DNA from: Chitinophagaceae bacterium
GTDB lineage: Bacteria > Bacteroidota > Bacteroidia > Chitinophagales > Chitinophagaceae
Reading direction: 5' to 3'
Assembly: GCA_004297075.1 (NCBI GenBank)
Contig: SCVK01000272.1
Coordinates: 1-37,773, forward strand
DNA: 37,773 nucleotides
Shown here: positions 1 to 37,773 of the stretch, in pieces
Position numbering within the stretch: the first letter of the stretch is position 1
Layout of the letters: every line of letters begins with the position of its first letter
The notes under the pieces: generated by a model
The model's input: the letters and a program-made list of their open reading frames with translations, nothing else
Databases searched by the model: none
Told to the model about the DNA's origin: nothing
Program-made: the position numbers and the translations under genes

Positions 1-938
1 TGAAAACCTGTAGTGGGATCATTGGCGGGTCCATACTCAAACACGGCAGTAGTGGTATCCCAGTTTCTACGACCATCTTTCCATTGGTAAATACCACCGT
101 TGGCGGTTACGCTTCTGGGGTGATCCAATCCACTGAACCAGTTAACCGTATCAATCTGATGGCTCATCCACTGACCGGGCATTCCGGAAGAATAAGGCCA
201 GAACAAACGATACTCCAGGTATTTTCTCGGATCGAAATTTTCGTAAGGACGGTTCATCAGGAAGCGTTTCCAGTCAAGATCGGCTTCGTGGCAATTGGCT
301 ACCAGGTCGGGCCTTCTCCAGCGACCGGGCTGGTTCACGTTCCAGGTTAATTCTACCATGGTAATAGGGCCAAACTTTCCGCTCTGTATAAAGTCAGCTG
401 CCGCCTTATAGTTAGGTCCGCTTCTGCGCTGTGAGCCGATCTGCACGATCCTGTCGGATGCTTTCACTGCTTTCAAAGCAGCCCGGTTATCTTCCATGGT
501 TTCGGCAAAGGGTTTTTCGCAATACACATCGCAACCGGCTTTCACAGCTTCGATGCAATGCAGGGCATGCTGAAAATCGGCCGTACTGATGAAGACCGCA
601 TCAACCGCTTTGGCCGCATACATTTCTTCGTTGTTACGGTAACCGGCAACATCGTGCCCCATTTTATCTTTCAGAAAGGCTGTACCTTCTTCTCTTCTTC
701 TTTTCCAGATATCGGATACCCCCACAATATCAAAGTTCATCTCCTTATAAAACTTCATGAATGGCAGGATATGTGAACTGCGGTGACGGTCGGAGAAACC
801 TACCACACCTACCCTTACCCGATCATTGGCACCCATGATACGCGCATAACTTTGTGCACTGATACCTGCTGTAGCCATATAAGTGCCAGCTGCAGCTTTA
901 GCGGTTTGCTTGATGAAATCCCTGCGTGAGTTTGACAT
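1..938 (-). CDS. Gfo/Idh/MocA family oxidoreductase, exported, 3' end cut by window edge
   Basis: This gene starts at the ATG complementary to 936-938 and runs off the left edge after about 312 codons, so its C-terminus is missing. The N-terminus is MSNSRRDFIKQ followed by an alanine-rich stretch, a typical twin-arginine export signal. Next comes a Rossmann segment (RVRVGVVGFSDRH) and the family hallmark CEKPFAETM, in which EKP carries the catalytic lysine. The MSHQID segment corresponds to the family's conserved active-site histidine region. Family members are NAD(P)-dependent oxidoreductases acting on sugars or sugar derivatives; the substrate cannot be read from sequence. It follows uxaC by 25 nt on the same strand and is probably the downstream part of the same operon. 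It is one of four members of this family in the window. Confidence 0.88.
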   Translation of the reverse strand, partial: MSNSRRDFIKQTAKAAAGTYMATAGISAQSYARIMGANDRVRVGVVGFSDRHRSSHILPFMKFYKEMNFDIVGVSDIWKRRREEGTAFLKDKMGHDVAGYRNNEEMYAAKAVDAVFISTADFQHALHCIEAVKAGCDVYCEKPFAETMEDNRAALKAVKASDRIVQIGSQRRSGPNYKAAADFIQSGKFGPITMVELTWNVNQPGRWRRPDLVANCHEADLDWKRFLMNRPYENFDPRKYLEYRLFWPYSSGMPGQWMSHQIDTVNWFSGLDHPRSVTANGGIYQWKDGRRNWDTTTAVFEYGPANDPTTGF

Positions 939-963
939 ATGGCAATTGTATTTGAATGAAAAT

Positions 964-2367
964 TTACAGGTTAAAATATTCTTTCGCATTATGGTAACAG
1001 ATGTCTTTGGCAATACCGCCGATCCAGGCTTCATCATTTGGCAGGATCCCCTTTTCCATTTCATCGCCCAGCAGGTTACAAAGAATGCGTCTGAAATATT
1101 CATGCCGCGGGAACGAAAGGAAACTGCGACTGTCGGTGATCATCCCTATAAAGGTACTGATCAATCCCATATTGGATAAGGCATTCAGCTGTTTTTCCAT
1201 GCCATCTTTCTGGTCAAGAAACCACCAGCCGGATCCGAACTGCATTTTACCCTTGATGCTGCCGTCATTGAAATTTCCCAGCATGGTGGCAAACACTTCG
1301 TTATCGGAGGGATTGATATTATAGATCACCGTTTTGGCCAATTGATTGGACTGGTCGAGATGATCGAAGAACAGCGACATCTGTAATGCCTGCGGAAAAT
1401 CACCGATCGAATCAAACCCGCTATCCGCACCCAGCAATTGGTTCAGGCGGGTATTGTTGTTCCGGATGGGGCCGAGGTGGAATTGCTGTACCCAGTCTTT
1501 GGCATGGTACATTTTACAGAGCTGCACCAATACATACCCCATGAACGCTTCCGGGTCGGAATAACTGCCTTTTCTGTCGGACAGGAAAAACTGCAGTTCC
1601 GATTCCAGCTGTGCGCTGAATTCGAAGCGGGCAGGCATCTGTGTTAATCCATGATCGGATACACGACAGCCATTGTCATGAAAATAATCCACCCGGTTCT
1701 GTAATGCCTGCAACAGGGAATTGATATCTTTTACCGTAATACCGCTGGCCCGTTCCAGCAACGACAGGTTATCGAAAAAACTTTTTTTATTACCGATCAT
1801 CAGTACCCGGTCTGGGCGGAAAGAAGGTGACACCCGGATAGAGAAATTTTCTGCCGCCAGTGATTGGTGATGTTCAAGACTATCCCAGGGTTCATCTGTC
1901 GTACCGATGTATTCAACATTAAAAGAACCAAGAATGGCCCTTGTTTTGTGTGATGGCTGTGCCAATAATTCATTACATCTTTGATACACGGAGGAAGCCG
2001 ACTTTGCATCGAGATACCCGTTGATGCCAAATACATTTTTCAGTTCCATATGCGTCCAGTGAAACAAAGGATTACGCACAGTTTGCGGAACCACCCTGGC
2101 CCAGGCATGAAATTTTTCTTCATCACCTGCATCGCCGGTGATCAGTTTTTCCGGTACACCCAGTGTACGCTGTGCCCTCCATTTATAATGATCCCCTTTT
2201 AACCAGATATCTGTCAGGTTGGCAAACTGCCGGTTAGCGGCAATATCTGCAGGAGACAAATGGCAATGATAATCAATCACAGGAAGCCCTTTCACATGAT
2301 CGTGGTATAAACGCCTCGCTGCTTTTCCCTGTAATAAAAAATCTTCCGTTAAAAAATATTCGCTCAT
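964..2367 (-). CDS. uxaC: Glucuronate isomerase (uronate isomerase) UxaC
   Basis: UxaC isomerises D-glucuronate to D-fructuronate (and galacturonate to tagaturonate) in the cytoplasm. The product is 467 aa from the ATG at 2367, close to the 470 aa of E. coli UxaC. An upstream in-frame start would add 18 residues that do not look conserved, so MSEYFLTEDF is preferred. The metal-binding His-x-His of the amidohydrolase-like fold is seen as IDYHCHLSP at residues 32-40. Further family segments are GDHYKWRAQR and TDSRSFLSFPRHEYFRRILC near the C-terminus. It lies 25 nt downstream of the SDR gene uxuB, the next enzyme in the pathway, so the two are surely co-transcribed. Mannonate dehydratase (uxuA), the third step, is not in the window and may lie beyond the left edge. 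Confidence 0.95.
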   Translation of the reverse strand: MSEYFLTEDFLLQGKAARRLYHDHVKGLPVIDYHCHLSPADIAANRQFANLTDIWLKGDHYKWRAQRTLGVPEKLITGDAGDEEKFHAWARVVPQTVRNPLFHWTHMELKNVFGINGYLDAKSASSVYQRCNELLAQPSHKTRAILGSFNVEYIGTTDEPWDSLEHHQSLAAENFSIRVSPSFRPDRVLMIGNKKSFFDNLSLLERASGITVKDINSLLQALQNRVDYFHDNGCRVSDHGLTQMPARFEFSAQLESELQFFLSDRKGSYSDPEAFMGYVLVQLCKMYHAKDWVQQFHLGPIRNNNTRLNQLLGADSGFDSIGDFPQALQMSLFFDHLDQSNQLAKTVIYNINPSDNEVFATMLGNFNDGSIKGKMQFGSGWWFLDQKDGMEKQLNALSNMGLISTFIGMITDSRSFLSFPRHEYFRRILCNLLGDEMEKGILPNDEAWIGGIAKDICYHNAKEYFNL

Positions 2368-2392
2368 GGCTTCTGTGTTAATGGAATAAGGA

Positions 2393-3214
2393 TTAGACAC
2401 CGCTGAATACGGTAAATCCACCGTCTACGCCCAGCTGCATTCCGGTAACAAAACGGGATGCATCACTCAGCAGGTAGATCAATGCCCCTACCAGTTCTTC
2501 CGGTTTACCAAAACGCTTGAAAGGGGTGTTTTTGATGACCAGGTTACCACGATCGGTAAAACTGCCGTCGCTGTTGGTTAACAAGGTTCTGTTCTGTTCG
2601 GTAAGAAAAAAACCAGGCATGATCGCGTTTACACGGATACTATCCCCAAAACGGTTGGCTACTTCAACAGCAAACCATTGGGTATAACAATCTACCGCTG
2701 CTTTACCCATACTGTATCCAAGCACTTTGGTCACCACCTGTTTGGAACTGACAGAAGATATATTCACAATACTACCGCCGCCGCTTTTTGCCATTACACT
2801 GCCAAATACCTGTGTAGGAATAATGGTACCCCATACATTCAGCACCATCGCTTTTTTCATCCCGTCTATATTCATGGAAAAGATATCAGCATCCGGCTGC
2901 AATACTCCTTCCGGCATATTACCGCCTGCAGCGTTTACCAACCCATCTATCCGGCCGCATTTCCCGATAATCATATCTCTCGCACGAACCAGATCTGCTT
3001 CTTCCAGTACATCTGCTACTACTGCCAGTGCCTTACCACCACCCGCTATGATTTCCTGTGCCCTTTGTTCTGCTACGGCTGCATTGCGTCCCAGGATAAC
3101 GGCTGTTCCACCTGCTGCTGCAATTCCTTTTACAAAAGCCCCGCCTAATATACCCGTTCCCCCTGTTACAACAATTACTTTCCCTTGTAGTGAAAACAGC
3201 TCATTCGATTCCAT
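2393..3214 (-). CDS. uxuB: SDR-type D-mannonate oxidoreductase (fructuronate reductase)
   Basis: A 273-aa short-chain dehydrogenase. It shows the nucleotide-binding TGGTGILG at residues 17-24, NAAG at 94-97, and the catalytic Ser (NISS, about 153-154), Tyr167 and Lys171. The C-terminal part TEQNRTLLTN...RGNLVIKNTPFKRFGKPEELVGALIYLLSDASRFVTG and the ending VDGGFTVFSGV match my memory of the SDR-type mannonate oxidoreductases (Bacillus subtilis UxuB/YjmF type). These interconvert D-fructuronate and D-mannonate with NAD(P)H. The neighbour uxaC supplies fructuronate, which strongly supports this role over the similar KduD (2-deoxy-gluconate dehydrogenase, about 250 aa). The start ATG at 3214 lies 90 nt after the stop of the plug gene; a LacI-like half-palindrome overlaps that stop. 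Confidence 0.85.
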   Translation of the reverse strand: MESNELFSLQGKVIVVTGGTGILGGAFVKGIAAAGGTAVILGRNAAVAEQRAQEIIAGGGKALAVVADVLEEADLVRARDMIIGKCGRIDGLVNAAGGNMPEGVLQPDADIFSMNIDGMKKAMVLNVWGTIIPTQVFGSVMAKSGGGSIVNISSVSSKQVVTKVLGYSMGKAAVDCYTQWFAVEVANRFGDSIRVNAIMPGFFLTEQNRTLLTNSDGSFTDRGNLVIKNTPFKRFGKPEELVGALIYLLSDASRFVTGMQLGVDGGFTVFSGV

Positions 3215-3283
3215 GTCCTTCGTTTATTGATTCTATGAATTTGATTCTTTTTTTTGGCTGATCTGCGCTATGGCTCTTTTAAA

Positions 3284-3308
3284 TTTACGAAAACGATGTA
3301 GCGTTTAC
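3284..3308. promoter_or_regulatory. Imperfect LacI-type operator before uxuB-uxaC
   Basis: The plus strand reads TTTACGAAAACG, then 6 nt, then CGTTTAC. GAAAACG and CGTTTaC pair as 7-nt arms with one mismatch. The 9-mer TACGAAAAC (3286-3294) also occurs in the strong palindromes before susC and lacI. The site overlaps the stop codon of the upstream plug gene and sits about 70-95 nt in front of uxuB. Binding is inferred, not shown. Confidence 0.45.
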
Positions 3309-3916
3309 TCCTGTATCATTTCCACTCTTTTAATATCCTTCAGCGCTACCCGTACTTCTTTTCTTTTTTTGATAAAGACCAAAACACTATCCTGTTGCTT
3401 TTGTATCACACCTTCCATGATCACACTATCATTATGGCCAAACACTTTCAGTGGTGTTTTATGTTCTATGAAATAAGTATAGGCCGATGCATTGTAACTG
3501 GATACAACGGCCTGTCTGCTTACGCCCTGTCCCTTTTTAGTGGTTATCAGGATTACCCCCGCTGCCCCCTGCGCACCATAAGCCGATGCGGATGCGGCAT
3601 CTTTCAGTACACTGATCCCGTCTACATCCTGTGGATTGATGGCACTGATATCGCCTGAATAAATTGCGCCATCTACTACAAAGAGCGGCGGCTTCTGGTT
3701 ATTAAAACTACCTATCCCGCGAACAACCACAGAACCACCTGTTTTGTCGTTACTCAATGTAACCTCCAATCCAGGTACATCCCGAAGCATCTCAAAAATA
3801 GACCTGTAAGTAGTGCCTTTGATGGTTTGCAGCGGTTTTAGCTGTGCCATGGCCTGTAAGGAAATGCAACACAGGCAAACCCAAACAATGCTTCCGGCAA
3901 AGGTTAGTGTTTTCAT
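3305..3916 (-). CDS. Stand-alone TonB-dependent receptor plug-domain protein
   Basis: A 203-aa exported protein. MKTLTFAGS... up to QAMA-Q (residues 1-24) looks like a signal peptide with AxA cleavage. Residues about 33-125 are a SusC-type plug: SIFEMLRDVPGLEV, VVRGIGSFNNQKPPLFVVDGA, INPQDVDGISVLKDAASASAYGAQGAAGVILITTKKG. The roughly 75 remaining residues contain no beta-barrel, and the next gene begins 90 nt later, so no barrel follows. The usual receptor has 900-1100 aa. The gene starts 4 nt after the stop of the preceding oxidoreductase, indicating translational coupling within the ThuA/Gfo operon. The ending KEVRVALKDIKRVEMIQE is not part of any domain I recognise. The function is unknown; it might be a periplasmic adaptor or decoy. 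Confidence 0.85.
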   Translation of the reverse strand: MKTLTFAGSIVWVCLCCISLQAMAQLKPLQTIKGTTYRSIFEMLRDVPGLEVTLSNDKTGGSVVVRGIGSFNNQKPPLFVVDGAIYSGDISAINPQDVDGISVLKDAASASAYGAQGAAGVILITTKKGQGVSRQAVVSSYNASAYTYFIEHKTPLKVFGHNDSVIMEGVIQKQQDSVLVFIKKRKEVRVALKDIKRVEMIQE

Positions 3917-3920
3917 ACAT

Positions 3921-5273
3921 CTATTTTTGTGAGGCCAGTTTCTGAGCCTGCGTAGTGGTGTAATATTTGGCCAGCATATTCGGCACTTCCCAGGCCGGCA
4001 TATTGTGTTTGGAAAGATACTCAAGGTATTTCTCGGTTACCCGGGCAAAATGTGATTCATGTCCTTCTTTCAACACATCCGGAATAATTACTTCCCACCC
4101 TTTTGTATTTTTTTTCAAAGAAATTCCTTTGTATTGCTGCGCGATTTTTTCTACTACTTCCGCTGCTGCTTTTTCGTATGCTGTTGTTATCACAAGCGGC
4201 TCAATGTACAAAGTAGGTTTGAAATTCTGTTCTGCACCCTGACGGATCACCAGATTGGCTTTTGTTCCGCGCATAATGGAATAATGGGTATCACCGGTAC
4301 CATCGGGCGCTTTGTAGTTCCAGATCACCGATACTTTTGCATGTACCCCTTTCAGGGTATAATTGATCTCGCCATTGCAAAGTACCTGAATATTCTGTTT
4401 GCTGTTGTCGGTGTACTTATCCAGATAAGAAGGCATTTCAGGCAACTTGGTTAGCTCTGTAAATTGTGTTTTACTGATAGTGGTGGGCCAGCTTTTCGCA
4501 GTCTGAATTTTTATGTCTGTGGTATAGTTGAGCGTCTGCTCCGGAAAACATTCCCATTGAACCAGGTCTACCAGGTGTGTGGTCACATCCACGATCCCCT
4601 CTCCCTCCTGTGTCACATCCAGGAACCAGGCCGGGCGGGTTAACACAGAACCGGATACATACTTATAAAAATGATGTACACTCTCTTTGGTTACAGCAGG
4701 ATTGGCGGCTGTACCTTTCTGCAGCTTACCAAATAAGGCCGGTTGCTGCGAGAAAGCCTTCTGCAGAATGGTTGTGATCTCATACCGTTCCGTCATGATA
4801 TCATACAGTAATACATTTTTCTTTTGGGCCGTGGCAAACGCTTGCTTCAGCTGACCAAACCCTTTTTCATTGATCACCATTGGTTTGTCTGAGAACACAT
4901 GATAACCCGCCTGCACGGATTTGAGAATATAATCGGTTTTCAGTTGGTTGTTTCCTGCTAGCACCACTACGTTACCTGCCTTTTCCTGCAGCATCCGGTT
5001 AAAAAAATCATCGCCCTCATACACCACTTCTTTCCAGCTGGTGGGAGAAACAGTGCTGTTATTATAGCCCTTGATCTTATCAAGATGCAACTGCAGGTCC
5101 AGCCCTTTTTTGGCATATACATGCACCGTAGGATCTACCTGCGGGTACATGGATTTCTGCACCAGCGCCGCATGAAAATGCCCCGGGTCCAGTGTGATCA
5201 GTTTTACTTTCTGTTGGGCCATCGCAGCATGTAATAGCAATAAACCAAGTCCTGTTAATAATGTAGTACGCAT
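3921..5273 (-). CDS. Exported putative oxidoreductase, Gfo/Idh/MocA type with distinct C-terminal domain
   Basis: A 450-aa protein whose first 19 residues (MRTTLLTGLGLLLLHAAMA) form an Sec-type signal peptide, unlike the Tat signals of its paralogues. The N-terminal Rossmann region begins KVKLITLDPGHFHAALV. GYHVFSDKPMVINEKG replaces the usual EKP with DKP, keeping the lysine. EGIVDVTTHLVDLVQW corresponds to the conserved histidine region. The second half matches the type described as a putative oxidoreductase C-terminal domain. It is 38 nt downstream of another Gfo/Idh/MocA gene and 4 nt upstream of the plug gene, so it belongs to that operon. The substrate is unknown; its location suggests periplasmic oxidation or reduction of a sugar released from the locus' polysaccharide. 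Confidence 0.85.
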   Translation of the reverse strand: MRTTLLTGLGLLLLHAAMAQQKVKLITLDPGHFHAALVQKSMYPQVDPTVHVYAKKGLDLQLHLDKIKGYNNSTVSPTSWKEVVYEGDDFFNRMLQEKAGNVVVLAGNNQLKTDYILKSVQAGYHVFSDKPMVINEKGFGQLKQAFATAQKKNVLLYDIMTERYEITTILQKAFSQQPALFGKLQKGTAANPAVTKESVHHFYKYVSGSVLTRPAWFLDVTQEGEGIVDVTTHLVDLVQWECFPEQTLNYTTDIKIQTAKSWPTTISKTQFTELTKLPEMPSYLDKYTDNSKQNIQVLCNGEINYTLKGVHAKVSVIWNYKAPDGTGDTHYSIMRGTKANLVIRQGAEQNFKPTLYIEPLVITTAYEKAAAEVVEKIAQQYKGISLKKNTKGWEVIIPDVLKEGHESHFARVTEKYLEYLSKHNMPAWEVPNMLAKYYTTTQAQKLASQK

Positions 5274-5311
5274 TTGCTGTTGATATCAGTTTACAATTAT
5301 TCAATGATAGA

Positions 5312-6715
5312 TTAATCCAGTCCTTTTACCTCATACGGAAAACGGTGCGGCCTGTTCAGCATGCTGTTGGCTTCATCATCATTGATGAAACGCTCATTCA
5401 TCGGATCCCAGTTGATCTTACGTTTCACTTTCATGGAAATATGATGCAGCAAACAGGTAGAGCAGGAACGGTGTCCTACTTCTACTGGTGAAATAGGTTG
5501 CTGGCGTGTACGGATACAATCCAGCCAGTTGCCGTGCTGCTCGGCACTTTTATAGAGATTAATCTCATTCTCTCCTATCACAGATGTAATGATCTTACCA
5601 TCACTGGCAGTGAGTGCCTTTGTATTGGCATTACTCTGTACCGGATCACTGGCACTGGCACGGTAGTTACCACGGGTTACAAAAATCCACCCTTCGGTTC
5701 CTTCAAACTTGATGCCGTTGGGCAGTTCATTGCTCACGATCATTTTTACGCCGTTGGCATAGGTTCCCTGGGTTTCAAAAATGCCATGTACGTTCCACAA
5801 ACCTTTGGAAGGGAAAGTTACTTTATTACACACAATTTCTACCGGACCGGTATATTCTGTATCCATGCCCCAATGTGCACAGTCTATATGGTGTGCCCCC
5901 CATCCTGTGATCATACCGGCACCAAACTGCTCGCAACGCAACCAACCCGGACGATCATAGCCATTCTGCGGGTGTACCCTTTTCTCCGTATAATATACAT
6001 AAGGGGTTGATCCCAGCCAGGCATCATAATTCAAGGTAGAAGGAATGGGCATTTCAGGTTCTTCGTCACCTCCCGGATCGCCGGGCAGTCCGATATACAC
6101 ATTTTTCAATGTACCGATACGGCCATTACGAACCAGTTCGGCCGCATAACGGAACTGCACAGAAGAACGTTGCTGGCTGCCGATCTGCAGAATCCTTCCC
6201 GTGCGATGAACCGCATTACTCAAAGCCCGGCCTTCGGCAATGGTTAAGGAAGCGGGCTTCTGCAGGTACACATCCTTCCCTGCTTCCACCGCATGAATAC
6301 CGAGGTAAGCATGCGAATGATCAGGGGTACTGATCAGTACACCATCAATATCCTTATTCAGTAACATCTCGCGGTGATCGCTGTACATGGTAACCCCGTC
6401 GTATGTTTTGCCTGTTTTTTTGGTATAGTAATCATTCACATATTTTTTCCCTTCCGCAAGGCGTTTGCTGTCAACATCACAAACAGCCATGATCCGCGCG
6501 TGATCGTATTTCAGGGTTTCTGCCATATCATGATCACGGGAGATCCTTCCCACACCGATGGCTGCAATGTTCAGTTTATTACTGGGTGCATTTTTCCCGA
6601 ATACAGAAGCGGGAACAATGGTAGGAAATCCTGTCATGGCAAGAGAAGTGGCTACACCACCCTTAAAGGTTGTTTTCACAAAATCTCTGCGGTTAAATGG
6701 TTTTTTGGCTGACAT
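5312..6715 (-). CDS. Gfo/Idh/MocA family oxidoreductase with Tat signal
   Basis: Translation from the ATG at 6715 gives 467 aa. MSAKKPFNRRDFVKTTFKGG is a twin-arginine motif (NRRDF), predicting folded export with bound NAD(P). Longer in-frame starts add residues that overlap the upstream gene and look non-conserved. The Rossmann segment is LNIAAIGVGRISRDH; DVYLQKP replaces EKP with QKP but keeps the lysine; ITGWGAHHIDCAHWGM is the conserved His-containing active-site segment. It starts 4 nt after the ThuA-like gene stops. ThuA-like and Gfo/Idh/MocA proteins are commonly paired in sugar-oxidation systems, where carbohydrates pass through 3-keto forms; that role here is inferred. Confidence 0.9.
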   Translation of the reverse strand: MSAKKPFNRRDFVKTTFKGGVATSLAMTGFPTIVPASVFGKNAPSNKLNIAAIGVGRISRDHDMAETLKYDHARIMAVCDVDSKRLAEGKKYVNDYYTKKTGKTYDGVTMYSDHREMLLNKDIDGVLISTPDHSHAYLGIHAVEAGKDVYLQKPASLTIAEGRALSNAVHRTGRILQIGSQQRSSVQFRYAAELVRNGRIGTLKNVYIGLPGDPGGDEEPEMPIPSTLNYDAWLGSTPYVYYTEKRVHPQNGYDRPGWLRCEQFGAGMITGWGAHHIDCAHWGMDTEYTGPVEIVCNKVTFPSKGLWNVHGIFETQGTYANGVKMIVSNELPNGIKFEGTEGWIFVTRGNYRASASDPVQSNANTKALTASDGKIITSVIGENEINLYKSAEQHGNWLDCIRTRQQPISPVEVGHRSCSTCLLHHISMKVKRKINWDPMNERFINDDEANSMLNRPHRFPYEVKGLD

Positions 6716-6719
6716 AGTA

Positions 6720-7571
6720 TTAGTTTTTAAGAGGGTCATCTTTTGAAATAGCATGTGCTTTTGAATAATCCAGTCCCCTGTACCGGGTAGCAATATATCG
6801 GATACCCTGCAATAAATGGTTCTTGTATACGGGGTCCTGGTAACTTTCTTTGCTGTGGCCGAGTGTGGTTACCCAGATATTTCCTCCTTCAAACTGCTGG
6901 TACCAAACGGCAGGGTAATAATCCGCAAAAGAACCTTTGTTTTTATCGATCAGATCGGCCTGGTCTTTTTGCAGCGAGCTCAGTTCGTGCACCATCAGCA
7001 CTTTCATCCCGGGATAGAGTTCTTTTCCGAAATAACATTCATCATGCCGGTCCCAGGTAGCCGGTACATCTTTCATAGAAGGATGTGTGGGGTCGATATT
7101 CTTCAGCCGGAATACCTGTCCTTTGGCATGCCATGAAAAAGTTTCGCCCAGCATCTGTTTGAACCATTTCCAGTTGCGTTCCGTACCCGTAACAGAGTGT
7201 ACCCCCACAAAACCGCCACCGGCTTCGATATAGCGGCGGAAGGCCACCCGCTGTTCATCTGTATCAAATACATCATTATTGGTGCTCGTAAAAATGAGCA
7301 ACTGGTATTTCTGCAGGTTGGCTTCTGTAAATACAGATGCATCATCGGATACATCTACCGTAAAAGCGTTGGCGGCCCCCAGTTCTTTTACACAGGTTAT
7401 GGCAGAAGCAATATTATCGTGTACATACCCTTTGCCGTTTTTTGTATACACGAGCACCCGGCTGTTTTTCAGTTTACCATCTAACCGGGCTACCACTGGC
7501 AGTACGGTTAGTAACAGAAAAGCAAAAAGAAGACTTCGGAAAAAGAGGGTACACATCGGTTGTTTTACCAT
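6720..7571 (-). CDS. ThuA-like domain protein, exported
   Basis: A 283-aa protein from the ATG at 7571. Residues about 8-30 (CTLFFRSLLFAFLLLTVLPVVA) are a signal peptide or membrane anchor. The ThuA (glutamine-amidotransferase-like) fold is visible as NSRVLVYTKNGKGYVHDNIASA, YQLLIFTSTNNDVF, RYIEAGGGFVGVHSVTGTE, WFKQMLGETFSWHAKGQVF, HDECYFGKEL and NIWVTTLGHSKESY. ThuA-type proteins are associated with disaccharide oxidation and 3-keto-sugar handling; catalytic details are uncertain. It is the first gene of the minus-strand operon that faces susC across a 525-nt gap containing a LacI-type operator. A longer reading frame reaches back to 7736 but lacks any signal sequence and is unlikely to be translated. 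Confidence 0.88.
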   Translation of the reverse strand: MVKQPMCTLFFRSLLFAFLLLTVLPVVARLDGKLKNSRVLVYTKNGKGYVHDNIASAITCVKELGAANAFTVDVSDDASVFTEANLQKYQLLIFTSTNNDVFDTDEQRVAFRRYIEAGGGFVGVHSVTGTERNWKWFKQMLGETFSWHAKGQVFRLKNIDPTHPSMKDVPATWDRHDECYFGKELYPGMKVLMVHELSSLQKDQADLIDKNKGSFADYYPAVWYQQFEGGNIWVTTLGHSKESYQDPVYKNHLLQGIRYIATRYRGLDYSKAHAISKDDPLKN

Positions 7572-7940
7572 AATGAGATTTTTAAAGGACAGATTCAGGT
7601 TTGGATGAAGCAAGTAATAATTCCATATAATGGAAATTAACCGCAACCGTGTTGAAAACAGAATTGGGGCACCATGCAGCAGTCGCAAGGTAGTATCGGT
7701 CATAGCCGCTTCTGTTTTGGGTAGCGGGAAAAGCAACTACAGAAAAAAAACGGAGAAACAAACCGGCAAACAAACAATCAGTAGCATACGCTGAAACCCT
7801 TTGCCACCAACCATTTACAGGGATTATCCGCAATGTGATACACAGGATTCCGGAGAATGAATTAGTAGTTGGCATAAGCAATCGTTGATCAGTTTACCGC
7901 AAATAAATTTACTGCTAACCGGGGGGCGAAAAGGGGTTTA

Positions 7941-7962
7941 TCTACGAAAACCTTTTCGTAGA
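7941..7962. promoter_or_regulatory. Perfect palindromic LacI-type operator upstream of susC
   Basis: TCTACGAAAA (7941-7950) and TTTTCGTAGA (7953-7962) are exact reverse complements around CC. The core ACGAAAACCTTTTCGT has the shape of LacI-family sites, and TACGAAAAC recurs before lacI and before uxuB. It lies between the two divergent operons, so it could control both. Confidence 0.75.
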
Positions 7963-7963
7963 A

Positions 7964-7983
7964 ATCGGAAGACAAAATCCGAT
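7964..7983. repeat. Short inverted repeat next to the operator
   Basis: ATCGGA (7964-7969) and TCCGAT (7978-7983) are exact reverse complements with an 8-nt spacer. It begins one base after the operator and may be a second protein-binding site or a chance dyad. Confidence 0.4.
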
Positions 7984-8096
7984 GGATTGATAAAGACTTG
8001 GAAAACTATTATAATTTAACAAACAATTAATGGTTGCGAAAACAAGGGTTAACCACCCTTTGCAGCTGTTATTCATCAAAACCAACACTTGCCATT

Positions 8097-11000
8097 ATGA
8101 AGAAAAAAACGAATGCTTTCAAAGCAGGCCCGTTCACGTGCATACTATGCCTGGTATGTTTTGTGATATTTTCGGGATCCTTCGCAAATCCGGCAAAAGC
8201 CGGGAGGGTGGAACACAAGCTATCTGCCCTAAAACCACCTCCTGTTACTATTACTGGTAAAGTATCTGATGCCAAAAATGCTCCACTCGAAGGTGTGAGT
8301 GTGATGATTAAGGGTACTACAAGAGGAGTTACCACCAACGCCCAGGGATCATTCTCGATCCCCAATGTGCCGGAGAACAGTACACTGGTATTCAGTTATA
8401 CGGGCTATGGAACCAAAGAAGTAGCCGTAAAAGGCAAAAACAGTATCAACATTTCACTCGCAGAAGAAGTGTCTGGACTGAATGATGTAGTAGTAGTTGG
8501 ATATGGTACACGTACCAAAAAAGACCTTACAGGTTCAGTTGTGCAGGTGAAAGCCACACAACTTGAAAATGAAAATCCACGTTCCGTACAGGATATGCTT
8601 CGTGGAAATGCACCTGGCCTGGATGTGGGTTTTGACCCAAGTACCAAGGGTGCCAGTGCCAGTTTACAGGTGAGGGGGAAAGGCACATTGACTGCCAGCT
8701 CTGACCCGCTGATAGTGCTTGACGGAGTAATTTATCCCGGCACCATGGCCGATATCAACCCGAACGATATTGCTACTATTGATATCCTGAAAGATGCCAG
8801 CTCTGCTGCCGTATTTGGTGCCAGATCTGCCAATGGAGTTATCCTGATCTCTACTAAAAGAGGAAAAATCGGCAAACCGGTTATTACAGTTAACAGCAAT
8901 TTTGGTATCAATAAAGTGGTAAACCAACCGCATCTGTTAACCGGACCTGAAATCCTGGATTTCCGGGAAGCAGCAGAATGGGCTAAAACCAATTTTGATT
9001 CAACTTCCAAACCCGGCATAAAATATAAGTTCCTGAATCCGGCCAAATTGCCTTCTAGTTTTACTGTAGCACAATGGCTGGCACTCGATGGGTCAAACGG
9101 TCTTGACCCTACCAATGTCTGGCTCAACCGCAACGAGTGGAAACCCATAGAACAGACCAATATCAAAGCAGGGAATTACCTGAACTGGGAAGACCTGATT
9201 TATAATAAAAATGCCCTGCAGAATGATCATACTGTAAGTATCGCGCAGAGAAGGGATGATTATAACTATTATTTCTCTCTCGGATATCTTACCAATGAGG
9301 GCATCACGGTTGGTGACAAGTATAAAACCTTCCGTACCCGTTTTAATTTAGAAGCCAAAGCTGCTGACTTTTTAACCGTAGGTATTAATTTCCAGTATTC
9401 CAACCGGGATGAAAGTAGTGTACCTGTCAGGTTTGGAGATATTGCCTCTACTCCGCCATGGGGATCTTTCTATCAGGCTGACGGTGTAACACTCAGACAG
9501 AGCTCCAATGATGACCCGGGTTCCAATACCCATCCCTTTCTGGATCAGGCATACACCAACCGTTTATACAAGTACGACGATTTCTTTGCCTCGATTTTTG
9601 CGAAAGGGAAATTGCCATGGGGGTTTTCTTACCAGGTTAACTTTTCACCCCGCTACGATGTGTTGCGCGAATACCAGCATATCTCTTCCAAAAAGCCGGA
9701 TGTGGCTTCCAGAAAAGGTATCGTAAACAGAAGAAATCAGACTGTTTATTCCTGGCAGTGGGATAACATTATCCGCTGGAATAAACAATTCGGTAAACAT
9801 ACATTTGAAGCTACCTTCCTCTTCAATGCGGAAAAATTCCAGTCATGGAATACCACTATCCAGGCAGAAAATTTTGCACCCAATGACAACCTGGGATACA
9901 ATGCCATACAGGCAGGTACGCTGGCCCCTATTGTTTCCAGTGACGATCAGTACGAAACCGGCGATGCCCTGATGGGACGTATCAACTACAACTATAACCA
10001 ACGCTATTATTTCACTTTTACGGCAAGACGGGATGGTTATTCCGCATTCGGACAGTCTAATCCAAGAGCCACCTTCCCTTCTGCCGCATTCTCATGGGCC
10101 ATTAGTGAAGAGCGGTTCATGAAGAAAACAGCGAATTGGCTTGATTATGCCAAAGTGAGAATTTCATATGGTGAAAACGGGAACAGACAAATCGGTCGTT
10201 ATGCTGCCCTGTCAAACCTTTCCTCAGGCACCTATAATTTTGTAACATCAGGTGGAGCTGTGTATAATACCTCTTATGTACAGGCAAACAACCTGTCGAA
10301 CCCTAATTTGAAATGGGAAAGAAACAGTTCTGTGAATTTTGGGATTGACTTTTCCCTTTTTAAAGGTATAGTTAGTGGTACATTTGACTTGTACAACAGA
10401 ACTACCAAAGATCTGCTCGTTAACCGCTCTTTACCTACTGTTACAGGATTCAGTTCTGTATTGGTAAATCTGGGTGAGGTACAAAACAAAGGATTTGAAT
10501 TCTCTGTTACTACCCAGAACATGCGGAAGAAAAATATCAACTGGAGCACCACATTCGGAATCTGGAGCAACCAGAATAAAATCATCCATTTATACGGCGC
10601 CACTCCGGATTATGATGCAACCGGAAAACAAATAGGCAGTTCCGAGAAAGATGATATCAATAACGGTTGGTTTATCGGCCATGCGATTTCTGAGATTTAT
10701 GATTACAAAACAATAGGTGTATGGCAAACCGCTGATGCTGCCCTGGCCAAATCATTTGGCTTTACCCCCGGCGATTTCAGATTGAATGATAAAAATGGTG
10801 ATGGAAAATATACCGTAGCAGACAGAGAATTTGTAGGCAATTCTGCACCCAAATTTTCCTGGAACATGAGAAATGAATTTAAACTTTATAAGAATTTTGA
10901 TTTCTCATTTACCCTATACGCGAAAATGGGGCAGATCACCAGATTCAATGAAGCTACCAACGGAGAAAGAAATCAGGGACTGGTGTTTTATGATCGTGTA

Positions 11001-11330
11001 AACTTTTATGAAACTCCGTACTGGACTCCTTCCAATCCTACAAATGAATGGGGCAAGTTATATGGCCAGAGAGGTGGCGGTATTACCTGGAACCATTATA
11101 AAAAATCTTCCTTTATCAGGTTAAGTAATATTAGTCTTGCCTATACCATTCCCGGAGAAATTACCAAAAAATGGAAAATCGATGCCCTCAAAGTTTATTT
11201 CAATATCGTAAACGCGAAAGTATTCTCTAACTGGGATTATTTTGATCCGGAATATCATGGTGCAAATGGAACGACTAATCAAACCCCAACACCTTTGACT
11301 TATAATTTTGGATTAAACCTTACTTTATAA
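8097..11330 (+). CDS. SusC-type TonB-dependent outer-membrane glycan transporter
   Basis: A 1077-aa receptor from the ATG at 8097; a longer frame to 8034 would displace the signal peptide. Residues about 12-35 are the signal peptide. Residues about 50-115 form a carboxypeptidase-regulatory-like domain (VTITGKVSDAKNAPLEGVSV), followed by the SusC-type segment DVVVVGYGT (130-138) and the plug at about 140-256 (VLDGVIYPGTMADINPNDIATIDILKDASSAAVFGARSANGVILISTKRG). The rest is a 22-strand barrel ending in the terminal strand LTYNFGLNLTL. It imports oligosaccharides with the partner SusD, which begins 23 nt later. The upstream palindrome suggests LacI control. The glycan cannot be told from the receptor; neighbours point to a uronic-acid-containing polymer. 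Confidence 0.97.
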   Translation: MKKKTNAFKAGPFTCILCLVCFVIFSGSFANPAKAGRVEHKLSALKPPPVTITGKVSDAKNAPLEGVSVMIKGTTRGVTTNAQGSFSIPNVPENSTLVFSYTGYGTKEVAVKGKNSINISLAEEVSGLNDVVVVGYGTRTKKDLTGSVVQVKATQLENENPRSVQDMLRGNAPGLDVGFDPSTKGASASLQVRGKGTLTASSDPLIVLDGVIYPGTMADINPNDIATIDILKDASSAAVFGARSANGVILISTKRGKIGKPVITVNSNFGINKVVNQPHLLTGPEILDFREAAEWAKTNFDSTSKPGIKYKFLNPAKLPSSFTVAQWLALDGSNGLDPTNVWLNRNEWKPIEQTNIKAGNYLNWEDLIYNKNALQNDHTVSIAQRRDDYNYYFSLGYLTNEGITVGDKYKTFRTRFNLEAKAADFLTVGINFQYSNRDESSVPVRFGDIASTPPWGSFYQADGVTLRQSSNDDPGSNTHPFLDQAYTNRLYKYDDFFASIFAKGKLPWGFSYQVNFSPRYDVLREYQHISSKKPDVASRKGIVNRRNQTVYSWQWDNIIRWNKQFGKHTFEATFLFNAEKFQSWNTTIQAENFAPNDNLGYNAIQAGTLAPIVSSDDQYETGDALMGRINYNYNQRYYFTFTARRDGYSAFGQSNPRATFPSAAFSWAISEERFMKKTANWLDYAKVRISYGENGNRQIGRYAALSNLSSGTYNFVTSGGAVYNTSYVQANNLSNPNLKWERNSSVNFGIDFSLFKGIVSGTFDLYNRTTKDLLVNRSLPTVTGFSSVLVNLGEVQNKGFEFSVTTQNMRKKNINWSTTFGIWSNQNKIIHLYGATPDYDATGKQIGSSEKDDINNGWFIGHAISEIYDYKTIGVWQTADAALAKSFGFTPGDFRLNDKNGDGKYTVADREFVGNSAPKFSWNMRNEFKLYKNFDFSFTLYAKMGQITRFNEATNGERNQGLVFYDRVNFYETPYWTPSNPTNEWGKLYGQRGGGITWNHYKKSSFIRLSNISLAYTIPGEITKKWKIDALKVYFNIVNAKVFSNWDYFDPEYHGANGTTNQTPTPLTYNFGLNLTL

Positions 11331-11353
11331 GCTAACCTGTTAAAAAAAAGTAA

Positions 11354-13195
11354 ATGAAAAATATTAATAAAATAATCCGTTCATCAGCCATCATGCTACT
11401 TGGCGTGATGATCTTAGAGAGTTGTAAGAAGGATTGGTTGGAACCAAAACCATTATCCATCAATTCTCCTGAAAATACTTTGGTAGATGCCATTGGTTTT
11501 AATGCTGCCTTAAATGCCTGTGCCCGTAACCTTCGCGACGAATGGTATGGCGATGGTGCCCCCATCATCACTGAAACCATCTTTTCAGAAGTGGCAGTAG
11601 AAGGAACAGATGACAAAACCGGTCCGGCGCAGAATATGGACCTGCAGATCAAACCGGACGCACAATTGAACAGTGGCGATTTCAATAAAATCGGTTGGTA
11701 TTGGAACCAGGAGTGGGTGGGCATTCGCCTAGCCAATACCATTGTTTCCCGTTTGCCGGCAGCTACTGCTATACCGGAAGCGACCAGAAATATCATTTTG
11801 GGCAAAGCCTATTTTTACAGGGCTTATGATTACTACCGGTTAACCAATCAGTTTGGAGATGTTCCCTGTCCATTAAAAGAATTAACAGAAGCTAAAACGG
11901 ATTATGCTTCTGTTAAAAGAGAAGTGATTCTTCAGCGAATGAAGTCAGACCTTGACTTTGCTGTTCAACATGTACCCTGGACTGCTGATAAAGGTGATGT
12001 GAACAAGGGCGCCGTGTACCATTTACTGGCAAAGATCAATCTTTCACTTGGGTTGTTTGATGAAGCCATTACAGCCGCTTCGGCCGTAATAAATAGTGGC
12101 ACTTATAAACTGATGACAAACCGTTTTGGTATTGACGCAGGTAATGCCGCAAAAAATGTAACCTGGGATTTACACCGTCCGGAAAATAAAGCTGCTGCAG
12201 CCAATACAGAAGTTTTATTCCTGGTTACAGAACGTATAGGTGTTCCTAATAACTTTGCCGGCGGTATACAGACCATGCGTAATTGTGTTCCCGGAATTTC
12301 CATTGCCGGTATCGTTACACCCAATGGCGGTGTAGGCATTTCTCCGCTCGCCGGAGTTGAATTTGATAATATGCAATGGTACGGAAGGGGTATTGGCCGA
12401 TGCCGCTCAACATCTTATCACTACAAGGATATTTGGGATGATGTAAACGACCTAAGGCATGATTCTACCTCTGGTAACTGGATGTACATGGAAAACCTGC
12501 GCTACAGTAATCCGGCTTTAAAAGGGGTGGATCCTTATTATGGTCAGAGGCTGCAGCTATTCAGTTCTACAGGCAAACAATTATGTAATGGTAAAGACAC
12601 TTTACGCAGATGGTTCCCCTGGCCTCACTACAAACTATATGTTCCTGATATTGAAAACACACCTATGAGAGGTGGTCATACAGACTGGTATGTCATGCGT
12701 TTGGCGGAAACATTCCTGATCCGAGCTGAAGCCTATGTATGGAAAGGTCAGAATGATCTCGCTATGGCAGATATAAATGCGGTAAGAACAAGGGCTAAAT
12801 GCGCCCCTTACACCAATGCTGCCAGTATGAATATTGGCACCGTACTGGATGAAAGAGCCAGGGAATTATATTATGAAGAAGGACGCAAAACAGAGTTAAC
12901 GAGGATTGCATTTTTGTTTGCTAAAACAGGCAAATCATATAATGGCAAAACCTATACGTTAGCCAACTTCTCCACTTCCAATTTTATGATTGATCGCATT
13001 TTAGAAAAAAATGTTTTTTATGCACAGAATTTCATCACCAACCACCAGGATATGATGAAGATAAGCCCCTACCATGTATTATGGCCTATCCCCCAGTCTG
13101 CTATCCAGGGTAATACCGATGGACGAATTAATCAAAATCTTGGCTATTCGGGTGCTGAATTAAACGTTGCCCCACTGGATAAGATTCCTGAATGA
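11354..13195 (+). CDS. SusD/RagB family glycan-binding lipoprotein
   Basis: A 613-aa surface lipoprotein. The signal MKNINKIIRSSAIMLLGVMI ends in LESC with the acylated Cys24, followed by KKDWLEPKP, typical of SusD proteins. TPR-like helices are seen in GKAYFYRAYDYYRLTNQFGDVPCP and KGAVYHLLAKINLSLGLFDEAITAASAVINSGTYKL. The C-terminal RagB/SusD part includes WYVMRLAETFLIRAEAYVWKGQNDLAMADINAVRTRAKC and ELYYEEGRKTELTRIAF, with the closing LWPIPQSAIQGN...INQNLGY. It caps the SusC pore and binds the glycan. It is co-transcribed with susC and ends at a strong hairpin terminator. Confidence 0.97.
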   Translation: MKNINKIIRSSAIMLLGVMILESCKKDWLEPKPLSINSPENTLVDAIGFNAALNACARNLRDEWYGDGAPIITETIFSEVAVEGTDDKTGPAQNMDLQIKPDAQLNSGDFNKIGWYWNQEWVGIRLANTIVSRLPAATAIPEATRNIILGKAYFYRAYDYYRLTNQFGDVPCPLKELTEAKTDYASVKREVILQRMKSDLDFAVQHVPWTADKGDVNKGAVYHLLAKINLSLGLFDEAITAASAVINSGTYKLMTNRFGIDAGNAAKNVTWDLHRPENKAAAANTEVLFLVTERIGVPNNFAGGIQTMRNCVPGISIAGIVTPNGGVGISPLAGVEFDNMQWYGRGIGRCRSTSYHYKDIWDDVNDLRHDSTSGNWMYMENLRYSNPALKGVDPYYGQRLQLFSSTGKQLCNGKDTLRRWFPWPHYKLYVPDIENTPMRGGHTDWYVMRLAETFLIRAEAYVWKGQNDLAMADINAVRTRAKCAPYTNAASMNIGTVLDERARELYYEEGRKTELTRIAFLFAKTGKSYNGKTYTLANFSTSNFMIDRILEKNVFYAQNFITNHQDMMKISPYHVLWPIPQSAIQGNTDGRINQNLGYSGAELNVAPLDKIPE

Positions 13196-13224
13196 TCCTG
13201 GGATCAACATTGTTCATTAAGCAT

Positions 13225-13261
13225 AAAAGAGAATGCCGCACCTTGTGTGGCATTCTCTTTT
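13225..13261 (+). terminator. Strong intrinsic terminator after susD
   Basis: AAAAGAGAATGCC (13225-13237) and GGCATTCTCTTTT (13249-13261) are perfect 13-nt complementary arms, with a further CAC/GTG pair inside the 11-nt loop region. The run of T closes the downstream arm. It separates susCD from the GH88 gene, so GH88 is made from read-through or from its own promoter. Confidence 0.9.
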
Positions 13262-13292
13262 CACACAAAGACTTACACCTTAACCATTTTAT

Positions 13293-14504
13293 ATGTGGCA
13301 GATACAAAAAACAATCGGTTGCTCCCTGTTATTGGCTCTTCTATCAGGCGCACTGCCTGCACAACAGGCACAGAAAGTTCAACCGGATTTGCTGACAGTA
13401 ATTGACTCGGCCCTGCAAAAAGCAGTATTGCAATACAAATACCTGGGCACACAACTGCCGGCCGATGTATTACCGAAAACCTATTATCCCCTCACTAAAA
13501 AATTCGAGACCAGCAAATCCAGCTGGTGGACAAGTGGTTTTTATCCCGGATCCTTATTGTATCTCTACGAATATGCAAAGGATCCTGCTTTGCTGGCGGA
13601 AGAAAAAAGAATAGAGAAAATCATTGAAAAAGAACAGTTCAACAAAGGTACCCACGACCTGGGTTTTATGATGTTCTGCAGTTTTGGCGCCGCTAACCGT
13701 TTGGCCCCATCCAAAGAATATGAACAGATCCTGCTGAACAGCGCCAAATCTTTGTCTACCCGCTTCAACCCTACCGCAGGCGTGATCAAATCATGGGACC
13801 ATGGTGACTGGAAATACCCGGTGATCATCGATAATATGATGAACCTGGAACTGTTATTCTGGGCCACGCAATTCAGCGGCGACTCTTCTTTTTATAAGAT
13901 CGCTGTTACGCATGCCAATAACACCATAAAAAATCATTACCGCCCCAATAATAGTTCCTGGCATGTGGTGGACTATGATATCAGTGATGGACATGTGATC
14001 TCAAAAAAAACACACCAGGGGTACGCGGATAACTCTGCATGGGCCCGGGGACAAGCATGGGGTTTGTATGGGTATGTAGTGATGTATCGTTGTACAAAAG
14101 ATCCTACGTATTTGGCACATGCAAAAAAAATCGCTGCTTTTATCATGCAGCATCCCACCACTCCGGAAGATAAAATTCCTTTCTGGGATTATGACACACC
14201 TGAGATCCCGGCTACTTATCGCGATGCATCGGCAGCCGCTATTACGGCTTCTGCCTTGCTGGAACTAACGAAATATGTTGATCCAACATCCGGTAATTCG
14301 TATACCGGATTTGCGGAGAAAGTGATCCGTTCATTATCATCGCCTACCTATACAGCCCTATATAGACAAAATGGCGGGTTTATTCTGAAACACAGCACCG
14401 GACATTTACCGGGCAATTCAGAGGTAGATGTGCCACTTACCTATGCCGACTATTATTATATCGAAGCCATGTTAAGATACAAAGCCCTGAAAGCGAAAAA
14501 ATAG
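13293..14504 (+). CDS. GH88 unsaturated glucuronyl hydrolase
   Basis: A 403-aa exported enzyme (signal peptide to about residue 23, GALPAQQ). The alpha/alpha-barrel motifs of GH88 are clear: THDLGFMMFCSFG with Asp122, IIDNMMNLELLFWA with Asp180, GYADNSAWARGQAWGLYGY, PFWDYDTPE and DASAAAITASALLEL. Asp122 and Asp180 are 58 residues apart, like the catalytic pair of Bacillus UGL. The family removes the 4,5-unsaturated uronic acid that a polysaccharide lyase leaves on oligosaccharides, in the periplasm. No lyase is in the window. The unsaturated product normally goes through KduI/KduD rather than UxaC/UxuB, so part of the pathway must be elsewhere. It sits between the susD terminator and lacI. 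Confidence 0.93.
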   Translation: MWQIQKTIGCSLLLALLSGALPAQQAQKVQPDLLTVIDSALQKAVLQYKYLGTQLPADVLPKTYYPLTKKFETSKSSWWTSGFYPGSLLYLYEYAKDPALLAEEKRIEKIIEKEQFNKGTHDLGFMMFCSFGAANRLAPSKEYEQILLNSAKSLSTRFNPTAGVIKSWDHGDWKYPVIIDNMMNLELLFWATQFSGDSSFYKIAVTHANNTIKNHYRPNNSSWHVVDYDISDGHVISKKTHQGYADNSAWARGQAWGLYGYVVMYRCTKDPTYLAHAKKIAAFIMQHPTTPEDKIPFWDYDTPEIPATYRDASAAAITASALLELTKYVDPTSGNSYTGFAEKVIRSLSSPTYTALYRQNGGFILKHSTGHLPGNSEVDVPLTYADYYYIEAMLRYKALKAKK

Positions 14505-14521
14505 ATCCGGTTTGTTTAGCC

Positions 14522-14559
14522 ACGGGCGTAGAACTACTAAAAAATTCTACGCCCGTTTT
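14522..14559 (+). terminator. Intrinsic terminator after GH88
   Basis: ACGGGCGTAGAA (14522-14533) and TTCTACGCCCGT (14545-14556) are perfect 12-nt arms with an 11-nt loop, followed by TTT. The T tract is short, so efficiency is uncertain. Confidence 0.8.
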
Positions 14560-14594
14560 CGTGATACACCGGTTATTACCAAAACTTTACCGGG

Positions 14595-14628
14595 TTTTAC
14601 GAAAACGTTTTCCCTTGTTTTCGTAAAA
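14595..14628. promoter_or_regulatory. LacI-type operator (nested palindromes) in the lacI promoter
   Basis: GAAAACGTTTTC (14601-14612) is a perfect 12-nt palindrome with the central CG typical of LacI-family operators. It is nested in a larger inverted repeat, TTTTACGAAAAC (14595-14606) and GTTTTCGTAAAA (14617-14628), with exact 12-nt arms. A TATATTAG at 14633-14640 could be the -7 element, with TTG at 14615-14617 inside the operator. That arrangement suggests autoregulation of the lacI gene 70 nt downstream. Confidence 0.75.
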
Positions 14629-14697
14629 TCAGTATATTAGACTGATTGTTGTTGCCACACAGCTGATAGCTGGTGCGAAAAACTGATCACCACTCGT

Positions 14698-15708
14698 ATG
14701 AGCAGTATCAATTTAAAGAGACTATCAGAAGAACTGGGTTTATCGATCTCTTCGGTATCGAAGGCGTTGCGCGACAGTTACGAAATCAGTGCCGAGACCA
14801 AAAAAAGGGTATTGGAAATGGCCGAAAAGCTGAATTACCAGCCCAACCCCTTTGCCAGCAGTCTCAGAAGAAAAAAAAGCCTTACAGTTGCCGTAGTGAT
14901 TCCCGAGATCGCCAATAACTATTTCGCCCTTGCCATCAATGGTATTCAAACAGTGGCTCAGCAAAAAGGTTACCATGTACTTACCTACCTTACCCACGAA
15001 AATGCCAAGGACCAGGAATCTACCATCAAACACCTGCAGGGTGGACGTGTAGATGGTGTACTGATTTCGCTTTGCAGCGATACCTCTACCGGCAGTCAAC
15101 TCACCGAACTGCAGAATGCGGGTTTCCCTGTGGTGTTTTTCGACCGTGTACCGGATGACCCCGGTTGTCCTACCGTAACAACAGATGATTTTGACGGAGG
15201 TTTTAAAGCCACAGAGCAACTGATCAAAGTGGGTTGCCGGAAAATTGCCTACCTCCGGGTGGCCGGGTACCTGTCCACCACTGTTAACAGGATGAATGGT
15301 TATCTCGCTGCACTGAAAAAGTATAACCTGCCACAGGATCCTAAAATGATTGTGGAATGCTCCAACGATGATGCAGCCAACCAGGAGTTGATCAAAAAAG
15401 TGTTGAAAATGCGCGGCAGGCCTGATGCCATTCTTTCTTCTGTAGAAAAACTGGCGATCTCTACTTATTATGCCTGCAACGAAATCAATCTGAAGATCCC
15501 GAAAGACCTGAAAGTAATCAGTTTCTCCTGTTTAAGAACGGCTTCGCTCCTCTCACCTTCTTTATCCACCATTACACCGCCAGCTTTTGAAATAGGTAAG
15601 GAAGCTGCTTCGCTTCTCTTCCGGATGGTAGAGAAAAAAGTGTATGGTAACCGGGTAGACAAGATTGTGATCAAAAGCAGCCTGATAGAAAGAAATAGTT
15701 CTTCCTGA
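14698..15708 (+). CDS. LacI family transcriptional regulator
   Basis: A 336-aa regulator. The N-terminal helix-turn-helix is INLKRLSEELGLSISSVSKALRDS and the hinge region EMAEKLNYQPNPFASSLRRKKS is standard for the family. Residues about 60-336 form a periplasmic-binding-protein-like effector domain (LTVAVVIPEIANNYFALAINGIQ, GGRVDGVLISL, VVFFDRVPDD, RPDAILSS). It probably senses a sugar or uronate released by the locus and controls the three TACGAAAAC palindromes. The start ATG is the first after the operator. Its stop lies 1 nt from the stop of the convergent GH30 gene, leaving no room for a terminator between them. Confidence 0.95.
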   Translation: MSSINLKRLSEELGLSISSVSKALRDSYEISAETKKRVLEMAEKLNYQPNPFASSLRRKKSLTVAVVIPEIANNYFALAINGIQTVAQQKGYHVLTYLTHENAKDQESTIKHLQGGRVDGVLISLCSDTSTGSQLTELQNAGFPVVFFDRVPDDPGCPTVTTDDFDGGFKATEQLIKVGCRKIAYLRVAGYLSTTVNRMNGYLAALKKYNLPQDPKMIVECSNDDAANQELIKKVLKMRGRPDAILSSVEKLAISTYYACNEINLKIPKDLKVISFSCLRTASLLSPSLSTITPPAFEIGKEAASLLFRMVEKKVYGNRVDKIVIKSSLIERNSSS

Positions 15709-15709
15709 T

Positions 15710-17125
15710 CTACCATGTATACGTAGCTACGGAATTGGCGGGTATGATCAGATCGGCTGTCTGGTTTTGCCAGCGGATGGTAATATTCCGGATAGCCGTT
15801 TCTTTGTTCAGCACAATACATACATATTTGCCCGCGGGCGTTTTAAACGCCACATTCGGCAATCCCGCTACCATATTGGATCCTATCCGTACCGAACCAG
15901 GTCTTGCAAATCTGGCTGCATGTGCAATGATATAATAAGCCGGGTTGCGTATTACTTTCTTTTTACCCTGATCAATGGTTACAGCTGCCAGACAACTGGT
16001 ACATCCTCCCCTCTCGGTAAAGGGTTTGTAGAACTCATCTGATGCCAGGTTCCATTCCAGTACCGTTTTGGCCCAGTTGCGGGTAGCACCTATGATCAGG
16101 TTCTCTACATGCCAGCTGATATCACCCAGGTAATTACCCGGTGCCCCTACCCATTGCTCGGTGAAGTAGATATTTTTATCAGGATGTTTATCATGCACCA
16201 GCGATAAGGCATCGATCGTTCCCCCATAAAGATGAAAGGCAGAACCATCGATGTATTTTTTTGCTTCCGGGTCATTCAGCACCGTGATCGGGTAATCGGG
16301 CCTGTCTGCGTTATGATCGTAGATGATGATTTTAGTGCGTAGTTTGGCGGCAGCAAAAGCAGGTCCGAGATGATCGCGAACAAACTCGGCCTGTTCATTG
16401 GCCAGCATCTGTAAACTGGGATTGTTACCGGGATGCAGTGGTTCGTTCTGCACTGTTACCGCATCTATCCTGACTCCCTCTTTACGCATCGCTTCTATAT
16501 ACTTAACAAAATAACGGGCATATACAGGGTAAGCAGACTTCAGCAGGTTACCACCGCGGGTATCATTGTTGTTTTTCATCCACACCGGTGGCGACCACGG
16601 CGACCCCATGATTTTGATATATGGATTGATCTGCAGAATCTCTTTTAAAACCGGGAGCAGGTATTTTTTATCATAACCGAGATCAAACCGTTTTAGTTCA
16701 GGATCCTTCTCGCCTTCGCGGAGGTCATTGTACGAAAACACTTTTTCATCCAGGTCAGATGCACCGATACTGATGCGGAGATAACTGGTGCCGATATGGT
16801 TCTTTTCTGTACCAAATAATTCCTGCAACAAAGCCTGGCGTTCCTCCTTCTTCATTTTCATCAGGTTCAATGCACTACCTCCCGTTAAGGAGAAGCCAAA
16901 ACCATCTATCGATTGATAACGTTCCGTATCATCAATATCGATCACGGTTTGCCTGGCTGAATCCCTGCTTTTGAAATAAACAGGCGTAACCTGTTTCCTG
17001 AAAAAAATATGCTGTGTCGGGCTGGTCAACCATGTCTGTATGGGTTTCCCTTTCTGCGCAATTACAGTTGATACCAGTAAAAAAGAAACAACGAATATTC
17101 TTACACGAACAGGATATATATACAT
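15710..17125 (-). CDS. GH30 family glycoside hydrolase, exported
   Basis: A 471-aa enzyme with signal peptide (residues 1-23, ending VIAQ). The (beta/alpha)8 barrel shows GFGFSLTGGSALNLM, YLRISIGASDLDE and MGSPWSPPVWMK. The acid/base Glu228 lies in VTVQNEPLHPGNN and the nucleophile Glu323 in IYFTEQWVGAPG. A small beta-domain follows, ending TADLIIPANSVATYTW. The layout is close to GH30 subfamilies 1 and 3 (beta-glucosidase/xylosidase or endo-beta-1,6-glucanase) rather than the glucuronoxylanase subfamily 8, but I cannot fix the subfamily. It follows the Gfo/Idh/MocA gene by 31 nt and ends 1 nt from the end of lacI. Confidence 0.93.
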   Translation of the reverse strand: MYIYPVRVRIFVVSFLLVSTVIAQKGKPIQTWLTSPTQHIFFRKQVTPVYFKSRDSARQTVIDIDDTERYQSIDGFGFSLTGGSALNLMKMKKEERQALLQELFGTEKNHIGTSYLRISIGASDLDEKVFSYNDLREGEKDPELKRFDLGYDKKYLLPVLKEILQINPYIKIMGSPWSPPVWMKNNNDTRGGNLLKSAYPVYARYFVKYIEAMRKEGVRIDAVTVQNEPLHPGNNPSLQMLANEQAEFVRDHLGPAFAAAKLRTKIIIYDHNADRPDYPITVLNDPEAKKYIDGSAFHLYGGTIDALSLVHDKHPDKNIYFTEQWVGAPGNYLGDISWHVENLIIGATRNWAKTVLEWNLASDEFYKPFTERGGCTSCLAAVTIDQGKKKVIRNPAYYIIAHAARFARPGSVRIGSNMVAGLPNVAFKTPAGKYVCIVLNKETAIRNITIRWQNQTADLIIPANSVATYTW

Positions 17126-17155
17126 GATGATTTTGCTGATGGATGTATTATAAAA

Positions 17156-18547
17156 CTATGCTTTTGCTTTGATTACTTTCATCGCTACCGGATCCCAGTG
17201 GATGGCCTCGTTTTTCTCAACGCTGGTATTACATAAAATGGCGGGGCCTGCGGCTCTTAGTCCAAAAGAAACATCTTCCAATACTGTTTTACCGGTTCTC
17301 ACAGATTCAAAGAAATTAATCATGTGATCCAGCCTGCTATCATACCCTTTAGGCGATTCAAAAATGATCTCCTCTCCTTCTTTTGCTTTCCTGTCTTCTG
17401 CACTGTATCTGGCATTATATTCCACCAGTAATGATTGCTGCATGGCTTTGGGGAAACTCTCCATCGAATCATACCCACCAATACCCGGTGCCACCGGTCT
17501 TTTAAAATGTTTGACGCGGATACTGTTCGATCTCACTTCGATCACCCCTTCGGTACCAATGAACCGATTACCCGCTCCACCGCCTGCACCATCTGCCAGG
17601 TTAACACGCGTAAAAAACTGGAAGCCATTGTGTTCAGCAGTTTTCGGATACCGCATGATACCGGTTACAATATCATAGGCATCCCTGCCATCCTTCCAGT
17701 AATTCAAAGCACCTGCTGCATAAATGGTATCCGGACCATAAGAACCGGTTACCGTATGTAAACCCGTAAAATTATGTACAAACAGATCACCTGCTACACC
17801 GGTACCATAGGCTTTGTAATTGCGCCACCTGAAAAAATGAACGGGATCGAAGGCGATCTTGGGCGCATCGCCCAGAAACCTGTCCCAATCAATGGTTTTC
17901 GGACTTGCATCAGACGGAATAGTATATTGCCAGGCACCGTTGGCTGAGTTGCGGTCGTTATAAGCTTCGGCATACGCCAGCTCACCAATGATACCCTGTT
18001 TGTAATATTTCTGTGCCTCAAGAAATAAAACCGAACTGGCCGACTGGCTTCCTACCTGCAACACTTTGCCACTGGCTTTTTGTGCGGCCACCACTGCCAG
18101 TCCTTCTTCTACATGATGCACCATCGGTTTTTCGCAGTACACATGTTTGCCTGCTTTCAGTGCATCGATCGTGATATGATCGTGCCAGTGATCGCAGGTA
18201 CAAACCAATACGGCATCGATATCTTTTCGTGAAAGAATTTCTTTGTAATCGCGGGTAACAAACAGCTCATTGCCCCATTTTTCCCGGGCCCTGTCCAGCC
18301 TGCCCTGGTAGAGATCGCAAACTGCAGCCAGTTCCACACCCGGCACTTTAAGGGCTGTTTCAGTATCGTAATGACCAATGATACCGGCACCGATCAAAGC
18401 GATACGCACTTTGTCATTGGCGCTTACTTTTACGGAGGATAATAACTGCTGTACTTTTGCGGGATCTGCCATTGCGGGAAGTCCGGCCAGTAATAATGAA
18501 CCGGAAGCACCCAGTGTATGCAGGAATTTTCTGCGGGAAGTTGCCAT
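17156..18547 (-). CDS. Gfo/Idh/MocA family oxidoreductase with Tat signal
   Basis: A 463-aa protein from the ATG at 18547 (MATSRRKFLHTLGASGSLLLAG), with the twin-arginine SRRKF. The Rossmann motif VRIALIGAGIIGHYD is complete, the catalytic EKP motif is intact in GKHVYCEKPMVHH, and LQVGSQSASS is conserved. FVHNFTGLHTVTGSYGP aligns with the family's conserved His region. It is upstream of and co-oriented with GH30 (31 nt), and 67 nt downstream of a glycine-rich lipoprotein. Family members oxidise or reduce sugars with a bound nicotinamide cofactor; the specific sugar is unknown. Confidence 0.92.
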   Translation of the reverse strand: MATSRRKFLHTLGASGSLLLAGLPAMADPAKVQQLLSSVKVSANDKVRIALIGAGIIGHYDTETALKVPGVELAAVCDLYQGRLDRAREKWGNELFVTRDYKEILSRKDIDAVLVCTCDHWHDHITIDALKAGKHVYCEKPMVHHVEEGLAVVAAQKASGKVLQVGSQSASSVLFLEAQKYYKQGIIGELAYAEAYNDRNSANGAWQYTIPSDASPKTIDWDRFLGDAPKIAFDPVHFFRWRNYKAYGTGVAGDLFVHNFTGLHTVTGSYGPDTIYAAGALNYWKDGRDAYDIVTGIMRYPKTAEHNGFQFFTRVNLADGAGGGAGNRFIGTEGVIEVRSNSIRVKHFKRPVAPGIGGYDSMESFPKAMQQSLLVEYNARYSAEDRKAKEGEEIIFESPKGYDSRLDHMINFFESVRTGKTVLEDVSFGLRAAGPAILCNTSVEKNEAIHWDPVAMKVIKAKA

Positions 18548-18614
18548 CGTTAGAGGTTTTGATAGCAACAATTTACAAAAAACAAGTGAATTACGGCTAA
18601 GGCCGGAAGAAGGA

Positions 18615-19490
18615 TTACTTGCTGGAGGGAGTGTTTGCCGGGGGGCGGGACAGCATCATTTCTTTCCAGATCTTGGTTGGTTTACCTTGTCTGTTACCAC
18701 CACCGATCCTTCCAAGACTACCCGTACCTATTGACAAACCTACCCCTCCGCCACTGCCAAAAGAACCAAAGCCCAAACCGCCACCGATCGACAATCCGCC
18801 ACCGCGACCGCCCGAACCCGGCTGCCCCGGAACATTTTCCAGTACAAAACCCAGTGCAATACTGGCTCTGCCAGGATTGAGTGCTGCCGCTTTATTTAAA
18901 AAAGATGTCAGCGGAATAGCAGCTTCATATACCAATGCACCTGTGGCGTTTAAGCCGATTGCCAATTGAATTCCCACAGGATTGGATTTACCATAGTCAA
19001 AATTCTCCGGTGTTTTTAGATCAGGGAACCCGAAGAGAGAATAATCCTGCACGGCAGCCAATGCCACTTGTTTGTTCTGCTGCAATTCAGGACGGTCGTT
19101 TAACAATTTATCACCCCGCTGTATCCGGTTACCTGTGGGAAAACTGATACCTGCTGCACCTACTTCTTCTTTTACGCCATGATTATTGATGTAAAGGGTA
19201 AGGCCACCTCTTAAAATTCTTTGTATGGTTGTTTCGTTGGCAGTAGCTGCCAGTACATATACATTCTCCCGATCGTTGGAAACGATGCAGGACAATCCTG
19301 TTTTCTCATCTGTAAAAGTGAAAGAGTTAGTCCAGTCGGTATTATCGCCATTCACGGTTAAACTGTCTTTCTGCCAATAGCTATTTTGTACGAGGTTTGA
19401 TTCCTGGCTGTTCCTGGCCGAACCGCATGAAGCAAAGAGTCCCATCGCTAACACGACAGTTATGGAAACCGAAAACAGGTTCTTTTTCAT
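18615..19490 (-). CDS. Lipoprotein with CBM9/DOMON-like domain and glycine-rich tail
   Basis: A 291-aa lipoprotein from the ATG at 19490. The signal MKKNLFSVSITVVLAMGLFAS is followed by Cys22 (lipobox FASC). Residues about 35-110 (SLTVNGDNTDWTNSFTFTD, CIVSNDRENVYVLAATANETTIQRILRGGLTLYINNHG) resemble the beta-sandwich seen in carbohydrate-binding family-9/DOMON proteins of this phylum. Residues about 225-265 are nearly all Gly, Ser, Leu, Phe and Ile, with the similar units GGGLSIGGG and GVGLSIGTG. It lies between rhaB (94 nt upstream) and the Gfo/Idh/MocA gene. Function is unknown; a cell-surface role in sugar binding is a guess. Confidence 0.75.
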   Translation of the reverse strand: MKKNLFSVSITVVLAMGLFASCGSARNSQESNLVQNSYWQKDSLTVNGDNTDWTNSFTFTDEKTGLSCIVSNDRENVYVLAATANETTIQRILRGGLTLYINNHGVKEEVGAAGISFPTGNRIQRGDKLLNDRPELQQNKQVALAAVQDYSLFGFPDLKTPENFDYGKSNPVGIQLAIGLNATGALVYEAAIPLTSFLNKAAALNPGRASIALGFVLENVPGQPGSGGRGGGLSIGGGLGFGSFGSGGGVGLSIGTGSLGRIGGGNRQGKPTKIWKEMMLSRPPANTPSSK

Positions 19491-19519
19491 CAACGAAAAA
19501 TACATAATCTAAACAATTA

Positions 19520-19560
19520 GGCAACTGCAAAGTTACAGGTTGCCCAAAACAGGCAGTCAA
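19520..19560 (-). promoter_or_regulatory. Possible promoter with dyad between rhaB and the lipoprotein gene
   Basis: On the minus strand TAACTTTG (19528-19535) fits the Bacteroidota -7 consensus TAnnTTTG, and TTG at 19558-19560 lies 22 nt upstream, slightly beyond the usual spacing. GGCAAC (19520-19525) and GTTGCC (19539-19544) form a dyad around the -7 element. It would let the lipoprotein-Gfo-GH30 group be transcribed apart from rhaB; the dyad could instead be a weak terminator. Confidence 0.35.
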
Positions 19561-19584
19561 TAAAGTTACGTTAAGATATCAACC

Positions 19585-20955
19585 TTAGTTGCCACTGGTA
19601 TAGGCCGTGAGCGCAACCAGATCCCGACGAAGGGGCTGTGTGTTCCAGGCAGCATGCAGTACCAATGCCGCCCCCAGGGCAGAAGCCTGCGATACGGCCG
19701 CCGCATACACTTTCATTGCCGGGAAACTGGCGGCCAGCATGTGCATGAACACGGAATTTCTGGCGAAACCGCCATCTACAAAAATTCGGGTGGGCGGATG
19801 AGAAGAAAGTATCAGCGAAATAGCCAATTGCTGCTGTTGCATGATATCACTGATCAACTGGTGATAGGCTTCTGCATAATTCGCAAAACCCTTCAGGTCC
19901 CTTTCGCCAAAGGCAGAAGGATGCGAACCGGTAAACACCGGTTCTTTTTTACTGGCAGTACATACTTTTTCCAGCAATGATTCATGATAATCAACCTGCC
20001 GGTAATAGTCTTCTGCCACTGTAAAATGTTTGGCTAATCTTTTTACCTGTATTTCATGTTCCTGTCCGGCAAATAAACGCGAGGCTTTTACTGTCTGTCT
20101 TTGATAACTCAGATAAGATAAACAGTCCTGTTCCAATTCGGCAGCAGTTAATGGTTCTGTATTAAATGGATTGAGACCGATACACCATGTGCCGGTAGAA
20201 ATCAACACAAAGGGTTCTGTAAACGAAGCAAGGTAAGGAACCAGCGCTGCCGAGCTATCGTGAAGCCCTACACCTGCTTTGATCTTGCCAACCGGCCCCG
20301 CTGTTTCCAACACCGCATCTGACCGAAGCACAGAGGGAAATTTTTCATCCAGCGCCTCTTCATATACCCATTCATGGTATTGCCTTTGCGAAAAATGCCA
20401 CAGGCCGGTATGACAACCGATACTGGTAATTTCTGCACAGGTTTTTCCGGTAATCAGGTAACTGATATATTGCGGCAGGTGTAAGGCATAGTGTACCTGC
20501 GCATATAATTCCGGTTTTTCTTTTTGTAATCTGTACACCTGCAAACCCGAATTGAGACTGCCCAGCACTGGCGATGCAGTAGCTAAAGAAAAAGCCTGTT
20601 CTCCTCCATAAGTGGTATAAAATTTCTTTTGCAGTGCAACGGGATAAGGTTTCAGGTAATTATACAACTGCCCCACCGGCTGCCCCTGTTCATTGATATA
20701 CACAAAACTGGCGCCATGGGCTGAGAAATTAACTGCTTTCACAGAAACAACTTTCAGTTCCAACACTTCCTTCATCGTTTGTTTTACCCATGTTGTAAGT
20801 GCATGTACATCTTCGCAGGGAAATCCATCTTCGTCTTCCGTTTCTGCCAGTTCCACAGATTGCTCCCACACGATATGATACTGTTCATCAAACAGAAAAC
20901 ATTTTTTATTGGTTCTGCCAATATCAAAAACTGCTATCACAGGCAATACATTCAT
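19585..20955 (-). CDS. rhaB: FGGY-family rhamnulokinase
   Basis: A 456-aa sugar kinase. The first FGGY domain starts IAVFDIGRTNKKCFLFDE (ATP phosphate loop), with FSAHGASFVYI following; the catalytic region GVGLHDSSAALVPYL and ISTGTWCIGLNPF is clear, and the second domain carries FVDGGFARNSVFMHMLA and SQASALGAALV. It phosphorylates L-rhamnulose to L-rhamnulose-1-phosphate in the cytoplasm. FGGY kinases for fuculose or xylulose look similar; assignment rests on the operon with rhaI, rhaM and rhaEW. Its ATG overlaps the TGA of rhaI by 4 nt (ATGA at 20952-20955), implying coupled translation. Confidence 0.9.
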   Translation of the reverse strand: MNVLPVIAVFDIGRTNKKCFLFDEQYHIVWEQSVELAETEDEDGFPCEDVHALTTWVKQTMKEVLELKVVSVKAVNFSAHGASFVYINEQGQPVGQLYNYLKPYPVALQKKFYTTYGGEQAFSLATASPVLGSLNSGLQVYRLQKEKPELYAQVHYALHLPQYISYLITGKTCAEITSIGCHTGLWHFSQRQYHEWVYEEALDEKFPSVLRSDAVLETAGPVGKIKAGVGLHDSSAALVPYLASFTEPFVLISTGTWCIGLNPFNTEPLTAAELEQDCLSYLSYQRQTVKASRLFAGQEHEIQVKRLAKHFTVAEDYYRQVDYHESLLEKVCTASKKEPVFTGSHPSAFGERDLKGFANYAEAYHQLISDIMQQQQLAISLILSSHPPTRIFVDGGFARNSVFMHMLAASFPAMKVYAAAVSQASALGAALVLHAAWNTQPLRRDLVALTAYTSGN

Positions 20956-22226
20956 AAACCTGTAGCAGTTGTTTTATCGCCCCTGGTTTGTATCAATTGC
21001 CTGCGAACCGCTTGTTCGCGGAATAGCGGCAAAGGTGCCAGTGCCGCACCGGAGCGAAAGCGGGCTTCGGCTACAACCGATCGCACATCGGTTCTGTATG
21101 CTTCCTGCAATATTTCCTGTGCCCTCGCTACATCATTGTTTTCCTGTGCCTCCTCCAAGGCCTTGGCATCTACCAACAGCGCCTGCGTGTAGGCGATCAT
21201 GATGGCTTCTACGCTTTGCAGCAGGTCTTCCAGCGGATCTTTTACATTATGCGAGGCATCTATCATCCAGCCCAGGTCTTTAGCATGGTTCATCTGTCGC
21301 GCATCCATCCCCTCCACCAGTTCATGAAAGATCAGGAAGAGCTGATACGGATCGATACTGCCTACGGTCAGGTCATCATCGCCGTATTTGCTATCGTTAA
21401 AATGAAAGCCGCCCAACTTTTTCTCCTGTAGCAGCAAGGCAACGATCTGCTGGATATTGGCATTGGGCAAATGGTGTCCGAGATCCACCAGTGTATAGGC
21501 TTTGTTGCCCAGTTTATTGGCATACAATAACGATTGTCCCCAATCACCCACCGTCATAGAATAAAAATTGGGTTCATAGGCTTTGTACTCTACAAACATT
21601 TTCCAATCTGCCGGCAAAGCCGCATAAATTTCCTGTAATCCTTCCAATGTGTTTTGAAAAGCTTTGCGAAAGTTCAGCTGCCCGGGAAAACAGGAGCCAT
21701 CCGATAACCACACGGTCAGCGATTGCGAACCCAGCGCAATGCCCTGTTGTATTACTTCCTGGTTATGTGCAACCGCCTGTTTTCTTACCGCTTTATTTAC
21801 GTGTTGCAGAGAACCGAATTTGTAACTGTGTTGCTGACCGGGCTGGTCCTGGAAAGTGTTGGAGTTCACTGCATCAAAACCCAATCCGTGTTGTGCAGCC
21901 AGTTCCCGGATCTTCAGTGGATCGGTTGGAATGTCCCAGGGAATATGCAGTGATATAGCACCGCTTGATCGGTTCAGCGCATGCAATAATCCCACATCTT
22001 CGATCTTCTCTTCCAGTGTACGCGGCTCGCCTCCGCCATTGAAGCGGCCAAAACGGGTGCCTCCGGTGCCCAATGCCCAGGAAGGGATGGCGATCTGAAA
22101 ATCGATCAGCTTTTGTAAAATGCCTTCGATACCGGGAATCGTTTCTGCAGCAAAAGCAAAACGATGGGCATGCTGTACGGATAATCTTTCGTTATGGGCC
22201 TGTATGATCTCTGAATTCATCAACAT
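20952..22226 (-). CDS. rhaI: L-rhamnose isomerase (TIM-barrel catabolic type)
   Basis: About 424 aa, converting L-rhamnose to L-rhamnulose. It is of the RhaI type known from Pseudomonas stutzeri rather than E. coli RhaA. Family segments include IPSWALGTGGTRFGRF, ISLHIPWDIP, LTVWLSDGSCFPGQ, and the metal-site stretches FVEYKAYEP, LVDLGHHLPNANIQQI and FHFNDSKYGDDDLTVGSIDPYQLF. The start could be the ATG at 22226 or at 22220; a TTG at 22232 is also in frame. It is 22 nt behind rhaM and overlaps rhaB. Confidence 0.92.
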   Translation of the reverse strand: MLMNSEIIQAHNERLSVQHAHRFAFAAETIPGIEGILQKLIDFQIAIPSWALGTGGTRFGRFNGGGEPRTLEEKIEDVGLLHALNRSSGAISLHIPWDIPTDPLKIRELAAQHGLGFDAVNSNTFQDQPGQQHSYKFGSLQHVNKAVRKQAVAHNQEVIQQGIALGSQSLTVWLSDGSCFPGQLNFRKAFQNTLEGLQEIYAALPADWKMFVEYKAYEPNFYSMTVGDWGQSLLYANKLGNKAYTLVDLGHHLPNANIQQIVALLLQEKKLGGFHFNDSKYGDDDLTVGSIDPYQLFLIFHELVEGMDARQMNHAKDLGWMIDASHNVKDPLEDLLQSVEAIMIAYTQALLVDAKALEEAQENNDVARAQEILQEAYRTDVRSVVAEARFRSGAALAPLPLFREQAVRRQLIQTRGDKTTATGL

Positions 22227-22248
22227 ATGCAATCGTTAACTGTATAAT

Positions 22249-22563
22249 TTATGGCAGATAAAAAACTTCCTTTAAAGGTACGCTTACCGGCGAATGATCA
22301 GGGTTCGTTTCCATGATATCTTTCATGTAGGCCCACCATTTCTGCATAACCGGACTGGTTGGCAACTTGTCCAGCATGATTTTGTCTTTTATTTTCAACA
22401 CACCAAATAATTCAAGCGTGGTCTCATCCAAAAAAATGGAATAGTCTTCAATGCCTGACCCCTGCAGCAATTGCGCCAGTTCGGGCCATATTTGCTGATG
22501 ACGACGTGCATACTCTTCTTCCAATCCTTTGTGCAGTTGCATTTTAAAAGCGACACGATGCAT
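22249..22563 (-). CDS. rhaM: L-rhamnose mutarotase
   Basis: A 104-aa protein, the same length as E. coli RhaM. It interconverts the alpha and beta anomers of L-rhamnose so that the isomerase receives its preferred form. MHRVAFKMQLHKG and EEYARRHQQIWPEL include the expected catalytic His22; DYSIFLDETTLELFGVLKI and MQKWWAYMKDIMETN follow. The ATG at 22563 is chosen because the 10 extra residues of a longer frame would be encoded by a tandem-repeat array. It sits between the array (after rhaEW) and rhaI. Confidence 0.95.
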   Translation of the reverse strand: MHRVAFKMQLHKGLEEEYARRHQQIWPELAQLLQGSGIEDYSIFLDETTLELFGVLKIKDKIMLDKLPTSPVMQKWWAYMKDIMETNPDHSPVSVPLKEVFYLP

Positions 22564-22565
22564 AG

Positions 22566-22675
22566 TGGTGAGTTGTGAGTGGTGAATAGGCAATTGGCAA
22601 TGGTGAATGGTGAATAGGGGGTGGCTTTGAATATACAGAATGTCCTATTGACCATTCACCATTGCCCATTGACCA
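22566..22675. repeat. Heptamer tandem array folding into a long hairpin inside the rha operon
   Basis: From 22566 the plus strand reads as eight 7-nt units (TGGTGAG, TTGTGAG, TGGTGAA, TAGGCAA, TTGGCAA, TGGTGAA, TGGTGAA, TAGGGGG). After a loop, units TTGACCA, TTCACCA, TTGCCCA, TTGACCA follow (22648-22675). Arms 22596-22618 and 22644-22666 pair over 23 nt with one mismatch, loop 25 nt. It fills the rhaEW-rhaM spacer. Confidence 0.9.
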
Positions 22676-22677
22676 TA

Positions 22678-24792
22678 TCATCTTACAAAAGCGGCAGCGA
22701 TTCCGCCATCTACATTCAATACATTACCGGTTGATTTGGTTAACAATCCTCCTACCAAAGCAAAACAGGCATCAGCTATATCAGAGGGATGAATGATTTC
22801 GTTCAGTAAAGTACGTTTTGCATAGTAGGCCGGTAATTCTGCCACTGTGATCTGGTAAGCTTTGGCCCTTCCTTCGGCCCAGGCACCTTCCCAGATCTTG
22901 CTGTCGGTGATCACGGCATCCGGGTTCACCACATTTACACGGATCTTATCTTTTCCGAGTTCAGCTGCATTCAGGCGACTCAGGTGCAATTGCGCCGCTT
23001 TTGCGGAACCATAGCCGGCATTATTAGGTCCGCTCATCAACGCATTCTTACTTACAATATTGATCACATCCCCACCCGTTCCCTGTTTGCGCATTACGTT
23101 CACACCTGCCTGTGTAACCAGGAACTGGCCTTTTACCAGTACATCGTATAAAAGGTCCCAGTCTTTTTCCGTATGTTCTTCCAAAGGTTTTGAAATAGAT
23201 AATCCGGCACAGTTCACCACGATGTCTACACCTCCAAAATACAAAGCCGCCTGGTTATAGGCATTCCGCACAGCATCCCCATCGGTCACATCCAGCAATA
23301 CGGTGGTAAATACATCTTTGCCATATTGCTGTTGCAACTCTGCGGCTGCTTTAGACAAACGGTCGGCATCATTATCATTCACCACAATACACGCACCTTC
23401 CTCGGCCATTTTTTTAGCGATGGCTTTGCCAATGCCACCAGCACTGCCGGTAACCAATGCCACCCTGCCCGATAAAGCTTTGGGCCTGGGCATCCGTTGC
23501 AGTTTGGCTTCTTCCAGTAACCAGTATTCGATATTAAAAGCTTCCTGCCGCGGAAGTGAAGTGTAGGCAGAAATGGCTTCTGCACCGCGCATTACATTGA
23601 TGGCATTGATATAAAACTCTGCCGCCACGCGTGCCGTTTGTTTATTGGCTGCGAAGGTGAACATACCTACCCCTGGATATAGGATCACTACCGGATTGGC
23701 ATCGCGCATGGCCGGGCTGTTGGCATGTTTGCAACTATCGTAATAATCGGCATACATTTTCCGGTAAGCTTCAAATGCAGGTGCCAGTTGCTGTTGAATA
23801 GCGTTTACATCCGTCAGGTCTTCATCGGGTGAGAGCGTAAGCACTAATGGACTGATCTTGGTTCGCAGAAAATGATCCGGACAGGAAGTACCCATGGGTG
23901 CCAGTCTGCCCAGTGCCTGCGAGTTGATGAAGGTCAACACCCGCTCATCATCCGTAAAATGGCCAACCATTTGGGTATGGGTTGAACAGAAACCCCGTAA
24001 AACCGGTGCCAAAGCCGCTGCCTGAGCTATGCGTTTTTCTTTAGGCAGCGTGGTTATCTTTTCTCCTTCGAATACTTTTTTAGATGCCACTGCTGTTTCT
24101 ATGAACACCGCGCACTGTTCGATCACTTCCAGTGTATTCACATAACTTTCATAAGCCGTATCGCCCCAGGTAAACAAACCATGTGAGCCCAGCATAATGC
24201 CCCGAATGCCGGGATTTTCTTCGAGACAGGCTTTGAGCTGTAAACCAAGATCAAAGCCCGGCCTTTGCCAATCTACCCAGCCAATGGTGCCTTTAAAAAG
24301 TTCCTGCGTGATCTTTTTCCCGTCTTTAGCCGCCGCAATGGCAATGGCTGCATCGGGATGCAGGTGGTCTATATGTTTGAAAGGAAGAAATCCATGCAGG
24401 GGTGTATCAATAGAGGGCGCTTTTGAATCAAGATCAAAAATGCAGTGATTGAACAGCGCCACCATTTCATCTTCATGGGCAATACCACGGTATACTTTCT
24501 GCAGGTTATGCAGGCGGTTCACATACAGCGCCGAGAGTCCGCTTTTTTTGAGGGTACCCAGATCGCCGCCACTACCCTTCACCCACATTACTTCGGTATC
24601 TTCTCCCGTTAACGGATCTTTCGCCATCACTTTACAGGAAGTATTGCCGCCACCATAATTGGTTAACCGCAGATCTGCTCCCAGCAGATTGGATCGGTAG
24701 ATCAGGAGTGCTACTTCATCTCCGGCCATGGATGCGGCTTTGGCATCGTCCCAGAGATAACTTACATGTGTAAAATCGCTTGCTTGCTTCAC
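22678..24792 (-). CDS. rhaEW: Bifunctional rhamnulose-1-phosphate aldolase / L-lactaldehyde dehydrogenase
   Basis: A 704-aa fusion. Residues about 1-430 are a class II aldolase (adducin-like) domain: DLRLTNYGGGNTSCK, HIDHLHPDA (His143, His145) and IMLGSHGLFTWGD (His204) are metal and active-site segments. Residues about 440-704 are a short-chain dehydrogenase: TGSAGGIG at 448-455, NCAG at 527-530, Ser581, Tyr594 and Lys598. The aldolase yields dihydroxyacetone phosphate and L-lactaldehyde, which the second domain oxidises. This fusion is the usual RhaEW form in non-enteric rhamnose pathways. The start is a GTG at 24792, since the first in-frame ATG (residue 22) would remove conserved sequence. 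It is 23 nt downstream of rhaT. Confidence 0.93.
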   Translation of the reverse strand: MKQASDFTHVSYLWDDAKAASMAGDEVALLIYRSNLLGADLRLTNYGGGNTSCKVMAKDPLTGEDTEVMWVKGSGGDLGTLKKSGLSALYVNRLHNLQKVYRGIAHEDEMVALFNHCIFDLDSKAPSIDTPLHGFLPFKHIDHLHPDAAIAIAAAKDGKKITQELFKGTIGWVDWQRPGFDLGLQLKACLEENPGIRGIMLGSHGLFTWGDTAYESYVNTLEVIEQCAVFIETAVASKKVFEGEKITTLPKEKRIAQAAALAPVLRGFCSTHTQMVGHFTDDERVLTFINSQALGRLAPMGTSCPDHFLRTKISPLVLTLSPDEDLTDVNAIQQQLAPAFEAYRKMYADYYDSCKHANSPAMRDANPVVILYPGVGMFTFAANKQTARVAAEFYINAINVMRGAEAISAYTSLPRQEAFNIEYWLLEEAKLQRMPRPKALSGRVALVTGSAGGIGKAIAKKMAEEGACIVVNDNDADRLSKAAAELQQQYGKDVFTTVLLDVTDGDAVRNAYNQAALYFGGVDIVVNCAGLSISKPLEEHTEKDWDLLYDVLVKGQFLVTQAGVNVMRKQGTGGDVINIVSKNALMSGPNNAGYGSAKAAQLHLSRLNAAELGKDKIRVNVVNPDAVITDSKIWEGAWAEGRAKAYQITVAELPAYYAKRTLLNEIIHPSDIADACFALVGGLLTKSTGNVLNVDGGIAAAFVR

Positions 24793-24815
24793 AGTTACAG
24801 ATTGATAAATTTAAT

Positions 24816-25901
24816 TTATTTAGGCAGGGAATTACCATATCCCACGATCATCACCGAAGCCATGATGGTGAGTATCCCTATGATGATGGTTGTTCTTGTT
24901 TTTGCACTCACGCCCTTCCACTCTTTCAGCAGAATGCCCCACATATTGGCTACCAGTATGATAAATGACATGTGAAGGATCCAGGAGCTGGCGCCATTAC
25001 CCAGTTTACTTTCGCCCATTCCATAAAAGAAGAACTGCAGGAACCAGGTAGTGCCAGCCAGTGCCGAAAAAAAATAATTGCCTGTTAGAGGTGTTTTGCG
25101 ATTGGTATAATCACCAAAAGTTTTATTACGAGCATTCAGGATCATGCACCAGATAAAATTGGTGGTCAATCCACCCCATAAGATCACCACAAAAATCACA
25201 TTGTTCTGGAACAGGAAATTTCCTTCGCCGGGATGTGCCAGCTGCCAGTTGGCATTGGCCATATCTGCCATGGGTTTACCGGCTTCGATCCCGAAATTAA
25301 AGAAGGCACTGAGGATACCGGAAATGGTAGCAATGATCAATCCTTTTACCAGACTGAACTCGGCCACCGACTCTTTTTTGTGTTCGTCGCTGATCTCCTT
25401 CTCTTTCAGCATACCGGCCCGACCACAGACAGCAATACCCAAAATACAAACCAACACCCCCACCAACACCCACTGACCGCCGGTGTTGTGCAGCATAAAA
25501 TCCAGGGTCTGTTTTTCTTTACCGGGCGTTGGTACATAATTGTAATACAGGGCGGGTATCAGGGAACCGAATGCGGAACAGAAACCAAGGATCACCGAAT
25601 TACCCAGGCTCATACCCAGATAACGAACGCCCAATCCGTAAAGTAAACCGCCAATGCCCCAGAGTAACCCCATGAGAAAAGTGGTTCCGAGGATCTGTGA
25701 GGAACTGTTGCGGATGATCTCTGCAAAACCAGGTATGGTTAACCAGGCCGCCACCGGCGGAACAATTAACCAGGAAAATACACCACCCACTATCCAGAAA
25801 CTTTCCCAGCTCCAGCCTTTTACTTTTTTAAAAGGCATGTAAAAACTTCCAGAGGCAAAACCGCCGATAAAATGGAAAATGACACCAAAGAGGATACCCA
25901 T
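24816..25901 (-). CDS. rhaT: L-rhamnose/proton symporter RhaT
   Basis: A 361-aa inner-membrane protein with about ten hydrophobic segments. It begins MGILFGVIFHFIGGFASGSFYMPFKKVKGWSWES, the characteristic RhaT N-terminus. Further family segments are MGLLWGIGGLLYGLGVRYLGMSLG, SGILSAFFNFGIEAGKPM, WGGLTTNFIWC and YFFSALAGTTWFLQFFFYGMGESKLG. It imports L-rhamnose with H+. It is the first gene of the rha operon and diverges from the GntR-type regulator across 187 nt. Confidence 0.95.
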   Translation of the reverse strand: MGILFGVIFHFIGGFASGSFYMPFKKVKGWSWESFWIVGGVFSWLIVPPVAAWLTIPGFAEIIRNSSSQILGTTFLMGLLWGIGGLLYGLGVRYLGMSLGNSVILGFCSAFGSLIPALYYNYVPTPGKEKQTLDFMLHNTGGQWVLVGVLVCILGIAVCGRAGMLKEKEISDEHKKESVAEFSLVKGLIIATISGILSAFFNFGIEAGKPMADMANANWQLAHPGEGNFLFQNNVIFVVILWGGLTTNFIWCMILNARNKTFGDYTNRKTPLTGNYFFSALAGTTWFLQFFFYGMGESKLGNGASSWILHMSFIILVANMWGILLKEWKGVSAKTRTTIIIGILTIMASVMIVGYGNSLPK

Positions 25902-26088
25902 GAGCAGTTATTTTCAGGATGGCTGAGCAAAATTGAATTTACTGATTTCAAAGCTATTGGCTATGGGGTATTTGCTGTCATGTACCGTCATGCTTATCCC
26001 GGCAAAGCCCCTGAATTCTTCCTTAAAAGTGCAAGGTATTATCAGTTTGCCGCCAGAATCAGTAAGTTTGGTTACGGCAGTGATCACC
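25902..26088. promoter_or_regulatory. Divergent rhaT / gntR control region
   Basis: This 187-nt gap must hold promoters for both directions. The only marked structure I see is a direct repeat of GTCATG (25977-25982 and 25987-25992) spaced exactly 10 nt, which would place half-sites on one face of the helix. No clear TAnnTTTG element was found. Assignment as the operator of the neighbouring regulator is a guess. Confidence 0.35.
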
Positions 26089-27120
26089 ATGAAGAAAAAA
26101 AACATTTTCCAGCATCTTTCCATCGACTACTATTCAGCTACCCCCAAGTACCTGCAGCTGGCCCAGTCCATCATCAAAGCCATTGCAGAGGGGCGGATCC
26201 GGAAAGATGATATGCTTCCCTCCATTAACGAATTGAGTTTTGAGTTTGAGATTGCCCGCGATACAGCAGAAAAAGGATACAAATATTTAAAATCGATCGG
26301 CGTACTTGGCTCGGTACCCGGCAAGGGCTATTTTGTAAAAAATGCCAACCCAAAACAGCAACGGAAGATCTTTCTGCTGTTCAATAAACTGAGTCCGCAT
26401 AAAAAGATCATTTACGATGCACTGGTAGCATCGCTGGGCGAGCTGGCTTCCATCGATTTTTATATCTACAACAATGATTTTGATTTTTTCAAAAGACTGA
26501 TACAGAATGCAGCCAAAGATTATTCGCATTATGTAATCATCCCGCATTTTTTGGTGGGAGGAGATCATGCGCATGATGTGCTGAATACCATCCCGAAACA
26601 CAAACTGATCCTGCTCGACAAACTGGTACCGGGTATGGAAGGAACTTTTGGGGCGGTATATGAGAATTTTGAGAAAGACATTTACGGTGCACTGGAAAAA
26701 GCCCTGCCGCAACTGGCCAAATACCATACCATCAAGATCATCGTTCCTTTTTATACCTATCATCCGCAGGAGATATTACAGGGTTTTACCCGTTTCTGTC
26801 AGCAGTATGCGTTTACGTATAAAGTGGTGCACCAGATCGCCAATGAACCGATCAAAGAAGGCGAAGTATACATTAACCTCATGGAAGATGACCTGGTGAT
26901 CCTGCTGGAAAAAGTGCTGGCCACCAAAATGAAACTGGGCAAACATGTGGGCGTGATCTCGTACAATGAAACCCCTTTAAAAAAGATCATCCTCAACGGC
27001 ATCACTACCATCTCCACCGATTTCCAGCTGATGGGCGAAAAAACCGCGGAACTCATTCTCGAACAATCGATGCAGCAAACAGCTATCCCCTTCTCATTAA
27101 CACTCCGTAACTCCCTGTAA
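26089..27120 (+). CDS. GntR-type transcriptional regulator with sugar-binding-like domain
   Basis: A 343-aa protein from the ATG at 26089 (MKKKNIFQHL). Residues about 18-85 are a GntR winged helix (TPKYLQLAQSIIKAIAEGRIRKDDMLPSINELSFEFEIARDTAEKGYKYLKSIGVLGSVPGKGYFV). The remainder resembles a LacI-like periplasmic-binding fold (KLILLDKLVPGMEGTFGAV, IKIIVPFYTYHP, KHVGVISYNETPLKKIILNGITTISTDFQLMGEKTAELIL). This domain pairing occurs in arabinose regulators (AraR type) and widely in Bacteroidota. Position opposite rhaT makes it the likely rhamnose-responsive regulator; known Bacteroides rhamnose regulators are instead AraC-type. A longer frame from 25933 runs through the control region and is rejected. 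Confidence 0.9.
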   Translation: MKKKNIFQHLSIDYYSATPKYLQLAQSIIKAIAEGRIRKDDMLPSINELSFEFEIARDTAEKGYKYLKSIGVLGSVPGKGYFVKNANPKQQRKIFLLFNKLSPHKKIIYDALVASLGELASIDFYIYNNDFDFFKRLIQNAAKDYSHYVIIPHFLVGGDHAHDVLNTIPKHKLILLDKLVPGMEGTFGAVYENFEKDIYGALEKALPQLAKYHTIKIIVPFYTYHPQEILQGFTRFCQQYAFTYKVVHQIANEPIKEGEVYINLMEDDLVILLEKVLATKMKLGKHVGVISYNETPLKKIILNGITTISTDFQLMGEKTAELILEQSMQQTAIPFSLTLRNSL

Positions 27121-27122
27121 AT

Positions 27123-27146
27123 AAAAAATCCCCTTTGCAGGGGAAA
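27123..27146 (-). terminator. Hairpin terminator, T tract on the minus strand
   Basis: CCCCT (27130-27134) and AGGGG (27139-27143) form a stem with loop TTGC. The A run at 27123-27128 gives a U tail in minus-strand RNA, so it ends transcripts from the small acidic gene; it also lies 3 nt behind the regulator gene. Confidence 0.6.
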
Positions 27147-27227
27147 TGGTATGAAATACCCTATCCATTACAGGCCGGCCGGTGAACTGGCCAACCCGGG
27201 AGAACAGGTACGGGATGCGATGGAAAA

Positions 27228-27458
27228 TTATTCTTCCTCTTCTTCTTCCTTTGGCAAAGGATTTCTGCGGGAAGGAACGATGGTTTCTTCATCATCACTC
27301 AGGTACACCCAGAAATCATGTACTGCATAAATATCGCCCGGGGTTTTAGGACCGCCGTTCTCATTGTTACGCTCGTAAGAACCCAGTAATTCTCCGGATT
27401 TTTTCAAGACCTGCAGTTTTGCTTCTAAAGTCAATTCCTTAAACTGTTCAATAGTCAT
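27228..27458 (-). CDS. Small acidic conserved-type hypothetical protein
   Basis: A 76-aa protein without recognised domain. It begins MTIEQFKELTLEAKLQVLKKSG, predicted helical, continues with ELLGSYERNNENGG, a possible short beta segment DIYAVHDFWVYLSDDEETIVP, and ends in PKEEEEEE (six Glu in a row, encoded by a GAA/GAG run). No signal peptide or membrane segment. It has its own terminator at 27123-27146 and lies 102 nt downstream of the S41 protease. The compact composition and ATG start make it likely a real cytoplasmic protein; its function is unknown. Confidence 0.65.
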   Translation of the reverse strand: MTIEQFKELTLEAKLQVLKKSGELLGSYERNNENGGPKTPGDIYAVHDFWVYLSDDEETIVPSRRNPLPKEEEEEE

Positions 27459-27559
27459 ATTCCTTGTTTGTTTTGATCTTTTTGGTGGTAAACCGGGCGC
27501 AATCTAATAAGAAAAAACACAAATCCCTCAACTTCTCCCGCGAATACCCGTCAGTTACA

Positions 27560-29146
27560 CTATTTAAGTCCCTGCAGCGCTTGCTGCACCGTTTCATCGC
27601 GCAGGTTACTTACTTCAAAATAGCCTTCCGTGCGCCAGATCTGCCTGGCCATCATTACCTGGATCCTTTTCAATATTTCCTGTTTACCCTTTGCTGTTAT
27701 ACCAGACAGGTCCACACTGTCCCTGCGGGCATAACCGCTCAATCCGGCCCACTCTTTCTCACCCGGTACAAAACGGGTAGCCAGTGCCGCCGCATTGGGA
27801 ATACCATCAAAAAAAGCCTGGTTCTGCATATAATACCGGTACACAAAATTGCCGATAGTGCCTTTGTAATACATTTTCAGCAGGCCAGCTTCCATGCGGG
27901 TGGTGTCAAAGGGCACAAATACATCGGGGGTAATACCACCGCCACCGTATACGATTCTTCCGGCAGGGGTTTTATACGGTTTACCGGTTTGTTTAGAAGT
28001 ATCCCCTTTTACCACTTCGCCATTGTGAAAACGTTCGGCCAGTTCTTCCTCATATTCTGCCTTGCCTTTGCTATAGGGTTTCTGGATATTTCTTCCCAGC
28101 GGCGAGTAATAACGGGCAATGGTCAAACGCACCGCACTGCCATCGGTTAACTGGAACTGTTGCTGTACCAGGCCTTTGCCAAAAGAGCGGCGACCAGTAA
28201 TGGTGGCCCTGTCCCAATCCTGCAAAGCTCCTGCCAGCACTTCGCTGGCTGAAGCGGAACCTTCATCAATCAATACTTCCAGTTTGCCGGTTTCAAAAAT
28301 GCCGTTCCGTTTGCAACGGTATTCATAACGGGGTACATGTTCCCCTTCGGTATAAACAATTAATTTGTCTCCGCTCAAAAACTCATCCGCAATATCAGTG
28401 GCTTCTTTCATCAGTCCGCCCCCGTTGCCCCGCAGGTCAAGGATCAGTTGTTTCATTCCCTGTTTCAGCAGTTTTTCGGTTTGCTGCATAAAGGCTTCAT
28501 AAGTTCTCTCTGCAAACTTATTGATGCGGATATAACCGGTTCCGGGGGTAATGATATAAGCGGCATCTACCGGCGATACCGGTATCACCCCGCGGGTAAT
28601 CACCACTTCTTTTTTCTCAGTTCCCCGTAATACCTGCACTTTCACTTTCGTATCCATCGGACCACGTAAAAGTTTACGGATATCATCGGGTTGCAGTTTT
28701 TTACCTGCAATGGATACCGAATCGTTTACCAGCAGCATTTTATCGCCCACTTTCAGTCCTACTTTGGCCGAGGGACCATCTTCCATCACATGCATCACAT
28801 GCACGGTATCATCCAGCAGTTGAAACTCAACCCCGATACCCTGAAAATTGCCCATCATTTCCTCATTCACTTCTTTCAGGTGGTCGGCAGGGATATACAC
28901 CGAATGGGGATCCAGGTGCGATAAAAGTTCATCAGCCGCCAGTTGGTTGATGCTGTCGGCAGATACTTTGTCTACATATTTGCCCTTGATCAGCTCCACC
29001 AGTTCCTGCAGGGAGGTTCTGCGCGAGAGATTAAAAAACCGGTTACCCAGTGTCTTATCCTTTAATTGATAGCCGATAGCCATCCCGATCACCATCACAA
29101 CAGCGAAAAGAACGGGCAGCCAGATCTGCAGTTTTTTACTTCCCAT
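27560..29146 (-). CDS. S41 family C-terminal processing peptidase
   Basis: A 528-aa periplasmic, membrane-anchored serine protease. Residues about 8-25 form an N-terminal anchor or signal. A PDZ domain spans about 100-185 (GNFQGIGVEFQLLDDTVHV, GPSAKVGLKVGDKMLLVND). The protease core has ILDLRGNGGGLMKEATDIADEFL, DEGSASASEVLAGALQDW and RSFGKGLVQQQF. Ser299 and Lys324 are 25 residues apart, as in CtpA/Prc, so they are the likely catalytic dyad. A C-terminal tail of about 150 residues follows. Such enzymes trim or degrade envelope proteins. It diverges from the kinase gene across 180 nt in which I see no clear promoter. Confidence 0.93.
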   Translation of the reverse strand: MGSKKLQIWLPVLFAVVMVIGMAIGYQLKDKTLGNRFFNLSRRTSLQELVELIKGKYVDKVSADSINQLAADELLSHLDPHSVYIPADHLKEVNEEMMGNFQGIGVEFQLLDDTVHVMHVMEDGPSAKVGLKVGDKMLLVNDSVSIAGKKLQPDDIRKLLRGPMDTKVKVQVLRGTEKKEVVITRGVIPVSPVDAAYIITPGTGYIRINKFAERTYEAFMQQTEKLLKQGMKQLILDLRGNGGGLMKEATDIADEFLSGDKLIVYTEGEHVPRYEYRCKRNGIFETGKLEVLIDEGSASASEVLAGALQDWDRATITGRRSFGKGLVQQQFQLTDGSAVRLTIARYYSPLGRNIQKPYSKGKAEYEEELAERFHNGEVVKGDTSKQTGKPYKTPAGRIVYGGGGITPDVFVPFDTTRMEAGLLKMYYKGTIGNFVYRYYMQNQAFFDGIPNAAALATRFVPGEKEWAGLSGYARRDSVDLSGITAKGKQEILKRIQVMMARQIWRTEGYFEVSNLRDETVQQALQGLK

Positions 29147-29326
29147 ATATACGAATCTTAGGATCTTTTATAACAAACGCAAATATCCATATTAAAGTTT
29201 GAATGCCCGCAAAGGTTTGCTATTTAGGATGAATGGCATAAGTTGTGTGCGATAATAACCGCAACTATTTGATTGTTGTCGTAAATTCGCATCCGGAACT
29301 TGATACCTAACATTCAACCAGAGATT

Positions 29327-30166
29327 ATGCCCGTTATTTTGATTGCAGACAGTGGCGCTACCAAATGCGAATGGCGGCTGGTACAGGGCAACAGGAATAA
29401 AACCATCTTAACCCAGGGCATCAGCCCTTATTTCCTGAGCGAGGCTCAGATCAAAGCCTTGTTGCAAAAGGAACTTTTACCCAAACTGAAACAGGCGGTG
29501 CCCGAAAGGATCCATTTTTACGGTACCGGGCTGAGCAATAAAGACAATGCCGCGATTGTTAAAAAAGTACTGAAATCACTGTTCCCGGCCGCTACCATAG
29601 AAGTACAGACCGACCTGCTGGCAGCGGCCCGGGCCTTATGTGGCAGATCAAAAGGCATTGCCTGCATCCTGGGAACGGGGTCCAACTCCTGTTATTATGA
29701 TGGTAAAAAGATCGTCAAAAACAGTCCCGGATTGGGTTATGTGCTGGGCGATGAAGGCAGTGGTGCCTACCTGGGCAAAAAAGTAGTACAGTATTACCTG
29801 TACAATACGTTTGATGAGGAACTGATGGCCCGTTTTGAAAAACGCTTTCAGGTATCTACCATTGAGATCCTTGACCATGTGTACAAACAGCCGTTAGCCA
29901 ACCGTTACCTGGCTTCCTACGCCATCTTTCTGGCCGAGAACCGGGGGCATTATATGATAGAAAATATTATTGAAGATGGGCTGAACGACTTCTTTTTCAC
30001 CCATTTATACAAGTACCGGGAAAGCTGGACCTTACCTATCCATTTCATCGGCAGTATTGCATTTGGTTTTAGAGATGTATTAAAGGACCTTTGCAACTCC
30101 TATGAACTGGAACTGGGCAAAGTGATTAAGGCCCCGATGCAGGGATTACTAACGTATCACCGTTAA
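29327..30166 (+). CDS. BadF/BadG-type ATPase, probable amino-sugar kinase
   Basis: A 279-aa protein from the ATG at 29327. The ASKHA-fold phosphate loop is ILIADSGATKCEWRLV, and IACILGTGSNSCYYDGK with LGYVLGDEGSGAYLGKKVV are the adenosine and sugar-site motifs of eukaryote-like N-acetylglucosamine kinases. HFIGSIAFGFRDVLKDL closes the domain. Its stop is 9 nt before murQ. BadF-type kinases next to MurQ in other bacteria (MurK) phosphorylate N-acetylmuramic acid and GlcNAc, which would make the substrate of MurQ, so a cell-wall recycling role is likely. Which of the two sugars is preferred cannot be told. Confidence 0.87.
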   Translation: MPVILIADSGATKCEWRLVQGNRNKTILTQGISPYFLSEAQIKALLQKELLPKLKQAVPERIHFYGTGLSNKDNAAIVKKVLKSLFPAATIEVQTDLLAAARALCGRSKGIACILGTGSNSCYYDGKKIVKNSPGLGYVLGDEGSGAYLGKKVVQYYLYNTFDEELMARFEKRFQVSTIEILDHVYKQPLANRYLASYAIFLAENRGHYMIENIIEDGLNDFFFTHLYKYRESWTLPIHFIGSIAFGFRDVLKDLCNSYELELGKVIKAPMQGLLTYHR

Positions 30167-30175
30167 ACTACTGGC

Positions 30176-30997
30176 ATGTCAGACTTTATTAAAGTAACCG
30201 AACAATCGTCTACTTACCGTCATCTCGAGAAGATGTCGATCCTCGAATTATTACAGAATATCAATACCGAAGACCGCAGTGTACCCGAAGCGGTTAACAA
30301 AGCGATCCCGCAGATCGAAAAACTGACAGCGGCCATCAGCGATAAAATGCTGGCCGGTGGAAGGTTGTTTTATATTGGTGCCGGTACCAGCGGCCGGTTG
30401 GGTATTGTGGACGCGAGTGAATGTCCGCCCACTTTCGGGGTTCCCTACGGATTGGTGATCGGCCTGATCGCCGGAGGCGAAAAAGCCATTACCCAGGCGG
30501 TTGAATTTGCAGAAGACAGTGTAGATGAAGGCTGGAGCGATCTGCAGAAACATTTTGTAAGCGATAAGGATGTAGTGGTGGGCCTGGCAGCAAGCGGAAC
30601 CACGCCGTATGTAATTGGTGCTTTGAAACAATGTCGTAAAAGAGGCATTATTACCGGCAGTATCAGCTGTAACCCGAATTCTCCTGTATCGGCAGAAGCC
30701 GATTTTCCGGTAGAGGTAGTAGTGGGTCCCGAATTCATCACCGGAAGTACCCGTATGAAAAGCGGTACCGCACAGAAACTCGTGCTGAACATGATCTCCA
30801 GCACAGTGATGATACAGCTGGGCAGGGTGGAAGACAACAAAATGGTGAACATGCAGCTGAGTAATGTAAAACTGGTTGACCGTGGCGTAAAAATGGTGAT
30901 GGATAACCTGCAACTGGCCGACTATGAAAAAGCCAAAGACCTGCTGTTGAAACACGGCAGTGTAAAAAAAGCAGTAGAAGCCGCTTCGGCCTCTTAG
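30176..30997 (+). CDS. murQ: N-acetylmuramic acid 6-phosphate etherase
   Basis: A 273-aa SIS-domain enzyme that cleaves the lactyl ether of MurNAc-6-phosphate, giving GlcNAc-6-phosphate and D-lactate in peptidoglycan recycling. The signature LFYIGAGTSGRLGIVDASECPPTFG is complete, including the Glu of ASECPPT. DVVVGLAASGTTPYVIGAL is the second phosphosugar-binding segment, and EFITGSTRMKSGTAQKLVLNMIS is the conserved C-terminal motif. It is slightly shorter than the roughly 300 aa of E. coli MurQ, because the C-terminal helices are reduced. It lies in an operon with the kinase (9 nt) and the next gene (7 nt). Confidence 0.96.
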   Translation: MSDFIKVTEQSSTYRHLEKMSILELLQNINTEDRSVPEAVNKAIPQIEKLTAAISDKMLAGGRLFYIGAGTSGRLGIVDASECPPTFGVPYGLVIGLIAGGEKAITQAVEFAEDSVDEGWSDLQKHFVSDKDVVVGLAASGTTPYVIGALKQCRKRGIITGSISCNPNSPVSAEADFPVEVVVGPEFITGSTRMKSGTAQKLVLNMISSTVMIQLGRVEDNKMVNMQLSNVKLVDRGVKMVMDNLQLADYEKAKDLLLKHGSVKKAVEAASAS

Positions 30998-31004
30998 ATA
31001 CAAT

Positions 31005-31568
31005 ATGCACGAAATAGAACCTTTTTATAACTGGCGGCATATATATATAGCTGAGGAAGACCCCCGCTCACCTTTTTTTGGCAGAACTTACAGCGAGTTT
31101 GAATTTTCGCAAACCGTGTACAATTATTATATCCATCCGCAATGGGATGATTTTGGCAGCCGTACACTCTACATCAAGATCATTTATGTGGATTATGAAC
31201 TCAATTTCGCCATCATGGAATTATTGGGCGAATGGAACGACGCCATTGAGAATGATATCATGGAACTGAAGCGGGAAGTGATGGATCTGTTATACAAACA
31301 GGGCATTTACAAATACATCATTATTACCGAGAACGTACTCAACTTTCACAGCAGCGATAAAGAATATTACCAGGAATGGTACGAAGAAACCAGCGAACAG
31401 AATGGCTGGATCGTTTCCCTGAATATGCCCGAAGCCACCCAGCAGGATTTCAGGAAAAAGAAACTGAACTACTATGTAGAACTGATGGACCTCCCCGACT
31501 GGCGCATCTACAAACCCTACCATCTCTTCAAGAAGATCGATGACGAGTTAAACCGCAGGCTAACGTAA
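31005..31568 (+). CDS. Hypothetical protein, third gene of the kinase-murQ operon
   Basis: A 187-aa soluble protein, rich in aromatic and acidic residues (MHEIEPFYNWRHIYIAEEDPRSPFFGRTYSEFEF; YNYYIHPQWDDFGSRTLYIKIIYVDY). No signal peptide, membrane segment or recognised motif is seen. A long central helix (ELLGEWNDAIENDIMELKREVMDLLYKQG) and the end RIYKPYHLFKKIDDELNRRLT are notable. It begins 7 nt after murQ, so co-expression and a link to cell-wall sugar recycling are plausible but unproven. The stop is followed immediately by a tandem-repeat array. Confidence 0.75.
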   Translation: MHEIEPFYNWRHIYIAEEDPRSPFFGRTYSEFEFSQTVYNYYIHPQWDDFGSRTLYIKIIYVDYELNFAIMELLGEWNDAIENDIMELKREVMDLLYKQGIYKYIIITENVLNFHSSDKEYYQEWYEETSEQNGWIVSLNMPEATQQDFRKKKLNYYVELMDLPDWRIYKPYHLFKKIDDELNRRLT

Positions 31569-31627
31569 GGATTGACGGATTAGCGGATTCGAAATTTTTA
31601 ATTTTTAATTTTTAATTTTTAATTTTT
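31569..31627. repeat. GGATT octamers followed by five AATTTTT heptamers
   Basis: GGATTGAC, GGATTAGC and GGATT occupy 31569-31589. They are followed by five exact AATTTTT copies at 31593-31627. The array begins directly after the upstream stop codon and runs into the last codons of the convergent TMEM175 gene, whose TAA stop (31612) lies inside it. Confidence 0.92.
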
Positions 31628-32214
31628 AATCCCAGATGCTCTTCCGCCAATTTCAACTCAATCCTTTTATCCGGTATTAACCACATCACCGCCACCAATG
31701 CATATAACAGCAGGCTGATCCATCCTGCCACAAATGCCAGGGGAATGGCAAGTGCATATACAACAACGGAAATCTTTCCTTTAACATCCATGCCCAGGGC
31801 CCTGCCAATGGTAGAATCTTTTCCATGTAAACCCACCAGGCAACGGGCCAGGATAAAATAGGCGATCGCGGCCATGAGCAGATCCAATCCGAACACAGCC
31901 GTAGGTAACGGCTCAAAATGGTTCTCACCCATCCAACCGGAAGAAAAGGGCATCAGCGAGAGCCAGAACAGTAAATGGTTATTGGCCCACATGATTTTTC
32001 CATTGATCTGGCGGGCCGCATGCAGCAGGTGGTGGTGATTGTTCCAGTAAATACCCACATATACAAAACTGAGGATATAACTCATGAATACCGGCGCCAA
32101 TGGTTGCAGGAATTCCCAGCTGGCCCCATGCGGCACTTTCATTTCCAGTACCATGATCGTGATGATGATCGCCAGCACCCCGTCACTAAAAGCTTCCAGT
32201 CTGCCTTTACCCAT
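31612..32214 (-). CDS. TMEM175 (DUF1211) family potassium channel-like membrane protein
   Basis: A 200-aa integral membrane protein with about six hydrophobic segments. The first carries the family signature RLEAFSDGVLAIIITIMVLEM (R-x3-F-S-D-G then I-x-I-T), which in TMEM175 proteins lines the ion pore. YWNNHHHLLHAA and ANNHLLFWLSLMPFSSGWMG are the next conserved segments. Bacterial members form K+-permeable leak channels. The last residues (IKN) and the stop are encoded by the AATTTTT array, so the C-terminus may be younger than the rest. GGATT-type repeats flank the gene on both sides in inverted orientation. Confidence 0.9.
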   Translation of the reverse strand: MGKGRLEAFSDGVLAIIITIMVLEMKVPHGASWEFLQPLAPVFMSYILSFVYVGIYWNNHHHLLHAARQINGKIMWANNHLLFWLSLMPFSSGWMGENHFEPLPTAVFGLDLLMAAIAYFILARCLVGLHGKDSTIGRALGMDVKGKISVVVYALAIPLAFVAGWISLLLYALVAVMWLIPDKRIELKLAEEHLGLKIKN

Positions 32215-32291
32215 ACAATAATTTTAATGATAACCAATATACAATCTCCCCAGCAAGTCGCAAAGCTGGTGAAAAATAATTTTCGAAAACA

Positions 32292-32322
32292 CAATCCGCC
32301 AATCCACAATCCGTTAATCCGC
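32292..32322. repeat. AATCC-type tandem units upstream of the TMEM175 gene
   Basis: Units AATCCGCC, AATCCAC, AATCCGTT, AATCCGC alternate 8 and 7 nt. They are the reverse complement of the GGATT units at 31569-31589; for example GATTAGCGGATT pairs with AATCCGTTAATC with one mismatch. Confidence 0.85.
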
Positions 32323-32391
32323 AAATTCTGTTGGACAATCCCCGGAAACTGTTTATCTTACTGCTGATTCTATCACGCAAAATCATGCAAT

Positions 32392-32550
32392 ATGGCATTA
32401 CCTGTAAACAATAAAAACAGCGGCAAACCCGGTAGCAAGAGCACCAAGGGTGGACTGCAGGGATCTAAGTTCATTGCCAAACCCAATGCGGCCAAACCCA
32501 TGGGCGGCGGTAAAAAACCGATCAAGACCGGTGGATCAAGAGGAAGCTGA
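32392..32550 (+). CDS. Small basic Gly/Lys-rich protein (52 aa)
   Basis: The ATG at 32392 opens a 52-aa frame ending in TGA at 32550: MALPVNNKNSGKPGSKSTKG, then LQGSKFIAKPNAAKPMGGGK, then KPIKTGGSRGS. It is very rich in Lys, Gly, Ser and Pro, has no acidic residue, and is predicted disordered. It resembles no domain I know; a nucleic-acid- or ribosome-binding role would fit the charge. A TATCTTAC 20 nt behind a TTG (about 32332-32361) may be its promoter, and a hairpin with T tract lies 80 nt downstream. It sits between heptamer arrays, so its expression needs confirmation. Confidence 0.6.
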   Translation: MALPVNNKNSGKPGSKSTKGGLQGSKFIAKPNAAKPMGGGKKPIKTGGSRGS

Positions 32551-32564
32551 GATGCGCTTCGCTT

Positions 32565-32602
32565 GAATATCGAATGTCGAGCAGGGAATATCGAATGTCG
32601 AA
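32565..32602. repeat. Duplicated GAATATC-GAATGTC heptamer pair
   Basis: GAATATCGAATGTCGA occurs at 32565-32580 and again at 32586-32601, each two 7-nt units plus GA. The same 16-mer core AATATCGAATGTCGAA recurs at 37063-37078. Confidence 0.9.
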
Positions 32603-32629
32603 ATTTTTTATTCGATCTATCCTTAAGTC

Positions 32630-32684
32630 AAAAGCCACTCATACGCTATTTATCACACTGCGTATCTGTGGCTTTTCTTTTTGT
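32630..32684 (+). terminator. Long hairpin with T-rich tail after the 52-aa gene
   Basis: AAAAGCCAC (32630-32638) and ATACGC (32641-32646) pair with GCGTAT (32660-32665) and GTGGCTTTT (32668-32676). That gives a 17-bp stem with two central mismatches, followed by CTTTTTG. Confidence 0.7.
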
Positions 32685-32752
32685 TCGGTATTTTCTGTTC
32701 TAAGTTCTCTGTTTTTTTGTTCGGTGTTCGGCGTTCCTTATTCGATGTTCCC
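32682..32752. repeat. Degenerate TGTTCNN heptamer array
   Basis: Units such as TGTTCGG, TATTTTC, TGTTCTA, AGTTCTC, TGTTCGG, TGTTCGG, CGTTCCT, TATTCGA and TGTTCCC follow each other with a mostly 7-nt period. ATTCGATGTTCCC (32740-32752) is complementary, with one mismatch, to GGGAATATCGAAT at 32584-32596. Confidence 0.8.
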
Positions 32753-32756
32753 TCTT

Positions 32757-32888
32757 CTACGCTGCCGGCAACTCAACCATAAACACACTCCCCTCTCCTT
32801 CCTTACTCTCTACCCTTATATTCACCTGCATCAAAGCAGTAAATGTTTTACACAAAAACAAACCCAGGCCAGTGCCGCTGGTTCCGCC
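32757..32888 (-). pseudogene. C-terminal remnant of a histidine kinase, in frame behind hutU
   Basis: The minus strand directly after the hutU TAA reads GGTSGTGLGLFLCKTFTALM and then QVNIRVESKEGEGSVFMVEL-PAA-stop (43 codons, TAG at 32757-32759). SGTGLGLFLCK is the G2 box of a histidine-kinase ATPase domain, and VESKEGEGSVFMVELP is the typical last strand. The dimerisation, N, G1 and F boxes are absent. The fragment begins at the first codon after the hutU stop and in the same frame, which looks like a deletion or insertion junction. It is too short to function. Confidence 0.82.
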
Positions 32889-34565
32889 TTATTTTAATCG
32901 CTCAGTAATGCACAGATGATATTTCCGCAAAGTATCCAATGCTATATCATACCCTGCATCTGCATGCCTGATCACACCCATACCCGGATCGTTGCGCAAC
33001 ACACGCGCCAGCCTGGCCGCTGCCTCCCCGGTTCCATCGGCCACAATCACCATACCCGCATGAATACTATATCCCATACCCACACCGCCGCCATGATGCA
33101 GGCTTACCCAACTGGCCCCTCCCGCGGTATTCACCAGTGCATTCAGTACCGGCCAGTCGGCTACCGCATCGCTGCCATCCAGCATCGCTTCCGTTTCGCG
33201 GTTGGGCGATGCAACGGATCCTGTATCCAGGTGATCGCGTCCAATCACGATCGGGGCTTTCACTTTACCGGTACGCACCAGTTCATTAAATGCCAGGCCT
33301 GCTTTTTCTCTCTCACCCTGTCCCAGCCAGCAGATCCGCGCAGGTAATCCCTGGAAAGCGATTCTTTCCCGCGCCATTTTCATCCAGCGCTGCAGGCTTT
33401 TATTTTCGGGGAACATGTGTATGATCAGTTCATCCGTTACGGCAATATCCGCCGGATCGCCGCTCAAAGCCGCCCAGCGGAAAGGGCCCTTGCCCTCACA
33501 GAACAATGGACGGATATAAGCCGGCACAAAACCCGGAAAATCAAATGCATTCTGCAAACCTCTTTCCTGCGCACGTGCCCGTAAATTATTGCCATAATCA
33601 AAAGTGATGGCTCCTTTTTGCTGCAGTTCCAGCATCAGTTCCACATGCAGTTTCATGCTATCGTAACTCAGTTCAATATATTGTTTCGGATCTTTTTCGC
33701 GCAGTACATTCGCGGCTTCATTGGTTAAAGTATGTGGCACGTACCCGATCAGCGGATCATGCGCGGAAGTCTGGTCGGTCAATACATCCACCGTTATATT
33801 CCTTTCCAGCAAACGCAGCAGTAAAGTAACTGCGTTGCACAATACACCAATACTCAAAGCTTCTCCTTTGGCTTTGGCATCCAGTGCCCGGTCAATGGCT
33901 TCATCAATCAGTTCATATTTTACATCCAGGTATTTTGTTTCCAGTCGCTTATCAATGCGCCAGCCTTCTACTTCTGCTACCAGGCAAACCCCGTCACACA
34001 TGGTAACCGATAAAGGCTGTGCACCACCCATGCCACCCAAACCCGCCGTTACACAAAGTTTACCCCGCAGGGTTCCGCCAAAATGTTTATCGGCCAAAGC
34101 GGCAAATGTTTCATACGTGCCCTGCACAATTCCCTGCGAGCCAATATAGATCCAGCTGCCCGCCGTCATCTGCCCGTACATCATCAATCCCTTTTTCTCC
34201 AGCTCGGTAAAATGCTCCCAGGTGGCCCATTTAGGAACCAGTTGTGAGTTCGATAATAATACCCTCGGTGCATCCCTATGGGTTTGCAGTATCCCTACCG
34301 GTTTACCGCTTTGTATCAGCAGGGTTTCATCCGCGTCCAGGTCTTTCAGGGCTTTGATAATCAGGTCCAGGCTCTCAAAATTCCGCGCCGCTTTTCCCCG
34401 GCCCCCATACACGATCAGGTCATCCGGCCGCTCCGCCACTTCCGGGTCCAGGTTATTTAACAACATCCGTAATGCCGCTTCCTGAATCCAGCCTTTGCAG
34501 TTCAGTTTTGCACCGGTTGGGGTTTTGTAGACAATAGGATCGTATTTACGGCTGGTCGTTTTCAT
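32889..34565 (-). CDS. hutU: Urocanate hydratase
   Basis: A 558-aa enzyme from the ATG at 34565, nearly the same length as Pseudomonas HutU (about 557). It converts urocanate to imidazolonepropionate in histidine breakdown, using tightly bound NAD+. Recognised segments are [85 protein letters not shown] (NAD site), [16 protein letters not shown] with the expected active-site Cys, and [21 protein letters not shown]...[21 protein letters not shown]. No other hut gene is in the window, so it is separated from the rest of its pathway here. It is downstream of the TPR gene, spaced by repeats. Confidence 0.97.
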
Positions 34566-34589
34566 GGGGCAATCGTTTCTTGGGAAGTA

Positions 34590-34649
34590 AAAAGTCAAAA
34601 TTCAAAAGTCAAAATATTTCAAATTTTTAATTTTTAATTTTTAATTTTC
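34590..34649. repeat. AAAAGTC/AAAATTC and AATTTTT heptamer arrays
   Basis: AAAAGTC, AAAATTC, AAAAGTC occupy 34590-34610. Exact AATTTTT units follow at 34622-34642, ending in AATTTTC at 34649. The unit is identical to that at 31593-31627, 3 kb away. The array lies between the TPR stop and the hutU start. Confidence 0.9.
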
Positions 34650-34959
34650 AGTAAACCAGGTCCTCATACGCCGCCTGCAACTCACTATACGCATGGTTAT
34701 CACCGGCTTGTTTGGCGGCCACCATTCCTTTTTCGTACCACGCAATCGCCAGCTCGCGTGCTTCCATTTTCTCCAGCAGTTTGGCCAGGTGATAATAAGA
34801 ACCCACATAATCAGGCGATTCCGTCAATATGGCTTCAAACAGTTCCCGCGCAGCTGTATCCTCTCCCAGTTTCATATACTCCAGCGCCAATGCATGCCGC
34901 AGAAAATTGTCTGCCGGATTGGCTACCAGAAACTCCTTGATCTTGGCTATTCTGTCCAT
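34648..34959 (-). CDS. Small tetratricopeptide-repeat protein
   Basis: A 103-aa protein of about three TPR helix pairs: NFLRHALALEYMKLGEDTAARELFEAILTESPDYVGSYYHLAKLLEKMEARELAIAWYEKGMVAAKQAGD. The conserved spacing (A/L at 8, Y at 11, A at 20, Y or F at 24, P at 32) is visible. It has no signal peptide, so is probably a cytoplasmic protein-interaction module. It lies upstream of hutU on the same strand, with 82 nt of repeats between them; its start is 215 nt from the divergent etfB. Confidence 0.88.
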   Translation of the reverse strand: MDRIAKIKEFLVANPADNFLRHALALEYMKLGEDTAARELFEAILTESPDYVGSYYHLAKLLEKMEARELAIAWYEKGMVAAKQAGDNHAYSELQAAYEDLVY

Positions 34960-34977
34960 CGGCCAAAGGTAAGAGGA

Positions 34978-35073
34978 AGTCTGGAGTTGGGAGTTAGGAG
35001 TCTGGAGTTAACACCCAAACAAAATTTCTCCCCCAACTCCCAACTCCTAACTCCCAACTCCAGACTCCTAACT
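34978..35073. repeat. AGTYDGG heptamer array forming a 32-nt stem
   Basis: Left units AGTCTGG, AGTTGGG, AGTTAGG, AGTCTGG, AGTTAAC run from 34978. Right units CCCAACT, CCCAACT, CCTAACT, CCCAACT, CCAGACT, CCTAACT span 35032-35073. Arms 34978-35009 and 35035-35066 pair over 32 nt with two mismatches (24 nt perfect), with a 25-nt loop. Confidence 0.93.
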
Positions 35074-35099
35074 CCCCCAAATATTTTCTTCCACAAAAC

Positions 35100-35129
35100 T
35101 TTGCTACTCTCAAAACCTTCCTATATTTG
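35100..35129 (+). promoter_or_regulatory. Bacteroidota-type promoter of etfB
   Basis: TTTG at 35100-35103 (-33) and TATATTTG at 35122-35129 (-7, exact TAnnTTTG) are separated by 18 nt. The start codon follows 45 nt downstream; the leader holds a small dyad, TAGTTG / CAACTA (35134-35151). Confidence 0.8.
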
Positions 35130-35174
35130 CTAATAGTTGTTTATGCAACTAATTAACGGTAAACTTATTCCCTT

Positions 35175-35918
35175 ATGAAAATTCTTGTGTGTATCAGCAA
35201 AACCCCGGATACCACTTCCAAAATTGCCTTTACCGATGGCAATACGAAGTTCGATGAGACCGGTGTTCAGTGGATCATCAACCCTTACGACGAGTGGTAC
35301 TCCCTGGTTCGTGCCATTGAATTAAAAGAAAAAGACGCTTCAGTTACCATTCACCTGGTTACGGTGGGCGGCCCCGATTGCGATCCCGTGATCCGTAAAG
35401 CACTGGCATTGGGTGGTGATGAGGCTATTCGCGTAAATGCCGACAATACCGACAGCTACTTTATCGCCGCACAGATTGCCGAAGTAGCCAAAAAAGGCGC
35501 CTACGATCTCATTTTCACCGGTAAGGAAGCCATCGATTACAATGGTTCTTCCATCGGCGGTATGGTGGCCGAGCTGGTAGATGCACCCTATATTTCACTC
35601 GCAACCCTGTTCGAACTGAACGGAACCACTGCCACCATCACCCGAGAAATTGAAGGCGGTGAAGAAGTGGCCGAGGTAAGTCTGCCCGTAGTGGTCAGCT
35701 GCCAGAAAGGAGTAGCCGAACAAAGAATTCCCAATATGCGCGGCATCATGGCTGCCCGTACCAAACCTTTACAGGTGGTAGAACCCATTGCCGTAGAAGC
35801 TTTAACCAGTGTTGTCAGTTTTGAACTGCCACCCGCCAAAGCCGGTGTAAAACTGGTTGATGCGGATAATGTAGCAGAACTGGTAAGACTATTGCATGAA
35901 GAAGCGAAAGCGATATAA
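35175..35918 (+). CDS. etfB: Electron transfer flavoprotein beta subunit
   Basis: A 247-aa subunit that with EtfA carries electrons from acyl-CoA and other flavin dehydrogenases to the quinone pool. The N-terminus MKILVCISKTPDTTSKIAF and the segments VQWIINPYDEWYSLVRAIEL, DLIFTGKEAIDYNGSSIGGMVAELV, and TREIEGGEEVAEVSLPVVVSCQKGVAEQRIPNMRGIMAARTKPL are typical of EtfB, including the AMP-site G-x-E-A-x-D motif. It is read from the promoter at 35100-35129 and followed by etfA after a 144-nt repeat-bearing spacer. Confidence 0.96.
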   Translation: MKILVCISKTPDTTSKIAFTDGNTKFDETGVQWIINPYDEWYSLVRAIELKEKDASVTIHLVTVGGPDCDPVIRKALALGGDEAIRVNADNTDSYFIAAQIAEVAKKGAYDLIFTGKEAIDYNGSSIGGMVAELVDAPYISLATLFELNGTTATITREIEGGEEVAEVSLPVVVSCQKGVAEQRIPNMRGIMAARTKPLQVVEPIAVEALTSVVSFELPPAKAGVKLVDADNVAELVRLLHEEAKAI

Positions 35919-35919
35919 A

Positions 35920-36056
35920 AGTCTGGAGTTAGGAGTAATTTTGGGCCCGGCTTTATGTCTTCTTTCAGCTTTGCTTGCGTCGCACACTTGTACACTCAGT
36001 TCTTTTATCAGCCACGGGAAATTGTCAAATTCTCAAATTCTCAAATTTTCAAATTA
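35920..36056. repeat. Repeat-laden etfB-etfA spacer
   Basis: AGTCTGG, AGTTAGG, AGT (35920-35936) belong to the heptamer family seen 900 nt upstream. Four 8-nt units TCAAATTC, TCAAATTC, TCAAATTT, TCAAATTA follow at 36025-36056. The roughly 75 nt between them, GC-rich at first (GGGCCCGG), contains no plausible gene and may itself be a dispersed element. Confidence 0.85.
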
Positions 36057-36062
36057 CACCTC

Positions 36063-37028
36063 ATGTCAGTTTTAATATTCGTTGATCAGACAGAAAACCA
36101 CATCAAAAAAGGCGCATACGAAGCCCTTACCTATGGTGTGCAGGTAGCCAAACAACTGGGTACTACGGCCGAAGCACTGGTACTGGGAACGGTGAACGAT
36201 GACCTGGCTTCGCTGGGCAAATACGGTGTTACCAAAGTACACCAGGTAGCCAACGAAACCCTGAACCATGTAGATGCACAGCTTTATGCCAAAGTAATTG
36301 CCGAAGCAGTTACCGCCAGTGGTGCCAACGTGGTGGTTTTCTCGCATAACCAAACCGGTAAAGCGGTAGCGGCCCGTGTGGCGGCCCGTTTAAAAGCCGG
36401 CGTGGTAACCGGTGCCTGTGCCCTGCCCGATACCAGTAATGGTTTCGTGGTTCGCAAGACCGTGTTCTCCGGTAAAGCTTTTGCCAATGTAAGTATCCAC
36501 TCTGCCATCAAAGTCATTTCCCTCAACCCCAACAGTTACCAGACCGTTGCCGGAGAAGGTACTGCCGAAGTAGTGGCATTGAATGTAGCAGTAGATGCTT
36601 CCAAAGTAAAGATTACAGCGGTGAATAAAGTAAGCGGCGAAGTGCCTTTAACAGAAGCCGATATTGTGGTAAGTGGTGGTCGCGGTTTAAAAGGACCCGA
36701 AAACTGGGGTGTATTACTGGACCTCGCCAAAGAACTTCATGCCGCCACCGCCTGCAGCAGACCCGTAGGCGATGCACACTGGCGCCCGCACCACGAGCAC
36801 GTAGGACAAACCGGCGTACAGGTAGCACCCAACTTATACATTGCCCTCGGTATTTCCGGTGCCATCCAGCACCTGGCCGGTGTAAACCGCAGTAAAGTAA
36901 TCGTAGTCATCAACAAAGACCCCGAAGCCCCCTTCTTCAAAGCCGCAGATTACGGTATCGTAGGCGATCTCTTTGAAGTAGTTCCCAAGCTGACAGAAGA
37001 AATCAGGAAAATGAAAGCATCGGCATAG
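36063..37028 (+). CDS. etfA: Electron transfer flavoprotein alpha subunit
   Basis: A 321-aa subunit from the ATG at 36063; a longer frame would translate the repeat spacer. The N-terminal half begins [25 protein letters not shown]. The FAD-binding C-terminal part is clear: [110 protein letters not shown], with conserved SRP, GQTG and GISGAIQH motifs. It pairs with EtfB and carries the redox-active FAD. Transcription probably ends at the bidirectional terminator at 37093-37127. Confidence 0.97.
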
Positions 37029-37035
37029 AAAGAAG

Positions 37036-37078
37036 GAATATCGAATCCCGCCAAAGGCGGGAAATATCGAATGTCGAA
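37036..37078. repeat. GAATATC / GAATGTC units interrupted by a small hairpin
   Basis: GAATATC and GAATCCC (37036-37049) are followed by the hairpin CCCGCC-AAA-GGCGGG (37047-37061) and then AATATCGAATGTCGAA (37063-37078). That last 16-mer is identical to one at 32587-32602 and is the exact reverse complement of 37159-37174. Confidence 0.88.
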
Positions 37079-37092
37079 GTAGACACCCTAAT

Positions 37093-37127
37093 AAAAAAAT
37101 CCCGCTCTGTTGGAGCGGGATTTTTTT
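37093..37127. terminator. Bidirectional terminator between etfA and the cupin gene
   Basis: AAAAAAATCCCGCTC (37093-37107) and GAGCGGGATTTTTTT (37113-37127) are perfect 15-nt arms with loop TGTTG. With A and T runs on opposite sides it can stop both convergent transcripts. Confidence 0.95.
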
Positions 37128-37146
37128 ATTGACAACTACCTTATTT

Positions 37147-37236
37147 CGGCGTTCGGTGTTCGACATTCGATATTCGATATTCGTCACCCCGTATTCCTCC
37201 GTTCATCTGTTCCTTGTTCCTCTGTTCTTCTGTTCA
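37147..37236. repeat. CGTTCGG/TATTCGA-type heptamer array
   Basis: Units CGTTCGG, TGTTCGA, CATTCGA, TATTCGA, TATTCGT, then CGTTCAT, CTGTTCC, TTGTTCC, TCTGTTC and similar, mostly 7 nt. TTCGACATTCGATATT (37159-37174) is complementary to 37063-37078 across the terminator. The array touches the stop of the cupin gene. Confidence 0.85.
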
Positions 37237-37569
37237 CCCCTCTCCCAACGCTCTATAATCTTCTCTCACCGGGTAAAACACATCCAGTATCCTGCAGTCC
37301 GTAACAGCCAATCCCGAATGCACCGTATTCGAGGGAATCACGATCACTTCTCCCGGCCCAAAGCGTATCGGCTTCCCATCAAGTGTCAGTTCAAACTCGC
37401 CTTCCAACATAATGGACACCTGTTCGTTGTGATGCGAATGCGCGGGCAATGTTTTACCTGCCACCACATCAACAAAAGAAAAAGTCATTTTCTCTGTATG
37501 GATAAACCTTGCGAGATATCCATCAATCAGTTGTTTGGGTTCAATAACAGCGACCTTGATTTTTGACAT
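37234..37569 (-). CDS. Cupin-domain protein
   Basis: A 111-aa single-domain cupin. Motif 1 is LPAHSHHNEQVSIMLEGEFELTLDG, with the metal-binding His pair and Glu; motif 2 is GPGEVIVIPSNTVHSG with the last His ligand. The family includes many small sugar-binding or dioxygenase-like proteins; a substrate cannot be assigned. It begins MSKIKVAVIEPKQLIDGYLARFIHTE, without signal peptide, and is convergent with etfA. Confidence 0.9.
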   Translation of the reverse strand: MSKIKVAVIEPKQLIDGYLARFIHTEKMTFSFVDVVAGKTLPAHSHHNEQVSIMLEGEFELTLDGKPIRFGPGEVIVIPSNTVHSGLAVTDCRILDVFYPVREDYRALGEG

Positions 37570-37639
37570 AGTATTTCAGTTAAATGAGTTAGCAATTTCA
37601 GGAAAGCAAGTTACCCGGAAACTACGGTTCGGGGCAAAA

Positions 37640-37667
37640 AAAAGCATTGACAATCGCCAATGCTTTT
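37640..37667. terminator. Terminator behind the right-edge gene
   Basis: AAAAGCATTG (37640-37649) and CAATGCTTTT (37658-37667) are perfect 10-nt arms with an 8-nt loop. It lies downstream of the partial minus-strand gene and before the cupin gene. Confidence 0.85.
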
Positions 37668-37689
37668 CGGTGGGGGTATAAATCGTTGA

Positions 37690-37773
37690 TTATTTTGCAA
37701 ACAGGTGGATCGCCAGTTGTACATCATTGGCTACATTACCTGCACCATAATTGATACCAACCAGGGTTTTGTC
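37690..37773 (-). CDS. C-terminal end of an unidentified gene
   Basis: The frame entering from the right edge reads DKTLVGINYGAGNVANDVQL, then AIHLFAK and TAA (37690-37692). Only 27 residues are seen; alternating hydrophobic residues suggest beta strands. A terminator follows at 37640-37667, which supports a real gene end. The family is not recognisable. Confidence 0.6.
   Translation of the reverse strand, partial: DKTLVGINYGAGNVANDVQLAIHLFAK

Follow-up and report, generated by a model that had tools for sequence, protein, structure and literature searches.

Our analysis of a 37,773-nucleotide stretch of DNA from a Chitinophagaceae bacterium (contig SCVK01000272.1; hereafter the window) identified an intact gene encoding an apparently exported protein that combines the core of a SusC-type plug domain with a distinct C-terminal tail of predicted Sm/Hfq-type fold, and that has no barrel. 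Relatives of this protein, here called plug-Sm, were found in two genera, and across both of them its constant partner is an exported ThuA/oxidoreductase module rather than SusC. We tentatively propose that plug-Sm may be a non-catalytic periplasmic adaptor or scaffold of the exported ThuA/GFO/OxRedC module in a uronate-sugar locus, probably oligomeric through its Sm-fold domain; this is the reading that we favor, although we would put it somewhat short of an even chance. The conserved frame, the selection, the plug homology and the gene neighborhood were computed, and the oligomerization, the binding partner and the role in a sugar pathway are what we infer.

The plug-Sm gene (3305-3916, reverse strand) has a frame that is open over 203 amino acids, in agreement with the original prediction, and its assignment draws on this frame, on Pfam and on the family alignment. 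Pfam recognized only a Plug domain in the protein (PF07715, match at 3.5e-14; 53.6 bits against a cut-off of 23.9), located in residues 30-121 (3554-3829, reverse strand), and found neither an outer-membrane beta-barrel nor the carboxypeptidase-D-like N-terminal extension that the neighboring SusC has. Among the NCBIfam models, the protein passed the SusC signature TIGR04057 (48.8 bits against a cut-off of 46.2) and stayed far under the cut-off of the whole-receptor model TIGR04056 (105 against 368 bits). The N-terminus is hydrophobic and ends in LQAMAQ (a small residue followed by Q), and hydrophobicity together with a permissive motif check predicts a Sec signal peptide without a lipobox in residues 1-25 (3842-3916, reverse strand). 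The same kind of permissive check gave a signal-like N-terminus in 22/22 aligned family members, the window's included, and a lipobox in 0/22; these signal-like sequences suggest that plug-Sm is apparently an exported, periplasmic protein, and no membrane anchor or signaling domain was seen in it. Residues 139-203 (3308-3502, reverse strand) form the tail, predicted by AlphaFold2, Foldseek and VIA-align to be a small beta-barrel of the Sm/Hfq type with a helix and five strands. The original prediction of a signal peptide, a complete SusC-like plug and a 75-residue tail without a barrel therefore holds for the parts that it named and for the missing barrel, but the plug is not complete, and the distinct tail is about 65 residues long and predicted as a compact folded domain.

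The plug of plug-Sm matches only positions 15-107 of the PF07715 profile, whereas that of the neighboring SusC (8097-11330) matches positions 2-107 of 107. In this SusC, a NDVVVVGYG stretch and the first plug strand precede the alignable part, and plug-Sm starts after both; by these alignments, its plug is a core that lacks the first strand and the TonB box. Four TonB-box patterns were scanned against the stretch between signal and core, which spans only 11-18 residues in plug-Sm members, and none of them was found in any of the 22 family members, the window's included. The loosest pattern recovers 56/63 SusC controls, in the 70 residues ahead of the plug core, and the strict one only 6/63, so that the looser patterns carry the result. 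Within the core, first-genus members keep the glycine of the IRG motif in 22/22 cases and that of VDG in 21/22, together with the LKDA..YG signature, while in the second genus the glycine is replaced in IRG in three of four proteins and in VDG in all four, both glycines being invariant in 63/63 SusC plugs.

In the AlphaFold2 model of the whole protein, mean pLDDT over residues 141-200, taken in blocks of ten, is 81-92 and the confidence in the plug is moderate; since the pTM of this model is only 0.44, the arrangement of the domains is not readable from it. The tail alone was predicted with a pLDDT of 89.3 and a pTM of 0.73, the fold predictions being built on 21-22 related sequences. For the whole model, the top Foldseek matches were plugs of SusC and other receptors, followed by Hfq chains; for the tail alone, Foldseek listed a designed small barrel (7ur7) and then Hfq chains (E 0.003-0.035 over these matches; E 0.004-0.035 and TM 0.64-0.79 for Hfq), with no match for the tail at E 0.001 and with 7ur7 about as good as Hfq. 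When the Foldseek matches were re-examined by VIA-align, the tail superposed on Caulobacter Hfq over 61 residues (Z 10.5; rmsd 1.8), and all 50 matches listed were Hfq entries, the last at Z 9.2; RimP and LSm structures were absent among these 50. A viral structure library gave no match to the tail at E <= 0.001 and only weak ones to small proteins. The models thus predict a Sm/Hfq-type small beta-barrel for the tail, and this is a statement about fold only.

Sequence kinship between the tail and Hfq is not supported by our profile and alignment comparisons. The Hfq profile PF17209 had no match in 21 tails nor in the four second-genus tails (HMMER; Pfam, NCBIfam), a PDB sequence search with the tail returned nothing significant for Hfq kinship, and the YKHAI (Sm2) stretch of Hfq is absent from plug-Sm tails as read from the alignments. 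The hhalign score of the tail against Hfq was 8.7, compared with a mean of 10.5 for column shuffles (n=40); as the Hfq profile held three sequences and RimP-C against Hfq was also non-significant, this comparison has little power. The C-terminal domain of RimP, a cytoplasmic ribosome factor, is also an Sm-like barrel; its profile (PF17384) matched 5/21 tails weakly (best 0.0016; 19.1 bits, under the cut-off of 26.3), and Sm_like matched one of the 21, again weakly. The hhalign score of the tail against RimP-C (13.4) was no higher than scores reached by shuffling (mean 10.2, maximum 16.1), and one of the 12 rows of the RimP set (L189) is in the wrong frame, which adds noise to the RimP comparison only. 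Hfq itself was found above cut-off in 0/119 genomes of the order, including the window's own (82.75% complete), and the same search was positive in 5/14 control genomes, E. coli among them. Because these 119 genomes show no Hfq above cut-off, the YKHAI stretch is absent and sequence kinship is unsupported, a role of the tail in RNA binding is unlikely, the more so if the protein is exported. A precedent for caution is a protein formerly named Hfq that, according to an extract of PMC11607428, proved not to be Hfq. It should also be noted that three proteins of about 180 amino acids with signal-like starts, from another family of the order (L185, L186 and L188, in genomes G245, G263 and G215), weakly match the Hfq profile at their starts (17.5-19.3 bits; cut-off 27), and perhaps contain further exported Sm-like domains.

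A search with plug-Sm at E <= 1e-24 matched 25 of 147 genomes of the window's genus, of which 23 carry plug-tail genes and two (G016 and G144) SusC receptor frames. The gene is intact in 21 of these 23 genomes, is interrupted by two stops in G036 and is cut by a contig end in G149; as G090 carries two copies, the intact genomes yield 22 sequences, the window's included, that align from end to end, in plug and tail alike. Relatives with the same length and tail, which the original prediction proposed to look for, are therefore present in other genomes. The two genes of G090 form a tandem pair (L165:8757-10037, reverse strand) separated by 45 nt and identical at only 94/196 aligned residues. Two TAA codons break the plug-Sm gene of G036 (L047, about 777-1340), which lies beside uninterrupted frames for ThuA and OxRedC. 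A profile of the tail matched 8/394 genomes of the family (four of the window's genus and four of a second genus) and 2/345 of the phylum, both of the window's genus; it also matched 16/298 genomes of the order at E <= 0.05, only the best five (E <= 5e-11) being convincing. As far as these sequence searches reach, the plug-tail architecture is confined to two genera in the sampled genomes. Within the best 80 loci of at least 592 stretches, a plug-tail relative with 64% identity was also seen in an uncultured Bacteroidetes MAG (L069).

In an IQ-TREE phylogeny, the 26 distinct plug cores of plug-tail proteins (21 intact ones of the window's genus, the open part of the interrupted copy and four of the second genus) form one clade with a UFBoot value of 95. 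A cruder FastTree tree did not group the orphan plugs, its largest pure orphan clade having seven members; neither tree included identical cores or cores that matched fewer than 85 profile positions, the contig-cut copy being one of the latter. A recent split of plug-Sm from the adjacent SusC was considered and is not supported, as the nearest SusC plugs are about 1.06 substitutions per site away from the window's plug and the 26 cores form a single clade. One of these nearest plugs belongs to a SusC that adjoins ThuA in a species lacking plug-Sm. The full receptor at the window's locus is a separate, divergent gene.

Another barrel-less plug was observed in a rumen Bacteroidales MAG, where a frame of 145 amino acids (L091:4391-4828, forward strand) encodes a lipobox-like signal (LLLAAGC) and a SusC-type plug core. 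Like plug-Sm, its product is apparently exported, lacks a barrel and shows no TonB box by eye; unlike plug-Sm, it has a lipobox-like signal and no tail and falls outside the plug-tail clade. On this comparison, it is a second, separate kind of barrel-less plug. A search with this protein at E <= 1e-22 matched 3/247 phylum genomes; one match is the window gene and the other two are receptor frames of full length, so close relatives of it look rare at this threshold.

Comparison of the window gene with its closest relative (78% identical) gave dN/dS values of 0.081 for the plug and 0.079 for the tail, and other measurable pairs gave 0.04-0.09 and 0.08-0.12, respectively, with synonymous sites near saturation in several pairs (dS > 1 or not estimable). 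In two very close pairs, plug and tail have hardly any amino acid changes or none at all, and the signal peptide is much looser than either domain. Across 231 pairs, the median pN/pS was 0.34 for the plug and 0.36 for the tail, and never exceeded 0.58. Judged by these substitution ratios, plug-Sm is under purifying selection in both domains, which rules out a pseudogene and bears out the selection that the original prediction had argued for.

The neighborhood of plug-Sm is that of a sugar-utilization locus. Upstream of it on the reverse strand are genes for an exported oxidoreductase (OxRedC, PF16490; 3921-5273), a GFO/IDH/MocA oxidoreductase whose frame has an uncertain N-terminal extension and, by eye, a twin-arginine-like leader (5312-6793), and a ThuA-domain protein (PF06283; 6720-7580) with a signal-like N-terminus by eye; downstream are a short-chain dehydrogenase (SDR; 2393-3214) and the glucuronate isomerase UxaC (PF02614; 964-2367), all five typed by Pfam. 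The stop of OxRedC and the ATG of plug-Sm that follows it are 4 nt apart, a distance that makes the proposed translational coupling to the exported oxidoreductase plausible. Divergent from this module, on the forward strand, lie a full SusC receptor (8097-11330) with N-terminal extension, TonB box (by eye), plug and barrel, a SusD-like protein typed by Pfam (11354-13195) and a GH88-like protein of the unsaturated uronyl hydrolase family (13293-14504). At 15710-18571, the locus continues with a glycosidase of family GH30 and another GFO/IDH/MocA oxidoreductase. UxaC at the locus, the nearby GH88-like protein and UxuA in the second genus point to uronates, in line with the uronate operon initially proposed. 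ThuA has been linked to keto-sugar chemistry. One second-genus plug-Sm locus also encodes a 3-keto-disaccharide hydrolase (PF06439; L209:12171-13562, forward strand), which hints at an oxidative glycoside route; an extract of PMC9007349 connects hydrolases of this kind with the oxidation of sugars in the periplasm.

The usual order in the window's genus is SusD-SusC divergent from ThuA-(GFO)-OxRedC-plug-Sm-SDR-UxaC, and SusCD stands beside ThuA in all 15 plug-Sm loci of this genus whose stretch extends past ThuA. OxRedC is missing at the locus in five genomes, three of which have plug-Sm directly after ThuA (gap of 0-1 nt) and two after GFO (46 nt). In 20 of 23 plug-Sm genes, the distance to the gene upstream, be it OxRedC or ThuA, lies between -4 and +10 nt. 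All four loci of the second genus have the order ThuA-(GFO)-OxRedC-plug-Sm-UxuA-SDR; SusCD is beside ThuA in one of them, and in the other three an MFS transporter takes its place, with a LacI gene close by (the MFS protein was typed by Pfam in L209, and the copies in L210 and L211 are 44-45% identical).

Co-occurrence was scored over the 147 genomes with cut-offs set after the lists had been seen (ThuA orthologues at E <= 1e-120; OxRedC orthologues at >= 67% identity). ThuA orthologues occur in 29 genomes, and plug-Sm is present in 22 of these and in 1/118 others; the only plug-Sm genome without one is G090, which is 53% complete. OxRedC orthologues occur in 21 genomes, 18 of them with plug-Sm. 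Fisher's test gives very small p-values for both associations (4e-19 for ThuA and 7e-16 for OxRedC), relatedness not being controlled. All 17 genomes in which ThuA and OxRedC both have strict orthologues carry plug-Sm; when all matches are counted (ThuA in 31 genomes, OxRedC in 27), both occur in 20 genomes, of which 18 have plug-Sm, and the other two (G010 and G064) carry more distant copies of ThuA and OxRedC. Three genomes (G074, G105 and G137) have OxRedC-SDR-UxaC with neither a ThuA match nor plug-Sm. Because G010, G064 and seven genomes with a ThuA orthologue do without plug-Sm, the oxidoreductase module can work in its absence.

Three explanations are disfavored by these results. That plug-Sm is a decaying SusC remnant, as the original prediction had allowed, could draw on the broken copy in G036 and on the ThuA-bearing genomes without plug-Sm, but we consider it extremely improbable, and the selection test refutes it: the gene is intact with the same tail in 21 genomes of the window's genus and four of the second, dN/dS is near 0.08, the plug-tail cores form one clade across both genera and the tail is predicted as a folded domain. 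An RNA-binding Hfq homologue, either exported or with a misread start and acting on RNA, would suit the predicted fold, yet it is highly improbable given the missing Pfam/NCBIfam matches in the scanned tails, the hhalign score under the shuffled mean (with the three-sequence Hfq profile), the absent YKHAI stretch and the signal-like N-terminus in all 22 members, which speaks against a cytoplasmic location. Binding of TonB, another early suggestion, is not supported, as no TonB box was found in any of the 22 members. According to an extract of PMC7782687, deletion or mutation of the TonB box (VDEVVV) of Bt1763 causes levan growth defects like those of a SusD deletion; as such mutants are defective and plug-Sm has no TonB box, it is unlikely that TonB drives plug-Sm. 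That plug-Sm acts as a decoy for TonB, or competes with SusC for it, is likewise very unlikely on the contrast with the SusC controls (0/22 against 56/63 with the loosest pattern), even though plug-Sm derives from a domain of TonB-dependent receptors.

The remaining readings turn on what the plug would bind. In the adaptor reading, the Sm-fold domain would make plug-Sm oligomeric, as Sm domains typically form rings, and the plug domains would keep the oxidoreductase enzymes or the sugar that they act on close to the outer membrane. A periplasmic adaptor was also among the roles suggested in the original prediction. The co-occurrence with ThuA and OxRedC, the retention of ThuA where SusCD varies, the tight gap to the upstream gene whether OxRedC or ThuA, and the lack of plug-Sm in the three genomes with OxRedC-SDR-UxaC and no ThuA match all argue for such an adaptor; against it stand the ThuA-bearing genomes without plug-Sm, the 15/15 loci with adjacent SusCD, which keep SusC as a possible partner, and a tail fold that is predicted, with 7ur7 a match about as good as Hfq and a low whole-protein pTM. 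The suggestion that plug-Sm could bind a SusC receptor is weakened rather than lost, as SusCD adjoins every window-genus locus that reaches it, but an MFS transporter replaces it in three of the four second-genus loci, where SusC-invariant glycines of the plug are also replaced. Binding to SusC could take the form of a spare stopper, a free plug that would enter the SusC barrel from the periplasm after the barrel's own plug has been ejected and so limit leakage, the Sm-fold tail keeping the plug oligomeric or anchored. According to an extract of PMC7782687, closed SusCD states show no plug density in the barrel, so that a barrel without its plug does occur, in vitro at least, and because of this displacement the trans-acting stopper is the rival that most deserves a test. 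The window genus retains the IRG and VDG glycines, the LKDA..YG signature and the adjacent SusCD, which speaks for a stopper, but the second genus departs from this in both glycines and, at three of its four loci, in its transporter, and the first plug strand is missing; we regard a stopper as rather unlikely. We also think it unlikely that plug-Sm is a sensor or regulator. In that case, the plug core would bind a periplasmic sugar or signaling partner and report on the status of the substrate, and the Sm-fold domain would serve to bind partners. SusC plugs can contact glycan, as H169 and E170 of Bt1763 do according to an extract of PMC7782687, and the locus contains a LacI-type regulator gene, but LacI is cytoplasmic, plug-Sm shows no membrane anchor or signaling domain, and no anti-sigma or hybrid sensor gene is among the 16 window genes typed by Pfam.

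A bolder form of these ideas, which we consider doubtful, is that plug-Sm forms a secreted ring of Hfq fold. Such a ring would present a number of barrel-less SusC plugs in the periplasm and would serve the sugar importers of the outer membrane either as a multivalent adaptor or as a stopper that acts in trans. If true, an Sm-type ring would operate outside the cytoplasm, in an order without Hfq above cut-off among the sampled genomes. Plug domains are usually viewed as components of TonB-dependent receptors, whereas Sm/Hfq domains count as rings that bind RNA in the cytoplasm. An exported protein under selection that fuses the two, and that has neither a TonB box nor a barrel nor the RNA-binding motif of Hfq, would be a case in which both modules have been put to use beyond their familiar settings. 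Plug-Sm would also offer a genetic handle on the organization of periplasmic oxidoreductases beside SusCD importers and on the question of whether plugs can act in trans. The titles and abstract openings of the best-ranked papers listed contain no description of such a protein, which does not by itself show that it is absent from print.

Compared with known systems, the plug core of plug-Sm is clearly homologous to that of the SusC/RagA TonB-dependent transporters (PF07715, TIGR04056/TIGR04057), from which plug-Sm differs in having no barrel, N-terminal extension, TonB box or first plug strand. With Hfq and Sm proteins, the predicted tail would share an N-terminal helix, five strands and a nearly full-length superposition; it differs from Hfq in having neither the YKHAI stretch nor sequence support, in its predicted export and in its fusion to a plug. 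The C-terminal domain of RimP shows a weak HMM likeness to plug-Sm tails, below the cut-off; it differs in that RimP is a ribosome factor of the cytoplasm, and its hhalign score does not rise above those of the shuffled controls.
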